56,247 nt of DNA from a virus, in IMG/VR virus record IMGVR_UViG_3300049427_000022, positions 1-56,247 of that record; one strand, written 5' to 3'. A model generated the notes under the pieces. The model made no database searches and had not been told where the DNA came from. It worked only from the letters and a program-made list of their open reading frames with translations. This document shows positions 1-56,247 of the stretch, piece after piece. Positions within the stretch are counted from its first letter, which is position 1. Each line of letters opens with the position of its first letter. A program made the translations under genes and the position numbers.

Positions 1-447
1 CTTTACAATCTGGCGAATTGCCGGGGAAGTATCGCCGTCGTAGGTGAAGCTTTTAATGTCGATTCCCATTTCGGCAATGATTTCGTTTAGTTCGCTTTTT
101 TGGTCTTGCGCCAGGGCCTTCGTCAGAAATAAGTAAAGGGCGCGGGCGTCGTCGTCTTCGGCTACCGCCTGTAGAACAGGAAGGTTATAGCATAGCGTTT
201 TTCCCGAAGCTGTCGGGGTTACAGCTACTACGTTTTCGCCTTTACGAATAGTTTCGTAAGCGGTGTACTGGTGACTGTATAAATGTTCAATCCCTCTTTT
301 AGCCAGTGCGTCTTTTATGCGCGAATCTACGCTATCAGGCATAGGTCGGGTTTTTGCTTCTATAGGTTCAACTTCGTGCCAGTTGATTATATTTTCATTC
401 CCTTTTAATTCCTCTATGAGTTGGGAAAGATTTTTCTTTCGAAACAT
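1..447 (-). CDS. mrfA: MrfA (YprA)-type DEAD/DEAH repair helicase, 5' part, host gene
   Basis: The first 149 codons are present; the gene runs off the left edge. The translation begins MFRKKNLSQLIEELKGNEN and continues NWHEVEPIEAKTRPMP, HQYTAYE and the Walker A motif TPTASGKT, then TKALAQDQKSELNEI. This closely follows the N-terminus of Bacillus YprA/MrfA, an ATP-dependent 3'-5' helicase used in mitomycin-lesion repair. Motif Ia reads FLTKALAQDQ, where I recall FPTKALAQDQ in relatives, so a Pro-to-Leu change is possible. The ATG at 445-447 has an AAAGGAG ribosome site. It reads out of the prophage and is taken as the chromosomal flank. Confidence 0.9.
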   Translation of the reverse strand, partial: MFRKKNLSQLIEELKGNENIINWHEVEPIEAKTRPMPDSVDSRIKDALAKRGIEHLYSHQYTAYETIRKGENVVAVTPTASGKTLCYNLPVLQAVAEDDDARALYLFLTKALAQDQKSELNEIIAEMGIDIKSFTYDGDTSPAIRQIVK

Positions 448-467
448 TATAACATCACTCCTTTATA

Positions 468-479
468 GAACGACTGTTC
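468..479. promoter_or_regulatory. LexA (DinR) box in the mrfA promoter
   Basis: GAACGACTGTTC matches the GAAC-N4-GTTC core of Gram-positive LexA operators. It lies between a minus-strand -10 TATAAT (484-489) and the mrfA ribosome site, so it would cover the transcription start. This fits damage-inducible expression of mrfA. The match is seen; regulation is inferred. Confidence 0.6.
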
Positions 480-483
480 CCCC

Positions 484-489
484 ATTATA
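484..489 (-). promoter_or_regulatory. mrfA -10 element
   Basis: TATAAT on the minus strand, 37 bases upstream of the mrfA start codon. The only -35 at 17 bp is a weak T-run (507-512) that overlaps the neighbouring terminator. The mrfA promoter therefore appears intact, and the prophage junction is probably to its right. Confidence 0.45.
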
Positions 490-506
490 AACGTTCCTGG
501 CAAAAT

Positions 507-537
507 AAAAAAAGCCTATTTTTAACAGGCTTTTTTT
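507..537 (-). terminator. Rho-independent terminator after the leftmost phage gene
   Basis: An 11-bp perfect stem, AAAAAAAGCCT (507-517) with AGGCTTTTTTT (527-537), and a 9-nt loop. The symmetric A/T tails mean it could work in both directions. It isolates the phage arm from mrfA. Confidence 0.8.
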
Positions 538-549
538 CTGGCTCATTAT

Positions 550-744
550 TTATGATTGTAATATTTCATATTCCCAGGCGCAGCCTTGGCAAGCTGCTAC
601 GGTTTCGGTTTCCGTTTCCCCTGTTATTGTATGTATCGTCGTTACCCGGAAGCGGTCGAATAGTTCGGTTTCCCGGCAGCTGCGGCAGTACCCGGTAGCA
701 GTCGTCAGATAGACGCGGCTTACTGGTTCCTGGTTCTCGTTCAT
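550..744 (-). CDS. Small CxxC/CxxC zinc-ribbon protein
   Basis: 64 residues with YCRSC near residue 20 and CQGC near residue 52: four cysteines spaced as in a zinc knuckle or ribbon. No catalytic motif is visible. Its ATG overlaps the stop of the preceding gene (ATGA, 741-744), so it is translationally coupled and last in the leftmost operon. Function unknown; a nucleic-acid-binding or structural zinc role is inference only. Confidence 0.7.
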   Translation of the reverse strand: MNENQEPVSRVYLTTATGYCRSCRETELFDRFRVTTIHTITGETETETVAACQGCAWEYEILQS

Positions 745-1055
745 GCTCGACTAAGCCCCCTATGTAATGGGTCAATAAGTTTCTCGCAGGCTTCCAGCTT
801 CGTATGGTCATACATTCCGAGTCGTTCCGCTATCCGCATATGTTGGTTAGGTTGTCCTTCTCGTTCCAGGTAAAGAAGCGCCCCGGCGCAATGTTCTTTT
901 TTTGCTGTGTTTAGCGTCTTATGACATTGGAAGGAGTTCCCTGCCATAAGATCGTTAGCTATGCCTTTTATACGGCCTTCTTCCAGTGTTGTATTCGTAC
1001 TGCTGCCTTCGATAAAGGGGCAGTCTTTACATGGCTTCGTTAGGTTAAAGTTCAT
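741..1055 (-). CDS. DUF6283-like cysteine-rich protein
   Basis: 104 residues beginning MNFNLTKPCKDCPF, with a later FQCHKT and HCAGALL. This CxxCPF...CHKT...CAGA pattern is typical of the small phage family DUF6283, whose function is unknown. The cysteines and histidine probably bind metal. It is coupled to the downstream gene by a 4-bp overlap and lies 13 bp after the upstream gene. Confidence 0.75.
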   Translation of the reverse strand: MNFNLTKPCKDCPFIEGSSTNTTLEEGRIKGIANDLMAGNSFQCHKTLNTAKKEHCAGALLYLEREGQPNQHMRIAERLGMYDHTKLEACEKLIDPLHRGLSRA

Positions 1056-1068
1056 GCCCGGCCCCCCT

Positions 1069-1572
1069 TTACGCGAATACCGATTTACGGCAGTATCGGC
1101 ATTTCCCGCATGTTACCGCGTCGGCTTCCTGGTCAGTAATGCTTTCCGGGTCTATTGTTCCAGCCAGGCCGCAGCCAGTGGAATTTTTGCTATCTGGTTC
1201 GTACAAGTGTATTTTCGGGTTTCCCTGGTAGCGTACCGTTTGTACGGTCTTCGGTAGCATTACGCCCAGGTCTGCGGCTACCCGCTTTTCGACTGCCGCG
1301 AAGTCTACAGCGATTACTGGCGCAGCTGCTATACTTGCCGCATGTTCGCCCCAGCCCAGCAATTCAAGCAGTGCTTTCGCCCTTTGCGCTTTATCCGGGT
1401 TAGCTGCCATATAGAGAGGTATCATTTCTTCCAGCAGTTCACGCTGGCCGAATTCCGGGCCGTTCGCTTTCGCTAGGGCATCGAGCAGCGCGCGCGTTTC
1501 CGGGACTAACTTTGTGCTATATACTACCAGGGTCTTACCTTCCGCGATTCGTTTACCTTTTGCCATTTGCAT
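1069..1572 (-). CDS. Hypothetical protein with C-terminal CxxC zinc motif
   Basis: 167 residues (165 from the second Met at 1566). The N-terminal half looks helical (KLVPETRALLDALAKANG), and the C-terminus carries CGKCRYC plus an isolated TGCG, suggesting a zinc site. Two starts are possible: ATG at 1572 is very close to GAGGGCGG, while ATG at 1566 has better spacing. First gene after the promoter at 1609-1638. Not recognised. Confidence 0.7.
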   Translation of the reverse strand: MQMAKGKRIAEGKTLVVYSTKLVPETRALLDALAKANGPEFGQRELLEEMIPLYMAANPDKAQRAKALLELLGWGEHAASIAAAPVIAVDFAAVEKRVAADLGVMLPKTVQTVRYQGNPKIHLYEPDSKNSTGCGLAGTIDPESITDQEADAVTCGKCRYCRKSVFA

Positions 1573-1608
1573 TACCGCCCTCGTTCAATGGATTATGTAT
1601 CTACCATA

Positions 1609-1638
1609 ATTATACTAGTAAAGATAACTTTAAGTAAA
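1609..1638 (-). promoter_or_regulatory. Early-type promoter of the leftmost operon
   Basis: -35 TTTACT (1633-1638), 18-bp spacer, -10 TATAAT (1609-1614), minus strand. The spacer contains GTTATCT, one half of the phage operator, but the other half is poor, so any repressor site here would be weak. TTTACT is shared by several other early promoters of this phage. Confidence 0.65.
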
Positions 1639-1693
1639 GACTTTTAATGACTGATTAAGGGCTGCAACTATGATATATAAAACCATCGTTCCG

Positions 1694-1911
1694 AAAGGGG
1701 GGTACTTCTATACAAAAAGTAAAAGCCGGGTAAGTGTACTAAGAAAGTACCCCCCCGGCAAATTACAGCGTTCTTATATTAAAAGTTCAAAAGAGTAGAA
1801 CAAAGAAGTAATACTATAAGTAATAGATACTAATAATAACTATATATATATATAACTATTATTATTTATTATTTATATATTTATATTATATATTAGTAGT
1901 CTTTTTACGCT
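1694..1911 (+). repeat. Element E1: G/C-tract inverted repeat plus AT-rich block, copy 1
   Basis: This fills most of the gene-free stretch 1573-1919. It starts with an 11-bp inverted repeat, GGGGGGTACTT (1697-1707) with AAGTACCCCCC (1745-1755), loop 37. A conserved TTACAGC...CTTATAT segment follows, and then an AT-only block (about 1834-1895). The same parts in the same order occur on the opposite strand at 31919-32123, with more than 40 identical bases in the AT block. No ORF of note. Orientation is opposite to the flanking genes. Function unknown. Confidence 0.85.
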
Positions 1912-1919
1912 GGAAGTCT

Positions 1920-2276
1920 TTACAGCCAGGTTTGCAGCTTTTCGAAATCCTTACCAGTCGCTTTTACATATAAACGCTGGCCGTCTTCGAAAGATATTAC
2001 CGCTGTACTAGCGTCTTTCTTACGGCCCCCAATTGCCGCGCCTGCAATCAGGCCTAAGCCCCCTGTAAGCACTCCGCCAATGATTGCCCCTGCTGCGGCT
2101 TTTCCCGCGCTTCGGGATGCGGCTTCCTGCCAGTCTAGCCCGGCGACTGTTAGCGTCGAAGAAGTGAACAATCCCGTTTTAAATTTAAGCGTACCTGGAT
2201 TGTTCCCCTTGTCTATGTATACGTCTATCCCCTTCACATGCTTACAGCCCGTTACGATTTTTAATCTAAGTGACAT
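1920..2276 (-). CDS. Hypothetical protein with glycine-rich hydrophobic hairpin
   Basis: 118 residues from ATG 2276 (MSLRLKIVTG); a longer reading from TTG 2339 runs through the promoter and operator and is rejected. A lysine-containing beta-type N-half is followed by AGAIIGGVLTGGLGLIAGAA, a glycine-zipper-like hydrophobic stretch, then GGRKKD and a beta-rich end. This resembles small bacterial glycine-zipper membrane or pore-like proteins. Transcribed from its own repressor-controlled promoter. Function unknown; a membrane-acting accessory protein is inference. Confidence 0.7.
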   Translation of the reverse strand: MSLRLKIVTGCKHVKGIDVYIDKGNNPGTLKFKTGLFTSSTLTVAGLDWQEAASRSAGKAAAGAIIGGVLTGGLGLIAGAAIGGRKKDASTAVISFEDGQRLYVKATGKDFEKLQTWL

Positions 2277-2307
2277 ACGTACCCAGCCCCTTCCTATTAT
2301 TTCCTTT

Positions 2308-2336
2308 ATTCTACATCGAATGTTCTCCCTAGACAA
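2308..2336 (-). promoter_or_regulatory. Promoter of the glycine-zipper gene
   Basis: -35 TTGTCT (2331-2336), 17-bp spacer, -10 TAGAAT (2308-2313). It sits directly after a terminator and is covered by a phage operator (2321-2338). Confidence 0.6.
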
Positions 2337-2338
2337 CA
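2321..2338. promoter_or_regulatory. Putative repressor operator (2321)
   Basis: TGTTCTCCCTAGACAACA matches the phage operator consensus TGTTATCTATAGATAACA at 14 of 18 positions and overlaps the -35 and spacer of the promoter at 2308-2336. Repression in the lysogen is inferred. Confidence 0.6.
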
Positions 2339-2349
2339 AAAAACGACAA

Positions 2350-2369
2350 AAGGCCCGCTATGGGGCCTT
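2350..2369 (-). terminator. Terminator after the 94-residue gene
   Basis: AAGGCCC (2350-2356) and GGGCCTT (2363-2369) form a 7-bp stem with a 6-nt loop, followed on the minus strand by TTGTCGTTTTTT. It separates two independently promoted genes. Confidence 0.7.
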
Positions 2370-2372
2370 CTA

Positions 2373-2657
2373 CTAAGTATATATGCGTATAAAGTTGTCT
2401 TCGTCTGCAATGGCTGTGTTATCCCATTTTCGGGAAGCTAGCAGCTTCGCCTGGGCGATGTCGCCAGCCCTTACGGCCTTCTGTATTTCTCCTATACGGT
2501 AATGGCGCTGCTTGTCGTGAATGGATACCAGCGCCAGCTGCGAAAGAATGACCAGCTGGCCGTCTGTCATGTCTGCGGTAAAAAGGCCCTTCGTGTAATT
2601 CTCTACCGCCATCTTTATGTACTTGTCTATAAATTGCTGCGTCGCTCTTTTATTCAT
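2373..2657 (-). CDS. Hypothetical small helical protein
   Basis: 94 residues, apparently all helical (QQFIDKYIKMAVENYTKG; IQKAVRAGDIAQAKLLA). ATG 2657 has a GGGAGAG ribosome site. It follows the 2694-3002 gene by 36 bp, probably in the same transcript from the promoter at 3043-3071. No recognised domain. Confidence 0.65.
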   Translation of the reverse strand: MNKRATQQFIDKYIKMAVENYTKGLFTADMTDGQLVILSQLALVSIHDKQRHYRIGEIQKAVRAGDIAQAKLLASRKWDNTAIADEDNFIRIYT

Positions 2658-2693
2658 TTGTCGCCACTCTCCCTATTCTTTACAGATATTATG

Positions 2694-3002
2694 TCATTTC
2701 GGTGCTACAGGAACAATAAGCCATTTACCGGGTACAATGCGGTACGCCGGGTTCGTGTCCAGCACTTCGTAAGCTTCCGGGTCAAGCCCCTGGTCTATCA
2801 AGTCTGCGGGGCGTTTTACGAAAGTGCCGTCGTTCAGCGGGTTACGTGCTTTCTGCGCCAGCTGTAGGCTTCCGCTAAAAGCTTTCGGCTTTATCATTTT
2901 CCCGCAGTCCGAAGCCCATACTACAGCATGGCTGTAAGTCCTATCAGTCGTTCGCGTTACCTCTATCCCGTTAACTACTGCTGAACAAATCGTTTTTGCC
3001 AT
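2694..3002 (-). CDS. Hypothetical protein
   Basis: 102 residues from ATG 3002 (MAKTICSAVVNGIEVTRTTD), preceded by GAGGGCGA at good spacing. A longer reading from 3044 would begin inside the operator. It contains DRTYSHAVVWASDCGK, short beta strands and a basic central stretch. Compact phage accessory protein of unknown role, first gene behind an operator-controlled promoter. Confidence 0.7.
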   Translation of the reverse strand: MAKTICSAVVNGIEVTRTTDRTYSHAVVWASDCGKMIKPKAFSGSLQLAQKARNPLNDGTFVKRPADLIDQGLDPEAYEVLDTNPAYRIVPGKWLIVPVAPK

Positions 3003-3025
3003 ATTGTCGCCCTCATTTCGTAAGT

Positions 3026-3043
3026 TGTTATCTATAGGCAACA
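3026..3043. promoter_or_regulatory. Putative repressor operator (3026)
   Basis: TGTTATCTATAGGCAACA, 16 of 18 to consensus, lies immediately downstream of the -10 of the promoter at 3043-3071, where bound repressor would block initiation. Confidence 0.75.
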
Positions 3044-3071
3044 TTATATATAAATAACAATTAAAAGTAAA
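3043..3071 (-). promoter_or_regulatory. Early promoter for 2694-3002 and 2373-2657
   Basis: -35 TTTACT (3066-3071), exact 17-bp spacer, -10 TATAAT (3043-3048). This is a near-consensus sigma-A promoter with an operator abutting the -10. Confidence 0.8.
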
Positions 3072-3249
3072 GACATCTTTATAACTTTACTTATTCAATA
3101 AGCAAAGACTTATAAATTAGAGAGTCGCCCCGAATTATCTAAAATTTCCATGGGTACTATATGCATTTAAATATTCACACTTTAGCCACATGAATGTTAT
3201 CCCAAAATTAGAAGGATTACCCGAAAATGTCGAATGCGATAACGTACAA
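3072..3249. other. AT-rich gene-free stretch
   Basis: Part of the 424-bp gap between the genes at 3002 and 3427. I see no ORF with a ribosome site here. A 50-codon open stretch on the plus strand from about 3191 has no ribosome site and runs through the terminator, so it was not called. TGTTATC at 3195 is an isolated operator half. Confidence 0.5.
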
Positions 3250-3285
3250 AAAGCCTACGCTGTAAGGTTTTTCAGCGTAGGCTTT
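3250..3285 (+). terminator. Strong hairpin terminator
   Basis: A 13-bp perfect stem, AAAGCCTACGCTG (3250-3262) with CAGCGTAGGCTTT (3273-3285), 10-nt loop. It is followed by ATTTTTG on the plus strand and preceded by an A-run that gives a T-tract on the minus strand. Probably bidirectional; it lies between the XRE gene and the accessory promoters. Confidence 0.8.
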
Positions 3286-3381
3286 ATTTTTGTTGGATAC
3301 AATTGTCTTCATTTGTCGTTTAGTGTCGATATATTATGATAGCTTCGTATCAAATTTACATTTATTATAGAAAAAAAGAAC

Positions 3382-3430
3382 TCTACGCTAGCGTAGAATC
3401 GCGGTCGGAGTAAACCGTAAAACGGTTTAC
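3382..3430. repeat. Perfect palindrome plus inverted repeat downstream of the XRE gene
   Basis: TCTACGCTAGCGTAGA (3382-3397) is a perfect 16-bp palindrome. GTAAACCGT-aaa-ACGGTTTAC (3410-3430) is a perfect 9-bp inverted repeat overlapping the stop codon of the XRE gene. Neither is followed by a clear T-tract on the minus strand. They may be a weak terminator or protein-binding sites. Confidence 0.6.
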
Positions 3431-3663
3431 TTTACTGCCTTCTCACCAAACAACAAAAAGCCATTTTCGTATAAAGCACGGGGGTCGCAGCCTAAAACAT
3501 TGGATACAATGAATATGCTTCTTAAAGACATAGCACGTTCATTAGTAGCCCAAAAGGATATTTGCCGAAAATCAAAACCCGTTTCTTCGGCTAACTTCTG
3601 CTGGTTCCAACCTTTGGCGGCTAATTGGTTATTGAGAAGGCAGTGTCCGACTTCACCAGTCAT
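3427..3663 (-). CDS. XRE-family HTH regulator
   Basis: 78 residues. NNQLAAKGWNQQKLAEETGF followed by RQISFWATNERAMSLRSIF is a Cro/CI-type helix-turn-helix covering about residues 11-60. No oligomerisation or protease domain. ATG 3663 has a GGAGG ribosome site 6 nt upstream. It is divergent from the plus-strand gene at 3804; the intergenic inverted repeat at 3742-3760 is a likely target. Distinct from the CI and Cro genes at the other end. Confidence 0.8.
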   Translation of the reverse strand: MTGEVGHCLLNNQLAAKGWNQQKLAEETGFDFRQISFWATNERAMSLRSIFIVSNVLGCDPRALYENGFLLFGEKAVK

Positions 3664-3699
3664 AACGGCCCTCCGAATGATACATTTTTCAACTTATCT

Positions 3700-3728
3700 A
3701 TCATAAGGTATTTTCGCTTTACAGGAAA
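3700..3728 (-). promoter_or_regulatory. Promoter of the XRE gene
   Basis: -35 TTTCCT (3723-3728), 17-bp spacer, -10 TATGAT (3700-3705) on the minus strand. Confidence 0.5.
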
Positions 3729-3741
3729 GGAGTGGAAAATA

Positions 3742-3760
3742 ATACAATTGATTATTGTAT
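3742..3760. promoter_or_regulatory. Inverted repeat in the divergent promoter
   Basis: ATACAAT-tgatt-ATTGTAT, a perfect 7-bp inverted repeat overlapping the plus-strand -35. It differs from the CI operator and is a plausible site for the adjacent XRE protein. Confidence 0.55.
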
Positions 3761-3776
3761 GTGTTAGAAGTATTTA
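3748..3776 (+). promoter_or_regulatory. Promoter of the plus-strand coiled-coil gene
   Basis: -35 TTGATT (3748-3753), 17-bp spacer, -10 TATTTA (3771-3776), 28 bp before the start codon at 3804. Confidence 0.5.
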
Positions 3777-3803
3777 ACTTACATCATAAGAGGGGTACTA
3801 CAC

Positions 3804-4028
3804 ATGTGGATAACGGATAATGAGGACTTAACTGAATTGATTGCTTCCGCAAAAAATAGACTAAAGATATTACGCAGGCAGCAAGAAGAAGATTTAGAGG
3901 AATTGGCAGCAGCTAATAAAACCGTTAAAAATGCACAAGAAGCGCTGCTACATAATTTACAAAAATCGGCTATGGATGAAATAAACGCGCTACAAGCAGC
4001 CGTCGACGCTGCGCTATTTAACGCTTAA
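3804..4028 (+). CDS. Small coiled-coil protein, divergent from the XRE regulator
   Basis: 74 residues, almost entirely predicted helix with heptad character (LKILRRQQEEDLEELAAANK; ALLHNLQKSAMDEINALQAA). Preceded by AAGAGGGG and closed by its own terminator at 4034-4059. It is one of only three plus-strand genes in the prophage, so it can be expressed independently of the lytic operons. A lysogenic-conversion, exclusion or toxin/antitoxin-like role is possible but not shown. Confidence 0.7.
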   Translation: MWITDNEDLTELIASAKNRLKILRRQQEEDLEELAAANKTVKNAQEALLHNLQKSAMDEINALQAAVDAALFNA

Positions 4029-4033
4029 AATAC

Positions 4034-4059
4034 ACCCGGACAGATTTATCTGTCCGGGT
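4034..4059 (+). terminator. Terminator of the plus-strand gene
   Basis: ACCCGGACAGAT (4034-4045) pairs with ATCTGTCCGGGT (4048-4059), followed by CTTTTAATA. The innermost bases must open to form the loop. Confidence 0.8.
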
Positions 4060-4076
4060 CTTTTAATATAACAAAT

Positions 4077-4105
4077 AAAAAAGCCCCCAGCCGTTAGGCT
4101 AGGGG
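4077..4105 (-). terminator. End-of-late-operon terminator
   Basis: On the minus strand CCCCTAGCC-taac-GGCTGGGGG (one mismatch) is followed by CTTTTTTATTT. It lies just beyond the holin gene and faces the plus-strand terminator at 4034-4059. Confidence 0.8.
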
Positions 4106-4157
4106 AAAAGTCGAAGGAAAAAACTTCCCAGCTTTGGGGCTACGCCCGCCGCCAGGA

Positions 4158-4367
4158 TTACTTCGTATTCGTTTCGTGTCCGAAAGTGCTGTAAATCCCG
4201 CCGCCTAATAGTGCGTAGGTAATAAGGTCTACGTACAGCTGGTAAGTTCCCAGGTCGGGCGCTTGTCCGTATTTCGCAAGTACCTGATAAATCACCGAAG
4301 CTATAGCCGCCAGGAATAGCGGGTTTGTAATTCTCTTTTTAAATGCTGCTTTCTGTTTCTTTGTCAT
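4158..4367 (-). CDS. Holin (phi LC3-type)
   Basis: 69 residues: a basic N-terminus (MTKKQKAAFKKR), the family-like ITNPLF start of TM1 (PLFLAAIASVIYQVLAKYG), a short loop, a second hydrophobic segment (YVDLITYALLGGGIYSTFG) and a polar tail. Size and topology match the two-TM phage holins of the phi LC3 family. Start overlaps the amidase stop by 4 bp. Last gene of the lysis module and late operon; it should form membrane lesions that time lysis. Confidence 0.85.
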   Translation of the reverse strand: MTKKQKAAFKKRITNPLFLAAIASVIYQVLAKYGQAPDLGTYQLYVDLITYALLGGGIYSTFGHETNTK

Positions 4368-5125
4368 TTGATACCAGCCGCCTTTCGCGCTTCTTCCGCT
4401 AATGTATGTTGCCTGTCACGAAGGGCCAGCTGCTTCTTCGCTTCTGCTGCGTTTCCTACCTTCTTCGCTGCTAGGTATGCTTCGTTATGTTTGCCCCATG
4501 CAGGGCCTAGAAACCCGTCGATAATGTCCTGCGCGAAGGGCTTAAAGCGTTTCTGCGATTCTTTTAATGCCATTTCGTCGTCCTCCCCTATTCGTGTGTA
4601 CAGTTCCTGCCAGGGGAATTTCGGCCCAGGGCAGTAAGGTTTTCTTACCGGGTCAATTTGAAAGTGACCGACGACGGTATAGCTGTTGAGAGGAAAGCGC
4701 TCGGATTCGCCCCATATACGGGCTACTTCGTCAGTTATGTACTTATGCAGCCACACACTTGCCGCCAGCTGCGCTTCGGTTAGCTGGCCGTCGGTTCCCT
4801 CATGTTCGATTCCAATTAGGAATTTATTGGGGTTAACAAATTCTTTACGACATTTATCTTTTACAATTTGGGCCTTAACTTTTGACAGGGTTACAGCAGT
4901 AATCCCTTGCGTCCATGCCATGCGACGAATATCTACGTATTGGTCGATTTCGCCCGACTTGCTTATGCCGAAGTGCGCGCTGCTTACTTCGTTCCCTGCG
5001 CTGGTAAACCATTGCCGCATACTGTACATAGTGCCACCGCTTATATGGTCACAGATACCGATAGGTATATGACCTTCCCGGCTGCTGTTGTTCGTGTGTG
5101 CGTTACCTCGCTGTACAATTTGCAT
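4364..5125 (-). CDS. Endolysin: N-acetylmuramoyl-L-alanine amidase (Amidase_2)
   Basis: 253 residues. A peptidoglycan-recognition/amidase fold over about residues 1-170 with CDHISGG (His27), SSAHFGIS, IGIEHEG (Glu107), VVGHF (His154) and YCPGP (Cys165), the zinc and catalytic positions expected for Amidase_2. It cleaves the amide between MurNAc and the stem peptide. The last 80 residues are charged and helical, not a recognised wall-binding repeat. Start overlaps the XhlA-like stop (TAATG). Sits between XhlA-like protein and holin in a standard lysis cassette. Confidence 0.93.
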   Translation of the reverse strand: MQIVQRGNAHTNNSSREGHIPIGICDHISGGTMYSMRQWFTSAGNEVSSAHFGISKSGEIDQYVDIRRMAWTQGITAVTLSKVKAQIVKDKCRKEFVNPNKFLIGIEHEGTDGQLTEAQLAASVWLHKYITDEVARIWGESERFPLNSYTVVGHFQIDPVRKPYCPGPKFPWQELYTRIGEDDEMALKESQKRFKPFAQDIIDGFLGPAWGKHNEAYLAAKKVGNAAEAKKQLALRDRQHTLAEEARKAAGIK

Positions 5126-5508
5126 TAAGGCGTACCTCCTTTCGCGGCTAGGTAGCCGATTAGTGCAGCTACGGTTATGGTTACAATCTTTACTATTGTT
5201 GTTTGCCAGTTGGTGGATTGCTGGCCGCTTTGCTTCGTCATATTTTGCAGCAGCTTCGCGCTATCGCTAGTCATTTGACCGAATATAGTTAAGATACGGT
5301 TTTCGAAGCCGTCCAAACGTGGGAAAATCGTTTCTACTAAGGTCTGCGTCTTTACCTGGTTACTTCCTAGCAGCTGTACGTCGCTTCGCAGCTGGTTATA
5401 GTTGTCTTCGATTCGCGCCAGGCGCTGCCGCGTTTCTATCGCTTCTGCGTTAAGCCTGGCGATATGTTCGCCGTATTCTTCCGGGCTGGGTATTCTTCCT
5501 GGTTCCAT
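5125..5508 (-). CDS. XhlA-like lysis accessory membrane protein
   Basis: 127 residues: a long amphipathic coiled coil (EHIARLNAEAIETRQRLARI onward), then a single C-terminal membrane segment (IVKIVTITVAALIGYLAAKG). This is the XhlA topology; in PBSX, XhlA works with holin XhlB in lysis. ATG 5508 is preceded by AAGGGGG. First gene of the lysis module, 38 bp after a terminator-like hairpin. Confidence 0.8.
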   Translation of the reverse strand: MEPGRIPSPEEYGEHIARLNAEAIETRQRLARIEDNYNQLRSDVQLLGSNQVKTQTLVETIFPRLDGFENRILTIFGQMTSDSAKLLQNMTKQSGQQSTNWQTTIVKIVTITVAALIGYLAAKGGTP

Positions 5509-5545
5509 CTGGCCGCTGCCCCCTTCTTGTCGTCAATAGAAAAAA

Positions 5546-5562
5546 CCCCCAATTTTTGGGGG
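5546..5562 (-). terminator. Internal terminator before the lysis genes
   Basis: On the minus strand CCCCCAA-aaa-TTGGGGG is followed by TTTTTTCTATT. It lies between the tail genes and the lysis genes, so lysis transcription may depend on read-through or antitermination. Confidence 0.75.
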
Positions 5563-5602
5563 CATCGGTATTCTAACTGTGTAGGTTGAATTCTTGTTAT
5601 CT

Positions 5603-5869
5603 TTACGTCAGAGGTACAGGCACATACTGCGGGTCTTCCGGCCCTTTGAGTGCTAACGTATCGGCATGGTGCTGCGGGCTAATCCAGCCGTTCGCAAGGG
5701 CGCGGTCAATATCATTAATAAAGTAACTGCGGGCAGCGTAGTTCATAACCGGGCCGCCTGTTGGTTCTACATATTCGGGCCTAGTTGCTTCGATTTTCTC
5801 GAAACTGTTTGCCCCTGTAAGATAGACGTTAGTGGCGTAAGACTTTACAAGTAGATTATTTACAGCCAT
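5603..5869 (-). CDS. XkdX-like small protein downstream of the tail fibre
   Basis: 88 residues containing INDIDRALANGWISPQHHAD, similar in pattern to the short XkdX proteins found after fibre genes in Bacillales prophages. The rest is beta-like (AVNNLLVKSYATNVYLTG). Start overlaps the upstream stop (TAATG). Structural or assembly role unknown. Confidence 0.65.
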   Translation of the reverse strand: MAVNNLLVKSYATNVYLTGANSFEKIEATRPEYVEPTGGPVMNYAARSYFINDIDRALANGWISPQHHADTLALKGPEDPQYVPVPLT

Positions 5870-6276
5870 TAAATTACCCCCGTTTCGATTAGTAGTTCTA
5901 GCATTTGTTGCAAGGTATCGCCTTGTTCCTTAACTACCCGATTACTAGCTGCCTGTTCGTCTCTAGCCGTTCGCAATTCAGCTTCCAGGCTTTCTATTTT
6001 TAGCTGCTCGTCTGTCTTCGGAGTTGGCTCGTTCTCCTTATCAATTTCCTCCTGTGTCTTTTCGCGTGGCAATACATTAACCAATTCACCTTCTACCACA
6101 TGAAGCGTAAAGTATGGGTGGAACTGTTTGATCTTAGCTGCCAAACCCGCGCCTTCTTCGGTGCCGCAATCAACAATATAATAAGGTTCCGTCGAGTCAG
6201 GATATGTCCCCTCATGTAGCCAGTAACCCGTTTCGTATGCCCCGCTTTCGAATATAAGAAGCTTGTCTTGATTCAT
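5869..6276 (-). CDS. Fibre-associated protein, possible assembly chaperone
   Basis: 135 residues from ATG 6276 (MNQDKLLIFESGAYETGYW), preceded by TAGGAGGGTGACA; the longer reading from 6366 overlaps the fibre gene and lacks a ribosome site. N-half is beta-rich, the C-half (KIESLEAELRTARDEQAASN) a coiled coil. Position directly after the fibre and the coiled coil suggest a fibre-assembly or connector function (inference). Confidence 0.7.
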   Translation of the reverse strand: MNQDKLLIFESGAYETGYWLHEGTYPDSTEPYYIVDCGTEEGAGLAAKIKQFHPYFTLHVVEGELVNVLPREKTQEEIDKENEPTPKTDEQLKIESLEAELRTARDEQAASNRVVKEQGDTLQQMLELLIETGVI

Positions 6277-6286
6277 TGTCACCCTC

Positions 6287-8824
6287 CTATCTAAACGCGA
6301 TGTACTGATATACAGCGCCGTTAAAATTCGTCCATGCGTGCTGGAATGTATCCCCGTTGTATCCAACGGAAATCTTATTTGTGCCTATGACTAATTGCGG
6401 CGTCCCAGCCATCGAGAGTATTGAAGGATAAGCCGTAGTTACTATGCCACCCCTATTGTATCCACCATCCCCGGAGGGGATGTAAACCATGCTAGGTGTG
6501 AAAGGTAGCGCAATATCCCTCGAAGCCGTTCCTGTGCCTACGTATGAACCAGAAACAACGGGGTTGTAGTCCGTTCTTAAAAACTCAGCCCAAGCCGTCC
6601 AAATGCCCGCTGCTTGCCTGCGCTCCCATACGCGATTAGTGTAAAAATCACGGGCGGTCTGCGTTACATATCCCCCAGCTTCTGAGTAATTCGTTACATC
6701 TAGGTAAAGCCAATCAGTAACCCCAGCAGGTCTGTTGACGGTTAGCACACCGTTATACTTACCGTTAGTGATTACTGTATCTAGGTTAGTCCCAGAAGCT
6801 AAGAAAATCGTTTCATTGCTAACCTGTCTCCAAGTACTCCAGACGTTGTTTATCTGTCTTCTCGTCCAGAATCTACGGTCATCAGTAGCGTAAGCGTTTT
6901 GTACCGTGTACTCGCCAGCTGGATACCTGGAAACCTCTATAAAGAAGTTCATTCCCGCTGCAGGAACGTTTGTGCCTTGAGGTACGTGATACCAACCGTC
7001 TGTTTTAAGAGTATCAGCGTTTACGCCTGTACCTTGATTGACCATCTCCCGACTTACTAGAGTCCAAGTAGTCCAAACGCCCACTGCTGTTTCCCTGCGT
7101 GTCCATACTCGATTATCGTTGAACGAATATGCAGTTTGTGCAGCGAAGTTCGCAGCGTTATTAATGCTTATTACGTCAATCAAAAATCCACCGCCCGCTA
7201 TCGGACCGTTTACTGCGTTAAATACGCGGTATCTACCTGTAGTTATTAGAGTGTTAATATTAGTGTTGTCAGTAAGAATGACCGTAGTATTCGCCCTGTT
7301 AGCTTTCGCCGCAATCTCTTGCAGCGCGCCTTCTACGTCAGTGGAGGTGATAATATTACCAGCGTCAGCGACAGTAATTATAGATGCGGCATGAGTTGCA
7401 GGATGAGTATAGTTGGTTGCACCTTCCGCTACCCCGGCGAGCTTTGTCTTTTCAGCAGTTGTAAAGTCCTCCATAGACAGCTGCTTACCCGCAACCTTAT
7501 CGACCTTATCCGTGTTTAACGCATCGAGCGATTTGTCCGGCGCTGTGTACCAGTTCGCTTTACCTGTAATGCCCTTAATCATATTTCCGAGTTGCCCCAG
7601 AAGCGACGTAAGGGCGTCGGCTGCACCCGCTGTCTGTACTGTCGTGTCAACGATTTGCCTTGTACCTATCGCTGTGTCGTTAACTGCGCCAGCTGCTAGG
7701 CCTGCCGAAGTAATTTTCGGGGCGTCGCCAGCTGCGCCTGTATGTTTATGACCAACTGCGGCGTCAAATTTCGTATTTACAGCTTCCAGGGAAATAGCCG
7801 GGGCTGTGTACCAAGCAGCCTTCCCGGTAATCTGCTTTGCCATATTCCCCAGCATGGAAAGGTTATTTGTAAGAGTTTGCGCCCCGGCCGCCGCTACTGT
7901 CGTATCTACTAAAGTACGGTTCCCTATTTTTGCGTCAGTCCCCCCGCCGTCCTTTAGCTGAATATGGCCGTTAGTAAATTGTAGACTTACATCGTCAGGC
8001 GTTCCCCCTACCTGGACTAACGTAAGCGCAGTCGTGCCTAGGGTAATTACTCCCGTTGTCGTTAGCTGCCAAGTCGTGAACTGGTTAACTGTACCTTCCA
8101 ATACTCGCGCAGACATCCCAGTCGTAACCTTTCCTGCTGTATCTGCGTCGACTGCTCGCGACCAGGCTGCGGCCTGTACGACGTATACGCCATTTTGTGC
8201 TGCTGTCGTCTGATTCTTTACAAGTACCCGGTCGCCTGCTATTACAGCAACGCCGTCAATCGTTTGCGGGGCTGATAGGTTAATATTCGCGGTAGTTGCA
8301 GCCCTTACCGCGTCTTTTGCGTCACGGATATACAAAAAGCCCCTGTTTACTATATCGCTGTCTACAGCTGGGTCTGCTACCTGGGCGCGCCCGGCTACGT
8401 CGCGCTTCATAAGTACGGAAGCCGTCGCTGCGTTTGTGGCTGCGGTAAGCGTACTGTTCGTCGCTTCTAATGTAGTCGCCGGGGATGTGTACCAGTTCGC
8501 CTTCCCGGTTATGCCTTTTATCATGTTCCCGATTTGTCCCAGTAGCGTAGTTGCTGTAGCAGCAGCCCCCGCCGTTTGCGCTGTGGAATCGGTTATCGTG
8601 CGATTTCCTATAATGGCGTCTGTTGCTGCGCCTGCTACCAGGCCAGCGGTTCCGATTTTTGGCCCTTTACCAGCCGCCCCGCTGTGGTCGTGGCCTGTAG
8701 TTTCGTGGAAAAGTCCGTCCAGCTTTACCCAATTATCCCGCAGCATGGTATCGGTATTAAATACGTTCTCGCCGTCCGTTGCTGTATCCGGGTAATAAAG
8801 CCCCAGCTTCGTAGTTGTTGCCAT
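6287..8824 (-). CDS. Tail fibre / receptor-binding protein with pyocin-knob repeats
   Basis: 845 residues. The N-terminus (KLGLYYPDTATDGENVFNTD) is typical of Bacillales fibre attachment. Three related shaft units end in IGNMIKGITGKANWYT, IGNRTLVDTT...GKAAWYTAP and IKGITGKANWYTAP, two opening with H-x-H(S/T)GAAG. The C-third has three knob-like repeats (TGRYRVFNAV..., TDGWYHVPQG..., TNGKYNGVLT...), each ending RRxxxxxWTxW. A final tip domain starts GSYVGTGTASRDIALPFTP. It should bind the cell surface. The repeats make it a recombination hot spot. Confidence 0.9.
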   Translation of the reverse strand: MATTTKLGLYYPDTATDGENVFNTDTMLRDNWVKLDGLFHETTGHDHSGAAGKGPKIGTAGLVAGAATDAIIGNRTITDSTAQTAGAAATATTLLGQIGNMIKGITGKANWYTSPATTLEATNSTLTAATNAATASVLMKRDVAGRAQVADPAVDSDIVNRGFLYIRDAKDAVRAATTANINLSAPQTIDGVAVIAGDRVLVKNQTTAAQNGVYVVQAAAWSRAVDADTAGKVTTGMSARVLEGTVNQFTTWQLTTTGVITLGTTALTLVQVGGTPDDVSLQFTNGHIQLKDGGGTDAKIGNRTLVDTTVAAAGAQTLTNNLSMLGNMAKQITGKAAWYTAPAISLEAVNTKFDAAVGHKHTGAAGDAPKITSAGLAAGAVNDTAIGTRQIVDTTVQTAGAADALTSLLGQLGNMIKGITGKANWYTAPDKSLDALNTDKVDKVAGKQLSMEDFTTAEKTKLAGVAEGATNYTHPATHAASIITVADAGNIITSTDVEGALQEIAAKANRANTTVILTDNTNINTLITTGRYRVFNAVNGPIAGGGFLIDVISINNAANFAAQTAYSFNDNRVWTRRETAVGVWTTWTLVSREMVNQGTGVNADTLKTDGWYHVPQGTNVPAAGMNFFIEVSRYPAGEYTVQNAYATDDRRFWTRRQINNVWSTWRQVSNETIFLASGTNLDTVITNGKYNGVLTVNRPAGVTDWLYLDVTNYSEAGGYVTQTARDFYTNRVWERRQAAGIWTAWAEFLRTDYNPVVSGSYVGTGTASRDIALPFTPSMVYIPSGDGGYNRGGIVTTAYPSILSMAGTPQLVIGTNKISVGYNGDTFQHAWTNFNGAVYQYIAFR

Positions 8825-8841
8825 TTATCCAGGCTCCCTTC

Positions 8842-9396
8842 TTATAAACTTTCTCCGAATGGTGCTAAGTTTTTAAGTTTCAGCAGATTTAGGTCTTTTA
8901 TTTTCATGAGGTTTATTTCCCGAACTTTTACGTACCTATATTGGAAGACGTGGCCCAGGTGTGCATGGATAATATTTTCTACCGCGTCGTCAACGTCGGC
9001 GATTTTATCCGGAACGCCAAGGGGGCCACCGAATTTAATATTTACCATACTGCCTACCAGGTCTATACTTACGTCTACCTGACCGTTAACGAAAGATTCA
9101 CAGACGGTCTTCACCAGGGACGCCGAAAAGTTACCAGGGCTTCGCCAACGGGAAAGTACCCGCCCCCGCCTGGTTTCGTAACTGTCGGTAGTAAGGGTCG
9201 GGATATGCAGCTGGTCTTCGTAAAACTTTAAGCCCCATGTCGCTGTCTTAATTCGCAGTTGCGCTTTAAGATCGGCGTTTTTGTCGTCTTCGGTATCATA
9301 TTCGCTGCCCTGGGCCGCCTGGATTTCGGCGTATACCGCGCTAGTTTCGTAGTATTCTGGGGCCTGCGATAGCATACGGTCTACGCGCTGGGTCAT
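8842..9396 (-). CDS. DUF2313 (YmfQ-like) baseplate protein
   Basis: 184 residues. LSQAPEYYETSAVYAEIQAAQG and TATWGLKFYEDQLHI with YETRRGRVLSRWR are the conserved DUF2313 segments; in Mu-like and PBSX-like phages this protein lies between baseplate J and the fibre. Four-base overlap with the upstream baseplate gene. Likely a baseplate component linking wedge and fibre. Confidence 0.88.
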   Translation of the reverse strand: MTQRVDRMLSQAPEYYETSAVYAEIQAAQGSEYDTEDDKNADLKAQLRIKTATWGLKFYEDQLHIPTLTTDSYETRRGRVLSRWRSPGNFSASLVKTVCESFVNGQVDVSIDLVGSMVNIKFGGPLGVPDKIADVDDAVENIIHAHLGHVFQYRYVKVREINLMKIKDLNLLKLKNLAPFGESL

Positions 9397-10532
9397 AGGC
9401 CAGTCACCGTACCCAGCGTCGGTGCTTGTGACTGTGTTATCGTAAGGTCTGCCGTACCGCCGTTAATGGTTAAGGTCGAAAAGCTTTTAAGCCCGACCGT
9501 AAAGGCCAGCAGCCCATAAATTTTGTTATAGATTACAGGAAGTGGCGTCTTCGTTGACGGGTCTACTTCGAATACCAGTTCTTTAAGGTACGCCTTAACC
9601 GACGATTGGAAGGCAGCTTTTACCGTAGCTGGAATAGCGCCAGCGGCGTACTGCGTCCCGGTTACTGTAATGTTTACGGCCAGGTTATCCGCCGCTGCTA
9701 CTGTACAGGCGTTCCCCAGCGGTACTTTACCGTCGCCCAAGCCAGTAGCGCCAGGGTCTAGGTACACCTGGGTATCGGTTACTACCTGGGGCGTAGCTGG
9801 CGTTAAATCCAGCCCGGCCAGCAGTACCTTCGACGTATTAACGCCAGCCCAGCGTGGAATAACTTTCGCCTTACCGACGCCTGCGACTTCCTGCGCCCAT
9901 CTTTGAAGGTCGTACTTATTACCCCCGGTGTCTGGGTGCGTCGCTTTAAAGTCGTACCGTTCCCAGGCTTCTTCGTCTGTTTCTGGATCGCGCGCTAGAA
10001 TGGTCGATCCCTGGTCTGCGATAATCCGTACGCCTGGAATAGAAGGCTGTAAAACGAATTGACTGCCTGCCGCCAGGTTCCCAATAGTTCCTGCCGTTTG
10101 ACATGTAATTTTAAGGATAAGCGCGGTACTGGTCGCCCAGTTTACCCCAGCGTCAGCGGTGAATTTAAGCGGTTGGCCCTGGTCGTCCAATACAACCGCG
10201 TATAGCTGTTGCCCTTGTGGGATATTTACGCCCGCGTCAGCTGTGATAAGGAGTGCGCGCTTATTAGGCGTAGCCCCAATTCGAGTTAGCCCGACGTCGT
10301 ATAGGCAGTCGTCCAGGTCGCTACCTTCCGCATAAAAGGCAAAACGGCTGGCTAGAATCGTGTCCTGGTTTATTTGCAGCTGCTTAATTTCTGCCGGGCT
10401 AGGGGCTATTGCGTCGAACATAAAGTCGCCAGGTTCGGCCCGCCAGCCGTCAGTCTCTACTTTGGCTATCATACGGTCGCGTATGGTCATTTCGGTTTCT
10501 TCGAAAACGGGCTGGAATTTATTACGTGCCAT
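9393..10532 (-). CDS. Baseplate J-like wedge protein (XkdT-like)
   Basis: 379 residues of the baseplate_J family. The N-terminus FEETEMTIRDRMIAKV and PGDFMFDAIAPSPAEIKQ are characteristic, with later DEEAWERYDFKATHPDTGGN and YDLQRWAQEVAGVGKAKVIP. J-like proteins form the peripheral wedge of contractile-tail baseplates. Follows the XkdS-like gene by 19 bp. Confidence 0.93.
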   Translation of the reverse strand: MARNKFQPVFEETEMTIRDRMIAKVETDGWRAEPGDFMFDAIAPSPAEIKQLQINQDTILASRFAFYAEGSDLDDCLYDVGLTRIGATPNKRALLITADAGVNIPQGQQLYAVVLDDQGQPLKFTADAGVNWATSTALILKITCQTAGTIGNLAAGSQFVLQPSIPGVRIIADQGSTILARDPETDEEAWERYDFKATHPDTGGNKYDLQRWAQEVAGVGKAKVIPRWAGVNTSKVLLAGLDLTPATPQVVTDTQVYLDPGATGLGDGKVPLGNACTVAAADNLAVNITVTGTQYAAGAIPATVKAAFQSSVKAYLKELVFEVDPSTKTPLPVIYNKIYGLLAFTVGLKSFSTLTINGGTADLTITQSQAPTLGTVTGL

Positions 10533-10551
10533 TAAGCTTATCCCCCTTCCT

Positions 10552-10968
10552 TTATGCGGTGAATGTTAAAGTATCCGTACCGTAAACATGGTCGAAAGTT
10601 GCCGTTATTACGGCTTCGTCCATGCCATGGCGCTGTATCGTTATGTCGCGTACGTCGTGTAACCAGGGGTCGTATATAACGGCTTCTCTTACGGCACGTT
10701 CCATTTCCGAAAGCTTCGCAGCAGTCGGAAGATCCGATATTCGAATATTGTCTACGTCGCTGCCGTAGGTATGGCCCCGGCTTCCTTCTACTTCCGGGTC
10801 GGCTGCGTAAATTAAAAAAAGCCCGCGAATAGTCTGCTGGGCTTTTAATACAATTTGTTCTACGGCTTCCGTGCCTGTGACCGTTCTTACCTTCCCGGCT
10901 GCGTCAAATGCGAATTCCCCAGCCTGCCAATCGTATACCGGGGTTTTTCGGTTGTCTTTACTTGCCAT
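10552..10968 (-). CDS. DUF2634 (XkdS-like) baseplate wedge protein
   Basis: 138 residues; VYDWQAGEFAFDAAGKV, KAQQTIRGLFLIYAADPE and YGSDVDNIR match the XkdS/gp25-like family. Expected to join wedge and sheath. ATG 10968 with GGGGGC upstream. Standard gene order XkdQ-R-S-T. Confidence 0.88.
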   Translation of the reverse strand: MASKDNRKTPVYDWQAGEFAFDAAGKVRTVTGTEAVEQIVLKAQQTIRGLFLIYAADPEVEGSRGHTYGSDVDNIRISDLPTAAKLSEMERAVREAVIYDPWLHDVRDITIQRHGMDEAVITATFDHVYGTDTLTFTA

Positions 10969-10981
10969 GAATACCGCCCCC

Positions 10982-11434
10982 TTAATACTTATTAAGAATG
11001 ATATAGCTTACCTGGCTATCGTCCCAGGTCGGCGCTATTGCTACCCGGTCGCCGTTTGCCAGCGAAAGGCCGTTCGGCTTTGAAGCGCTGTAAGTCGCCG
11101 CCATTCCGTCGGGCTTTACTTTGCTACCGTCCCAGGTCGCCATAACCAGGCCCCCGTTAAGCTTTGCCAGGATAGCCCAGCGGTTACTGCCGCCTTCGCC
11201 CCCGGCTACCGGGAAAGCCAGCAGCTGGTCGCCTTCGCGCAGCGGGTAACACTCTACCGGGATTTCGAATATATCCAACCCCAGGGCCAGCTTCGTACCT
11301 TGCATAACAAAGGTAATGGGGTCGGGTTCGGAAGTCTTTACTTCTACAATATGCAAGGCGTTTTCGCCTTCGCCGCTGCTCATATTTCGAAGCAGTTGAA
11401 GCAGCGCTACGGTCTTATCTGTATTTTTTGCCAT
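10982..11434 (-). CDS. DUF2577 (XkdR-like) baseplate protein
   Basis: 150 residues, beta-rich, with ALHIVEVKTSEPDPITFVMQ and IPVECYPLREGDQLLAFPVA and a C-terminal segment ending YIILNKY. The family lies between the XkdQ hub and XkdS and is probably an OB-fold spike or hub component. Confidence 0.82.
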   Translation of the reverse strand: MAKNTDKTVALLQLLRNMSSGEGENALHIVEVKTSEPDPITFVMQGTKLALGLDIFEIPVECYPLREGDQLLAFPVAGGEGGSNRWAILAKLNGGLVMATWDGSKVKPDGMAATYSASKPNGLSLANGDRVAIAPTWDDSQVSYIILNKY

Positions 11435-11447
11435 CCTAACCGCCCCC

Positions 11448-12617
11448 TTACTTCTTCGCGTCTAGGCCGTACTTCTTAATTAGGCCCTTCATTTCTTCGT
11501 TATAAACTGGTGTTTCGCTTACGCCCTTACCTTTGCCGTCTTTGTCCTTACCGTCGGCTGCCGCTTTTTTCTTCTTCGGCTTCTTAATCTTTTTACCGTT
11601 TGCCGTATAGTCCTTCGTGTCGTCTTCGGCGCTATCGAATGGTACAGGCGGTAAGCCCGGCGCTTCTTCGACGTCAAAAACCAATGTAATCCGTCGGCTG
11701 CTTTGGAAGGTATGTTCTACCCGACGAATATAATAAGGGCCTAGCGCCTGGGTTAGATCGTCTTCGACGTAAATAACGTCGCCTACGTGGAAGATAGGCA
11801 TTACCATATCGTCGTTAACGCCTTCGATACCGATAGACGCTTTAATCTTTACGCCTTCTTCCAGCATAGCCGCCGCGTCAGATTCCATTGTCTTTTCGTG
11901 GTCTTTGTCAACTTCTTCGAAGCGCGTTCTGGCCCCGAAGTTCTCTATGGCTTTTTCGTCGAATTGTACCACTGTCTTACCCGTTTCACGGTTAACCAAC
12001 TTAACTACGTTGTAGTGTTCTTCCAGGCTTTCTTCGTACTTCGCAGCAGTCATATTTACACCGCGCTGGAAGGCCCACATTTCCGAAGGCATTTTCCTTT
12101 CGAAGATCGTAGCCCCGAAGTCTTTTACCGAAGGGTCGAAACGTAGCCAATACTTTTTACCGCCGCCCCTGGAAGTCTTTACCAGGCCGTCGATTATGAC
12201 TTTATCTCCTTCGGCTTTCTTGTAAAAAGATGCAGGAAGAACTACCCCAGTAGGGGCAAGCTTCCCGCGCGCTACGCCGATGTTTTGCAGGACTTCTTCG
12301 GCCCTTTGACTTGCTGTAAGGCCCCCGGCGAAGTAGTAGTCGTCAGGATTCTTAACCAGGAAGTAAAGCGGGTCGTAAACTTTGTATGTTATCGTACCTT
12401 TAGCTTCCCAGCCCCTAACTTCTAGGAAGCCAAAAAATTCGCGCCTATCGCCTACGAATAGTTCGACTGATTGGCCTAAGTAATTTACAAGACCTTCGGC
12501 AGCTTGCAGCTGGAAGTCCAGCGAACGACATGACGCTTCTATATCGTCCGTAATTCTAGGCGGGGACGAAAGCAGCGAGGCTATATCTTGCATATTAATA
12601 ACCAGGCGCAGAGTCAT
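11448..12617 (-). CDS. XkdQ-like baseplate hub protein
   Basis: 389 residues. RITDDIEASCRSLDFQLQAA and LVNYLGQSVELFVGDRREFF are typical of the XkdQ/late-control-D hub family, followed by KVYDPLYFLVKNPDDYYFAG. The last 60 residues are lysine-rich (KKIKKPKKKKAAADGKDKDG), more than I recall in XkdQ, and may contact DNA or peptidoglycan. Start overlaps the LysM protein stop. Confidence 0.9.
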   Translation of the reverse strand: MTLRLVINMQDIASLLSSPPRITDDIEASCRSLDFQLQAAEGLVNYLGQSVELFVGDRREFFGFLEVRGWEAKGTITYKVYDPLYFLVKNPDDYYFAGGLTASQRAEEVLQNIGVARGKLAPTGVVLPASFYKKAEGDKVIIDGLVKTSRGGGKKYWLRFDPSVKDFGATIFERKMPSEMWAFQRGVNMTAAKYEESLEEHYNVVKLVNRETGKTVVQFDEKAIENFGARTRFEEVDKDHEKTMESDAAAMLEEGVKIKASIGIEGVNDDMVMPIFHVGDVIYVEDDLTQALGPYYIRRVEHTFQSSRRITLVFDVEEAPGLPPVPFDSAEDDTKDYTANGKKIKKPKKKKAAADGKDKDGKGKGVSETPVYNEEMKGLIKKYGLDAKK

Positions 12618-13291
12618 AGCTTATATACCTGGCCGGGTTTTATTAGGTTTGGGTTAGTGCCGATTACCGCTTTATTGTCTTCGTAAATCGTCTTCCAGGG
12701 CTTCGGTACTTTCTTACCGATAAGCGTAAGTGTATCGCCGTTTACTACGGTGTACGTATTCGAAGCATCTGCCGCAGTCGCCGGGGCAGGTCTGTCGTCG
12801 GCTGTTTGCCCAGTCGATACTGGCGTACCGTCGGGCTTAACCTTCTTCGGGGCCAGCTTTATATGTTCGGTAAAGTTTACCGTGTAATATATGTCGCCTT
12901 CCGCACCCCGCAGCTTCGGCTTAAACGATTGTAAAAACATTGTTTTATTAAGTCCGAAGGCCGCTATGATTACCTGTAAGCTAGTACCGTTATCCTTCCA
13001 GCTAGAAAACTGGTTACGGTAAGATAATGGCGTTTTAAGCAGGCTAGGGCCGACGGCGCAGTAGCTAGGGTCGTGCCTGGCCGGGAAGAAAGATTCCCAG
13101 CCTATGCTGTCCAGTTCTACGCCTGCGGGTATGGCTACCGTTCCCAGGTCTAAAATATCCACGGTTATCGGCTTTTGGTCGCCGTCGTCGTAGGCTATTT
13201 CGCCGATGGTCGGAAGTACGGGAATAGTTAAACTTTTCCCGGTTTCGTTGTCTTTTATAGTTATTTCTACTTTGATACCCGGTAAGGTCAT
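12614..13291 (-). CDS. XkdP-like LysM baseplate/tail protein
   Basis: 225 residues. An N-terminal tail domain (about 1-140, with SFFPARHDPSYC and PLSYRNQFSSW), a proline/alanine linker, and a C-terminal LysM motif (YTVVNGDTLTLIGKKV...NPNLIKPGQVYKL). Matches the T4 gp53/XkdP type that lies after the tape measure. LysM suggests contact with peptidoglycan during injection. Start overlaps the tape-measure stop by 4 bp. Confidence 0.9.
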   Translation of the reverse strand: MTLPGIKVEITIKDNETGKSLTIPVLPTIGEIAYDDGDQKPITVDILDLGTVAIPAGVELDSIGWESFFPARHDPSYCAVGPSLLKTPLSYRNQFSSWKDNGTSLQVIIAAFGLNKTMFLQSFKPKLRGAEGDIYYTVNFTEHIKLAPKKVKPDGTPVSTGQTADDRPAPATAADASNTYTVVNGDTLTLIGKKVPKPWKTIYEDNKAVIGTNPNLIKPGQVYKL

Positions 13292-16143
13292 ACCAGCGCC
13301 CCCTTATCTGCCGACGTAAGGATAGCCGCCGCTTCCTTGGCCCTTGTATGCAGGCGGTCGATAAATTGGTCTAACAGGTCGTCGGCATTGTCACCCGGCT
13401 GGGTGTGTACTTCTATCTTTCCTACCAGGCTAGCAACGTTTATATCGCCGCCTGCCTTCGCCGCCGGGGCTGCTACAGCGTTTACGCCTGTCGGGGCGAT
13501 ATTCGTTCCTGCTGCACTAAACGACGCGCCAGGGGCCATTGTAGCGCCGCTGGCAGTGGCCGTTACGTTCATACCCATGTTAGTACCCGCGAAAGCATTG
13601 CTTACAGCGTCTTGGAGGACGCCCTGCTGCTTGTTTACGCCAGTCGCTAGGGTAGTCATTACCGCGCCCCCGCTATACGTTAGCTGGGAAAGTGGCCCCT
13701 TCTTCGCGTCGGAGAATGGCAGAAATTCGCGTACCTTTTCCATAACGCCCTTAACCGCGTTTACCGGGGCCATAGCCATAGATTTAATACCGTCTACCAG
13801 CGTCGTAATGATAGCCTTACCCGAATCATAGAATAGGCTACCAAGGCCGCCGAAGAAGTCTATAATACCGTTCCAAATTCCTTCGAAGATGGTTTTTATG
13901 CCTTCCCAGGCCATTTTCCAGTCCCCAGTTAGCAGTCCCAGCGCCGTCTGTATAAGCCCGGATATAATCGCCCAGGCTATACTTATAATGCTAGTAATCG
14001 TATTCCATACGAATTTAACGACGGCCATAATTACCTGGAAGCCGCCGACTATGATACTGCCGATAGTGCTTAATGCAGCCATGATAAACGGCCCTAAAAC
14101 TGTCCAGGCTGCCATAATGATTACGAAGGCTGCTAGAATGATTTTACTTATCGCGGGCCAAATTGCCGTTACCCAGTTAAGTACTTTCGTAAAGGCCCCG
14201 ACTATTGACGTTGCTATCTGTACGACTACGGGAATTACCGCAGCTGCCAGCTGGCCTATTACTTTGTATACCAGCATGATAGCGGGCCATAAGATCGTAG
14301 TAACTGCCCAGGCTATGATACCTACCAGCATAAGTACCGTCGGCGCGATAGCCTTAAAGAAGTTATAAATGGCCGCGCCTAGTGGTAAGGCTACGGCCAT
14401 TATCGACTTAAAGGCTTTTACCGCTACGGAAAGCAGCAGCTTAACAGTCGGTATTACGTTCTGCTGTACAGCTTCCCACGTATGCAGCATCGTATTTTGT
14501 ATCATAGGCCATACACGTTTTGCTACTGCCTGGATAAGCTTAAAGCCGTTTACCAGGTCATTGACTACGCCCATTGCGATACCCGATATAGTCGGCCAGT
14601 ATTTCATAGCCTGTTGCTGAATCCAACGGAAGGCCGCGCCCAGGGCGTTTAATACCGTTAACGCTACGGCCTTGATAATCGGCCAGTATTTTATAGCCTG
14701 CTGCTGCATCCATTTGAAATGGTTAACCAGCGCAGAAAAGACCGCCAGGGCCGTAGCTTGTATCTGCGGCCAATAAGTCTTAAACAGGAATACGGCATAT
14801 TTCGCGTAGTAGGCTATGCCATGAAATACATACCAAGCAGTATCAATAATAGAATAAAGCGCCCTATTAAATCCGTCACTAAAGCCTAAATCTATCAGTT
14901 TCGAAGGGTCTGCGTTATTCCATATAGCCGCGATTGCCTGGCCGAATTTTTTAGCGAAGTTCCACATATCAATCAGCTTCTTCTTCGCGCCGTCCATACC
15001 GCCATTCATTTTTATAAATAAGCCTATAAGCAGACCGATACCTAAAATAATCCAGCCGATAGGATTCGTAAGCATGGCTGCCGATAGCAGCCGCATAGCG
15101 ATAGTCGCCGCCATTGTATAAGTCTTCATTGCAGTCATAACACCGACTACCGCGCCTATGGCAATAGCGACACCCTGTACAAAGGGCTTTATATCCTGCC
15201 AGTTCGTTTTAATGTATTGGAAGACTGGTGCGCTGGCTTTCCGGGCTGCCTTGAAAGCCCCAACGATAACCTTTTGCGCGTATGCCATTTCGTTCCCTAC
15301 AACGGCCCCAAACTGGTGTACTTTACTTATAAAGCGGTCTATGGCCCCGTTTTCCTGCAATTTGTTTAAGAATTCCAGGTAATTCGCCAGGTTCTTCTTC
15401 GCCCTATCGAAAAGCGGTTTACCTAGGTTTCGCCCTAGCGTCGCTACGAAGTCCGAAGCATTGGAAAGCATCCCTTTATAACTTGTTGCCTGCATAGCCA
15501 TACCGCCCTTAAAACGCTTTTCCATTAGGGCGAATAGCGCAGCATTGAAGGCAGTCATATCGGTTATACTGCCCTTACTATCTATCGGGTTAGTACCTAG
15601 GGCCTTCGCCTGGTCTTGTATCATGCCTTTAGTGATACCGAATTCTTTTAACCGTTCTACTTCCCCGGTCTGTGCATCGGCGACGGCTTCGACGGCTTGC
15701 ATAAGGTCTTTACCCATTACAGAAGCCATATCCCCTACGACGCCTAACGTTTTTTCAGCACTAATACCGTATGCTGCCATTTTCGTTGTAGCTTCGACTA
15801 CCTGGGGAATTTCGAAGGGGGTCTGCGCGGCAAATTTATTAGCCCAGGCCAACGTCCTAGTAGCTTCTTCCGCGCTACCCAGTACGACTGTTAACGTATT
15901 TTGGTATTGTTCCATATCAGCGTTCGAACCTATCAGCCAGTCGAAGGCTTTTTTACCTACTGCGATGCCGCCCAGGGCTACGGCCAAGGCCCCCAGCTTT
16001 CCTATCAAACCGTCGGCGCTAGTTGCAGCGCCCCGCATACTGTCCCGGAAGCTGTTTGTATTTCGGTTCGCTTCCCGTATACCCCGTGTAAAGTCGTTAT
16101 CGAAGTAGTTAAGCCGTATTCCCATAGTAAACTCGCGCGACAA
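13288..16143 (-). CDS. Tape measure protein
   Basis: 951 residues, the longest tail protein. The N-terminus (REFTMGIRLNYFDNDFTRGI) is followed by TAMP-like repeats (AQTPFEIPQVVEATTKMAAYG), then a very hydrophobic centre with several potential membrane segments and repeated W-P-x-I units (YWPIIKAVALTVLNA, YWPTISGIAMGVVND). The most likely start is TTG 16143, 8 nt after AAGGGGGG; an in-frame ATG at 16125 is the alternative. It sets tail length and probably helps form the injection channel. Confidence 0.92.
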   Translation of the reverse strand: MSREFTMGIRLNYFDNDFTRGIREANRNTNSFRDSMRGAATSADGLIGKLGALAVALGGIAVGKKAFDWLIGSNADMEQYQNTLTVVLGSAEEATRTLAWANKFAAQTPFEIPQVVEATTKMAAYGISAEKTLGVVGDMASVMGKDLMQAVEAVADAQTGEVERLKEFGITKGMIQDQAKALGTNPIDSKGSITDMTAFNAALFALMEKRFKGGMAMQATSYKGMLSNASDFVATLGRNLGKPLFDRAKKNLANYLEFLNKLQENGAIDRFISKVHQFGAVVGNEMAYAQKVIVGAFKAARKASAPVFQYIKTNWQDIKPFVQGVAIAIGAVVGVMTAMKTYTMAATIAMRLLSAAMLTNPIGWIILGIGLLIGLFIKMNGGMDGAKKKLIDMWNFAKKFGQAIAAIWNNADPSKLIDLGFSDGFNRALYSIIDTAWYVFHGIAYYAKYAVFLFKTYWPQIQATALAVFSALVNHFKWMQQQAIKYWPIIKAVALTVLNALGAAFRWIQQQAMKYWPTISGIAMGVVNDLVNGFKLIQAVAKRVWPMIQNTMLHTWEAVQQNVIPTVKLLLSVAVKAFKSIMAVALPLGAAIYNFFKAIAPTVLMLVGIIAWAVTTILWPAIMLVYKVIGQLAAAVIPVVVQIATSIVGAFTKVLNWVTAIWPAISKIILAAFVIIMAAWTVLGPFIMAALSTIGSIIVGGFQVIMAVVKFVWNTITSIISIAWAIISGLIQTALGLLTGDWKMAWEGIKTIFEGIWNGIIDFFGGLGSLFYDSGKAIITTLVDGIKSMAMAPVNAVKGVMEKVREFLPFSDAKKGPLSQLTYSGGAVMTTLATGVNKQQGVLQDAVSNAFAGTNMGMNVTATASGATMAPGASFSAAGTNIAPTGVNAVAAPAAKAGGDINVASLVGKIEVHTQPGDNADDLLDQFIDRLHTRAKEAAAILTSADKGALV

Positions 16144-16161
16144 TGTAGTACCCCCCTTCTC

Positions 16162-16796
16162 TTATTTCTTCTTAGCTGCTTTTTGTTCTTCTTTTATTTT
16201 TAGCATTGTAGCCTGGTAGATAAATTCCCTTTCGAATGGCGGTAGGGCTAATATTTCCGACGGAAACTTACCTTTGTCGTTCCATATGTAGCCCAGTAGT
16301 TTCGCTTCGCCATTCGATTTTAGGAGTTTTTTACGGCTTCCTGCGTTTCTTTCGCGGCTTTTTGTCCGAATCCGCTATCGCTCTGAATTTTTACAGCGAA
16401 GTTAATAATTTCGCCCGGCGATAGTAGAATGCTGATTGCTTCGTCGGCAGTTGTTACTGGCGGCTTACCTTCTTTTGCGTTCGCTTCTGTCAATTTGTCC
16501 AGCAGTGCCTTACTAGCAAAAGTAAAGTTGCTTCGCGTGTCTTTGTGTACAGCTGCGATTACTACACGCGCCATCATTTTATCGTCGTCAACTTCGGGTT
16601 CCATACCACCCGTTCCGTTAGGTGTCATTTTTACGCAGTCTTTTTTAATTTGCTTGTACTCTACGGAATCAATAGCCGTATACGGTACGTCGCCTAGCTT
16701 GTCTACTTCGAATTCACCTTGTTTAATTGCTGTGAGTTCCGCAGCGTCTTTGCCTAGTATGTCCTCTAAAGAAATGAATTTTTTTACGTTTGCCAT
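16162..16796 (-). CDS. Long tail-assembly chaperone made by -1 frameshift (XkdN-XkdN')
   Basis: Reading 16796 down to the slippery heptamer at 16326-16332, then shifting -1, adds 54 codons (starting LLKSNGEAKLLGYIWNDKG, ending KEEQKAAKKK) and stops at 16162-16164. The fusion is about 211 residues. The added part has no independent start and resembles the second frame of G/GT-type chaperones. It exactly fills the gap between chaperone and tape measure. Frameshift frequency cannot be judged from sequence. Confidence 0.82.
16320..16796 (-). CDS. XkdN-like tail-assembly chaperone, short form
   Basis: 158 residues (MANVKKFISLEDILGKDAAE; SNFTFASKALLDKLTEANAK). Located between the tube gene and the tape measure, as XkdN is. 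It should coat the tape measure during tail assembly. The frame-0 stop TAA (16320-16322) lies two codons after the A-AAA-AAC slippery site, which allows the longer product. Confidence 0.88.
   Translation of the reverse strand: MANVKKFISLEDILGKDAAELTAIKQGEFEVDKLGDVPYTAIDSVEYKQIKKDCVKMTPNGTGGMEPEVDDDKMMARVVIAAVHKDTRSNFTFASKALLDKLTEANAKEGKPPVTTADEAISILLSPGEIINFAVKIQSDSGFGQKAAKETQEAVKNS
16326..16332 (-). promoter_or_regulatory. -1 programmed frameshift site A-AAA-AAC
   Basis: On the minus strand the frame-0 codons are GTA AAA AAC TCC TAA, giving a perfectly phased X-XXY-YYZ heptamer immediately before the stop. The -1 frame stays open for 54 codons up to 20 bp before the tape measure start. Confidence 0.85.
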
Positions 16797-16862
16797 GTTT
16801 GTTTACCATCCTTTCGACTGTTGGAAAAATTTAAGGGGCTGGCATTTCGCCGCCCCTATTAT

Positions 16863-16886
16863 CTTTATATCTTTACTTCTTTACTA
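16863..16886. repeat. Short TCTTTACT-type repeat after the tube gene
   Basis: Two or three imperfect TCTTTACT units directly downstream of the tube stop codon. The same unit is expanded at 22363-22402 and present at 31289-31300. Confidence 0.5.
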
Positions 16887-17306
16887 CTAGATCGTTTGTA
16901 CGTAGTTAAAAGCGTCGAAGGTGAAGTCCAGCGATACTTCTACGTTACTGTCTACTGCGAAGTGCATAAGCGGCGCGCTATCGAAGCTTACGCCGCGAAG
17001 TAGTACCGCTTCCTGGCCCCGGCTTGTCGGGTCTGCCAGGACGCCCCGGAATACGAATTTAGCCGTAGGGTTATCGGCTATTTTCTTTTGTAGGCGACTG
17101 TCGATTTTAAGGAAAGTCATGCTACCGCTACCAGTACCGCCCATTACTTTATGGGTGCTTAAAAACTGGCCGGGCAGCTGAATTTCTTCTTTAGCGAATT
17201 CGACATTAGCTTCGAATTCTTGTACGGTTTGGTTTTCCTGGCCGTTTTCGTCGTACAGGCGGCCGTACTTACCGTTAATAATTTCGTTACCGTCAATGTT
17301 AGCCAT
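16887..17306 (-). CDS. XkdM-like tail tube protein
   Basis: 139 residues; GKYGRLYDENGQENQTVQEF, QLPGQFLSTHKVMGGTGSGS and a C-terminal VSLDFTFDAFNYV match the XkdM/DUF2001 inner-tube family. Follows the sheath gene by 20 bp in the usual sheath-tube-chaperone-tape measure order. Forms the rigid inner tube. Confidence 0.9.
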   Translation of the reverse strand: MANIDGNEIINGKYGRLYDENGQENQTVQEFEANVEFAKEEIQLPGQFLSTHKVMGGTGSGSMTFLKIDSRLQKKIADNPTAKFVFRGVLADPTSRGQEAVLLRGVSFDSAPLMHFAVDSNVEVSLDFTFDAFNYVQTI

Positions 17307-17326
17307 TTATATTTGCGCCCCCTCTC

Positions 17327-18742
17327 TTAAAATTTCACGCCGAATTTTTGGTAGATTTTTTCCATAGAATCGGTCGGCCAGTAGTCGGAGTAGAAAAAGG
17401 CTTCGTCGATTTTCGGGTTTTTGCTGGCTTTGTCGCCGTGGTAATCCGGGTCTTCCTTGTAGGAATAGGAAGGCTGGATAATTTCGTCACGTACTAGGCC
17501 CCGGAAGAATTCGTCTTCGATAGTCGCAGCGAACGCCTGGCGGGCTGCCGTTGTGTTCGACTTCGTTTTCTTATACTCGTCGCCGAAGGCTTCCGTAGCG
17601 CGGTTAACGTAGTCGATAGTACGGGATACGCGCATTTTACGCATTTCCAGCTTTTCGTCGCCCGTTACAGCAGAAAGGGTATTTACGCCTTCGTCGATTA
17701 CAACTTTGCCGCCCTTCATTACGAAAAGAAGCGTACCCTTTTGCTTCGCCAGGATACGGTTAGCCTTCGTAAGCTGCGTCTTCGAATTGACTGCTTTAAA
17801 TGGTGTTACCTGGTCTGTTACGCTTGTATTAAGCGGTCGGCTGCAAGCGTAAGCCGCTGCAAAGATCGCCATATCTGCCGCGTTGTAGCCGTCGCAGCCG
17901 TTACCTACGTTAACGATACCCCTGTAGTTAATGGCTACGCTTTTCGCGTTCGGCAGGGTTAGGTCGGTATCCCAGCCAGCAACGCCGCCCCGGTAAGCTT
18001 CCAGGTAAAGGCCTTCACCGCGTACGCGCTTTACCCAGGTTTCCAGTACCGCTAAGACGGCTTCGTCGGTTGTACCATCAAGCGCTACCGCGTTTGCTGT
18101 ACCGTCTGTTTCGACTTCCGTTAGGAACGCTGTATATTCGGTTACAGTCGGCGCTGCGCCATTGTTACCGCCTGCGAATACTACGCCTGCCGTATTAGAA
18201 GGCAAGTTCGTCCCCAGTACTTTTACCCGTACTACTGGGCTGGATGAGAATTTAGCCGCTAGGCCTGCTACTGTGTCGGATTCGTCACCCCATAAAACGA
18301 CGCCAGCTTCCACGATTTCTACGCGGGTAGTGCCTACCGCTACGCCTGCTTTAACGACTGCTGTAAAGGCGCGGTCAGAAGGGTAAAGGGTTTCCAGCGT
18401 CCAGGTCGTACCCGAAGCTACCGCCAGGATAGCCGTACCTTTCGCCGCAGCTGCCACCGCCAGGCGATAGCCTAGTAGGATATTCGGCTTGTACGTCGCG
18501 TCAGCGTAAGCCAGGTCGTAGACTTTGTTCGCCGTAAAGGCCGTACCGTCTGCGTTATTTGTGTCGTTAAAGTCCTTCGCCGAAGCGTAAGGCAGTAGCT
18601 GGTTAACAGGCCCCCAGTTTGCCGTAAATGGGAAAGCAGCTACGCCAATATCTGCGCTAGGCCCTTGGCTAGAAACCGCCTTTACTAGCGAATATACGCC
18701 GCTTAATTCCTGGCTTTGCCCTTCTGTGTATGTTCCTGCCAT
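17327..18742 (-). CDS. XkdK-like contractile tail sheath protein
   Basis: 471 residues. SGVYSLVKAVSSQGPSADIG at the N-terminus, GYNAADMAIFAAAYACSRPL in the middle and the C-terminal DEYKKTKSNTTAARQAFAA with FFRGLVRDEIIQPSYSYKED are typical of Gram-positive phage sheaths. This identifies the tail as contractile. Confidence 0.93.
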   Translation of the reverse strand: MAGTYTEGQSQELSGVYSLVKAVSSQGPSADIGVAAFPFTANWGPVNQLLPYASAKDFNDTNNADGTAFTANKVYDLAYADATYKPNILLGYRLAVAAAAKGTAILAVASGTTWTLETLYPSDRAFTAVVKAGVAVGTTRVEIVEAGVVLWGDESDTVAGLAAKFSSSPVVRVKVLGTNLPSNTAGVVFAGGNNGAAPTVTEYTAFLTEVETDGTANAVALDGTTDEAVLAVLETWVKRVRGEGLYLEAYRGGVAGWDTDLTLPNAKSVAINYRGIVNVGNGCDGYNAADMAIFAAAYACSRPLNTSVTDQVTPFKAVNSKTQLTKANRILAKQKGTLLFVMKGGKVVIDEGVNTLSAVTGDEKLEMRKMRVSRTIDYVNRATEAFGDEYKKTKSNTTAARQAFAATIEDEFFRGLVRDEIIQPSYSYKEDPDYHGDKASKNPKIDEAFFYSDYWPTDSMEKIYQKFGVKF

Positions 18743-18748
18743 TTCGGT

Positions 18749-18973
18749 TTATTCCCCTTTCGTTCCGTCTTCGACTGTTTTAGTCGTTACGGTCTTCGTT
18801 CTGAATTCTTCCAGGCGAGTTTCAGCTTCTTCCCTGGTAATGGGTTCGGAGACGCCGTAAAGCGCCCCGGCCATTAGTTCGAGCGAAGCGCCGAAGTGTG
18901 CCGCCCCTGCAATAAGATCGCCGGGCATAAAAACAGCAGGCGCTTCGCCCTGCTCTTTCCTACTCTGTTTCAT
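18749..18973 (-). CDS. Small conserved protein before the sheath
   Basis: 74 residues. FGASLELMAGALYG and ITREEAETRLEEFRTK follow a pattern I associate with short conserved proteins near head-tail joining genes of Bacillales prophages (G-xxx-LxAGAL...LTxEEAxxxxxxF). Role unknown. ATG 18973 is preceded by AAAGGAG. Confidence 0.65.
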   Translation of the reverse strand: MKQSRKEQGEAPAVFMPGDLIAGAAHFGASLELMAGALYGVSEPITREEAETRLEEFRTKTVTTKTVEDGTKGE

Positions 18974-18988
18974 GTTGTGGCTCCTTTC

Positions 18989-19456
18989 CTATCCTGGCGG
19001 GTTGTAGTGTGGATTCGTTACTACGGTCGTAGCAGCTGGCGGTTCTACTGGTCGGTTACGGCTGTATGTTGCTTCATATTCGACACTAAAGGGAACGTCA
19101 AGGGCTTCGCTAGTTTCGAAGCGTACCGTAACTTCTTTCAGAATGCCGATTTTAGCGCCTGTACGGTCGAATACGTCCAGTAGACCGTCGCGGTCTTCCA
19201 GGTCTAGCTGTATACGGGCCTGGTAACCCAGCAGCTGCGGTAGATCGGCAGCGAATAGCCGCCCGTATTGCCGCACCTTGTTAACGAAGACGTAGCGGCT
19301 GATATTTCTATCGCGACTCCGCTGCGGCGCTTCCCATAGGATTACGGGCCGGGCTACGGTAGGAGGGGCAGCCGATAGAAGCATACTGCTAAGCCCTGCT
19401 GTAGCTTTTACCCAGCGGGTTATGGCTTCAAGTTCGAACGTAAAATAATTTCCCAT
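18989..19456 (-). CDS. Neck / tail-terminator-like protein
   Basis: 155 residues from ATG 19456 (MGNYFTFELEAITRWVKATA), preceded by TTAGGGGGGC; the longer reading from 19663 overlaps the upstream gene out of frame. IILWEAPQ-type and beta-rich segments (ARIQLDLEDRDGLLDVFDRT), ending in a proline-rich tail. By position (after the gp10/XkdI-like protein, before the sheath) it is likely a tail terminator or neck component. Confidence 0.68.
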   Translation of the reverse strand: MGNYFTFELEAITRWVKATAGLSSMLLSAAPPTVARPVILWEAPQRSRDRNISRYVFVNKVRQYGRLFAADLPQLLGYQARIQLDLEDRDGLLDVFDRTGAKIGILKEVTVRFETSEALDVPFSVEYEATYSRNRPVEPPAATTVVTNPHYNPPG

Positions 19457-19466
19457 GCCTGCCCCC

Positions 19467-19958
19467 CTAACTAAATAGCTTTTGATACAGCCTACGGAAT
19501 TCATATTCCAAAATATCGCCCAGGTCGTCTTCCAGATCGTCCATCGCCCTTTCGAACATATGGCGGCCCGGAATAACTTTACCCGAAAGGATAATACCCC
19601 TGTGATGATGCGGCATATAGTAAAAAGTCCCGCTGCGCCATTCTCCCGGTACATACTGCCCACGTGTCATAGTCCAGCCGTCGTTAACTTGTTCCGCATA
19701 TGGTACAGCTGTACCGACGAAGACGTATCCCCTGTTTCCAGCTTGTAACTTAAATACGTTATCCGGGCCACCCATTGACATACTGCCGCGTAAGCGTCCC
19801 GTTCTTACTGGCGTATAATCGTCCAGGTGTTCCAGCGCCCGTAAGCCCGAAGAACGAAGGATACGGCTTTGAGTGTTCTTTACTTCTGTATTTTCCAGAC
19901 TTACTAGCCATTTCTGCCATTCCTTTAAGCCGCTTTGTTCAATAACGCGCCGGGCCAT
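19467..19958 (-). CDS. HK97 gp10 / XkdI-like head-tail joining protein
   Basis: 163 residues. ALEHLDDYTPVRTGRLRGSM is the classical gp10-family signature, followed by GYVFVGTAVPYAEQVNDGW and HMFERAMDDLEDDLGDI. The family acts in head-tail joining. Located between connector and terminator genes. Confidence 0.88.
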   Translation of the reverse strand: MARRVIEQSGLKEWQKWLVSLENTEVKNTQSRILRSSGLRALEHLDDYTPVRTGRLRGSMSMGGPDNVFKLQAGNRGYVFVGTAVPYAEQVNDGWTMTRGQYVPGEWRSGTFYYMPHHHRGIILSGKVIPGRHMFERAMDDLEDDLGDILEYEFRRLYQKLFS

Positions 19959-19959
19959 T

Positions 19960-20334
19960 TTAGCCGCCCAGCCATGTTACGCCGTTGTCGGCCTGGGCTG
20001 TGTTGGCAGCTTCGAAGGCTTTTTTATACGGCAGTAACATTTTATCGACGGCAGCCAGCGGGTTACTATTTGCTTTATCCCGGCTAAAGGAAGAAACCGG
20101 GGCGCTTTCGGTAATAATCCCTGTAACGCTGTCGGTCTGTGAAGTCTGCCCTTCGGCCAGGATTTCGAAGGCCGTAGAAACGATTACTTTTAGGTTATCG
20201 TCTACGTTAGGCGGTTCGCCGCCGATTACCCCAAAACAATAAGCGTTAGCGCGTCCCAGGTACTTCGTTACGTCGCCTTCTGCCATATTGTTAGGGTAGT
20301 AGGTCGGCAGTTCCGCAGCAGTAAGGAAAGCCAT
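19960..20334 (-). CDS. Head-tail connector (XkdH / gp6-like)
   Basis: 124 residues, mostly helical; LGRANAYCFGVIGGEPPNVD and LKVIVSTAFEILAEGQTSQT fit the small DNA-packaging/connector proteins encoded after the capsid. Ends one base before the joining protein starts. Confidence 0.75.
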   Translation of the reverse strand: MAFLTAAELPTYYPNNMAEGDVTKYLGRANAYCFGVIGGEPPNVDDNLKVIVSTAFEILAEGQTSQTDSVTGIITESAPVSSFSRDKANSNPLAAVDKMLLPYKKAFEAANTAQADNGVTWLGG

Positions 20335-20348
20335 ACGGTAGCCCCCTA

Positions 20349-20723
20349 TTACTTGATTAACGCAGCTGCGAAGCCTTGCGCGATTACTGCGGCAATAATT
20401 TCGGGCTTCTTCGCGTCGTATGCCATGTCTACGCCTGCTTCTTTCGCAGCTGTGTACAGCTCGTCGCGTTTGTATTGGCCGTCCAGCGCTTCCGCTTGCT
20501 TTTCGGCTTCGGTCGCTTCAAGGCCGCCCGCGTTATGGTCGGGTACTTTGGCAGCAGGTTCGATGTTCTGCGCGTGGCCCGATTTAATAAGCGAAGCCGC
20601 GCTTTTTTCGCTAATTTCGATTACTTTCCCTTTGGGAATGTCTGCCCCTGATAGGGAAACCCCCGTTGCGATTACCGTTACTTTCACCATTACAACTTCT
20701 TTTTCTGCTTCTTCTTTTGCCAT
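20349..20723 (-). CDS. Small protein with C-terminal HeH/LEM-like domain
   Basis: 124 residues. The N-half has KVTVIATGVSLSGADIPKGK, a short beta module seen in phage DUF7210-like proteins. The C-terminus (YKRDELYTAAKEAGVDMAYD then KKPEIIAAVIAQ) resembles a HeH/LEM helix-extension-helix. Encoded right after the capsid gene, so a head-completion or DNA-contact role is possible. Confidence 0.7.
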   Translation of the reverse strand: MAKEEAEKEVVMVKVTVIATGVSLSGADIPKGKVIEISEKSAASLIKSGHAQNIEPAAKVPDHNAGGLEATEAEKQAEALDGQYKRDELYTAAKEAGVDMAYDAKKPEIIAAVIAQGFAAALIK

Positions 20724-20801
20724 GTTCGTTTACTCCCTTCAAATGTTTCTATTTTTAAGAAATACCCCGGCTATCCAGCAGGGGTATTCAATATTTTGCT
20801 A

Positions 20802-21815
20802 TTACAGCAGTACCGTAGTTTGGAAGATAAGGTTCGGGTTCGTGATTTTCGGGAACGAAGAAGCGACGACGTTAATTACCGAGCGCGTCGGCATTTTAAG
20901 GTCGATCGTTTCCGCGAAAATACCCGGTTTCATTTGGTTTTCAATCGTCGGCCCCATAAGCTGGTTTCCGATTTCGGCGCTTTCGCGAAGGAATACGCCT
21001 TTTTTCGGGTTAAGCAGGCGGGTAGTCGTGCGCGCGCCAGTATTAAGGTCGCGGTACGTTACGCTGCCGTCGAATGCTTCGATAGGCGGCATGTTGCGGC
21101 CACGAAGGAAGGTATTCACTTCGTCCAGGGTCAGCAGCTTGTCGGAATAGCCCGTAATGGCTTTACGCGTCGCCAGGTCGTTAAGGATTTTGCCCACGAC
21201 TTGCGTAGACGTCATGTAAACGTCGGGCGCTACGCCGTTAAGGTCTAGGTACAGCTGTACCCAGGCTTCGTATTCCGTAATGATCGTCGGGTTAACGTCG
21301 TCCCATTTTACAGCGGCTACTTTCTTATTCGATGCGGGTACGCCGAAGTCGGTAGTAAGGATAATGCCGTCTTTGTTGTACGTCATTACGCCTTCGCCTG
21401 CTGCCTGCCATCCCATCCATTCGATACGGGCGTCAATATTGTCTTTAATCTGCGCTGCCTTGCCCAGCAGCTGCGTTTCGGCCAGCTGGCGCTTCGTTGG
21501 GTCGCTGCCCTTGTCCATAAGCGCGCCCAGTTCTTCCTTAGTTACCAGGTATCCCTGTGCAATATCCGCGATTTCACCCGATACCTTTTTCATAGGGTCA
21601 CGGTCAGTTAAAGGCACTTCGCCCAGGCCGCTTACCAGGTTCGCCATATCAGCCTGGCGCGTTACGTAGGAATCGTAGAATTTCGTATCGAAAGTATCCT
21701 GGCGTGGCAAGAAGCGGCCCATTACGTACGGCTTCTTCTTGATAGGAATTGCTTGAATGAATTTGGTGAAAAGCGGATTACTGAATTTTTCGCTATATTG
21801 AGCTAAACCTGCCAT
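20802..21815 (-). CDS. Major capsid protein (phage capsid E family)
   Basis: 337 residues from ATG 21815 (MAGLAQYSEKFSNPLFTKF), preceded by AGGGGGAAT; the longer start at 21854 lacks support. YVMGRFLPRQDTFDTKFYDS, KAAQIKDNIDARIEWMGWQA and DVYMTSTQVVGKIL follow the capsid E (lambda gpE-type) pattern. Follows the decoration and scaffold genes in the expected order. Confidence 0.9.
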   Translation of the reverse strand: MAGLAQYSEKFSNPLFTKFIQAIPIKKKPYVMGRFLPRQDTFDTKFYDSYVTRQADMANLVSGLGEVPLTDRDPMKKVSGEIADIAQGYLVTKEELGALMDKGSDPTKRQLAETQLLGKAAQIKDNIDARIEWMGWQAAGEGVMTYNKDGIILTTDFGVPASNKKVAAVKWDDVNPTIITEYEAWVQLYLDLNGVAPDVYMTSTQVVGKILNDLATRKAITGYSDKLLTLDEVNTFLRGRNMPPIEAFDGSVTYRDLNTGARTTTRLLNPKKGVFLRESAEIGNQLMGPTIENQMKPGIFAETIDLKMPTRSVINVVASSFPKITNPNLIFQTTVLL

Positions 21816-21854
21816 TTGCGTATTCCCCCTGTGGGTGTTTTTTGTGAATAACAA

Positions 21855-21882
21855 AAAGACGGCAGGATTTTCAGCCGTCTTT
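21855..21882 (-). terminator. Hairpin terminator between decoration and capsid genes
   Basis: A 9-bp perfect stem, AAAGACGGC (21855-21863) with GCCGTCTTT (21874-21882); on the minus strand it runs into TTTTTG. It probably reduces read-through and lies against a repressor site. Confidence 0.75.
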
Positions 21883-21896
21883 ATCTACAGATAACG
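21879..21896. promoter_or_regulatory. Putative repressor site inside the late operon (21879)
   Basis: CTTTATCTACAGATAACG, 14 of 18 to the operator consensus, with the central palindrome TTATCTACAGATAA almost perfect. It overlaps the foot of the terminator hairpin between two structural genes. No promoter is evident, so a stoperator-like block of transcription is the likeliest role. Confidence 0.6.
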
Positions 21897-21913
21897 GTAT
21901 GCTTAAAAAAATT

Positions 21914-22330
21914 TTAGACGTTGACGTACTTAATTTGCGGCGTGTCGGCCTTGAAGCCTGCCGTTACCCCGATTAGCTGGCCTTCGTAAACCGAAGCGCG
22001 CGTAAGCGCCTGGCCGAAAATCGTATCGGCGTTCGTGCCATCGTCCTTTACAATCAGCTTGATAGACTGGTCAAGAATGACCGGGTTATCATGCGTAGCT
22101 GGGATATGGCCCGTAGCGTCTACGACGCCGCCCGCATTGTACGGTACGTATTTCTTCGTCGCTTTTTCACGTACCAGGCATTGCCCTTCCAGGATAAGCG
22201 CGCCTACCGCGAATTTCGTACCGTCCAGCGTACCGCCGATTAGCATTACGTCATAGTTCGCGCTGGCCTTAATTTCTTTGCTGCCCAGTACCGAATCTTT
22301 TCGGATTTGGCCGTCATAAGTTCCCGCCAT
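21914..22330 (-). CDS. Head decoration protein (gpD-like)
   Basis: 138 residues. LGSKEIKASANYDVMLIGGT, GALILEGQCLVREKATKKY and an Ala/Gly/Thr-rich beta pattern match lambda gpD/HDPD-type capsid-stabilising proteins, encoded between scaffold and capsid E as here. Uses the ATG at 22330 after TTGGAGG. Confidence 0.85.
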   Translation of the reverse strand: MAGTYDGQIRKDSVLGSKEIKASANYDVMLIGGTLDGTKFAVGALILEGQCLVREKATKKYVPYNAGGVVDATGHIPATHDNPVILDQSIKLIVKDDGTNADTIFGQALTRASVYEGQLIGVTAGFKADTPQIKYVNV

Positions 22331-22362
22331 TGTGTGATTCCTCCAATTACTAATTTAAGTTG

Positions 22363-22402
22363 TCTTTACTTCTTTACTTCTTTACTTCTTTACTTCTTTA
22401 CT
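22363..22402. repeat. Five tandem copies of TCTTTACT
   Basis: An exact 8-bp unit repeated five times, followed by a degenerate sixth, in the 74-bp gap between the scaffold stop codon and the decoration gene. It may be slippage-prone. Confidence 0.9.
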
Positions 22403-22404
22403 TC

Positions 22405-23187
22405 TTACTGTTCGGGCTTGTGGCCAATAAGCGCCAGCATGTCGGCTACGGCTTTGTCTTCCTTAGCCTGATTGCCCGCACCGCCGCCGCCATTACCGCC
22501 GCCAGGCGGTTTACCTTGAAACGTGCCGCTGCCTTTGCCGCCCTTGTCCGCTTCGTCACCTTTGTCGTCTTCGTCTCCAGCGCCGCCTTCGGGCGTTTTG
22601 AATAGGTTTGGTTCCGCTTTTGCCAGCTTCCGCAGTACCAGGTCTACGCTACGTTTGTCGGGTACGTCGTTTTCGTCGTACTCGATTTCGTCGACATAAT
22701 CACGAAGGGCACGTACGACCTGGTTAGGATTAACCGGGGTATATTGCCCGCCAGCGTTTCGGAGTACCGCGTTTTCCAGCGATAGGTCTTTAAGCTTGTC
22801 GCCCATGCTTTTCGCTTTTCCAGCGTCTTTACGCAGCTGCGTTAACTCCGCTTCGGTTACGGTTCCTTCTTTTTTGCCGTCGCCTTTAGCCAGTCCTACG
22901 ATATGCGCTAGTAGGCCCTTATTATCTACGTCCAGTTCTACGCCCGCCGTTTTAAATTCCTTGCGAATGATACGGCGCGCGACGTTAACCGCCATACGGT
23001 CTACGTCTTCCTGGCTGTAGATCAATTCGCCGCCTTCCGGGGCTTTAGGGTTGAATTCCAGCGCTTTGTCGTGTTCATCCTGGGTTAAGTCTTCGTCTGC
23101 CAGCAGATCGGCTACCTTCGCGTCATACTGTTCCTTCGTAAGCTTGCCAGCGCGGTACTTTTCCTGTAATTTTTTCAGCCAGTCCAT
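22405..23187 (-). CDS. Scaffold protein (GP20-like)
   Basis: 260 residues from ATG 23187 (MDWLKKLQEKYRAGKLTKEQ), preceded by AAAGGAA; the longer start at 23319 is unsupported. Highly charged, helical centre (VTEAELTQLRKDAGKAKSMG; KLKDLSLENAVLRNAGGQY) and a glycine/lysine-rich C-tail. Typical head scaffold, located before decoration and capsid genes. Confidence 0.85.
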   Translation of the reverse strand: MDWLKKLQEKYRAGKLTKEQYDAKVADLLADEDLTQDEHDKALEFNPKAPEGGELIYSQEDVDRMAVNVARRIIRKEFKTAGVELDVDNKGLLAHIVGLAKGDGKKEGTVTEAELTQLRKDAGKAKSMGDKLKDLSLENAVLRNAGGQYTPVNPNQVVRALRDYVDEIEYDENDVPDKRSVDLVLRKLAKAEPNLFKTPEGGAGDEDDKGDEADKGGKGSGTFQGKPPGGGNGGGGAGNQAKEDKAVADMLALIGHKPEQ

Positions 23188-23335
23188 AACTGTATTCCTT
23201 TCAGCGCAGTAATAAAGGGCTGCCCCTATATGCGCCCTGTTTTTTCGATACAGGTAAACGAGTATTTGCCCCTTTCGGGTATATAGAAAAGGCCCGCAGC
23301 TGTGAAAGCCTGGGGCCAACCTATCCTCTATTAAC

Positions 23336-23614
23336 TTAGATAACGGCCCCAGGGGGCGCGCTACCAGGTTCGGGTACTTCCCCGGTAAATTCCGCTTCGG
23401 TTAGTACCCGGTCGATAATCAGTTTAGCCGATAAGGCGCTGCGTAAGTGCTTCGTTTCCGTCTGTTGCCCTACCGGGCCAACCAATTCGCCTTCCAGGTT
23501 AGCCACTTCGTTTAATACCATGCGTATAGCCGTTCCGTTCCCGGTTAGGCTGCCATCCTGCCAGGCTATCTTTACTTCTTGGCTTCCTACTTTGCCAGCT
23601 GCTTCGAATCTCAT
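23336..23614 (-). CDS. Hypothetical protein in the head module
   Basis: 92 residues: short beta strands (GKVGSQEVKIAWQDGSLTGN), then helix (IRMVLNEVANLEGELVGP) and a proline-rich end. Four-base overlap with the minor head gene shows coupling. Not recognised. Confidence 0.65.
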   Translation of the reverse strand: MRFEAAGKVGSQEVKIAWQDGSLTGNGTAIRMVLNEVANLEGELVGPVGQQTETKHLRSALSAKLIIDRVLTEAEFTGEVPEPGSAPPGAVI

Positions 23615-25668
23615 TTAGACGCCAGTACCCCCAATACGAAGTTATAGTAATCCGGGTCGGTTTCAATTTTGTAGCTGCCTGTGAAGATGCTTTCGGCCCC
23701 CATAGTGAAAATTTCGAAGTAAGACGTTTCCTTATTGCCGTAGTCCTTACCCATATATCGCGATAAGAATTTATCGAAACGCGCTTTTTCGCTTTTAGCG
23801 TACCCGGAAGAAGGTAAGTCTTTTCCTAGCCATTCCAGGGATTCACCAGCAGTTCTTCGGTCGTAGAATTCCTTTTCCAGCTTTTTAATTTCGGGTATTA
23901 TGTGTTCGAATCTATGACCGAATTCGTGTACCGCGACGCGGTTTAAGCTATCGTCTGTACTGCCGCTTATCTTGAATTCCGACGAATATCCTTTAGGGCC
24001 GCCAGCATAATAGCCCCGGCTTACTACTTTAGCATCCAGGCTATTGAAAGCGTGGCTTTTTTCTAACCATTCGGACGGATAAAACTTCTGCGCCCTCATT
24101 ATAGCATCCCTAGCCTTTTTTTGAGTGCCTTTGTCCCAGGTATGGGCCTTCGTGCTTCCCATAGTCCTAATTTCGGCCAGGGTCTTTACTGCTACGTCGC
24201 CGCGTAACGTAGTAAGGGCCTTCTTCGCTTCGGCTAGTTCCTGCCGCTTCGTCATAAGCTGCCGGCTGTTTTCGGTGCTCCAAGCATTGAATACTTTATA
24301 CCGGGCGGCGTATTCCGGGTCACCCCATTGCATAGCCAGTATTTCGTTCGTTTTTTCCTGGCTAGCTTCGTACAGGGCGTCGGCTTCGTCCGTAAGCTGG
24401 TTTATACGAAGCTGTAATACTGGGGCAGCTTCGGCTACCCGGCTTTCGACTTCCTGGCGTACCAGGTCACCGACTTGTCGGGCCTTTTCTTCCGTATCGA
24501 CGCCCCCGGCTATAAGTTGCGTTACTGGGGCGGCCCAGGTAAGCGCTGCGGCTGCCCCTGTGGCCGTTTTACCTACCGAATCGACTGTAGGGCCTGTACC
24601 CTTCTCCCCGCGCCGTAGATAGCGCGCTGGGTCGTCATTACGTAGCCTTTCGTCCAAGTCTATACCGCGTTCCTTTGCGTATGCCCGGTAATCCTTTGCA
24701 TTCGTGTAGTAGTTTTCCCCGAAGTTCGTAGGCGTGTCGTCATCGCCCCTTGCTATGCGTTCCCCTTCTCTTACTCCCAGGGAAGCCAGTACAGGCGACC
24801 ATTTACAGCGGCAATTAGGATGATTCGGGATACGTTTTCCAGGTATAGCGGGCATTTCCGGGGTATCGTAGCCCAGTTCGAATATTTGGCCGTCGCATTC
24901 TGCACATTTCGGGCTAGTTCTGCTATCCAGGGTCGCGTTATACCGTTTGCCGTCCAATACGTCGGCGTTCTGCATGAATAAATGGCTTGCGCCCTGGCCT
25001 GCTGCCCTGGTCATTTCCGTACGTGCCAGTCTTACGCTGTTAAAGTAGCCCTCCCCGGCTATATCGTTAATTCGTCGGGCTATTCGTTGGGTATCCCAGC
25101 CTTTTTGTACAGCTTCTTCGACGCTTTCACGCATTTTTAGGCCTAAGTAAGCCGTATTCGCGCGTAAGCGGTCGCTGTATGTGTTCCCATCTGGAAGCCA
25201 AGGGTTAGCCAGTACACCCATTACCTGGGCATGGGTTACAACCGGGACAAGAATAGCCACCTGGGCCGCTTGCTGTAAACCGAAAGCATTAAAGTAATAG
25301 CTATCAGTGTACGTAAACGCCAGGTTATTCGTTAGTTTATCGGTTTGTTCCGCTTCGCGTACATACCGTTGTAGCTTGCCTAAGTGTTCCAGCGCCCGCT
25401 GCATATTCCGCATTTTAGCTGCCTGTATAGGCTGCCTGCGAATAGGTACGCCGTTAGCGTCTACGATTTCCCCTACTATTTTCGCCATTTCTTCGCCGAT
25501 AACCTTCCCGGCCCGGTTCCAAAATGGCGCTATTTCTGCGGCATACTGCGCGGATCGCTTATCCATTATTTCGTCGTACTGGTTTATGTGGGCTTCCAGC
25601 CGGGCTTCGCGTTCCGCTATGCGCTTATCTAGTGCTGCGTTTTTCGGCGGCTTCGGATTCGCTGCCAT
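23611..25668 (-). CDS. Mu F/SPP1 gp7-like minor head protein fused to a zinc-metallopeptidase domain
   Basis: 685 residues. The N-half is the minor head/morphogenesis domain: RLARTEMTRAAGQGASHLFM, then CAECDGQ and IPNHPNCRCKWSPV, the conserved cysteine/histidine cluster. A long coiled-coil linker (about 390-510) follows. The last about 140 residues contain VAVHEFGHRFEHII (HExxH at 581-585) and YFEIFTMGAESIF, a plausible third-ligand segment, as in zincin peptidases. Homologues often end after the head domain, so this looks like a virion-carried effector or processing protease. Confidence 0.85.
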   Translation of the reverse strand: MAANPKPPKNAALDKRIAEREARLEAHINQYDEIMDKRSAQYAAEIAPFWNRAGKVIGEEMAKIVGEIVDANGVPIRRQPIQAAKMRNMQRALEHLGKLQRYVREAEQTDKLTNNLAFTYTDSYYFNAFGLQQAAQVAILVPVVTHAQVMGVLANPWLPDGNTYSDRLRANTAYLGLKMRESVEEAVQKGWDTQRIARRINDIAGEGYFNSVRLARTEMTRAAGQGASHLFMQNADVLDGKRYNATLDSRTSPKCAECDGQIFELGYDTPEMPAIPGKRIPNHPNCRCKWSPVLASLGVREGERIARGDDDTPTNFGENYYTNAKDYRAYAKERGIDLDERLRNDDPARYLRRGEKGTGPTVDSVGKTATGAAAALTWAAPVTQLIAGGVDTEEKARQVGDLVRQEVESRVAEAAPVLQLRINQLTDEADALYEASQEKTNEILAMQWGDPEYAARYKVFNAWSTENSRQLMTKRQELAEAKKALTTLRGDVAVKTLAEIRTMGSTKAHTWDKGTQKKARDAIMRAQKFYPSEWLEKSHAFNSLDAKVVSRGYYAGGPKGYSSEFKISGSTDDSLNRVAVHEFGHRFEHIIPEIKKLEKEFYDRRTAGESLEWLGKDLPSSGYAKSEKARFDKFLSRYMGKDYGNKETSYFEIFTMGAESIFTGSYKIETDPDYYNFVLGVLASK

Positions 25669-25685
25669 AGCTTACGCTCCCTTCG

Positions 25686-27323
25686 TTACTGATCGTCTGT
25701 GCCTGCGCCAGCTGCGCCTGTATTCCCGAATTCACCGCCGAATCCGATAGCTGCCGCTGCTGCTGCCGCTGCTGCCTTCGATGCGTCGTCTTTCTGCTGC
25801 TTCATTTCGTCTAGCGCTGCTTTCGGGTCAGGAATGAACCATAGCAATTCGTATAAGTACGAATCAGGTACAATCCCGGCCAGCTGCGAGACAATTTGCG
25901 CGATTTCCAAGTAATTCTGCGGCATATTTCGGTTTAGCGTGAAGTCTACCCATTCAGCTTCGTACAGCTGTACGCTAGTCGGGGGGTTCATCTTCCCGGT
26001 AAGAATGTCGTATACATTTTCCGGGTCTACTTTGCCGTCATTTACAAGGCGGCGCCCATTAAGGAAGTCAGTAAGTACGGCTACCAGGCGCTTTACGGCC
26101 CCAGTGAAGTAAACTTCCTTCTTCCCGGCCTTAATATCTACGCCCGCATATTTCACCTTAATTTCTGTCGCCGTAACACCCGATAGTTCGGATAGTTTCG
26201 GAATAAACGCCTTTTCGTAAAGCGTATCCCGCAGCCTGTCCAGGTAATTTTCTACTGCCTGGTCGTCCTGGGGCGGTGCTATGAATTTCGCGTCACTTGT
26301 CCCGCTTTTTAGGGCGATAGCCCGCGCTTTTCGCATTGCCATTACTTCGCCTTCGGCTGCCGTCTTTGTATTACCCAGGGTCGCCCCAATAAATACCAAG
26401 AAGGCGTCTTGCAGACGGTCTACCAGGTTCGCCTTATCGCTTATGGCGTTCGCGTATTCGTCCACCAGGTCAATAATGCCCCCGGCCAGGTCGGATACGC
26501 CCGCCTGTTTCTTTCTTTCGATGTAAGTCGCCGGGGTTCCATTCAAAAAGACGGAAACAGGGATACGTGCGGCCATGTGTTCGAAGACTGCGGCTTGATT
26601 CTCACCGGGGGCTTCGTTCGGGTCTAACCCGTATTCCTCGCCGTCGTCACTTATCAGCCAAGTTACGAAGCGCTGGTCGTAAATTTCGACTTTCGTTATG
26701 GTCTTTGGTGTGTCTTCCCCATCCGTATAAATCTGGGTTTCATACGCCCGGATAACCAGCCGAAGCCTTTTACGTGGGTCGTATACTGGAATGATTTCCT
26801 GTATCGGGAATTCCTCATAGTCGATATTCCCGGATTCGTCCACCCAGCCCAGGCTGGCCGACTGCCCGCCGACGCTGCCCTGGGTAAGCATTTCGCGCAG
26901 TACCCGCTGGCCTTCTTCGTTTACTAAAAGTTCCAGCAGTTCCGTACGGAAGTTTTCCAGCAGTTTCGTTTTAGCTGTGTCGGGCTTGCCGCCGTCTTCT
27001 TTGTCTTCGAAAGCCCATACGATCGGCTTACCCAGCATATAATCCACAACGAAGTCGATAACCATCCCAGCCAGCGTTGCCTGTATCTTATGATTTATAT
27101 CGTCGCCCCTGGCTTTTTCTCGAATTTCGACACTTTCCAGGTATCCGTCGTACGCTTTTTGATATTTTTCTACTTTGTCTTCCTCTAGCTGCGTCTTATG
27201 GCTGGATATTACGCCTTTCAGCCAGGCGTTATTATCCGCTACCCATTGGGCCGCAGCTGCGCGGGCCGCTTCCAGGCTGTCGTATCCCGAAAGCAGCTTC
27301 GGTATATTCCCTACTACTGCCAT
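25686..27323 (-). CDS. Portal protein (SPP1 gp6-like)
   Basis: 545 residues. YDGYLESVEIREKARGDDIN, NHKIQATLAGMVIDFVVDYM and LGKPIVW are hallmark N-terminal portal segments. The tail is alanine-rich (KAAAAAAAAAIGFGGE). Forms the dodecameric DNA gate for packaging and ejection. Encoded between TerL and the minor head gene. Confidence 0.93.
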   Translation of the reverse strand: MAVVGNIPKLLSGYDSLEAARAAAAQWVADNNAWLKGVISSHKTQLEEDKVEKYQKAYDGYLESVEIREKARGDDINHKIQATLAGMVIDFVVDYMLGKPIVWAFEDKEDGGKPDTAKTKLLENFRTELLELLVNEEGQRVLREMLTQGSVGGQSASLGWVDESGNIDYEEFPIQEIIPVYDPRKRLRLVIRAYETQIYTDGEDTPKTITKVEIYDQRFVTWLISDDGEEYGLDPNEAPGENQAAVFEHMAARIPVSVFLNGTPATYIERKKQAGVSDLAGGIIDLVDEYANAISDKANLVDRLQDAFLVFIGATLGNTKTAAEGEVMAMRKARAIALKSGTSDAKFIAPPQDDQAVENYLDRLRDTLYEKAFIPKLSELSGVTATEIKVKYAGVDIKAGKKEVYFTGAVKRLVAVLTDFLNGRRLVNDGKVDPENVYDILTGKMNPPTSVQLYEAEWVDFTLNRNMPQNYLEIAQIVSQLAGIVPDSYLYELLWFIPDPKAALDEMKQQKDDASKAAAAAAAAAIGFGGEFGNTGAAGAGTDDQ

Positions 27324-27353
27324 TTCATGCCCCCCCTTCCGTCATTTTTGAAT

Positions 27354-29048
27354 TTACCCGCCTATATCATCCCGATTGTAGGCCGAAGCTTTGCGGCCTT
27401 CCGGGTCTTTTATCATGTACGCGGCCCGTATCAGCAGAAAAAGCCCAATAGCTACGTCGTCATGTGGTACATGACCTTCGCGCCTGGGCTTTGCTGTATG
27501 AGGTACGTGGAAATTTATCTTTTGTTCTTTTTTCGCTACCCTTACCAGGTTTTCAAGCTGCCAGCGGGCTTCGTCATACAGGTCTGCTTGCTGCGGATTA
27601 TTGTCCGGGCGTCTCGGCATACGGAAAAGACCGCCTTTGACGTAAGAGTAAGCCAGGTAACCCAGCTTACTTTTATTTTCGTCGCCTGCGGCCTTGAATT
27701 TGTATGCTTCTATTTCCATTTCGGGCAGCTGTTCGATTAGCCAGTATATCAGCGCTTCGCCCAGCCCGGTAGCGTCGCCGCTGCCGCCTATACAACTCCA
27801 ATGTTTAAGAATTGTCTTTATCTGTAACCGCTGCTGCGTATGCCCTTTACCTACCCATTGATACCAGGCTACCGGGACTATAACGCCGTCCGGGAATAGT
27901 TCGCCTATGGTAAGTATCGTTGCATCGCGTTTATGGTTCCCGGCTTCTACTTCGTCGGCCAGTTCTGTAGGCTGTTCTTCCTGCCCGGCTACGTCTATCG
28001 AAAATATATAGCTGCTGCTGGGTTTCGGCCCTTGCCTGGTTTCGTACTGGCTGGTAAATATCCGGGTTATTTCTTCGTCATTAAAGTACTTACCTATCGT
28101 GTCTACGAAGGTAAGGCGGTACTGCGTCTGTACGGCGATATGATTTTCTCCCAGGCGCGCTACCAGGTTTTCGTAGAATTCCTTATAGTTCGCGTTCCCA
28201 GCTGCTATTACCCGGTCGGCGTCTATCTTAAAAACCAGCTTCGGCCTGTAGCCTAACTTCTTTTCCAGCCGGGTTTCCATATCGTAGGCCTGCTGCATCC
28301 CCTGATAAATAAAGCTTCCTTTCGTCCATGCGACGCCATAAAGTACGGTCGTCGCATTGTTGAAGCTTCCCATAGGCTGCGCGTCCCGGTTCCATTTGGC
28401 TTCGTCTATGTCCTGGGCTTCGTCACCTTCCAGCAACGTAAAGGCTGTCTGCGAAGCGACGTTAGCCGTAGGGTTGATAGAGAGGAACGCCCATTTATTC
28501 GAATCCCTGGGCTTGCCTATATGGAATTTATAGCCGTCGCTTTTCGTAAATGTGTGCTTCGTTAATATACTTCCTGCCAGGCCGCCCGCGTCCGGGGCGT
28601 CTGCCCCTTCCAATCTATCCATAGAAGCCTGTACCTGGGGCTTATGAACAGGGGCAAATTTAACGCCGCTTATCCGTTCGCCATGGAACCAGCCGTATAA
28701 TAAAAGAAAATGCTGTACGAAGGCGCTAATTTCGTTCTTCCCAGCCTGGCGGCTAATCATGACTACGATAAACCAGCCAAGGCCCATTAAGGCAGAATAT
28801 ATAATAGCGTCGGCGACTTCCAGCTGGTAGTCGTAGGGGTCATTCTTACGAAGAAGTCGCCAGGCTGTCCGTAAGTTTTCCCTTAAAAAGAGTTCTTCCA
28901 GGCTGTTTATCGTATTGTAGGGCAGCGCTTCGCGGGCTTCCTTTACCGTCTTAGGTACGCTTACTACGGAAGGCGCGCCGCTTATCGGGTCTACTTCTTC
29001 CAGGTAATCGTATTCCATTAGCTTATAAGCGCTACTGCCGTCCATCAT
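27354..29048 (-). CDS. terL: Terminase large subunit
   Basis: 564 residues. ATPase: adenine region PYDYQLEVADAIIY, Walker A-like SRQAGKNE (99-106, with Asn after Lys as in many phage TerL), Walker B-like FTLLEGDEAQDID. Nuclease: FSIDVAGQ, SGDATGLG and HDDVAIGL supply the acidic residues. Packages DNA into the prohead with the portal. Start overlaps a 39-residue upstream ORF (ATGA). Confidence 0.94.
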   Translation of the reverse strand: MMDGSSAYKLMEYDYLEEVDPISGAPSVVSVPKTVKEAREALPYNTINSLEELFLRENLRTAWRLLRKNDPYDYQLEVADAIIYSALMGLGWFIVVMISRQAGKNEISAFVQHFLLLYGWFHGERISGVKFAPVHKPQVQASMDRLEGADAPDAGGLAGSILTKHTFTKSDGYKFHIGKPRDSNKWAFLSINPTANVASQTAFTLLEGDEAQDIDEAKWNRDAQPMGSFNNATTVLYGVAWTKGSFIYQGMQQAYDMETRLEKKLGYRPKLVFKIDADRVIAAGNANYKEFYENLVARLGENHIAVQTQYRLTFVDTIGKYFNDEEITRIFTSQYETRQGPKPSSSYIFSIDVAGQEEQPTELADEVEAGNHKRDATILTIGELFPDGVIVPVAWYQWVGKGHTQQRLQIKTILKHWSCIGGSGDATGLGEALIYWLIEQLPEMEIEAYKFKAAGDENKSKLGYLAYSYVKGGLFRMPRRPDNNPQQADLYDEARWQLENLVRVAKKEQKINFHVPHTAKPRREGHVPHDDVAIGLFLLIRAAYMIKDPEGRKASAYNRDDIGG

Positions 29049-29164
29049 GGCCGCAGCCCTGCTAGCATAATAATAGCTTCGGGCTTTAAGTGCTTATACT
29101 GCTGCGGGCTTACGCCTTGCGCTTTAAGAATTTCGATAGCCTGGGATACTGTACCCTGCGCCAT
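29045..29164 (-). CDS. Small 39-residue protein upstream of TerL
   Basis: MAQGTVSQAIEILKAQGVSP continues to ...MLAGLRP. ATG 29164 has GGAAGGGGCGG upstream and the stop overlaps the terL start by 4 bp, so it is translated and coupled. Two predicted helices. Function unknown. Confidence 0.7.
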   Translation of the reverse strand: MAQGTVSQAIEILKAQGVSPQQYKHLKPEAIIMLAGLRP

Positions 29165-29192
29165 AATACCGCCCCTTCCTGGAATGTAAAAA

Positions 29193-29208
29193 GCCGCCTA
29201 GCGGCGGC
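29193..29208 (-). terminator. Terminator between the HTH genes and terL
   Basis: GCCGCC-gcta-GGCGGC on the minus strand followed by TTTTTAC. With the leader terminator it would limit expression of the late operon unless antiterminated. Confidence 0.75.
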
Positions 29209-29209
29209 C

Positions 29210-29710
29210 TTATATATGTGTCCATATTTTTCTATTAATGATATCGGATACCGTAGGCTGCGTTATGCCGTATCGTGCGCCTAAGTCCTTCATTCGTACT
29301 TTGCCTGGCACATATTCGGCCCGTATTGCCCGTACGTCGGCTTCCGTAAGCTTTGTCATGGCCTTCGTAGCTTTTGTCTGGCTTTCCAGCTTACGCGCTC
29401 GTTTTATGGCCGCCAGTTGTTCGGGGTCTATTTTTTCGCCCTCTATATGGCCCCAAGTAGCCCCGTTAACAATATTTTCCACACTAGAAGACGAAATACC
29501 GTATATTTTTCCCAGTTCCTGGGCATTTTCGCCCCCCCGGTACTTTTTTCGGATTTCTAAAACCTGTATATAAGATAGTTTTGAGTTCTTGTGTTTTTCC
29601 CCCCGTGGGGTACTGGCCTGGTGGCTTTTTTTATAAAATTCCATATATTCTTCAAGTGAAGCGAATTCCCCAGTAAGTCCAGCATGACGTTTAGGCGTCT
29701 GTTCTTTCAT
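29210..29710 (-). CDS. Double-HTH DNA-binding protein, paralogue 2
   Basis: 166 residues with two similar HTH modules: KLSYIQVLEIRKKYRGGENA with KIYGISSSSVENIVNGATW, and KLTEADVRAIRAEYVPGKVR with ARYGITQPTVSDIINRKIW. Such modules usually sit next to HNH nucleases, but no nuclease is present. Related to the next gene and overlapping it by 20 bp, so a tandem duplication is likely. Position before terL could suit a packaging-site binder or late regulator. Confidence 0.78.
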   Translation of the reverse strand: MKEQTPKRHAGLTGEFASLEEYMEFYKKSHQASTPRGEKHKNSKLSYIQVLEIRKKYRGGENAQELGKIYGISSSSVENIVNGATWGHIEGEKIDPEQLAAIKRARKLESQTKATKAMTKLTEADVRAIRAEYVPGKVRMKDLGARYGITQPTVSDIINRKIWTHI

Positions 29711-30197
29711 AATCAGCGCCCCTTACGTCTTTCCATATCTTAAAGGCTAGAATATCGCTTATTGTCTTAATATTGACGCCGTATTCATTCGCCAAATGAA
29801 GCTTTTTAGCCCCTTCTGCGAATCTCTGGCGTATAGCTTGTACTCTTAACTTATCTAGCTTTGCATTCGGGTGACTTGCAGGGCAGGCGGCAGCTTCGGC
29901 TTTCTTGGCTGCCTTGTATTCTTCAACGCTGCCATATTCGCCCATAGGGATATGCTGCCAGGATTTCCCGGTAACAATGCCCGCTATAGTGGAATTGCCT
30001 ACACCGTATTCCTTTGCTAGGTGCTTCGTCCCGACTAAGCCAGGTAGATACTTCTTTCGAATCTCTATTACCTGGGCTTCGGTAAGTACTGCCGTTCTGC
30101 TTTTTTCGCCTTGCTTGGCTTCTGATTGCTTTTTACGTGTCTGCTCCCTATGGGCTTCTACGTATTCTTCCAGGCTTCCGAATTGGCTGGGGTTCAT
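29691..30197 (-). CDS. Double-HTH DNA-binding protein, paralogue 1
   Basis: 168 residues with modules VLTEAQVIEIRKKYLPG...AKEYGVGNSTIAGIVTGKSW and KLDKLRVQAIRQRFAEG...ANEYGVNIKTISDILAFKIW. An N-terminal FGSLEEYVEAHR matches the ASLEEYMEFYK of its neighbour. ATG 30197 with GGGAGG. Driven by a repressor-controlled promoter (30232-30260), so it is an early gene although it sits in the packaging region. Confidence 0.8.
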   Translation of the reverse strand: MNPSQFGSLEEYVEAHREQTRKKQSEAKQGEKSRTAVLTEAQVIEIRKKYLPGLVGTKHLAKEYGVGNSTIAGIVTGKSWQHIPMGEYGSVEEYKAAKKAEAAACPASHPNAKLDKLRVQAIRQRFAEGAKKLHLANEYGVNIKTISDILAFKIWKDVRGADYERTDA

Positions 30198-30214
30198 GTG
30201 TCAACCTCCCTAAA

Positions 30215-30232
30215 CGTTATCTATAGATATCA
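30215..30232. promoter_or_regulatory. Putative repressor operator (30215)
   Basis: CGTTATCTATAGATATCA, 16 of 18 to consensus, just downstream of the -10 at 30232-30237. Confidence 0.75.
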
Positions 30233-30260
30233 TTATACAATAAATGTTCTCTGTAGTAAA
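30232..30260 (-). promoter_or_regulatory. Early promoter of the HTH paralogues
   Basis: -35 TTTACT (30255-30260), 17-bp spacer, -10 TATAAT (30232-30237), with one operator over the -35 and one after the -10. Confidence 0.8.
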
Positions 30261-30262
30261 CG
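30245..30262. promoter_or_regulatory. Putative repressor operator (30245)
   Basis: TGTTCTCTGTAGTAAACG, 13 of 18 to consensus, covering the -35. It is exactly 30 bp from the neighbouring operator, so both face the same side of the helix. Confidence 0.55.
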
Positions 30263-30322
30263 GTGTAGTTACGGTAAACCCAGCTACATACAGTAGCTTA
30301 TTCTAATGAACCTTATTTATAA

Positions 30323-31255
30323 TTATTTCCCAGCTGTACTATCGCTGTTTTCTAGCGATTCTACAGGGTTTTGGCGCGCTTGCGCTTCACCGCCCCAGGA
30401 AATACTTACTTTGCCTTTTGAAGCTGCGCGAAGTTCCGCATTAACCTGGCCCAGCAGATCGTCGCCTTTATCTGGGTTAAGTCGGGCATGTTTTTCTATT
30501 AAACGGCCCAGGGTATTTAAGGCTCTATCCAGCGTTCGGTCTTCCAGGCTTCCCGCGTGATAGAAGCTACGCGCGCCTTCGCCTTCTGAATACCATACCC
30601 TCGATTCTGCGTCCGCGTACTTTTCGGCTTCTTCGTGCGTCCGATTCGCTACCCATCTTTCGATAGCTTCAAGGCGCTTATCGTGGCACATAGCGTTAAG
30701 GCAGTATCCAGGTTTACCTTCCAGTTCACCCTTCACAAAAGTTCGCCCACAGTCAGGATTAAGGCATTTATATTTAACGTATTTTTCGGATAGCTTGCGG
30801 TTGTAGAAGCTTTCCCACTTCTTACGCCAACGTACCAGGTAAACGCGTATCTTCGCTTTAAGCATGTAGATTTCATGCTGCAAGCCCATAGATTCGGTTA
30901 CCAGTTCTTCTTCGTACGCGGCCTGTTCTGCGGGGCTTAACGCTTCGCTGTAAAAGCCATGCTTTCGCGGGTTGTTGGCTACAACTGCTTTTCCTTCTTC
31001 CGTTTTCGGCCCGGTGCTGCTACCCCCGCAAAACTTACAGCGTCCGTATCCTGGGTGCTGCGTCCCGGCCCCTGCGGTCGATTTACAAAAGCCTGGCCCT
31101 TTTTTCTTCTTGGCCCCGCATGTTAAGACTTCCCGGCCCCGGACAATATCTACCCGGTTCTTTTGGTCGGCCTTCGCGTTTAGCTGGCTTTTCTTCGCCA
31201 TATCGTAGGCAGGGTCGGCAGCGACGGCAGGCGTAATATTTTTTTCGTCGGCCAT
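30323..31255 (-). CDS. Terminase small subunit-like protein with zinc fingers
   Basis: 310 residues from ATG 31255, preceded by AAGGGGGCGCG; the longer reading from 31408 runs through the leader hairpin. CKFCGG precedes STGPKTEEGKAVVANNPRKH and GFYSEAL, a basic motif common to phage TerS-like proteins. A second zinc site is CLNPDCG...CLNAMC. The rest is helical. First gene of the late operon behind the strongest promoter. It should recognise the packaging site. Confidence 0.72.
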   Translation of the reverse strand: MADEKNITPAVAADPAYDMAKKSQLNAKADQKNRVDIVRGREVLTCGAKKKKGPGFCKSTAGAGTQHPGYGRCKFCGGSSTGPKTEEGKAVVANNPRKHGFYSEALSPAEQAAYEEELVTESMGLQHEIYMLKAKIRVYLVRWRKKWESFYNRKLSEKYVKYKCLNPDCGRTFVKGELEGKPGYCLNAMCHDKRLEAIERWVANRTHEEAEKYADAESRVWYSEGEGARSFYHAGSLEDRTLDRALNTLGRLIEKHARLNPDKGDDLLGQVNAELRAASKGKVSISWGGEAQARQNPVESLENSDSTAGK

Positions 31256-31277
31256 TATCGCGCCCCCTTTTTTTAGT

Positions 31278-31295
31278 AGTAAAGACAACTTTACT
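31278..31295. repeat. Inverted repeat in the late leader
   Basis: AGTAAAG-acaa-CTTTACT, a perfect 7-bp hairpin just before the TerS ribosome site. It belongs to the recurrent TTTACT motif family of this phage. Confidence 0.6.
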
Positions 31296-31331
31296 TCTTT
31301 ACTTCTTGAAGTTTGTTCCGTAAAACGAAAA

Positions 31332-31356
31332 GGGCGCGCCTTGGAAAGGCCCGCCC
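31332..31356 (-). terminator. Leader terminator of the late operon
   Basis: On the minus strand GGGCGGGCC-tttccaa-GGCGCGCCC (one mismatch) followed by TTTTCGTTTT, between the late promoter and the first late gene. It suggests attenuation or antitermination. Confidence 0.65.
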
Positions 31357-31372
31357 CCGCTATTTTGCCTTC

Positions 31373-31392
31373 CTTATGTCCTAGGACATAAG
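31373..31392. promoter_or_regulatory. Perfect 20-bp palindrome downstream of the late promoter
   Basis: CTTATGTCCTAGGACATAAG has no mismatch and no spacer. It is about 11 to 30 bases after the expected start site of the late promoter. Unlike the CI operator, so a different DNA-binding protein is expected. Confidence 0.8.
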
Positions 31393-31409
31393 TTAAGCAG
31401 CTTACCATA

Positions 31410-31439
31410 ACTATACTTTAAAAATGCGTAAAATGTCAA
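31410..31439 (-). promoter_or_regulatory. Late operon promoter
   Basis: -35 TTGACA (31434-31439), 18-bp spacer, -10 TATAGT (31410-31415). The -35 overlaps the stop codon of the upstream 146-residue gene. Drives TerS through lysis genes, about 27 kb. Confidence 0.75.
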
Positions 31440-31876
31440 GCTTCGACTTTTACCGACTTAATCTTAGCTAATAGCAAGCCGTGCGCCGCTTGCAGGCCTT
31501 CCAGCCTGGCCTTTTCTTCGGCTGCTTTCCCGTTTATTTCCCGGTATAAAAATTCTTGGCCCTGTTCCAGCCCCCGGATAAATACCGGGCGACGTACATT
31601 AAGGATACGCAGCGCTTCCTTCTGTAGGATCGGCCTTATATAGTGAAACCGAACGCAGTAGAACGAAAATGACAATTCCTTACGCAGCTGCCCCAGCGCC
31701 TGGTCTAACATAATCTTATTCAAGCGCCCGCCGCTTACGCCGTCGGTCTGCTTCGGGCCGCTGTTCACTATTTTTACCTGGCCGTCGTCGATTTGGTCGC
31801 CTGCTTCCAGGCTGCCGTAGTTTTCCAGCCAGCGTATTACATTCTTCTTCGAGACATACCCTTCAATATGCGCCAT
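31436..31876 (-). CDS. Possible late transcription regulator
   Basis: 146 residues. IEGYVSKKNVIRWLENYGSL, then a QTDGVSGGRLNKIMLDQALG segment and helical C-half (KSVKVEA end). Size, position directly upstream of the late promoter and the 'DG-x-S' helical layout recall ArpU/RinA-type late activators of Gram-positive phages, but the match is weak. Placed between element E2 and the late promoter. Regulator role is inference. Confidence 0.6.
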   Translation of the reverse strand: MAHIEGYVSKKNVIRWLENYGSLEAGDQIDDGQVKIVNSGPKQTDGVSGGRLNKIMLDQALGQLRKELSFSFYCVRFHYIRPILQKEALRILNVRRPVFIRGLEQGQEFLYREINGKAAEEKARLEGLQAAHGLLLAKIKSVKVEA

Positions 31877-31918
31877 TCCCCAGCCCCCATAAATTGCCAG
31901 TTCCCCGGCAAAGAAATA

Positions 31919-32123
31919 AAGACTATATAATATATAAATATATAAATAATAAATAATAATAGTTATATATATATAGTTATTTAATAGTTAGTAAGTATAG
32001 TAATACTTACTGCTCTTTTCTTTTAATATTTTGATATAAGACTGCTGTAAATCTTAGGGGGGGTCATTTCGCAGCCCGGCCTTCGTTTGCCGACTACTAC
32101 ACTAAGAGTACCCCCCCTAAGAA
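31919..32123 (-). repeat. Element E2: G/C-tract inverted repeat plus AT-rich block, copy 2
   Basis: Related to E1 (1694-1911) but inverted. Here TCTTAGGGGGGGT (32052-32064) and ACCCCCCCTAAGA (32110-32122) form a perfect 13-bp inverted repeat with a 45-nt loop. The AT block (about 31925-31982) is nearly identical to that of E1, and the TTTACAGC...CTTATAT segment lies between. A further 9-bp inverted repeat, AGTAAGTAT / ATACTTACT (31990-32011), is present. No gene inside. Function unknown. Confidence 0.85.
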
Positions 32124-32156
32124 ACGCGACATTTATATATCATTTTTCGCAGCCTA

Positions 32157-32753
32157 TTATTCGGGCCATTCCTCCCTAGCAGCCTGTTCGCAGCTTCCAG
32201 GGCAGCAGTTCGGGCAGCCTGGCGCTTCTGATTCGGCCGGGCCTACTTCATAGGGTATATGTTGCGCCCCGCGTCCTTTAATGTTAAAGGCATAATCCTC
32301 CTGGCAGTTATGAGGTATCGTGTTAAAAATCAGTTCGTCGCAGGCTGGGCATAATGTAGGCGCTGGCCCTAGCAGGGGTTTTATGCCGGATTCCTGCTGC
32401 CATTCCACTCTACCCGAAGGCTGGTGGCAGAAGCTACACATAAACCAGGCGGCCGTCGTTTCGTGTATAGTGCGGTTCGTAAAATTAAAGACGTTAACCT
32501 GGCTACACTTCGGGCATTTCGCCCCGACGCTTAGCAGAGTTTCACTTTCCATGCTTGCCTGCTTTGCAGCCAGGGCTGCCGTCTGCTTACGGGTTGTTTG
32601 CCCGATAATGTCGGCGGCTTCAATTATCTGAATAAAAAGCGCGTTACAATCGCCCATTACGGCTATTTCGTCGCCTTCCTGGTAAATAACCAGGGCCTGC
32701 GTCGTTTCTACTTCGCGGGTCGTACCGTCGTCCCTTACTAGCGTTACCTTCAT
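32157..32753 (-). CDS. Multi-CxxC zinc-ribbon protein
   Basis: 198 residues from ATG 32753 (MKVTLVRDDGTTREVETTQA), preceded by GGAGGGG; a start at 32768 would include the ribosome site. Pairs CPKC...CSFC and CPAC...C, plus a final GCPNCCPGSC cluster, indicate at least two zinc ribbons. Overlaps the 37-residue upstream ORF (ATGA). Likely nucleic-acid binding; function unknown. Confidence 0.72.
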   Translation of the reverse strand: MKVTLVRDDGTTREVETTQALVIYQEGDEIAVMGDCNALFIQIIEAADIIGQTTRKQTAALAAKQASMESETLLSVGAKCPKCSQVNVFNFTNRTIHETTAAWFMCSFCHQPSGRVEWQQESGIKPLLGPAPTLCPACDELIFNTIPHNCQEDYAFNIKGRGAQHIPYEVGPAESEAPGCPNCCPGSCEQAAREEWPE

Positions 32754-32863
32754 TTGTGGCCCCTCCAATCCGTTCTATAAATGAATTTTGTTATGATTCC
32801 GTCTTTATAATTCGCGATTAGCGCCCAATCGTCGCCCGAAGCAATTACGTGCGTTGCCCTCAT
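32750..32863 (-). CDS. Small 37-residue protein in an overlapping gene chain
   Basis: MRATHVIASGDDWALIANYK ends ...WRGHK. Its ATG overlaps the preceding stop (ATGA at 32860-32863), its stop overlaps the next ATG (32750-32753), and GGGGGCGCGG lies upstream. The two exact 4-bp overlaps are strong evidence for translation. Beta-hairpin-like; function unknown. Confidence 0.75.
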   Translation of the reverse strand: MRATHVIASGDDWALIANYKDGIITKFIYRTDWRGHK

Positions 32864-33060
32864 ACTTCCGCGCCCCCTCTTATCCAGTCGTAAGCTTCCC
32901 GCCAGGTTCGAAAGTCTGGCGGGTTCGCCGCGTCCAGGTTATCGCCGTAAGCCTTTATCGGCCAGCCGCCCCAGCGGTCGTACTTCCGAAAGCGTATGCC
33001 GACTTTATTACCAATAGTGCGGGCCGCTATTTCGTTGCTTCGCTCTTTTAATCCCCGCAT
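32860..33060 (-). CDS. Hypothetical small basic protein
   Basis: 66 residues: IGNKVGIRFRKYDRWGGWPI then FRTWREAYDWIRGG, tryptophan- and arginine-rich. ATG 33060 after AAGGGGGCC. A 14-bp palindrome (TAAAGTATACTTTA, 33080-33093) lies just upstream and may be a local control site. Not recognised. Confidence 0.65.
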   Translation of the reverse strand: MRGLKERSNEIAARTIGNKVGIRFRKYDRWGGWPIKAYGDNLDAANPPDFRTWREAYDWIRGGAEV

Positions 33061-33106
33061 GGCGGCCCCCTTAAAGTAGTAAAGTATACTTTATAACATA
33101 CTATCT

Positions 33107-33331
33107 TTATGTCTTTATGTGTTTGTACCAGGCCTTAATTACCACGCCGTTACTGGTTTCTATGTGGTAAACCTTCGCCGGGCGCGACCTAACGTACTTT
33201 GATGATATTTTGATTACCCGCCCTTCCCAAGGCTGGGGGGGAAGCGTTTCGCCGTCCTCTACTATGGCTTCGGTTACAGTAACAAGCGCCCCGATTTTGT
33301 ACCCGCGCGGGTTATTTTGGTATACCCTCAT
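33107..33331 (-). CDS. Hypothetical SH3-like small protein
   Basis: 74 residues from ATG 33331 (MRVYQNNPRGYKIGALVTVT), which overlaps the preceding stop (ATGA); the longer reading from 33439 is out of frame with that gene. PWEGRVIKISSKYVRSRP and VYHIETSNGVVIKAW suggest a small beta-barrel. Function unknown. Confidence 0.68.
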   Translation of the reverse strand: MRVYQNNPRGYKIGALVTVTEAIVEDGETLPPQPWEGRVIKISSKYVRSRPAKVYHIETSNGVVIKAWYKHIKT

Positions 33332-33519
33332 AGCTTCGCCTTCCCTTCGTCGGTTATCGCTAGGTACGGCTGCTGGCAGTCGCCTACTTTTCGCTGCTCG
33401 TCCTGCAAGTACCCGGATTTGTGTAGCTTCCCTAGCCATTTATCAATTTGTCCCGGCCCCAGTCCCCCGGATTCCTGGGCAACGAATAGCAGCGCCTTTA
33501 ATATCCGGGCTTCATTCAT
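33328..33519 (-). CDS. Small winged-helix-like protein
   Basis: 63 residues. NEARILKALLFVAQESGGLG, DKWLGKLHKSGYL and a YLAITDEGKAKL ending follow the pattern of winged-helix domains (helix, recognition helix, wing, 'LTxxGxxxL'). A DNA-binding regulator is plausible. Coupled on both sides by 4-bp overlaps. Confidence 0.68.
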   Translation of the reverse strand: MNEARILKALLFVAQESGGLGPGQIDKWLGKLHKSGYLQDEQRKVGDCQQPYLAITDEGKAKL

Positions 33520-33725
33520 TCGAAGGGCGCCGTAGCTTTTACGATTTCCATAGCCTGGGCTTCGGTAAAGCCTTCCGCTACCAGCGCCAGATACTTCGCC
33601 CGGCGAATTTTCGCATGGCTGGCGGCAATTTGTATTTGATAAGGAAGGGCTTCCAGCATCATATCGACGGCCAGGGCCATTTCTACGGGCGTAACGCGCC
33701 CGGTCGGCTGGTCTTGTTTACTCAT
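33516..33725 (-). CDS. Hypothetical helical protein
   Basis: 69 residues, helical (VTPVEMALAVDMMLEALPYQ; FTEAQAMEIVKATAPFE). The C-terminus is UBA-like in pattern. Overlaps the winged-helix gene by ATGA. Not recognised. Confidence 0.62.
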   Translation of the reverse strand: MSKQDQPTGRVTPVEMALAVDMMLEALPYQIQIAASHAKIRRAKYLALVAEGFTEAQAMEIVKATAPFE

Positions 33726-33745
33726 TTATACGATTCCTCCTAGGA

Positions 33746-34009
33746 CTAACATAAAAGTTTTTTAATTTCCCGCCGTTTCGTAGCGTTAAATATCTCAATA
33801 CATCCGTGGTCGCCGTTCTTATTCAGTCGTACCCAGGTATCCATATGAAGCTGGTTTTGTTCCTTATAATACTTTAGTGTGTCGTCTTTCCCTTCGAATG
33901 GCAGCTGTGAAACCCGGTTATAATCCAGCTTGTTACTTAGCATGGTTTGTTCGAGAAGGTGCATATATCCCAGTAAATCGGTACGCTGAATTTCAACAAA
34001 ATCGGTCAT
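33746..34009 (-). CDS. Hypothetical early protein
   Basis: 87 residues (MTDFVEIQRTDLLGYMHLLE; GCIEIFNATKRREIKKLLC). Charged, mixed fold. Its first base coincides with the upstream stop region at 34009. No recognised domain. Confidence 0.6.
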   Translation of the reverse strand: MTDFVEIQRTDLLGYMHLLEQTMLSNKLDYNRVSQLPFEGKDDTLKYYKEQNQLHMDTWVRLNKNGDHGCIEIFNATKRREIKKLLC

Positions 34010-34266
34010 TAGCCCTCCCCTGGGGCGACTAGAGCCCCTTCTTTTATGATAAAATGCTGCTGGCCTTCAGGCGCTGGTATTTCCCATAAGGAGAACATAT
34101 CCAGCAGTGCGTCTTCGGCGTTTTCTGCCCTGCCTTCCAGCAGTCGCCGCTTTACTTCGGCTATTACGTCTTCTACACGTACTACGATTTCGTCGGCCAG
34201 CTTTATAGCGTTCGTAGCTATCCAGGCCTGCCTGTGTATTTCGCTAGGTTTCGGCCAGCCTTTCAT
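34009..34266 (-). CDS. Hypothetical early protein
   Basis: 85 residues. EIHRQAWIATNAIKLADEIV and VEDVIAEVKRRLLEGRAENA are amphipathic helices, followed by a short beta end. Closely packed between neighbours (2 bp upstream, 1-bp overlap downstream). Not recognised. Confidence 0.6.
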   Translation of the reverse strand: MKGWPKPSEIHRQAWIATNAIKLADEIVVRVEDVIAEVKRRLLEGRAENAEDALLDMFSLWEIPAPEGQQHFIIKEGALVAPGEG

Positions 34267-34268
34267 GG

Positions 34269-34742
34269 TTAGCCCCCCGCCTGGTCGCTGGCATATCTTA
34301 CGTGCATAAGTCCCGGAAGCATAAGCGGGGGCTGCTGGTGTAGCTTGTCCAGGTAGTAGCTTTCCATTTCTTCGGCCCTGCGTTCCAGCCCGATAAGCGC
34401 CCAGCTTATCGCTTCTATGGCCTGTTCTTCGGCCAGTACATTACCTGCTATGTCCCTGGTAAGCGGCCAAAAATGAATGTGAAGAAGTTCATGTACTAGC
34501 GTCTGTTCCATATTGTAAGGCAGGACGTTCGTAGGGTCGTAGTCGCCGGGTTCCATTATGCGAATACGCGCCAGGCGCTTATCTTCGTAAACATTAATAC
34601 GGGCGGCTGCGTCGCCTAGGTTAAAGCCCCGGTCAAACATAATTACAATTGTCCAGTCTAGCAGGCCTAGGCGGCCCTGCCAGTATCGCAGACGGTCTTC
34701 TAACTGCGCCATATCGTAAATAACGGTTTTCATAATAATCAT
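34269..34742 (-). CDS. Small HELLH putative metallopeptidase-like protein
   Basis: 157 residues. TLVHELLHIHFWPL holds an HExxH zinc motif preceded by a beta-rich segment (WTIVIMFDRGF), followed by LAEEQAIEAISWALIGLE, where an acidic residue could be the third ligand. Size fits phage 'minigluzincin'-like or SprT-like proteins. Start at 34742 after GGGGGCGCG. Substrate unknown. Confidence 0.7.
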   Translation of the reverse strand: MIIMKTVIYDMAQLEDRLRYWQGRLGLLDWTIVIMFDRGFNLGDAAARINVYEDKRLARIRIMEPGDYDPTNVLPYNMEQTLVHELLHIHFWPLTRDIAGNVLAEEQAIEAISWALIGLERRAEEMESYYLDKLHQQPPLMLPGLMHVRYASDQAGG

Positions 34743-34754
34743 ACAGCGCGCCCC

Positions 34755-35372
34755 CTATTCCAGTACGCTACCCGCAGCGCGGGCCGTTACTTCGCCCGGT
34801 CTTACCGGGTCGGGTTCTTTTTGTGCTGCGAAGTCTAACAGATATGAGGCAGATTCCGAACTAAGCAAGGTAAAAGGCGTTATAAGAGATTCGCAACGCG
34901 TCCCAGTTCCTGCTAGATAGGCCCCAAAGGCGGCACGAAGCGTATCTATTTCCATAGTGGCCAATGCGGGAGTATCACCTTTTCCGTCCCGCCCATTTAC
35001 GGTAAGCGGCATATAGAAAGTTGTACCGTTCCTTTCGGTAGCTAGGCCTTTTATGGTCGTCATACGGCCTAGAATATTTACGCCTGCTGCGAATTCCCAG
35101 GGGTTGGTGTCGTCCATGGCATAAGCAGGGTTCGGCTGCCCCATTAGCAGCAGTGGGTTATCATGTTCCCGCCATAATTTAATATATTGATAGTTTTCTT
35201 CACAGTTAATTTCTATGAATTCTTCGGTTACGTTGTTACTAAAGATACCGTCGTCGTGCAAGGTCTTAACTATGAATTCGTGCGCTTCCGCTAAGTCCTT
35301 AAAGCCCAGGTCGTCGCCTAGCGTTATTTCGTGCTTCGCGCCCAGGTTCGTTACTATTTCGGCCTTAATCAT
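34755..35372 (-). CDS. Hypothetical early protein
   Basis: 205 residues. EIVTNLGAKHEITLGDDLGF at the N-terminus, then FYMPLTVNGRDGKGDTPALA and a mixed C-half. An eight-base overlap with the 3D-domain gene. The C-terminal part reads like a beta-sheet virion or DUF domain, but I do not recognise the family. Confidence 0.6.
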   Translation of the reverse strand: MIKAEIVTNLGAKHEITLGDDLGFKDLAEAHEFIVKTLHDDGIFSNNVTEEFIEINCEENYQYIKLWREHDNPLLLMGQPNPAYAMDDTNPWEFAAGVNILGRMTTIKGLATERNGTTFYMPLTVNGRDGKGDTPALATMEIDTLRAAFGAYLAGTGTRCESLITPFTLLSSESASYLLDFAAQKEPDPVRPGEVTARAAGSVLE

Positions 35373-36087
35373 TTCGTTTTTTCCCCCATTCGATTACGTA
35401 TACTTTCTTCTTTTGCCTGCCCCATTCCAGGGCTTCGTCCAGGTCGGCTATATATAAGTCGATATGGTTACCGTTTACCGCGCCGCCCTTATCTTCTACC
35501 GTCCGTTCGCCTACGTCTTCGATATAGACGCGCGTACCGACTGGCAATACGTTCAGATCGGCGGCAATCGTGCGGCCTTCCTTTACGGTAGTGCCGCTGT
35601 ATGTGATTCCGTAGCCTTCCTGGCCGGGCTTCTTCTGCGTCGATTCGTACCCGGCAGTATAGGCCGTTATAGTAAAACTTCCCCGATAATCAGCCCCAGC
35701 AGTAGGCCCGTTAGAAGATAAAACAGGCTTCGAAGTTTCGCCTGGTGCTTCGTTTTTCCCAGCAGCTGCCGGGCTGCTATCCAGTATTCCAGGTTCGCCT
35801 GGCTTACCTTCTTTTCTGCTTCCCAGGCTGCCCGATACTTCCGGGCTTGGTCGGTTAAATAGTTCGCTTCCGCTTTGTCTATGTCTTCCCCAGTTATATA
35901 GCTTTTCATAGGCCGCGCCCCTTCCCTTCGTTTGTACGTCTGCTGCGATTCCTTGCGCTGGGCTTCCCGTTGTCTGCGTTCGTATCCCTTCCCCCAGCCT
36001 GTCTGCTTCTTTGCCATGCGCCCCAGCCCCTAGCAATAAGGTTAAAAGCAGCGCCGCCGAAGCGGCTACTGCCCTGCGTTTATTCAA
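35365..36087 (-). CDS. Secreted 3D-domain protein (YocH-like wall hydrolase domain)
   Basis: 240 residues from TTG 36087, which overlaps the upstream stop (TTGA); no good ribosome site is visible, so coupling is needed. Residues 1-25 are a signal peptide (KRR, then AVAASAALLLTLLLGAGA). A low-complexity linker follows, and from about residue 135 a 3D domain: FTITAYTAGYES, GRTIAADLNVLPVGTRVYIE, GGAVNGNHIDLYIADLDEAL, with the three conserved aspartates. Similar domains occur in YocH-type and resuscitation-factor-like muralytic proteins. A second gene lies inside it in another frame. Confidence 0.78.
   Translation of the reverse strand: MNKRRAVAASAALLLTLLLGAGAHGKEADRLGEGIRTQTTGSPAQGIAADVQTKGRGAAYEKLYNWGRHRQSGSELFNRPSPEVSGSLGSRKEGKPGEPGILDSSPAAAGKNEAPGETSKPVLSSNGPTAGADYRGSFTITAYTAGYESTQKKPGQEGYGITYSGTTVKEGRTIAADLNVLPVGTRVYIEDVGERTVEDKGGAVNGNHIDLYIADLDEALEWGRQKKKVYVIEWGKKRND
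35667..36017 (-). CDS. Nested tail-anchored coiled-coil protein
   Basis: Wholly inside the 3D-domain gene, in another frame. 116 residues from ATG 36017 (AGGGGCTGGGGCGC upstream), or 80 from ATG 35909 (GGGAAGGGGCGCGGCC upstream). After a basic N-terminus comes a helical MKSYITGEDIDKAEANYLTD and a C-terminal membrane segment (LFYLLTGLLLGLIIGEVLL). Two good ribosome sites and a coherent protein pattern argue that it is real. The layout recalls embedded Rz/Rz1 genes. Confidence 0.6.
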   Translation of the reverse strand: MAKKQTGWGKGYERRQREAQRKESQQTYKRREGARPMKSYITGEDIDKAEANYLTDQARKYRAAWEAEKKVSQANLEYWIAARQLLGKTKHQAKLRSLFYLLTGLLLGLIIGEVLL

Positions 36088-36863
36088 AAAGGAAGTCCAG
36101 TCATTTCTTCATATAGTAGGTCGCGCAGCTGCGCTTCGTCGGGGCCTATCAGTCCTTCGATCTTCTCCAGGTAATGCAGCCAGCCGTCGGCGTTAATATG
36201 GGTAGCCTGTAGGGAAAAGCTGAATCTGTTTAAGTAATCCAGCGGGTCGTGGTCTACCTGGGGCGCTGTTAAGTGCCTAAACATGCTGTACTGTACGGTA
36301 TAGTTAAAGAGGTCTACGACGCTATCTCGTACGCCTTCGCCCTTTACCGAAAGTTCGCCCCGCTTAATCCAGGTACGGCAGCGGTCTAGCTTCTTTTCGA
36401 CTTCCCAGGCCCATATCGTCCGGGCTGCTTCATAGCCCCGGCTTTCGTTGTAATGAATTAAGGCCCGCATAAAACGGCTATCGTAGTCGGTGTTCTTCGC
36501 TACGAAGACGTCCGTAGCTTCATCTAAAAATGCTGACCAAGTGCGAACAGTCGGGGCTGGTTCGTGAATTGTTAGGCCTAATATTTCGGCTATGTGCCGT
36601 TCTAGCTGCGCACCCTTGGAATTTTTCCAGCCGGGCAGCAGGGCTACAATGTCGGCTTGCAAAAGCTGAAAAAGCCCTGCCCTTATAAAATTGGCGTACG
36701 TTTGGTTCCCGCTATTGTCGTCGTTATCCGCTGGGTTTAGCGTGTAATAGCCTTTAGCTTCCCAATCAGCTGCGGCTTTGTTGAAAGCGGGGTAGTTACT
36801 TTCAGGAATCCCGGTCATTGGCCCCGCAATGTACACTTTGCTCATTACTGACTTATTCGTCAT
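36084..36863 (-). CDS. DUF4406 plus DUF1599-like nucleotide-metabolism fusion
   Basis: 259 residues. The N-half has KVYIAGPMTGIPESNYPAFN and ADIVALLPGWKNSKGAQLER, the DUF4406 (nucleoside 2-deoxyribosyltransferase-like) pattern. The C-half (ATDVFVAKNTDYDSRF; KLDRCRTWIKRGELSVKGEG; DSVVDLFNYTVQY) matches DUF1599, a phage nucleotide-modification-associated domain. It suggests work on deoxynucleotides, possibly DNA base modification. Start ATG 36863, with an in-frame ATG at 36845 as alternative. Confidence 0.8.
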   Translation of the reverse strand: MTNKSVMSKVYIAGPMTGIPESNYPAFNKAAADWEAKGYYTLNPADNDDNSGNQTYANFIRAGLFQLLQADIVALLPGWKNSKGAQLERHIAEILGLTIHEPAPTVRTWSAFLDEATDVFVAKNTDYDSRFMRALIHYNESRGYEAARTIWAWEVEKKLDRCRTWIKRGELSVKGEGVRDSVVDLFNYTVQYSMFRHLTAPQVDHDPLDYLNRFSFSLQATHINADGWLHYLEKIEGLIGPDEAQLRDLLYEEMTGLPF

Positions 36864-37191
36864 CTAAAAAAGCCCCTTTCTTATTCGAATCTGCTGCCCG
36901 GCGCATAGCACGGTTAAGCTTCACTTTGTACATATTGTTCATTGCATGTGCTTTTACAGCGTCCGGGCTATGGTTAAAATCCAGTTCCTGCAATATGAGC
37001 AGTTTTTCCTTTATACGGGCTACTCGTTTGTCGCCTAATCCATAAACCAGGGCTACCGCTTCTAACGCATGTTCAACACCTAGCCCATAACTCGCGTTGT
37101 TCATAGCGACGACTTCCGACGGGGCAAAGGCTTTACGAGAATCGAAGGCCGCCCCCTTGCGTTCGAATTCCTTACGTTGTTGTCGGTTCAC
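36853..37191 (-). CDS. Hypothetical early protein
   Basis: 112 residues from GTG 37191 (MNRQQRKEFERKGAAFDSRK), with GGGGCTAC upstream. Basic N-terminus, then helices (EHALEAVALVYGLG; RVARIKEKLLILQELDFNH). The 'MNRxQRRxFER' opening is common among small phage proteins of unknown role. Overlaps both neighbours. Confidence 0.65.
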   Translation of the reverse strand: MNRQQRKEFERKGAAFDSRKAFAPSEVVAMNNASYGLGVEHALEAVALVYGLGDKRVARIKEKLLILQELDFNHSPDAVKAHAMNNMYKVKLNRAMRRAADSNKKGAFLDDE

Positions 37192-37468
37192 GCTGTAGCC
37201 CCTTTCGTATGCTTAACTCATTCATAATGCGTTGGGCTACTGGCCCCATGCCTGAAAGCTGTCGCGCGCCTGGTAGCGGATTTACTACCCCGGTACGCTT
37301 GTCCTTTCGATGCGGGCTTACAACCCAGGCAATGCCACCGCATTGTTCCGATATAATGCCGACTATCTGGCCCGGTTTGTTATATTGCTGACTCTGTGCA
37401 GTTTCGGGGGCATACTTTGCCGCGTATGTCCCGTTTTGCCCGAAACTGCCTTCATATTCATGTGCCAT
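37172..37468 (-). CDS. Hypothetical early protein
   Basis: 98 residues, tyrosine- and glutamine-rich start (YEGSFGQNGTYAAKYAPETA), then GIAWVVSPHRKDKRTGVVNP and a basic helix. Ends inside the next gene (20-bp overlap) and starts where the polymerase stop falls. Not recognised. Confidence 0.6.
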   Translation of the reverse strand: MAHEYEGSFGQNGTYAAKYAPETAQSQQYNKPGQIVGIISEQCGGIAWVVSPHRKDKRTGVVNPLPGARQLSGMGPVAQRIMNELSIRKGLQREPTTT

Positions 37469-40063
37469 TTATGAAGCCCCTTTCCGCGCTGCGCGCTTTT
37501 CTTCCAGCCATTTTTCGACGCTCATTTTCTTGCCCCAGGCGTAGCCTACCGAAGCTTCCGCTTCAATCGGTACCGGGAAGCCCTCTATAGGCGGCTTCGT
37601 CATGGTGGCTTGTACCCAATGCCAAGCGGCTTCTACTACGTCCGGGTCGTCGTCCATTTCGAAAATCATCTCATCGTGTATTTGGGCTTCCATATCCGTT
37701 TTGCCGTGTACCAGGATTGGGGGCGCTTCGCCTAGGTCGTGGGCCAGCTGCGCCGGATTTATGCCCAGTTCGTCAGCGTCGAATGCCAGGTTAGTACCGC
37801 GCCCGGTTTCTTCGTAGACTTCGTTCTGCGCCTTCTTCATAACGTCGGCTGCGGTTCCCTGGATAGGCGTATTTGCGGCCTGGCGGGCTGCCGATTGCCT
37901 GTAATATGTGTTCGTGCTGTTAATTTCGGGAAGCAGTCGAATATAGCCGTAGATCGTGCTTACGAATCCGTCTTCGCGGGCTTGCAGCGCGATTTCTTGC
38001 TGGAATACCGGGACGCCTGGGTAAGCTTTCTTCGTACCGTCTACCATTACCGCACATTCGGCCAGAGTCTTACGTTGACCGTAATCCGTCTTAATGGTTT
38101 TTTGTAGTGCGTGTTCCGTACCGCCATAGGCCATACCGAAGTTCGCAGGCTTCGCGTCCGTCCGTTCCTGCTTCGTTACTTCGCTTTCTGGCTTATTCGT
38201 AATGGCAGCGCCTGTCTTTCTGTGCATATCGCCGCCAGTACAGAAAATTTCTATCATGACTTTATCGCCCGACTTCCAGGCTAAGATTCTAAGTTCGAAG
38301 CCGCTAAAGTCGATAAAGAATAAGATTTTGCCCGGCCCGGCTACGTAGAAGTTCCTTACGCCCAGTTCGTCGTTTTCCAGGCGCGGTACGTTCTGCCCGT
38401 TCGGCTTCATACTGTTTAGGCGGCTGGTATCCGTCCAGGGCGTATAACTCGCGTGAATTTTCCCGGTTACTGGGTTCTGCCATTTCTCCCTGCCGTCAAC
38501 ATGGGAAGAAAGCAAGGTATTCATTTTTTGATACCGCCCCATTAGTTCAAGCATTCGCAAGCCTACGTCTTTAAATGGATGCGGGGGCCGATTTCGTAGA
38601 TCAATTGCTGCGCGCTGGTCTTTACCTAAGTCGTACCATTCGGGGCTATCTTGCTTGTAAGACTCCCAGCCTTCGGGTAGTTCGACAGACAATAACTTTT
38701 CTTCTGCCAGTTCTTCCAGGTTGTTTTCCAACATGAATTTAATATCTATTAAGGCTTCTTCGTCTAGCGATATGCCGCCTTTATCGGTGGGCTTTCCTTT
38801 TGGTAATTTCATCATGTTAAATAGCACATACTTAACACTGTTCGTTTTCCCTGTCTTTCCTAATGAAATTTCCATCCCTACGGATTCTTTCGAAAGTTGG
38901 TTAATTTCGTTAGCGGCTTCTGCTTGAATAGACCAGGCTTCTTCTCGCTTCATTTGTGCCAGGTGATTATCCCAGCCCATGCCGTTATATTCCATAAGGC
39001 CGATAACCCTAGAAAACGGCATTTCGATTTCGTGCAGCCATGTATCGTAATTCGTTCCCTGTCGGTCGTCCTTAATCTGTACGGCCACCTGTTTCCAGTA
39101 AAGGTAATGTTGTAGGCCGTAGTCGGCGTCTTCTGCGGAATATACCAGGCCGTCGCCGCTGTCTGCTGCGATTTCGTCAAAGAAGTCTACGCTGTACTTC
39201 GCCAGCAATTCTTTAAATTCGCTCATGTTTACGCCGAAAATCGCTTTAGTAGCTGGCTTCAAGCCCCATCCAGTCGCGGGTTTCTTCTGATCGTTTAAGC
39301 GCTTCGAGTCGGCGACTTGCAGGCAGCGTACCCACATTACCAGCGGGTCGGCGACTGGCAGAAGAATGTACTTACCGTACTTTGCAGCGAATTTAGTTTC
39401 GAAAGAAAGATTTACTGCTATCTTTACTACTTTACGATTACGGAATATAAGACGGTCTAGAGTATCCATAACCAGCCTCCGGGCTTCTTCACGGCTTAAC
39501 GTCGGTTCAAATACCCGGCCTGCCTTATGGTCAATCGGTACGACGCGCGATTCATGTGGCGCAGCGGCTAGGGATACGGTACAAACTTCGCCCCGGTGAG
39601 GGTCTAGCGGCGTCAATAGATATTCTTCGCGCGCTGCCGCCAGCTGCGCTTCGTACTCTTTCTTTAGCGCGGCTCTTTCTTTAGCGTCGTTTTCATCCAT
39701 TGGGAAGCCGTCCAGGTTCGCTATTTTCTTTTCTACTTCTGCCTTATAAGCAGCGAAAGCTTCGCGGGCCGCTTTACTTGCTGCGGTTTCCCAGTCGAAG
39801 CTGCATAAGCCTAGGGCTTCGCAACGGTCTGCGTAGGCTTCTAGTTCGGCCTGTGTCAGTATCGGTTTGTAGTCCTTTATTTGCTGCTGCGGTATCGTCG
39901 GCCAAACTATCCCGAAGTCGCCGGGGCGTTTCTTAGGCGCTATTGCTCTAGCCAGGGCCGCCCCAGGTACGGGCAGCGGCTGGCTAGGATCGGCAGGCTT
40001 TGCGGGCAAGGCTTTCGCCAGGGTTTTCTGTGGCATGTTTCCAAAAAGGCCGCCTAGTTTCAC
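37469..40063 (-). CDS. Family A DNA polymerase (Pol I-like, with 3'-5' exonuclease region)
   Basis: 864 residues from GTG 40063, 9 nt after AGTAGGTG. Polymerase motif A is FFIDFSGFELRILAW, motif B RTDAKPANFGMAYGG, motif C QIHDEMIFEM. Exonuclease motifs: SFDWETAA (ExoI), NLSFETKFAAKYG (ExoII, Glu where Asp is usual) and YSAEDADYGL (ExoIII). No 5'-3' exonuclease domain. It should be the phage replicase working with the primase-helicase. An operator sits upstream. Confidence 0.92.
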   Translation of the reverse strand: MKLGGLFGNMPQKTLAKALPAKPADPSQPLPVPGAALARAIAPKKRPGDFGIVWPTIPQQQIKDYKPILTQAELEAYADRCEALGLCSFDWETAASKAAREAFAAYKAEVEKKIANLDGFPMDENDAKERAALKKEYEAQLAAAREEYLLTPLDPHRGEVCTVSLAAAPHESRVVPIDHKAGRVFEPTLSREEARRLVMDTLDRLIFRNRKVVKIAVNLSFETKFAAKYGKYILLPVADPLVMWVRCLQVADSKRLNDQKKPATGWGLKPATKAIFGVNMSEFKELLAKYSVDFFDEIAADSGDGLVYSAEDADYGLQHYLYWKQVAVQIKDDRQGTNYDTWLHEIEMPFSRVIGLMEYNGMGWDNHLAQMKREEAWSIQAEAANEINQLSKESVGMEISLGKTGKTNSVKYVLFNMMKLPKGKPTDKGGISLDEEALIDIKFMLENNLEELAEEKLLSVELPEGWESYKQDSPEWYDLGKDQRAAIDLRNRPPHPFKDVGLRMLELMGRYQKMNTLLSSHVDGREKWQNPVTGKIHASYTPWTDTSRLNSMKPNGQNVPRLENDELGVRNFYVAGPGKILFFIDFSGFELRILAWKSGDKVMIEIFCTGGDMHRKTGAAITNKPESEVTKQERTDAKPANFGMAYGGTEHALQKTIKTDYGQRKTLAECAVMVDGTKKAYPGVPVFQQEIALQAREDGFVSTIYGYIRLLPEINSTNTYYRQSAARQAANTPIQGTAADVMKKAQNEVYEETGRGTNLAFDADELGINPAQLAHDLGEAPPILVHGKTDMEAQIHDEMIFEMDDDPDVVEAAWHWVQATMTKPPIEGFPVPIEAEASVGYAWGKKMSVEKWLEEKRAARKGAS

Positions 40064-40087
40064 TGTGGATAACACCTACTTTTATTT

Positions 40088-40105
40088 TGTTATTTACAGA
40101 TAACG
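40088..40105. promoter_or_regulatory. Putative repressor operator upstream of the polymerase (40088)
   Basis: TGTTATTTACAGATAACG, 15 of 18 to consensus. A TTTACT hexamer lies just upstream on the minus strand, but the -10 is poor, so this is either a weak regulated promoter or a stoperator-like site. Confidence 0.7.
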
Positions 40106-40127
40106 ATATGAGTAAATTTTTTTCCTT

Positions 40128-40295
40128 TCATCGTGCTGTTCGGATTTTCGTCACTTCAAACATCCTTAAACTGTGATCATCGCGAACCTTATTAACCGCC
40201 CTACAAATTGCCGCGCTTCTTTTTAATCCGGGGAATTCATATTGTTTGGTTGTCTTCCCGGAAACCGAATCTTCAAGTATGATGATCACTTTCAT
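40128..40295 (-). CDS. Small 55-residue protein, AT-rich cassette
   Basis: MKVIIILEDSVSGKTTKQYE...RMFEVTKIRTAR. ATG 40295 lies 9 nt after GGAGG. Codons are AT-richer than in the surrounding phage genes. Function unknown. Confidence 0.72.
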   Translation of the reverse strand: MKVIIILEDSVSGKTTKQYEFPGLKRSAAICRAVNKVRDDHSLRMFEVTKIRTAR

Positions 40296-40334
40296 ATGCA
40301 AATCCCTCCAAGTTCCTCAATAATCAATCGTTGT

Positions 40335-40487
40335 TCATCCCTCGTAGGGCTTAAAATCCTCACCGACCAGCTTGCACAGTTCTTCAAGCGCAGCATCATA
40401 ACCGTAGTGAAGCGAGACGATCCGTTCCCCGTTTTGCTCCCGTTGCCAGTACAGATTATCAATTACCTTTTTGATTTTTTCGTCCAT
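40335..40487 (-). CDS. Small 50-residue protein, AT-rich cassette
   Basis: MDEKIKKVIDNLYWQREQNG continues to ...LVGEDFKPYEG; two helices. ATG 40487 is preceded by GGGAGG. Neighbouring genes in this cassette have the same style of ribosome site. Function unknown. Confidence 0.7.
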   Translation of the reverse strand: MDEKIKKVIDNLYWQREQNGERIVSLHYGYDAALEELCKLVGEDFKPYEG

Positions 40488-40520
40488 AGTAATACCTCCC
40501 ATGTATTTGCGTATTCAGGA

Positions 40521-40751
40521 TTATTCCTGTTCGCTTCTGTATGCCTGAATGACCTTCTCGACAGCTGTTTCGTCATCGTCGCCATCCTCTATATGTCTAA
40601 CCATATCTATTGCATCCCCCGCACCGTCTTCGTAGCCAATCGTGTATGCTTCTAGTAGCAACTTCTCTACCTTGGCAATGGACATTGTTTTCGATACCCC
40701 GACCAATGTAACACCGCGCTTTCCTATAATTCTTTCAATGGTTGTTTTCAT
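40521..40751 (-). CDS. Small acidic helical protein, AT-rich cassette
   Basis: 76 residues from ATG 40751 (MKTTIERIIGKRGVTLVGVS); the TTG at 40760 is too near the GGGGGG tract. A SMSIAKVEKLLLEAYTIG-like helix is followed by a strongly acidic end (HIEDGDDDETAVEKV). Not recognised. Confidence 0.68.
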   Translation of the reverse strand: MKTTIERIIGKRGVTLVGVSKTMSIAKVEKLLLEAYTIGYEDGAGDAIDMVRHIEDGDDDETAVEKVIQAYRSEQE

Positions 40752-40779
40752 GAATTCCAATACCCCCCATGTTCTTGAT

Positions 40780-40799
40780 TATTCATTCAGATACTTAAT
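40780..40799. repeat. Direct repeat of the small-gene cassette, copy A
   Basis: TATTCATTCAGATACTTAAT; 18 of 20 bases match 41154-41173. Each copy lies just downstream of a stop codon and upstream of the next small gene, and each reads KIKYL(N/D)E-stop in one minus-strand frame. Confidence 0.7.
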
Positions 40800-40941
40800 C
40801 TTCGACTGTTGCCACTGCGGAAAACTCATTCGTTTTACCGTCATGTACCATTTGAAGGTTGTGAACGATATATCCTAAATCTTCTAAATATCGTTGAATC
40901 GCTTTTCCAATTGCTACTTCATCAATCCTTACTTTCTTCAT
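40795..40941 (-). CDS. Small 48-residue protein, AT-rich cassette
   Basis: MKKVRIDEVAIGKAIQRYLE...NEFSAVATVED. ATG 40941 follows AGGCGGTG; an overlapping ATG nearby stops at once. Mixed alpha/beta. Function unknown. Confidence 0.68.
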   Translation of the reverse strand: MKKVRIDEVAIGKAIQRYLEDLGYIVHNLQMVHDGKTNEFSAVATVED

Positions 40942-40959
40942 CTCATGTACACCGCCTAT

Positions 40960-41136
40960 TCAATTTGTTACTTCGACAATAGCTTCATAAAGGTCGTTAA
41001 GACTTCTTACGTCACCCGTAGCCAACTTATTAGATAATTCATCTCAAAACTTTCTAATTACCTGAATATCTCTAGAACCTGAAATATTGCTCAACATCAT
41101 CCCAATCTCAGTATGAACCTTTTGAATTTTTTCCAT
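40960..41136 (-). pseudogene. Small gene interrupted by an in-frame TGA
   Basis: MEKIQKVHTEIGMMLSNISG leads to IRKF, then TGA (41044-41046), then DELSNKLATGDVRSLNDLYE and AIVEVTN, ending at 40960-40962. Both halves lie in the same frame and read as one 58-residue protein, so a single substitution (for example TGG to TGA) explains it. A recoding event or sequencing error cannot be excluded. First gene after the primase-helicase, GGGAG ribosome site. Confidence 0.72.
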
Positions 41137-41153
41137 TTCTCATACACGCTCCC

Positions 41154-41173
41154 TATTCATCCAGATACTTGAT
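41154..41173. repeat. Direct repeat of the small-gene cassette, copy B
   Basis: TATTCATCCAGATACTTGAT, two mismatches from the copy at 40780-40799. It lies directly after the primase-helicase stop codon, so it marks the right edge of the cassette. Confidence 0.7.
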
Positions 41174-41174
41174 T

Positions 41175-44100
41175 TTAAATAAAATCGTCTTCCATATTAT
41201 CGAAAAGGCCTTCTTCGAATAGCTTGGCTATGAAGGCATTAAAGCGGGCCGTTTTCCGATAGCCCCCGCTGGTCTGCTGAATCATTCGCATATTAGCCAG
41301 TAGGGCTATGATAGCCTTACCTTCTTCCTTCTCTATTGCCAGCATAGCTTCGACGTCATTCTGCCGAAGGTACTGCTGCTGGGCAAATAGCTTAACGAAT
41401 TTGTAGTAGGCCTGGTCGCCTTTCAGCGTGGATAATTCCCGCAGCTTTTCGGTAATCTTGCCGTACTTTTCGGCGTCCAGTTCTTCTTCCCTTATAGCCA
41501 GCTTCGCGTAGTAGTTAAGACCGCAGCCTGGCGCGTTATACAAGCTTTTAAGGTATTCCCGGATAAAGTCTACATGTCCCGGCCATACGACAATTCTTTC
41601 GCCCGATTCGTCTACGCTGTGCGTCAATGCTGCCAATGCGACGGAAAGCCGGGCTATCTTATTACGCTGGTCAGAAGGCGATACCAGCGGTACGTCGCTG
41701 GCGTTTCCGTATATCTTCGACAATTCGGTAGCTACTTCCAGGATACGGTCTATCGTATCCGCGTTAAATATTACGTGTTCGGGCTTGCGTGACCAGGCGA
41801 ATAGGATGTTATTTTTAAGCGTTTCAGAATTTACGAAGCTGGGATACGTCGGCAGCTGCCGGGTATATTCTTCGGCGCTCACGTCGTTCATTCGCATAAA
41901 TACCGCGAAGTCAAAACGGCGAATGTCCTCATTATTGAAAATGTCCCGCAGCACTTCTACGCCCTGGCCGTAGCTTGCCAGCCTGCGGCCCTTCGGCGGG
42001 TTCCCGGATAGAATAGCGCGTACCCGGCATGGTGTTTCTGCGGTAACGGCCTTCTTAACTTCCAGCCGTCCGTCGCTGCGCGCCAGGGTCATTTCGCCGT
42101 AGTTCTCTTTTTCTATCCCGGTGTCTTCGTCAATCCATATTAGTTCTTTGTCCGAAAGCGGCCATACGCCCCATACGATATACCAGGCCCCGGCACTTCC
42201 GCTTTGCTCCATTTTGTACGTAAGCCCGGTACGGCTGGTACTTTCCGCGTTTACGCGATTCCCAAGCCCGGTAAACTTCCGTATGCCTTCGATAAGTTCA
42301 CTTTTCCCGGTTCCCGTGTCCCCGACTATTTTTAATTCCAGCCAGCCCCGAATCGGTAAGCTTGTCCAAGGTACATTAAAGCGTAGGACGCTATGGTAAG
42401 TAAGTAAAACGCCTAGCAGCGTTTCATCGCGTTCTACGATTTTCGTTACATTGTAAGTAAGATCGGCGCATATGGCCGCCAGCTTTTCTTCGATTGCCGC
42501 AGCTGTGTAGTTTGCCGGGCGCAGGGCTTCCATGCTTTCCTTTACGCCGTCGTCTAATGTGAAGCTGTCTACGACGTCCTGTAAAGGCTTCGCTTCCTTA
42601 ACCAGTATCGTAGCTTCCTGGTTCTTCGGATGCGGGAAAACATGGCCTGTTATTTCATAGTATTTATTTTCGGTTACGTCCGACTTACCGATAGAATAAG
42701 CCTTCCGCATTACGTAACGCCCCTTACCTTCTTCGGATTCTGTGCTACTTGAATCAGCCATAGGAATTACCAGCAGTTCTTCTACGTTCGTCGTTTCGCT
42801 TATTTCTGTATTGTACTTATTGCAGGCTGGGATACCCGATATAGTCCGAAGGATTCCAGTAATGTTGTCCTTCGCCGTCGCCGTCATTTCCAGCAGTTCC
42901 GGGTCGCCTATGCCTAAGTCCTTAAAAAGCGTATGGCTGGGAATATCGTAAAGCGGGCAATGCGTCTTTTTGCAATCCTTACGGCCCCAACAATAATATT
43001 CAATTTTCGAAGGTACGATATAAGGCGTATGCTTCTTCCCTGCTACCATTACCTGGGTCTTAACCAGCTTGCCATGCAGTTCAGCGTCGCCAGTATGCGC
43101 CAGGTGAAGGCTTACAGATTTGCTATCGTCGTTCGTTGCTTTTTTTAAGCAATGGCATAAGGCCCCCGCGCAGGCTACCCGGTCGTAGTCCTGGCTTCCT
43201 GGTATCTTTTCGCCATGAAGCGCCCGGATAAAGGCGCATCCAAACTTATAGCCATTTTCCTTATCGTAGACGGCTTCTACGACGCTGCGCGTATTGGCTA
43301 CCCGCTGTTCGGCGTCGTATTTGCTGCCTGCGCTTGTATGCTTACGTACCCATTCTTCCAGCAGCTTTAAGGCTTCTTCCTTCGGGTGGCCTGCTTCTTT
43401 GTAATAAGCCGCCAGTTGTACGGTCGCCTGGTTTCGGTCGCCTTCCTTCTTCCAACCGCCAGTTAAAATATCCGTAACACATACCGGGGGTCTATCCTTT
43501 CGGAAGTTGAATTCTTCAGCGAATTTTTTTACGGAAGTGGCAGCGGCTTCGCGCCATTCCTTTTCTTTATCCTCATAAAATAGGACGGCCTTCGGTCGCA
43601 TATCCCGCGCAGCTTTTCGCTGTGCAGGGTCTAAAACAGGATAAAGGCGGGGGCCGTTAGCCATGCCTTTAATTTCTTCTAGGGTCTTCGTTCGAAGTTC
43701 GTCTATGCTCAATTCAATTTTGAAAAGCTTTGTACCGCTGTGAATACTGTTAGGTAGCCGCAGCATACGCGAAGAAGTGTAAACTACCAGGTCTAAAGCA
43801 CGAAGGCCTAACCTATGTACCAGGTAGCCCGCGATATGTTTATAAACCTTATGCAATTCTGTACCCGGCTGAATGTCCAGGGCTTGAAAGTCTATTAAGA
43901 TATGGAATCCTTTGCTGCCCGAAAAATATAAATGAATATCGGTTTCCTGTATTTCCAGTTCGTTCATAAAAAAATCAATAAGCTTTACTGCGTCTGCCTG
44001 GCTTACTGCGGGGTCGCTCTTATAATCCAAGTCAAAATACAAAGGGGCGATAAAGCTTTCGCCCCGCGCCCCCCTGCTTTTGCTGGTATAGCGCTGTACG

Positions 44101-44255
44101 GTACAAAAGCAGTTGAAGTTATTGGCTTCTTCCTGCTGGTACTTCTTGACGCCTTCCGGGTATTCTACCCGCGTCCAGGGTACAGGCTGCCCGCTGTCGT
44201 TTGTATGCCAGGCGTCTACGAATTTATAGTCTGTTATCTGCGGTTCCCTTGCCAT
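41175..44255 (-). CDS. AEP primase fused to an MCM-like helicase
   Basis: 1026 residues. N-terminal archaeo-eukaryotic primase: YFDLDYK (Asp75, Asp77), LYFSGSKGFHILID and SSRMLRLPNSIHSG. A middle zinc segment includes YYCWGRKDCKKTHCPLYD. The C-terminal AAA+ helicase has Walker A GDTGTGKSEL (about 645), a TSRTGLTYKMEQ segment, Walker B ELIWIDED and a sensor-like RVRAILSGNPP, more like MCM than SF3. The layout and size match the prophage MCM described from Bacillus cereus. It should act as primase and replicative helicase. Confidence 0.88.
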   Translation of the reverse strand: MAREPQITDYKFVDAWHTNDSGQPVPWTRVEYPEGVKKYQQEEANNFNCFCTVQRYTSKSRGARGESFIAPLYFDLDYKSDPAVSQADAVKLIDFFMNELEIQETDIHLYFSGSKGFHILIDFQALDIQPGTELHKVYKHIAGYLVHRLGLRALDLVVYTSSRMLRLPNSIHSGTKLFKIELSIDELRTKTLEEIKGMANGPRLYPVLDPAQRKAARDMRPKAVLFYEDKEKEWREAAATSVKKFAEEFNFRKDRPPVCVTDILTGGWKKEGDRNQATVQLAAYYKEAGHPKEEALKLLEEWVRKHTSAGSKYDAEQRVANTRSVVEAVYDKENGYKFGCAFIRALHGEKIPGSQDYDRVACAGALCHCLKKATNDDSKSVSLHLAHTGDAELHGKLVKTQVMVAGKKHTPYIVPSKIEYYCWGRKDCKKTHCPLYDIPSHTLFKDLGIGDPELLEMTATAKDNITGILRTISGIPACNKYNTEISETTNVEELLVIPMADSSSTESEEGKGRYVMRKAYSIGKSDVTENKYYEITGHVFPHPKNQEATILVKEAKPLQDVVDSFTLDDGVKESMEALRPANYTAAAIEEKLAAICADLTYNVTKIVERDETLLGVLLTYHSVLRFNVPWTSLPIRGWLELKIVGDTGTGKSELIEGIRKFTGLGNRVNAESTSRTGLTYKMEQSGSAGAWYIVWGVWPLSDKELIWIDEDTGIEKENYGEMTLARSDGRLEVKKAVTAETPCRVRAILSGNPPKGRRLASYGQGVEVLRDIFNNEDIRRFDFAVFMRMNDVSAEEYTRQLPTYPSFVNSETLKNNILFAWSRKPEHVIFNADTIDRILEVATELSKIYGNASDVPLVSPSDQRNKIARLSVALAALTHSVDESGERIVVWPGHVDFIREYLKSLYNAPGCGLNYYAKLAIREEELDAEKYGKITEKLRELSTLKGDQAYYKFVKLFAQQQYLRQNDVEAMLAIEKEEGKAIIALLANMRMIQQTSGGYRKTARFNAFIAKLFEEGLFDNMEDDFI

Positions 44256-44284
44256 GTAGACGCCCCTACCTTCTAATTAATTTT

Positions 44285-45127
44285 TTACGCTTGTGCTTTT
44301 TCGTCTTCGGCTACGGTTACGTCGGAAGCTTCGAATTCAGTAGCCGAAGGGTCGATACCGTAATCTGCTGGGTTAAACAAGCCCAGGCAAGTAAAATCAA
44401 TACCTAACCAGGAAGTTTTGTCTTTCGAACGTTCGGCGGTCGTAAAGCGCGTTACTACATGCTTCGCGCTACTGTTCGCTGGTACACCGATAGACTTAAA
44501 TTTGCCGTCAAAGATCGACATACCATACTGGCCCCAGCCGAACGTATCGCCAGGCGCAAAATTCATAAGATAAATTTTAGGGCTATCTTCGGGATTCAAG
44601 AATTTAACAGGAACGATATACGCTAGGTATCTCAGCTGTAAGTCACTTTGCTCATAACGATCAAGTACCGAAGGGTCTGTCTGTGCTGTAGTTGCCAGCC
44701 AGTTATCAAGCGTAGCGCGGGCTGTTGCTTCCGCTTTCGCTACCATGCGCTTCCCAATTTGTACTTTCGTTAAACCAACAGATTCTTCTGGCAACAATTC
44801 TTCTTTCGCAGGCAGGGATACGATAAGCTGACCTTCTTCGGCTGTTTCTTCGCCGCCCCACAGTACCCAACGCGTTTCACCTTGAGCTACTACGACGTCT
44901 AGAGTTTCGCCATAGCTTACGGTATCGTCGCGGGATTCTACGAAGTTTCCTTTTTTGTTGATTTTCAAGTATTGGCCCATGCGTACATAGTCGAAGTCCA
45001 GCCCTTCATTGACTTCCAGGAAGGCCGACTGCTTCGCCTGGATTACTTCCGCGATATAGTTAGCCCCTACATTTGCCAGCGCTAGCGCGCCCTTTTGTTG
45101 TACTGCTGGTACGTTTGATGTAGTCAT
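44285..45127 (-). CDS. Possible ssDNA-binding protein
   Basis: 280 residues. No catalytic motif; beta-rich middle (YVRMGQYLKINKKGNFVESR; FAPGDTFGWGQYGMSIFDGK) and an acidic tail (ASDVTVAEDEKAQA). Next to the primase-helicase and behind an operator. An SSB-like replication role is inferred from size, acidic end and position only. Confidence 0.6.
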   Translation of the reverse strand: MTTSNVPAVQQKGALALANVGANYIAEVIQAKQSAFLEVNEGLDFDYVRMGQYLKINKKGNFVESRDDTVSYGETLDVVVAQGETRWVLWGGEETAEEGQLIVSLPAKEELLPEESVGLTKVQIGKRMVAKAEATARATLDNWLATTAQTDPSVLDRYEQSDLQLRYLAYIVPVKFLNPEDSPKIYLMNFAPGDTFGWGQYGMSIFDGKFKSIGVPANSSAKHVVTRFTTAERSKDKTSWLGIDFTCLGLFNPADYGIDPSATEFEASDVTVAEDEKAQA

Positions 45128-45181
45128 TGTGTAATTCCTCTTTTCGATTAGTTTTTATGGTTAGGCTTTTCGCCGAATACC

Positions 45182-45199
45182 TGTTATTTATAGATAACA
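45182..45199. promoter_or_regulatory. Putative repressor operator (45182)
   Basis: TGTTATTTATAGATAACA, 17 of 18 to consensus, the best dispersed site. It lies between the genes ending at 45241 and starting at 45127. Promoter hexamers here are weak. Confidence 0.8.
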
Positions 45200-45240
45200 C
45201 TAGGAGCAAAAAAATTTCCCTGTCTAAGGTGTTTCAAAAC

Positions 45241-45585
45241 TCATTTACGGCGCTGCTCCCTTGCTTCCTGGCGTTTCTGCTGCCGATTCTTCGGGGGCGA
45301 ATACAAGGGTGGCCGTGGAGCCTGCTGTGGCGTTTCTGCTTTTTCCTGGTCTAGTTGTCCGGCTTCGGCTACTAGGGCCGCTTCCTGGGCCTGCTGCGCT
45401 GCCTGGCGCTGCTGTTCGATAACTTCTTCGGTAAGCGGCTGCGCTCCCTTCGGTTTGTCATACCCTACTTGTGCGCCTGTCGGTTGCCCCATTTCGTTCA
45501 TGTGTACAGCCAGCCATACGCGGCGGGTAAATAAAAGCTTAATGGTCTTAAAGAACGGGACTTTCTGCGGGTAAAAATTAACCAT
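45241..45585 (-). CDS. Hypothetical Gln/Ala-rich basic-tailed protein
   Basis: 114 residues: a short hydrophobic basic start (FFKTIKLLFTRRVWLAVHM), a long Gln/Ala/Glu-rich helix (EEVIEQQRQAAQQAQEAALV), then proline-rich and a very basic end (RQQKRQEAREQRRK). ATG 45585 after AGGAGG. Role unknown. Confidence 0.6.
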   Translation of the reverse strand: MVNFYPQKVPFFKTIKLLFTRRVWLAVHMNEMGQPTGAQVGYDKPKGAQPLTEEVIEQQRQAAQQAQEAALVAEAGQLDQEKAETPQQAPRPPLYSPPKNRQQKRQEAREQRRK

Positions 45586-45609
45586 TTGGATAATACCTCC
45601 TAAAGTTTT

Positions 45610-47325
45610 TTATAGGGGAAGATCGAAGCCCGGCATATTTAGTAGGAAGTCCTTAACGTTGTCCTTCTTTGTCCGGGGCTTCTTCGCCAAGCTGATACCT
45701 AGGCGGGTATAAACCTTTCGCCTGCTCAAATATTGGTCGTAGAATGTTCCGTCGCTGCCGTCTACGTAGTCGTACCAGGTCGCCTGCTTGTCCGGGTTAT
45801 TTGGGTCGGGACGCATTATGCGACCTATTGCCTGCTCAATTCCCGAACCGTTAGCAGCGTTTCTACCGTCGCCTCGCTGCGGGGTTGCTAGGTGTCCGTC
45901 GTAAAGATTCGGAATGTCCAGCCCTTCCTTTACCAGCTGGGACGTAGCGAAAAGTATATCCAGCTGCTTACCTTTCGCGGTTTCCATAATGGCCTTACGC
46001 TGCGTCGGCGTTACTTGCCAGGCTGCGAATTCAGCTTCGGTGTACTGTACTTCTTGGCGTTCCCATCGTTTAAGGCGTTCGTTACGCCTAGCGCCTGGGT
46101 CAGTCTTCTTACATTTACGCCAGGTTAACTTCGTAAGCCCGCCATGAACGACGGCCATACGTGGTACGACGCCTAGCCTAGACCGGGCGAATGTTTCTAC
46201 TAGGTCGCGCAGCTGGAATAAATAGCGTACGCTATCGGCCAGTACAATTACGGCCCCGCCTTTAGGGCTTACCTTAAAGCAGCTTTCCAGCACGTTTTCG
46301 GCTACCAGCTTCGAGCGCTTCGGGTCTTCGGTAAGTTCCTTTAGAAGCGCCCCATAGTCCAGGTCTTCGCCGCCAGCGTCTACGCTGTTTTCGACGAATG
46401 CGCCCGCGCTGTCGTCTACTTCCAGCGGCCCAGCGAATCCTTTTTCCCTGCCGTATTCGGTGTAAACGAATTTCACTTCGGGAAGAATTAGGGCGCCAGC
46501 TTCGTACATACCGTCGCGCTTTACTGCGTAAGCCGTCGGCCCCAGCCCGGCGTACATAAAGCTTTCCAAGCCGTCTTTACGCTGTGGTGTCGCAGTAAGG
46601 CCCAGTAGGTACTTCGCTGGGAATTTCGCCGCGACGTCTATAAATTGCTGCGCCGGGAAGTGGTGCGCTTCGTCTACGACTACTACGCCTACCATGTTCG
46701 CCAGGGTCGCTACCAGCGTAGGATTCGCCCCTAGGGTCTGTACCGTAGCTACAAAAAGCTTACCGCTGCCCCAGGTTACTTTCCCTTCGCCGATTATCCC
46801 GACTTCGCCCACGCCGCCCAGGAAGGCCTTCGCGGCTTTCGCGCTTTGGTCTAATAAGTCCAGCGTATGGGTTAGCCATAAGGTCGGCTGGCCCCATGCC
46901 TGTATGATTCGAAAGCCCATTAACGTCTTTCCGCTTCCTGCTGGGCTTTCAAGTAGCCCGCCTTCTTGCTTTAGTACTGCGTCTACGGCTGGCTGCTGAT
47001 AGTCCCGCAGTTCGTGGCCTATCCATTGGCCGAAGTCTACGCTGGTGGGTTCGTTAAAATTGTACTTAATGACTTCTGCCGGGTTTAATCCCTGCTGTTT
47101 CAGCAGATCGCGTAAAGCCCTTTCGAAGCCCCTGGGTAGTACCAGGTCGCCCATATCCCATAAGAAAACTTCAAGCTTTTGCTGTACGCCCCAGGTCGGT
47201 TTCCCTATCCGCTTCATTTTCACGTAAGCAGGGTTCGGTACTGTTAGTGCCTGGGTAATGGCCGACCGTAAGGGGATGCTTGCCCCGCGAAGGCGTATAT
47301 TATTGCTTATAGTGATTTGCAGCAC
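45610..47325 (-). CDS. SF2 DEAD/DEAH helicase (RE-res / UvsW-like)
   Basis: 571 residues from GTG 47325, which overlaps the RecU-like stop by 19 nt. Q-like LRDYQQPAVDAVLKQ, Walker A ESPAGSGKT, DEAH-type VVDEAHHF, GLTATPQRK and motif VI QAIGRIMRPDPN. This layout is typical of phage UvsW/RAD25-like helicases that remodel branched DNA in recombination-dependent replication. Next to RecU- and SbcCD-like genes. Confidence 0.88.
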   Translation of the reverse strand: MLQITISNNIRLRGASIPLRSAITQALTVPNPAYVKMKRIGKPTWGVQQKLEVFLWDMGDLVLPRGFERALRDLLKQQGLNPAEVIKYNFNEPTSVDFGQWIGHELRDYQQPAVDAVLKQEGGLLESPAGSGKTLMGFRIIQAWGQPTLWLTHTLDLLDQSAKAAKAFLGGVGEVGIIGEGKVTWGSGKLFVATVQTLGANPTLVATLANMVGVVVVDEAHHFPAQQFIDVAAKFPAKYLLGLTATPQRKDGLESFMYAGLGPTAYAVKRDGMYEAGALILPEVKFVYTEYGREKGFAGPLEVDDSAGAFVENSVDAGGEDLDYGALLKELTEDPKRSKLVAENVLESCFKVSPKGGAVIVLADSVRYLFQLRDLVETFARSRLGVVPRMAVVHGGLTKLTWRKCKKTDPGARRNERLKRWERQEVQYTEAEFAAWQVTPTQRKAIMETAKGKQLDILFATSQLVKEGLDIPNLYDGHLATPQRGDGRNAANGSGIEQAIGRIMRPDPNNPDKQATWYDYVDGSDGTFYDQYLSRRKVYTRLGISLAKKPRTKKDNVKDFLLNMPGFDLPL

Positions 47326-47813
47326 GTTACCAGCCCTTTCAAGTCGTAAGAATTATCTGCCGCTATCCTGGGAAGGTTCGCGCTGGGTATTGCTCCCTGC
47401 GTTAATTCTTCCAGGGTAACGTATTGGCGTTCCTTGCTTTGCATGTACTGTATAGCCCTGGCTAAGCGGAAGGCGTAAGCTTCGTCTATCCCTTTTGCTT
47501 GGTTATTGAAGCTTATGAATACCAGGCCGTAATTACGGGCCAGGCAGCGGTCGAAAAGCAGCAGCCCTTTTACCTGGTCGGGACGAAGGAAACTTAATTC
47601 GAAGCGGTCGCTTTCCGTCCGTTTTAGTTCGGCCAGTATGTTTACGTCTTCCAGCAGTACGATTTCGTCGGCTGGGCGGGTTCCCCCGCCGCCGTCTTTG
47701 ATTCTCATACGCCAGCAGTTCGGGATATGTGCCCAGCTGCTTCTTATTTCAGACTGGAAGTCTTCGCCCCGCTGCTGCCGTTCCCGCTGTAAGTCGCGCT
47801 GGTTCGCGTTCAT
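47307..47813 (-). CDS. RecU-like PD-(D/E)xK nuclease
   Basis: 168 residues. RGEDFQSEIRSSW, GTRPADEIVLLEDVNILAEL followed by Lys (the D...ExK core) and QVKGLLLFDRCLARNYGLVF match RecU-type Holliday-junction resolvases and phage relatives. Start overlaps the upstream stop (TAATG). Probably resolves or cleaves branched DNA before packaging. Confidence 0.75.
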   Translation of the reverse strand: MNANQRDLQRERQQRGEDFQSEIRSSWAHIPNCWRMRIKDGGGGTRPADEIVLLEDVNILAELKRTESDRFELSFLRPDQVKGLLLFDRCLARNYGLVFISFNNQAKGIDEAYAFRLARAIQYMQSKERQYVTLEELTQGAIPSANLPRIAADNSYDLKGLVTCCKSL

Positions 47814-48034
47814 TAGTGCCCCCTAGCTGGGGTATAAAGCGGGGCCACATTTCCGTATTTTGTCGTAGTAATCGTTACCTTGACGTTACCGTTCTTCTGC
47901 GCCCATACGCTTACAATGCTTGATACTTTGCGTGTTTCCCCTTCGGCGTTTACAATTTCCTGCCCGCGTTTCACGATTTCCCCCGGCTTTAATGTAATCG
48001 TACCCTGGGGCGCTTTGCGGCAATTATTTTTCAT
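47813..48034 (-). CDS. Hypothetical beta-barrel-like protein
   Basis: 73 residues (GTITLKPGEIVKRGQEIVNA; VKVTITTTKYGNVAPLYTPA), a small beta-rich protein coupled to the RecU-like gene by a 1-bp overlap. No known family. Confidence 0.62.
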   Translation of the reverse strand: MKNNCRKAPQGTITLKPGEIVKRGQEIVNAEGETRKVSSIVSVWAQKNGNVKVTITTTKYGNVAPLYTPARGH

Positions 48035-48609
48035 TGGTTCCCAGCCAGGTATTGAAGCAGGCGGGCCTGTACAAAGGCCTTACTGCGTACCGAATCGGAA
48101 GCCTGTACGGCTTTGTCCCAGCCGTCGCGGGCAATCGAAGCGGTAACTTCCAGGGCGGCCAGTTCGCCTTCGACTTCTGCCAGGCGCTTACGGCTTTCGC
48201 TGCTTACCGTCCTGCGGAAAGCGTCGCGGGCCATATCATTTGAAAAGGGATACGTAACGCCGTTCCATTCGACGCTTTTACCATCGGCTTTAAGGCCGTT
48301 CATAATAGCGTCTGATTCTTCCAATTTAATTTGGTTCTCTAGCTTCCAGCGTTCTTTAAGCAGATCGGCCTTATTGCCGTAAGCAGCTTCGCGCTGGTCG
48401 CCTTTGTTTAGAATGTCGTCTACGCTTGCGTCTAGTTGGGTTACGGTATCGGCTAGGATTTGCGCCCCAATTACGCGGAAATGTTCAGCCGGGATACTGC
48501 GGGAAGCTGGCCCCAGTAATGCCGCTACCGTGTCGCGTACTTCTTCTTTACCGTAGGCCAGTACCAGGTCTGCCGTTACTGCGCCAATTTCTTTTAATTT
48601 ATCTACCAT
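48031..48609 (-). CDS. Hypothetical helical protein of the recombination module
   Basis: 192 residues, largely helical (LLGPASRSIPAEHFRVIGAQ; RKRLAEVEGELAALEVTASI). Four-base overlap with the next gene. No nuclease or ATPase motif is visible. Confidence 0.62.
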   Translation of the reverse strand: MVDKLKEIGAVTADLVLAYGKEEVRDTVAALLGPASRSIPAEHFRVIGAQILADTVTQLDASVDDILNKGDQREAAYGNKADLLKERWKLENQIKLEESDAIMNGLKADGKSVEWNGVTYPFSNDMARDAFRRTVSSESRKRLAEVEGELAALEVTASIARDGWDKAVQASDSVRSKAFVQARLLQYLAGNQ

Positions 48610-48850
48610 TTCGTTTATCTCCCTTCGATTGTAAAGAAGTCTTTACTACAAACATTTCGCCGCCTGTCGGGTGTCCGTTTTCGTCTACGGCCCAGGTTCG
48701 CATAATTACGTAACTGCCGCAGGCGGTGCAAATGGTCTTACATGTGCAGTCGTCCAGCCAAGCGAAGCTTAATTCGGTAAGTTCGGGCGTCATAGGTTCC
48801 GAGTGGCCGCAATGGCCGCAGCCTACCATTTCCTGCTGCTGCTCTGTCAT
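48599..48850 (-). CDS. Zinc-ribbon protein
   Basis: 83 residues with GCGHCGHSE near the start and CKTICTACGSYV later: two cysteine pairs of a zinc ribbon. Coupled to its upstream neighbour by ATGA. Possibly DNA-binding; function unknown. Confidence 0.68.
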   Translation of the reverse strand: MTEQQQEMVGCGHCGHSEPMTPELTELSFAWLDDCTCKTICTACGSYVIMRTWAVDENGHPTGGEMFVVKTSLQSKGDKRNGR

Positions 48851-49110
48851 TCAGTAGCAGCCAATAGTACTAATAAGGTCAATTCGGTTAATTCCTTTAC
48901 TACAGGCTCGATATGCACCACATGACTTTCGCGCTGGTGCTTTTTCTCGTCCCAGTACATAAGGTGCAGCTGTAAAGGGTCGGCGCTGGTGATAATGGCG
49001 TTATATTCACGAAGCTTATAGCCGCTTCTTTCTTTGATTACTACCCGAACGGCTACGCCTGGATTAAAAACATTCATATCAAAAGTGGGTTTATTGACTA
49101 CGCCTTTCAT
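48847..49110 (-). CDS. Hypothetical small protein
   Basis: 87 residues: beta-rich N-half (VAVRVVIKERSGYKLREYNA), hydrophobic helical end (ELTELTLLVLLAATE). Between the SbcD-like gene (5 bp) and the zinc ribbon. Not recognised. Confidence 0.6.
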   Translation of the reverse strand: MKGVVNKPTFDMNVFNPGVAVRVVIKERSGYKLREYNAIITSADPLQLHLMYWDEKKHQRESHVVHIEPVVKELTELTLLVLLAATE

Positions 49111-49114
49111 GGGC

Positions 49115-50110
49115 TTACCTCCCTTCGGCCATGCGGGCCGCTTCGATTTTTTCCAAGGCCAACCGCACGACTTCCGGGGCTAGCCCTTCCTTTTCAGCTA
49201 CTGCTTCGATAATTTGGTTAATGTCCAGGCGCACCTTTTCGCCGCTGGCGGTTTGAATTAGCGCCGCGAAGTTTTCCATAGCGTACTGGCGCTGCTGGTC
49301 TTTCTCGATACGGCTACGGTCTAGGACGTCTTCGCCGGGCTTCGCGCTTTGAAGCGGTAGCAGTTCAATATGTCCCTGACTGCCTTCAATAGTAATTAGT
49401 GCGGCCTGTATCGTACGGCTTATTTCGCCCTGACTTGCAGACAATCGAGTAAGACTTCCAGGGTTACAGAAAATAACGCCGTCTCCCCTTCGGTAAATCC
49501 CATACCCTGTATGGTCATGCCCAGTAAACACCATATTCGCGGTAGTCTTTACTTCTTGTATCAGGGTAAAGCGGTCAAAAGGTGGCGTGTGGTCTAATAA
49601 CATGCCATGCGCGACATGAAGCTTATAAGTCTTCCCATTCGGGTACGAAGCCAGGTCTACTTCGGGGCTATACCCGTATCCGTCGCGGTCGATATTACCG
49701 CTGTAAGGCGTAAAGGTTACAGATACTTCATCATGATTCCCGAATATTACAGGCTTTGCCGGGTCATTGATTACGCGCAGCTGTGGTACGAGTCTTTCCA
49801 GCAGTCGTAAGCTGGTATTTCCATAAGCTGCGACGTTGTAACCGGGTATATCGTGATTTCCCGCCGTCGTATAGATAGGGGCCGGGGCTTCGATAAAGAC
49901 GTCGGCGGCGTCGTTTAGAACACTATTTGCGACGTCAGGAAGGTCGAAGGTATCCCCCGGCTGTAAAAAGGCGTCTACCTGGTGCAGCTTCCCCAGTGCC
50001 CATATTTCCCGCAGCTTCGCCTTCCAGGCTTCCGGGTAACTATCGGTACGGTTCCTGGGATTCGTGCCGCGTATATGCGGGTCACCGAAGTATAGGAATT
50101 TAATGGACAT
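49115..50110 (-). CDS. SbcD/Mre11-like metallophosphoesterase nuclease
   Basis: 331 residues from ATG 50110 (MSIKFLYFGDPHIRGTNPRN); a longer start at 50191 overlaps the upstream gene without a ribosome site. Metal motifs: FGDPHI, GDTFDLPD, TTAGNHDIPG, LHVAHGML and FTGHDHTGYG. It should form the nuclease partner of the split Rad50/SbcC-like proteins at 50535-52868. Confidence 0.88.
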   Translation of the reverse strand: MSIKFLYFGDPHIRGTNPRNRTDSYPEAWKAKLREIWALGKLHQVDAFLQPGDTFDLPDVANSVLNDAADVFIEAPAPIYTTAGNHDIPGYNVAAYGNTSLRLLERLVPQLRVINDPAKPVIFGNHDEVSVTFTPYSGNIDRDGYGYSPEVDLASYPNGKTYKLHVAHGMLLDHTPPFDRFTLIQEVKTTANMVFTGHDHTGYGIYRRGDGVIFCNPGSLTRLSASQGEISRTIQAALITIEGSQGHIELLPLQSAKPGEDVLDRSRIEKDQQRQYAMENFAALIQTASGEKVRLDINQIIEAVAEKEGLAPEVVRLALEKIEAARMAEGR

Positions 50111-50507
50111 TCGGGGTTTCCCCTTCGTCGCCCCGACGTCTGCGGGTAGTAACTTCCCCGGTTTCAGTATTGATAGAGTAGGCGCGGTCATGGTTCGTTA
50201 TAGCCAGTTCAGCGTATACGCGCAGCCATAAGCCTTTTTCTATCGCGTCGTACTTCTCATAATCCGCTGCTTGCTGTTCGTTAATTGGTTTTTGAAGTTC
50301 GGCTACCGCTTCTTCGCTAAGATCGTTTTCTAGCATAGCCCGACGTCCATTAAGAACCAGCTGGTCTACTTCGATTTCGGCCAGTGCTACGGCTTTCGTG
50401 TTAGCGTTAAAGGCGGCCAGCAGCTGCGGGCTTACAACCCCTATTAGAATTTCGTTAGGGTCTTTTATGTCCCCAAAAATTTTACGTAGCTCACATTTAA
50501 TACACAT
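50100..50507 (-). CDS. Hypothetical protein between SbcD and SbcC parts
   Basis: 135 residues with an N-terminal CIKCELRKIF, a helical middle and a charged, disordered end. Located between the nuclease and ATPase genes, so a link to the complex is possible. No family recognised. Confidence 0.62.
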   Translation of the reverse strand: MCIKCELRKIFGDIKDPNEILIGVVSPQLLAAFNANTKAVALAEIEVDQLVLNGRRAMLENDLSEEAVAELQKPINEQQAADYEKYDAIEKGLWLRVYAELAITNHDRAYSINTETGEVTTRRRRGDEGETPNVH

Positions 50508-50534
50508 TGTTTATCTACTCCCTTATTGGTTGAT

Positions 50535-51176
50535 TTAGATTGCTTTTACTTCCGACTCTTCGCGGCTGTTCAGTGTTACCCGCAGGCCCTTATCGGCTAC
50601 GGCTGCCAGTGCTTCATTATGTGTGATAAGCAGGATTTGACGGCCCAGCTGTTCGCTGTACTGCTTTAGGAAGTAGGCGACGTTCTGCGAATATTCGGCG
50701 CTTACGTGTTTTCCTACTTCATCCATTAATAGCGGCCCCTGTATTTCTTCCAGTTCAGCTATCCCTAGGCGAAGGCCTAGGGTAATTACGTCTACATAAC
50801 CGCCGCCGTTGTCATAGTCGGGCGGCTTTAACTGGGTTTTTACGCCGTTCCGGGTTAGCCAGTATTCGGCAACTGGCTGCGCCCCCTTGACGTCCAGCAC
50901 GATTTCGAACGCGAATTCGTTACCTGGGAATACTACCAACAGCAGCTGGGTTACAATGTCTTCTATGCGCCCCTTCGCTTGCTGCCTGGCGTAGTCGCTT
51001 GTCTTCTGCAAAAGGATTTGTACCAGGTCGTACTGGCCCAGCTTATTTACAGCTTCCAGGCTTCGCAGCTGTGCCTGGTCGCGGTCTACTGTAATAAGGT
51101 CACGCTGGCCGATTTTCGCGGACAGGCGTTCGCGCTGGGTTTTAATGCTGGTCTTTGCAGCTTGCAGCCTATACAT
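50535..51176 (-). CDS. Rad50/SbcC-like ATPase, C-terminal half
   Basis: 213 residues. Coiled-coil start (RLQAAKTSIKTQRERLSAKI), ABC signature-like GGGYVDVITLGLRLG, Walker B PLLMDEVGKHVS and H-loop LLITHNEALA. It lacks a Walker A, which is on the 479-residue protein. The two must pair to make ATP sites. Confidence 0.85.
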   Translation of the reverse strand: MYRLQAAKTSIKTQRERLSAKIGQRDLITVDRDQAQLRSLEAVNKLGQYDLVQILLQKTSDYARQQAKGRIEDIVTQLLLVVFPGNEFAFEIVLDVKGAQPVAEYWLTRNGVKTQLKPPDYDNGGGYVDVITLGLRLGIAELEEIQGPLLMDEVGKHVSAEYSQNVAYFLKQYSEQLGRQILLITHNEALAAVADKGLRVTLNSREESEVKAI

Positions 51177-51402
51177 TCGGTATTAGGCCTTCGACTTTCG
51201 TTAATTCTGCTTCGATTTGGCTTTCCAGGGCTGCGATTTCGGCCTGGGCCGTTTCAGGGGTTACATTCAGTTCTGCCATTTTTGCAGTTACTTCGCCCTG
51301 CTGGCGTTCTGCTGCTGCCTTCTCGGTTTTTGCGATTGTTTCGGCTGTTTTAGCCTTTTGAATTCTCACTTTTGCCAGTTCAATACGTTGTTTAGCGTCC
51401 AT
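51169..51402 (-). CDS. Small coiled-coil protein between the SbcC halves
   Basis: 77 residues, all coiled coil (RIELAKVRIQKAKTAETIAK; ERQQGEVTAKMAELNVTPET). It probably supplies the returning coiled-coil arm of the split Rad50/SbcC-like complex. Eight-base overlap with the C-terminal-half gene. Confidence 0.72.
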   Translation of the reverse strand: MDAKQRIELAKVRIQKAKTAETIAKTEKAAAERQQGEVTAKMAELNVTPETAQAEIAALESQIEAELTKVEGLIPNV

Positions 51403-51428
51403 TTATATACGTCCCTTCGATTCAGTTA

Positions 51429-52868
51429 TTAGTGGGTATGGGCTACGGCCTGTTCGCATAGTGGGCAAGTGCCCCCGGTTGCTTCCCAAGCTTCGGCCAG
51501 TTCTTTATCAGCTGCCGCCAGTTCATTCGCTGCGCGCGTTACTGCTGCCGCTGCGCTGTCTAGCGTCTGCGTTTTTATTTTATAAAGGTTATAAAGTTCA
51601 CGAAGCTTCGTCAGGCGTACCAGGTTCCCTTCTGTGCTACTTACCAGGTTTTCGGCTTCCGTTATCCCTAGAAGGCTGTCCATTAGGCCCTGGTAGCGGC
51701 TTACGCTTGCTGTCGCGGTATCGTAAACGCCTAGCAGCTGCCGCATATCGGTAATCCTGCCGAAGCTAAGTCTCACGCCTTCCAGCGCGCTTTCAGCTAC
51801 GTCCAGGTCTTTAGTGCTGGTAATGACTTCCGTCGCCCTCTTTACATCGGCTTCGTATTTGTTATACTGTTCCGTAAGATAACTAAGGCTGGCCCGGCGA
51901 TTTTCTGCGGTTTCTGCTTCTGATAGCAGCCATTCGCAGGCGTCAAGTCCTGCCAAGTCTCTAAGGCGCTGGGTTAGGTTCTCTACTGTGGCGGTAGTCC
52001 TTCCCCATTGTCCGTATAAGTCCAGTAAGCGGTCGTACCGTTGCTGGGCTTTTTCTATTTCTACCAGGTCTTCTTCCAGCGCTGGGATATTCGCCAGCTT
52101 GTCCAGCGTAGCAGCAGCTTCGTTTATGTCCTGGTTAATACCATTAAGCAATTGCAGTAAACCTTCGATGTTCGTTTTTTTCCCCAGCGCTGCGTCTATC
52201 TCTTGAAGTATCCAGTCGCAAGCGTCCAGCTGGCGGGCAATGTCTTCCAGCCCTTCGAACGCTTTTAGCTGTTCGACTTTTCTTTCGTACTCTTTATCGG
52301 CGGTCTGCTTTTCGTTCCTGGCTGCATATGTATCCTTCGCCGTCGATTTTATAGCGCCGTCTACTGCTTCCGTCCCGGCCAGCTTACCCAGCACCTTCGC
52401 CCCTGCGCTTCCTGGTTCGCTTATTAAGAAAGGCGCGGCCAGTTGAAAAGCGAAGTGTAAGTCTACTTCGTAGTCGCCGAAGATGCTTGTTTTGATTCCC
52501 AGGGCTTCCTTTACCGCTTCGGGTACTTCGGCCTTTTCGAAAGGTTCGTCGTACAGCGGCTTTACCCAGTATTTCGTCTTGCCCTTCCTGCGGGTCTTCG
52601 TGATCGTTACCCCGGTATCCAGTTCGACTTCTACCCCAGCTTCTTCGGCCTGGCGCTTAATGGTTACGCCGTCGGCTTCGTAAACCGTATGCAGGAAGTC
52701 GTCGCCCGATGGTTCGCCTTTTGCCAGCCATCGAAGCGCCCGGATTGTCCCAGCTGTCTTCCCTGCCCCCGAAGGCCCTGTAAACACATTCAAGCCTTCT
52801 ACCAGGTCATACTCTGCGGCTACCCATGACTGGAAGCCCCATACCCTTACGCTTTTGATTTTTGCCAT
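51429..52868 (-). CDS. Rad50/SbcC-like ATPase, N-terminal half with zinc hook
   Basis: 479 residues. Walker A GPSGAGKT (31-38) after VEGLNVFT, Q-loop region about 140, long coiled coil, and at the very end CPLCEQAV (468-471), a Rad50 zinc-hook motif. A full-length SbcC would continue back down the coil to Walker B; here the gene stops at the hook. Start overlaps a 31-residue ORF (TAATG). Confidence 0.88.
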   Translation of the reverse strand: MAKIKSVRVWGFQSWVAAEYDLVEGLNVFTGPSGAGKTAGTIRALRWLAKGEPSGDDFLHTVYEADGVTIKRQAEEAGVEVELDTGVTITKTRRKGKTKYWVKPLYDEPFEKAEVPEAVKEALGIKTSIFGDYEVDLHFAFQLAAPFLISEPGSAGAKVLGKLAGTEAVDGAIKSTAKDTYAARNEKQTADKEYERKVEQLKAFEGLEDIARQLDACDWILQEIDAALGKKTNIEGLLQLLNGINQDINEAAATLDKLANIPALEEDLVEIEKAQQRYDRLLDLYGQWGRTTATVENLTQRLRDLAGLDACEWLLSEAETAENRRASLSYLTEQYNKYEADVKRATEVITSTKDLDVAESALEGVRLSFGRITDMRQLLGVYDTATASVSRYQGLMDSLLGITEAENLVSSTEGNLVRLTKLRELYNLYKIKTQTLDSAAAAVTRAANELAAADKELAEAWEATGGTCPLCEQAVAHTH

Positions 52869-52963
52869 TAGCTGCTAGCCCCCTGTACCAGCAGCTGCGC
52901 TAGGTAAGCCCTAACTGCTGCCCGGCCCCTAAGTAGTGGGCTTCGTACTAATCTTACGTGCAT
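52868..52963 (-). CDS. Small 31-residue protein in the overlap chain
   Basis: MHVRLVRSPLLRGRAAVRAY ending LVQGASS, basic and hydrophobic. ATG 52963 follows GGGGGGAAGC, lies 10 bp inside the upstream gene, and the stop overlaps the SbcC-like start. Probably translated; it could also be a coupling leader. Confidence 0.55.
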   Translation of the reverse strand: MHVRLVRSPLLRGRAAVRAYLAQLLVQGASS

Positions 52964-53139
52964 ACTGCTTCCCCCCTTTCGATTCCCGCAGCCACTTCGC
53001 CGCTTAACATGAAGCTGTTACCTAGTACCGCTTCGCAAGCCCCCGCAGCGTCTTTATTTTTTGCTGCTTCATATATGGCCTGCATTTCTGCTACGTCCCG
53101 CAGCTGTGCCGCTTGTAGCCGTTTCATTCGGGCGTCCAT
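52954..53139 (-). CDS. Hypothetical helical early protein
   Basis: 61 residues from ATG 53139 (MDARMKRLQAAQLRDVAEMQ), after GAGGGGG; the GTG at 53151 is too close to it. Helical, ends GEAVCT. Second or third gene of the early operon. Not recognised. Confidence 0.62.
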   Translation of the reverse strand: MDARMKRLQAAQLRDVAEMQAIYEAAKNKDAAGACEAVLGNSFMLSGEVAAGIERGEAVCT

Positions 53140-53172
53140 TTTCGTTCTCACCCCCTCTCATGCTTGCCGCTA

Positions 53173-53370
53173 CTAACTTGCTGCGGCTATCAATTGTAAA
53201 GCATCATTCCATAAGTGCGTTATTGGCTTCGTACCTTTTCCCCATGCTGTTAATAATTCAAGCGCCCCAGTCGGGTTCGTTTCTGCCAGTTCAGCTAACT
53301 TAACAGGTAAGTACGCCATTTTCTGCACTAATTCGACATTAATCGGGAAACCGTCGTTTACTTTGGACAT
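53173..53370 (-). CDS. Hypothetical early protein
   Basis: 65 residues, helical (INVELVQKMAYLPVKLAELA; ALELLTAWGKG). ATG 53370 after AGGAAAGGCG. Follows the Cro-like gene in the lytic operon. Not recognised. Confidence 0.62.
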   Translation of the reverse strand: MSKVNDGFPINVELVQKMAYLPVKLAELAETNPTGALELLTAWGKGTKPITHLWNDALQLIAAAS

Positions 53371-53388
53371 TATTTATCGCGCCTTTCC

Positions 53389-53604
53389 TCATGCCTTTTT
53401 TACGATAAAGTCGTCGAACGGCAAGTTATTTGCTTCACAATAGGTATGAAGTTTGCCTAGCATTACCGGGCCAGCCTTGCTTTCAGTATTTAATACTTTA
53501 TGAAGGTGGGACGGCTGTACGCCTAGCATTCTAGCCAATAAGCGGAATTTTCCTTGTGCTGAATCCTCCATTAACTGCCAAAGCCTTTTCTTATTCAGTT
53601 CCAT
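53389..53604 (-). CDS. Cro-like HTH protein
   Basis: 71 residues from ATG 53604 (MELNKKRLWQLMEDSAQGKF), 9 nt after GGAGGTG; a longer reading from 53706 runs through the operators and promoter. RLLARMLGVQPSHLHKVLNT is the helix-turn-helix. First gene of the leftward lytic transcript, divergent from CI, as Cro is in lambdoid switches. Confidence 0.82.
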   Translation of the reverse strand: MELNKKRLWQLMEDSAQGKFRLLARMLGVQPSHLHKVLNTESKAGPVMLGKLHTYCEANNLPFDDFIVKKA

Positions 53605-53627
53605 TCCAGATAACACCTCCTGTTCAT

Positions 53628-53645
53628 CATTATCTACAGATAACA
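53628..53645. promoter_or_regulatory. Immunity operator O1 (53628)
   Basis: CATTATCTACAGATAACA, 15 of 18 to consensus, in the leader of the Cro-like transcript. Confidence 0.75.
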
Positions 53646-53661
53646 CTTTCTGTGTTCCCAC

Positions 53662-53691
53662 ATAATACCCCCGAATGTTATCTACAGTCAA
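53662..53691 (-). promoter_or_regulatory. Leftward lytic promoter
   Basis: -35 TTGACT (53686-53691), 18-bp spacer, -10 TATTAT (53662-53667), minus strand. The -35 lies inside operator O2, so repressor binding would block it. Drives cro and the replication genes. Confidence 0.75.
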
Positions 53692-53693
53692 CA
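53676..53693. promoter_or_regulatory. Immunity operator O2 (53676)
   Basis: TGTTATCTACAGTCAACA, 15 of 18, covering the -35 of the lytic promoter. Located 48 bp from O1 and 41 bp from O3. Confidence 0.75.
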
Positions 53694-53716
53694 CAAATAT
53701 CGACAAAATAATAAAA

Positions 53717-53734
53717 TGTTGCCTGTAGAGAACA
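53717..53734. promoter_or_regulatory. Immunity operator O3 (53717)
   Basis: TGTTGCCTGTAGAGAACA, 14 of 18, covering the -35 of the cI promoter; suited to autorepression. Confidence 0.7.
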
Positions 53735-53747
53735 GTTGCGATATAAT
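53719..53747 (+). promoter_or_regulatory. cI (lysogeny) promoter
   Basis: -35 TTGCCT (53719-53724), 17-bp spacer, -10 TATAAT (53742-53747), plus strand. Drives the repressor and, 12 bp behind it, the integrase. Confidence 0.75.
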
Positions 53748-53787
53748 GACAATCATAATTTACTTAAAGGAGAATCAGTAAAACACT

Positions 53788-54600
53788 ATGTTTAACAAAG
53801 AGAAGTTTTCTGAATTACTTAAATTAGCGCAAGGTAAAAGATCACTTAATGAATTTGCTCGGCAAGCCGAAGTTTCGAATTCTTATATATCAAACCTTAT
53901 GAATTGTAAAAACGAGAACGCCCCAGAAGCTAAGACGATAAAAAAGATCGCCGACGCCGCGCATAACGAAGTATCATACGCGGATTTGTTAGACGCTGTA
54001 GGGTTGCTCACTCCCGACGTAAAAGAAAAAATAGACCGCCTTACAACATTAAAAGGATTAAACCATGAATACGAGAAAGCCGAAAATGATTTAGTTAGAG
54101 CAAACCGCGACTTAGAAAAAACCACTCATTTAGTAAAAGAAGCAGAAGCCGAATATCAAAACTTATTAGATTTAGAAAAAATGGGTGCTAAAACTGTAGG
54201 TAATTTTATTCGCGTTCCGCTGCTGGGGAATATAGCCGCAGGCCTGCCTATCTTCGCTAGTGAAAACATAATCGAATGGGAATATGTTGCGGATACCTTC
54301 GGGGCCGCAGAAGGCGAGATTTTCTCTTTAGTTGTTAAGGGTGATAGTATGACAGGTTCGCGCATTTACGACGGCGACAAAGTTCTAGTACGAATCCAGC
54401 CCGAAGTATCCGACGGAGAAATAGCAGTAGTAAACGTTGACGGCGAAAATGCAACGCTTAAAAGAGTAAAACACGTAGAGGGAAAAGTGCTATTACTTGC
54501 CGATAACCCTAAATACTCCCCTATCCTGATCGAAAGCGAAAGCGCCAGAGTATGCGGAAAAGTAATTCAAGTTTTATTTGATCCTAACAGAAGGTATTAA
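53788..54600 (+). CDS. CI-type repressor with S24 autoprotease domain
   Basis: 270 residues. HTH about 17-45 (NEFARQAEVSNSYISNLMNC), a coiled-coil linker (80-131), then the S24/LexA-like peptidase: cleavage site IAAGLP (Ala151-Gly152), nucleophile in VKGDSMTGS (Ser187) and general base in ATLKRV (Lys225). RecA-stimulated self-cleavage would trigger induction after DNA damage. Preceded by AAAGGAG. It should bind the dispersed 18-bp operators. Confidence 0.92.
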   Translation: MFNKEKFSELLKLAQGKRSLNEFARQAEVSNSYISNLMNCKNENAPEAKTIKKIADAAHNEVSYADLLDAVGLLTPDVKEKIDRLTTLKGLNHEYEKAENDLVRANRDLEKTTHLVKEAEAEYQNLLDLEKMGAKTVGNFIRVPLLGNIAAGLPIFASENIIEWEYVADTFGAAEGEIFSLVVKGDSMTGSRIYDGDKVLVRIQPEVSDGEIAVVNVDGENATLKRVKHVEGKVLLLADNPKYSPILIESESARVCGKVIQVLFDPNRRY

Positions 54601-54612
54601 GGGGGATGGCGT

Positions 54613-56247
54613 ATGCAATCCGTAGCAGAAATACAGGAGATTGCCGACTATTTCAGCCAGCAAAGGGCCGTCTATTACTACAAGCAAGTCCCATCGGGTA
54701 AAGACCTTCGCGTATTTATCTATATCCGGGTTTCAACAAAAATGCAGGAACACCGTTTTTCATTGAAAGGCCAAATACAGGAATTAATCTCATATGCTAA
54801 TAGTATGGGCTGGGTTATCGTGGGGATTTATCGGGATGTAGATACCGGGGGGAAGTTGGACAAAGCGGGCCTAACCCAGTTACTGGACGACGTAGACGAA
54901 GATAAAGGCGACATAGTTCTATGTATCGACCAGGATAGGGTTTCTCGTCTAGATACCGTAAGCTGGGAATACTTAAAAAGCCAGCTGCGCGAAAATAGTG
55001 TAAAGATAGCCGAACCTGGAAAGATAACCGACCTTGCAGACGAAGACGACGAATTCTTCGCTGACCTTAAAAACTTATTCGCCCGCAGGGAAAAGAAAAA
55101 AATTGTTAAACGTATGATGCGCGGTAAACGGCAACGTACGCGGGAAGGTAAAGGCTGGGGTAAAGCGCCCTGGGAATACGATTACGATAAGAATACTGGC
55201 AGCTATAGCATTAACGAGAAATGGGCCTGGATTATACCCTTTATCGACGACTTATACCTAGGCGAAGAAGGCCTAAGCGATACGAATATAGCAATTAGAC
55301 TTACGGAGATAACTAAGACGCCCAGCGGTAAAACCTGGGATTCCCAGCACATAATGCAGCGCCTTACATCTAAGCTTTATCATGGCGTCATGGAAAAGTC
55401 ATTCGGTAACGGCGAAACGATTGTCGTAGAAAATGTCTACCCACCTCTGCGGACAGAAGAAACCTGGCTAAAAATACAGGCGAAACGAAAATCGAAGTAC
55501 CAACGTCGCGCCCCGATATACCCGCATATTCTGCGTAACATTAGTACGACTTGCGGGCATTGTGGAATGAAGCTGACTCTAAAACAAAGCGGCACGAAGA
55601 CCAATATACACTATTATTACCAGCATGGCCGCGAATACAAAGCGACGTATTCCCCAGGCTGCGGTCTATCCATAAATACGATCCGCATAGAATTCAACTT
55701 CGTAGCGGCCTTAAAGGGCATTCTAAGCAGTGAAGAAACCGCGAAGCACTATATACAGTTCGAATACGGACAAAGCGATATAGACCAGCTTACGAAGGAA
55801 ATAGACGCAACGAATAAGCTATTACAGGCTGTCCAGGGGAAAATAGATAACCTTCTGGATTTATACCTGGATGGCGGCTTTACTAAAGACGTTCTGAACT
55901 CTAAAAAGGAAACGCTGGAAAAGGAACGCGATTTACACCAAACGAATAAGCGCCAAATGGAAGCGAAGAAGGAAGCCATAGCGGCGAACCAGTTTAATTA
56001 TTCGACAGTTTACCAGTACCTCGCCGTCGCCGAACGGTTCGAAGTCATGTTAACGGAGAATGAAAAAATGGAAATGGTCGGTACGCTATTCGCCAGCGGC
56101 GTACTATTCGAAGATCGGTACGTACTACAGGGGAACATGGCGGGGATACCTTTCGAAGTCGTAATACCAGTAGCCGACAATCCTTTCGAATTCATGAAAA
56201 ACCCAAGAACGAAAAAGCCCCGCGCTGAAAAGCAGCCAGGGCGATAA
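54613..56247 (+). CDS. Large serine recombinase (phage integrase)
   Basis: 544 residues, ending exactly at the window edge. Resolvase core: VFIYIRVST with Ser41, CIDQDRVSRLDTVSWEYLKS. Recombinase domain: KRMMRGKRQRTREGKGWGKA. Zinc ribbon: CGHCGMKL with a later SPGCGLS, then a coiled coil (KEIDATNKLLQAVQGKIDNL) and a C-terminal region. It has about 30 extra residues before the catalytic core. Catalyses attP x attB integration. Co-transcribed with cI, 12 bp apart. Confidence 0.94.
   Translation: MQSVAEIQEIADYFSQQRAVYYYKQVPSGKDLRVFIYIRVSTKMQEHRFSLKGQIQELISYANSMGWVIVGIYRDVDTGGKLDKAGLTQLLDDVDEDKGDIVLCIDQDRVSRLDTVSWEYLKSQLRENSVKIAEPGKITDLADEDDEFFADLKNLFARREKKKIVKRMMRGKRQRTREGKGWGKAPWEYDYDKNTGSYSINEKWAWIIPFIDDLYLGEEGLSDTNIAIRLTEITKTPSGKTWDSQHIMQRLTSKLYHGVMEKSFGNGETIVVENVYPPLRTEETWLKIQAKRKSKYQRRAPIYPHILRNISTTCGHCGMKLTLKQSGTKTNIHYYYQHGREYKATYSPGCGLSINTIRIEFNFVAALKGILSSEETAKHYIQFEYGQSDIDQLTKEIDATNKLLQAVQGKIDNLLDLYLDGGFTKDVLNSKKETLEKERDLHQTNKRQMEAKKEAIAANQFNYSTVYQYLAVAERFEVMLTENEKMEMVGTLFASGVLFEDRYVLQGNMAGIPFEVVIPVADNPFEFMKNPRTKKPRAEKQPGR

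Follow-up and report, generated by a model that had tools for sequence, protein, structure and literature searches.

The analysed DNA, referred to below as the window, is the 56,247-base virus record IMGVR_UViG_3300049427_000022. It encodes a serine recombinase, an S24-type repressor, an SPP1-type portal, sheath, baseplate J and amidase and is, as read from its sequence, a temperate phage of Gram-positive bacteria. The genes relevant to the two non-coding elements described here, E1 and E2, are the following.

1069..1572, minus strand: gene for a possible ribbon-helix-helix (RHH) protein, adjoining E1 on the left (one homologue against RHH_1, E 0.011)
31436..31876, minus strand: gene for a small sigma-region-4-like protein by predicted fold, just past E2 and first in the terminase operon
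37469..40075, minus strand: family-A DNA polymerase (Pfam DNA_pol_A, 3.7e-69), in a replication module shared with the primase-MCM
41175..44255, minus strand: fused primase-MCM (Pfam MCM, 6.3e-12; DNA_primase_S, 8.5e-10; PDB matches were MCM proteins)

The primase-MCM would be the replicative helicase-primase and possibly also the initiator. The sigma-region-4-like product was modelled with a pLDDT of 76, with weak Foldseek hits on sigma region 4 and on phage Q21 (E above 0.3). Its homologues likewise gave weak sigma matches, and the gene is kept beside E2 in relatives. It may be a late-gene regulator that has no name in Pfam or PHROGs. The closest relative found was IMGVR_UViG_2925334634_000005 (primase-MCM 97% identical to that of the window), whose elements match L061 and L062 of Paenibacillus sinopodophylli. 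The isolated relative is Bacillus phage vB_BboS-125 (P125; 67% identical).

Elsewhere in the window, two neighbouring HNH/homing-endonuclease-related genes (29210-30197) lie between the small and large terminase genes. A 106-nt direct repeat with 73% identity (7537-7642 and 8479-8584) within the 845-aa gene 6287-8824 likely represents repeated tail-protein modules. Tandem 8-bp units TCTTTACT were found at 22354-22406 and 31271-31315 and single units near promoters, e.g. at 1609-1638; these are possibly operator repeats.

E1 (approximately 1670-1908, plus strand) and E2 (approximately 32143-31910, minus strand) lie about half a genome apart, and the earlier note was correct in describing them as two inverted, non-coding copies at these places. 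Its extent for E1 (1694-1911) was right in location, but the left edge lies about 25 bp further out, at the ATATATAA box (1673-1680). Both elements have the same order of parts: ATATATAA box, 15-16 bp, G-run with TA, about 43 bp, TA with C-run, 15-20 bp, mirrored TATAT box and about 100 bp of AT-rich DNA. By comparison with homologues, an element consists of two copies of one two-box unit, which point toward each other. The arms of the G/C inverted repeat have the lengths given earlier, 11 bp in E1 (GGGGGGTACTT/AAGTACCCCCC) and 13 bp in E2 (TCTTAGGGGGGGT/ACCCCCCCTAAGA). The differing loop length that had been claimed was not found, since 47 bases separate the end of the G-run from the start of the C-run in both copies. 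The AT block noted as shared corresponds to a 51-nt inverted pair with 96% identity (repeat I1), and the flanking parts form the inverted pair I2. The individual features are as follows.

1673..1680, plus strand: E1 outer left box ATATATAA; box-to-G-run spacing fixed among homologues
1697..1704, plus strand: E1 G box GGGGGGTA; four G nearest TA invariant in the 33 elements compared
1748..1756, minus strand: E1 mirrored box TACCCCCCC
1774..1781, minus strand: E1 outer right box TTATATTA
1809..1908, plus strand: E1 AT block, candidate DNA unwinding element; lowest stability of any 100 bp in the window
32132..32140, minus strand: E2 outer left box, ATATATAAA on the minus strand
32109..32117, minus strand: E2 G box, GGGGGGGTA on the minus strand
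32057..32064, plus strand: E2 mirrored box, ACCCCCCC on the minus strand
32033..32040, plus strand: E2 outer right box, CTTATATC on the minus strand
31910..32009, minus strand: E2 AT block, candidate DNA unwinding element; second lowest stability of any 100 bp in the window

The pattern box-G4TA-spacer-C4 matched the window at E1 and E2 only (9 overlapping matches) and was absent from 100 dinucleotide-preserving shuffles; no half-site was found in the window outside E1 and E2. Mean stacking was -0.897 for the E1 AT block and -0.911 for the E2 AT block, compared to -1.057 for the next-lowest 100 bp and a window mean of -1.409 (sd 0.082, 100-bp stretches). In each of the four element-bearing genomes for which the ranking was computed (window, P125, G012 and p3), no other 100-bp stretch was as unstable as the two AT blocks, and their candidate unwinding role is assigned by computed stability. 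AT blocks from one genome resembled each other more closely than AT blocks from different genomes (0.76 vs 0.62).

Homologues were collected by pattern scans of viral and genome collections and by an unbiased search via the gene next to E2. This yielded approximately 35 distinct elements, carried by Bacillus and Paenibacillus phages and prophages and by one phage-plasmid. In the unbiased set, which includes members with only 28% identity in the E2-side protein, the element was present on every contig that reached far enough upstream of the E2-side gene. Nucleotide BLAST of E1 against phage records gave no match because the element is too diverged. Pattern matches in L040, L044, L046, L050, L054-L056, L058 and L060 were judged as chance, since the AT block was absent. 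Metagenome contigs in the set may carry assembly errors, chiefly in AT repeats. Compensatory arm changes, which the earlier note had named as support, were observed as interrupted G-runs whose opposite arm is altered to match (GTGAGGGG/CCCCTCAC in G005 and TAGGGG/CCCCTA in G006).

Two copies were present in 9/9 near-complete genomes (G000, G001, G002, G005, G006, G008, G015, G016 and P125), and the pattern read backwards gave no match in these nine. The outer box of E2 is changed in G002, and G015 has one further, chance-like match at 38109. A second, variant copy lies within 48.4-48.9 kb of G012, and the Bacillus velezensis plasmid p3 carries exactly two copies. Every near-complete genome checked that has a closely related primase-MCM had two copies. 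No recognisable element was found in G004, whose primase-MCM is 53% identical. Near the least stable stretch of G004, at approximately 26.0 kb (L026:1-100), GATATATATATAAAAATTGAAGGGGTATAG...TTATATCCCTAG may be a degenerate relative of the element. In the nine near-complete genomes the copies are separated by 0.42-0.50 of the record on the shorter arc, an approximate value because some records are trimmed. Where genes were read, the copies divide the terminase-to-lysis arc from the early/replication arc.

The conserved position expected earlier was found for E2, which lies beside the sigma-region-4-like gene, but not for E1, the neighbours of which vary: the RHH-like gene in most genomes, integrase and repressor in G006 and G008, and others in G012, G015 and G016. 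Similarly, the opposite orientation of E1 and E2 holds for the window, vB_BboS-125 and several relatives, while E2 is flipped in G009, G010, G015, G016 and L078. A leader, a terminator or a single-gene promoter is unlikely because of the flipped E2 and the changing E1 neighbours. This agrees with the earlier view that the elements are not simple terminators or leaders, as does the lack of an intrinsic terminator: no GC stem followed by a T-run occurs at the element. G012 and p3 have kept the replication module and the element together with unrelated terminase and capsid genes. A packaging site was set aside as unlikely, as the element is present in two copies and is kept with unrelated structural genes including terminase.

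The geometry of the element was compared across homologues. From the start of the left box to the end of the G-run, 30 bases were counted in 33/35 homologues and 29 in two; the G-run-to-C-run interval was 43-48 in 33/35 and 53 in two. The spacer lengths of 43-48 and 53 do not fall on whole turns, and helical phasing of the spacer was dismissed. The spacer is A-rich on the strand running toward the AT block in 34/35, flipped elements included, and therefore has a polarity of its own. Outer boxes were TATATA, TGTGTG or ACACAT and always alternated between pyrimidine and purine. Within the G-run, the four G nearest TA were invariant (33 elements), and the next two were compensated in several elements.

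A structured RNA acting in the transcript was considered as well, for which the stems folded better than shuffles (z -2.6 to -3.5). True partners also paired better than permuted ones at G-run positions 5, 6 and 8 (p 0.001, 0.0005 and 0.004, respectively), in a test that left the relatedness of the sequences in and to which symmetric protein sites would respond alike. However, wobble mismatches showed no strand preference among 33 elements (G-U/A-C counts of 2/0 at position 5, 0/5 at position 6 and 5/6 at position 7); an early impression of a one-strand G-U preference from 18 sequences was gone once 33 were counted. RNAalifold on 18 sequences recovered the G/C stem only, with no double change, and the element had no match in Rfam. 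Orientation to the genes varies, and spacing is rigid across unpaired stretches. Selection for a folded structure, as proposed in the earlier note, thus retains weak support through the outer G/C pairing, and an RNA function is highly improbable. Protein-binding sites on duplex DNA would fit better than RNA because of the fixed left spacing, the missing strand preference of wobble mismatches and the variable orientation.

The chief rival to a role in replication is a bidirectional promoter/operator for the sigma-region-4-like gene beside E2. The product of this gene (or a host sigma factor) would use it to activate the late operon, as well as other genes on the E1 side. Read outward, each half would offer a -35-like ACCCCCC, about 17 bp and TATATA/TATATT as -10. 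E2 always precedes the sigma-region-4-like gene, in either orientation, and where E2 is flipped, about 35 bp with a ribosome-binding site separate the outer box from the gene start. Moreover, all complete genomes that have the element also have this gene, and it was not found in G004, which lacks the element; linkage therefore cannot separate replication from transcription. The outer right box, however, reads TGTGTGTA in G2 and L33, which spoils the -10, and the genes next to E1 change. Sigma-70 promoters were not predicted in the element above chance, the rest of the window makes no use of the half-site, and a promoter could do without an AT block on one side that has the lowest stability in the genome. 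On balance we regard this explanation as unlikely. A SigI-like promoter was also considered and rejected; the -35 is similar to ACCCCC, but the -10 departs from the SigI consensus.

Binding of a small protein such as the RHH-like product on the E1 side would make the elements partition or centromere-like sites. The RHH-like gene adjoins E1 in many members and the element occurs in a phage-plasmid, but it also occurs in the isolated phage vB_BboS-125, for which no lysogeny has been shown, and E1 lies away from the RHH-like gene in G006 and G008. The RHH_1 match of the homologue was below cut-off, and the model of the protein was poor (pLDDT 56). Two copies half a genome apart with a melting block would be atypical of centromeres, and this role appears improbable. 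Recombination between the copies, inverting the 30-kb late segment, is very improbable. It would account for the greater likeness of AT blocks within genomes and for contig L031 (IMGVR_UViG_3300007070_000031, region 773-2088), where one element is E1-like up to the AT block and E2-like after it and is placed between homologues of the E1-side gene 1069-1572 and the E2-side gene 31436-31876. This mixed element could have arisen by recombination of E1 with E2 or during assembly, L031 being a 5-kb metagenome contig that may be joined within a repeat. Gene order was the same in all near-complete genomes, and exchange in G015 and G016, where both copies have one orientation, would delete rather than invert.

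We consider it reasonably probable that E1 and E2 serve this phage as two replication origins, a candidate function assigned by comparative sequence analysis. In each element, a dyad of fixed-spacing two-box sites adjoins the least stable DNA of the genome, and the pair is retained in relatives bearing closely related primase-MCM. Plasmid p3 should hold an origin, since it was deposited as a complete plasmid, and its two elements are its two least stable sites. The varying orientation of E2 and the varying neighbours of E1 are expected of an origin rather than of a leader. Paired origins are favoured by these features together with the two copies that accompany the primase-MCM. Among the roles raised in the earlier note, this one is best supported as a candidate, by the melting-prone block, the dyad, the copy number, the primase-MCM linkage and the phage-plasmid; packaging is unlikely and recombination is not needed. 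Against this reading, four-fold-site skew gave no origin signal, and G004 has a 53%-identical primase-MCM but lacks a recognisable element.

As paired origins, the elements could act as follows. The ATATATAA and GGGGGGTA boxes would be recognised on duplex DNA by a DNA-binding protein of the phage, for which the primase-MCM itself and an accessory protein are both possible candidates. Once bound, the dyad would promote melting of the AT block that lies to one side of it. MCM would load at the melted block, the primase part would prime and the phage family-A polymerase would extend. Theta replication may begin at one copy, with the other acting later, as proposed for SPP1, either as a second start or as a fork block triggering concatemer synthesis.

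Known origins were compared with the element pair. Staphylococcal pathogenicity islands, small mobile elements of Gram-positive bacteria, have one origin at which the initiator-helicase Rep recognises repeats next to an AT-rich region; iterons flank this region on either side, and G boxes are not known there. In the Bacillus subtilis phage SPP1, the two origins oriL and oriR each consist of repeats and an AT-rich unwinding element, and forks may stall at the second, with concatemer synthesis starting from it (PMC6316719, PMC3485210). E1 and E2 are similar in that there are two related copies per genome, candidate protein-binding repeats adjoin a candidate AT-rich unwinding element and one of the pair lies in an intergenic stretch. 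In SPP1, by contrast, gp38 binds direct repeats, a DnaB-type helicase works with host DnaG and the origins are separated by about 13 kb, compared to the inverted G-box dyad, the primase-MCM and the spacing of about half a genome here. No gp38 homologue was found in the Pfam/PHROG scans made. In outline, E1 and E2 would thus resemble oriL/oriR with different boxes and a different helicase, without being a member of that type. The haloarchaeal oriC with G-string ORBs (PMC3528665) shares G-run-ended inverted repeats, an AT-rich unwinding element (a candidate one here) and an MCM helicase. There, ORBs flank the AT element and lie beside orc/cdc6 (PMC3528665), whereas each AT block here has both of its G boxes to the same side. 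Orc1/Cdc6 was not detected in Pfam scans of approximately 40 window proteins, a set that included the neighbours of E1 and E2 and left some small ORFs outside. The elements therefore lack two defining features of archaeal ORB origins, flanking ORBs and an adjacent orc1/cdc6.

In Bacillus phage BSP7 (MH707430; primase-MCM 29% identical), the 11-mer GAAAGAAAATG occurs exactly four times, with two copies at each of its two least stable regions (35236-35410 and 55207-55264). One region lies before the primase genes and the other before terminase; this is perhaps an origin pair of its own with other boxes.

A more far-reaching proposal is a new class of bacterial-virus origin, paired and dedicated to primase-MCM, in which the fused protein reads the G-box dyad itself without DnaA, Orc1/Cdc6 or a separate initiator, and in which the G-string dyad is convergent with, or a relic of, archaeal origins. 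We think this unlikely. No earlier description of the element was found in the open-access literature, although it may have been reported elsewhere; the words "origin" and "MCM" are absent from the vB_BboS-125 paper. Bacterial MCM helicases are known from phages and other mobile elements (PMC5862659), and no described start site was found for this group. Because the same pair is kept in distant relatives with the archaeal-like primase-MCM, it provides a testable candidate start site of that machinery. The short element of fixed geometry is a direct target for cloning and for binding experiments on the loading of the primase-MCM fusion, and it would add a second case of paired origins beside SPP1.

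Follow-up and report, generated by a model that had tools for sequence, protein, structure and literature searches.

Two conserved G-run hairpin elements at the borders of a phage late region are candidate replication sites associated with a primase-MCM module

Two similar intergenic elements, designated E1 and E2, border the late genes of the phage sequence analysed here, and E2 contains a hairpin whose arms include runs of seven consecutive G and C residues. What is the function of such a pair of sites? The window, that is, the whole stretch of 56,247 bases (IMG/VR virus record IMGVR_UViG_3300049427_000022), is a temperate phage. A large serine integrase and a CI-like repressor are encoded at one end, the early/replication block lies on the minus strand, and the late block, comprising terminase, portal, head, tail, and endolysin genes, occupies the same strand from approximately 31.9 kb down to 1.9 kb. 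E2 separates the early from the late block, with the small terminase gene terS about 0.5 kb away, and E1, in inverted orientation, marks the far end of the late block. The AT blocks of both elements point toward the late genes. The genes relevant to the following analysis are:

1069..1572, minus strand, small gene outside E1; its N-terminal part is conserved beside E1 in plasmid p3 and other relatives
31436..31876, minus strand, gene A, encoding a small protein, adjoining E2 in relatives; candidate late regulator with weak resemblance to sigma region 4
41175..44255, minus strand, primase-helicase with a PriS-like (and weakly PriL-like) region joined to an MCM AAA+ helicase (phrog_18685, Pfam)
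45610..52868, minus strand, remaining recombination/replication module, consisting of
45610-47325, minus strand, helicase
47307-47813, minus strand, Holliday-junction resolvase
49115-50191, minus strand, SbcD-like protein
50535-51176 and 51429-52868, minus strand, SbcC-like pieces

Neither gene A nor the E1-side gene gave a Pfam match. The first-pass annotation had placed E2 upstream of a late-control gene. The position at the early/late border, in front of a probable late regulator, holds. Late control by gene A is plausible because its family profile shows weak similarity to sigma-factor region 4 (best E 0.0065, SigF). The structure prediction for the full-length primase-helicase was poor, with a mean pLDDT of 59, a pTM of 0.34, and values mostly below 50 in the MCM part. 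The predicted order helix-helix-helix-strand-strand at its C-terminus (residues 947-1001) gives a hint of a winged helix. The SbcC-like protein is apparently encoded by two genes, 50535-51176 and 51429-52868, which divide it into an N-terminal part with the coil and a C-terminal ATPase part; the pair adjoins the SbcD-like gene, an arrangement kept in relatives.

The hairpin of E2 was found as first described: the 13-nt arms TCTTAGGGGGGGT (32052-32064) and ACCCCCCCTAAGA (32110-32122) pair with zero mismatches across 45 nt. Perfect inverted repeats of at least 13 bp with spacers of 3-100 nt occurred twice in the window, compared with a mean of 0.07 (maximum 1) in 30 dinucleotide shuffles. The second one, at 3250-3285 with a 10-nt loop, is a feature distinct from E2 and possibly a late-gene terminator. 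Also present is the 9-bp inverted repeat AGTAAGTAT/ATACTTACT at 31990-31998/32003-32011. The initial doubt that the E2 hairpin is a terminator was well founded: its loop measures 45 nt, neither arm is followed by a T-tract, and a terminator scan returned none at the hairpin. E1, at approximately 1662-1893, is a genuine inverted relative of E2, as had been claimed, with 79% identity over 1743-1893 and 51-nt AT blocks that are 96% complementary between the two elements. The E2 element, spanning approximately 31916-32151, is larger than first noted because TATA-like boxes outside the hairpin arms belong to it. Scores in the following list refer to R1, a covariance model built from 21 element copies:

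1662..1792, plus strand, E1 core with the same anatomy as E2 and inverted relative to it (arms 1697-1707 and 1745-1755); R1 105.2 bits
1800..1893, AT block of E1, where duplex stability over 120 bp is the lowest in the window (centre 1835)
31916..31989, AT block of E2 and candidate DNA-unwinding element, where duplex stability over 120 bp is the second lowest in the window (centre 31976)
31990..32011, E2 9-bp palindrome between hairpin and AT block; also in E2 of close relatives and partly in E1
32021..32151, minus strand, E2 core with TATATAA box (32133-32139), 15-nt gap, G7 arm, loop of 45-47 nt, C7 arm, and outer box TTATATC (32033-32039); R1 99.3 bits
32052..32122, minus strand, perfect 13-bp hairpin of E2

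Three further identities were considered and dropped. Rfam gave no match in the window at the gathering threshold, no tRNA was found, and the two fixed places per genome differ from the scattered copies of a MITE-like insertion.

The aligned flanks of relatives revealed an anatomy identical to that of the window elements. A TATATAA box is followed after some 15 nt by GGGGGGT; a loop of around 47 nt separates this run from ACCCCCC, behind which come the mirrored box TTATATA and a long AT block. E1 and E2 are members of a conserved and apparently undescribed element family. A strict pattern matched 19 stretches in IMG/VR and 5 in GTDB genomes, the latter comprising two in Paenibacillus sp. L3-i20, two in P. 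sinopodophylli, and one chance match. Neither the TATATAA box nor the five central Gs and Cs varied among 21 copies, in which 15-17 nt separated TATATAA from the G run. R1 recovered copies missed by the pattern, including E2 of G005 and both copies of plasmid p3, and it placed elements at the expected sites in G180 and G474, two genomes chosen by their primase alone; p3 and G180 were outside the building set. Two pattern matches were discarded. G011 (L022), from IMG/VR, had neither an R1 match nor a homologue of a window protein in the stretch examined and was dropped as chance, and L033, the chance match in the GTDB genomes (an Abditibacteriota MAG), likewise lacked an R1 match.

The arms retain their pairing even where the G run drifts. 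Compared with shuffled alignments, 36 cells were changed on both sides (23.5 in shuffles; 1 of 500 reached 36) and 73.8% of the cells were paired (70.1% in shuffles; 0 of 500 reached this value), both figures for arm covariation being inflated by relatedness. The variable arms of E1 and E2 resembled each other more within a genome (0.617) than between genomes (0.405; 19 genomes, 0 of 5000 permutations), a likeness which relatedness also inflates and which fits either one protein reading both sites or gene conversion. Elements of G680, G700, and G474 (L216, L217, L228, L229, L087) have an extra C run directly after the G run (GGGGGG, 4-5 nt, CCCCCC), which offers the G run two alternative pairings; in G680 and G700 this applies to both copies. 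Some contigs end within or just outside an element, namely L048 at 1-112 (3300029822_000040) and G737 (2510917027_000005; elements near 622 and 29872), as if the element impeded assembly or marked a physical end.

The occurrence of the elements was then compared with that of the phage genes. The related set comprised 33 virus records whose primase shares 52% or more identity with that of the window; 24 of these records are at least 50 kb long. R1 matched in 29 of the 33. Exactly two places, 23.5-35.3 kb apart, were present in 21 of the 24 long records; G676 had one, and G692 and G693 had none. Four records had no R1 match. G686 covers the early block, and two elements lie on its sister contig G737 from the same isolate (2510917027); G690 contains only early-block homologues; G692 has a diverged dyad and an AT block before gene A; and G693 has the primase and no R1 match. 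None of 33 records with distant primases (22-46% identity) matched R1, which confines the element to a single clade of primases. Among 398 genomes of the class, two encode the full-length primase, and R1 matched in these two only, with two copies each. Among 295 genomes of the family, three encode the full-length primase. R1 matched in two of them under strict filters, and the third showed weaker elements at the expected places under laxer filters (45.8 and 33.3 bits).

Structural genes gave a different picture. The window's terminase was absent from 20 of the 21 primase records tested, and elements were present in 14 of the 16 terminase-lacking records of at least 45 kb (p3 included). The carriers include phage-plasmids of Bacillus whose terminases are unrelated. 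Of 29 additional contigs with the terminase, most of them short, 17 matched R1. By their distribution, the elements track the replication module and not the structural genes. The B. velezensis plasmid p3 (NZ_CP079100.1; L063/L064) encodes a P27-type small terminase and HK97-like head genes and carries two elements, one at each side of the late arc. This phage-plasmid shares the replication module and both elements with the window phage, and its virion module is quite different. The plasmid is an example of modules being exchanged between the elements. In p3, the elements also have gene A and the small E1-side gene beside them, and the association therefore covers these genes as well as the primase. 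The primase-helicase with which the elements co-occur is a candidate initiator/replicase.

Duplex stability was calculated for seven replicons with two full elements (the window, G001, G005, G006, G008, G014, and p3). In all seven, the two AT blocks were the two least stable 120-bp stretches, with z values of 5.1-7.0. The single element of G010 ranked first for low duplex stability, as did the intact copy in G009, where the other copy is cut by the contig end. Across nine replicons, GC skew kept its sign at the elements and was uninformative as an origin signal; tandem iterons were not seen.

We propose, with a probability of roughly 0.6, that the phage replicon has E1 and E2 as its two cis-acting replication sites, or origins, paired like oriL and oriR of phage SPP1. 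We favour origins because these intergenic sites follow the primase module, contain the weakest duplex, and share a large dyad, as in the SPP1 pair. Several observations weigh against this reading: the constant sign of GC skew, the lack of visible tandem iterons, the company of gene A and the E1-side gene in p3, the restriction to one primase clade, and the primase-bearing records G692 and G693. We infer protein binding, melting, and initiation at the elements. The large dyad would be the binding site for a phage initiator, for which the PriS-PriL-MCM primase-helicase, or a partner from the same module, is the most likely candidate, and the AT block beside the dyad would melt first. By analogy with SPP1, one copy might start theta replication, and the protein-bound second copy might arrest the fork and thereby trigger concatemer synthesis by recombination. 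The resolvase and the SbcCD-like nuclease of the phage would suit such a recombination-dependent step, and this division of labour between the copies is speculation.

According to excerpts of PMC6316719 and PMC3485210, SPP1 has two distant origins of like build, each with protein-binding repeats and an AT-rich unwinding element. One of them is intergenic among late genes, and they have been linked to theta-to-sigma switching. Forks are thought to stall at the second origin and to restart via recombination with a resolvase and a nuclease. Our elements likewise lie far apart and share one build, which includes an AT-rich candidate unwinding element. SPP1, however, uses gp38 direct repeats and the DnaB-type helicase gp40, whereas an inverted G-run dyad and a PriS-MCM primase-helicase are found here, and its origins are about 12-13 kb apart, compared with 23.5-35.3 kb. 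As repeats and helicase differ, the elements do not belong to the SPP1 type of origin. That bacterial phages encode MCM-type helicases is long established, and an archaeo-eukaryotic primase and an MCM-type helicase, as in the window's primase-helicase, occur in bacterial mobile elements, examples being PrimPol-PV1 and a B. cereus MCM-like prophage protein (excerpts of PMC5862659). In the same excerpts, origin recognition by winged-helix domains is only speculated, and no origin is described for the group. Our literature search found no description of the start sites of phage or bacterial MCM-type replicons. Two separate cis sites required by a primase-helicase initiator are a further likeness, shared with ori and crr of phage P4. 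P4 differs in its short iterons and another helicase class, and it is not known to have a G-run hairpin.

Since E1 is inverted, the first-pass annotation had suggested that recombination between the copies would flip the late region. We consider it very improbable that the elements serve as sites of recombination by which the late half of the genome is inverted. Seventy element places, a count that includes the near-identical and hence non-independent records G012/G013, G006/G016, and G014/G015, comprised 38 E2, 16 E1, 15 untyped, and 1 flipped junction. The inverted arrangement is not conserved: E2 is reversed in 9 of the 38 typed E2 places, and the element pairs of G006, G014, G680, and G687 are direct repeats, so that recombination there would delete the late genes. 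Early and late genes are co-oriented in the mapped virus records and in further chromosomal and plasmid regions, the standard order is found in both Paenibacillus prophages and in the PacBio-sequenced vB_BboS-125, and no recombinase gene adjoins the elements. Site-specific inversion would imply a constant inverted orientation and both isomers, in contrast to the nine reversed places and the single flipped junction. That junction, the sole exception, is on G002, a metagenome contig of 5,207 bases, and corresponds exactly to the predicted flipped arrangement: the outer flank of E1 is joined to the inner flank of E2, with the switch just after the right arm of the hairpin. Exact identity between copies extends over just 22-44 nt (three genomes checked), so a simple k-mer misassembly is not obvious. 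G002 is either a rare recombinant or a chimeric assembly.

The location of the elements exactly at both borders of the late arc would also fit sites that regulate or delimit the late transcription unit, either insulators that separate early from late transcription or sites bound by the gene A product or the E1-side protein. Gene A is the first late-side gene by E2 in the 38 typed places, and it resembles sigma region 4. The main argument against a regulatory role is that E2, but not gene A, is turned in nine of these places, a reversal hardly compatible with a promoter or operator. Furthermore, no promoter-like or terminator-like match on the hairpin exceeded chance, E1 is not adjacent to gene A, and regulation does not account for the AT blocks having the lowest duplex stability in the genome; we regard it as unlikely. 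Partition, packaging, or DNA looping would account for the two dispersed copies that a single factor apparently recognises, for the proximity of terS to E2, and for the elements on plasmid p3. A pac or cos role is unlikely, however, because the elements persist where terminase and structural genes are unrelated. As to partition, the ATPase encoded at 50535-51176 matches SMC/SbcC in Pfam and not a ParA family, although the p3 record calls its homologue ParA, and the integrated prophages G017 and G019 have no need of such a site. Sites of this kind, rather than origins, thus appear quite improbable.

Returning to the origin reading, we can only tentatively offer a fuller picture, which as a whole is doubtful. 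Here, Bacillota phages and phage-plasmids that form one clade and encode a primase-MCM fusion of the archaeal/eukaryal type would use two distant, usually opposed origins, each composed of a G-run hairpin dyad and an unwinding element; the second would also block forks, thereby setting off recombination-dependent replication, and would now and then exchange genome halves, as in G002. If true, this would be a first origin to be defined in a bacterial MCM replicon and would explain the exchange of whole late modules between two borders. The elements show how unrelated virion modules can swap between fixed borders, and two short, sharply defined, clonable sites open the question of how MCM replicons start to experiment.

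Two other repeat features were observed in the window. A 106-bp direct repeat (73%) at 7537-7642 and 8479-8584 lies within an 845-aa open reading frame (6287-8824). Boxes of the type AGTAAAGA / TCTTTACTTC recur at 1616-1645, 16853-16889, 22354-22418, 23569-23600, and 31271-31319, up to several in tandem with 8-bp spacing, mostly in intergenic positions of the late region and just outside E1. They look like putative operators for a phage DNA-binding protein, and those adjoining E1 are kept in relatives.
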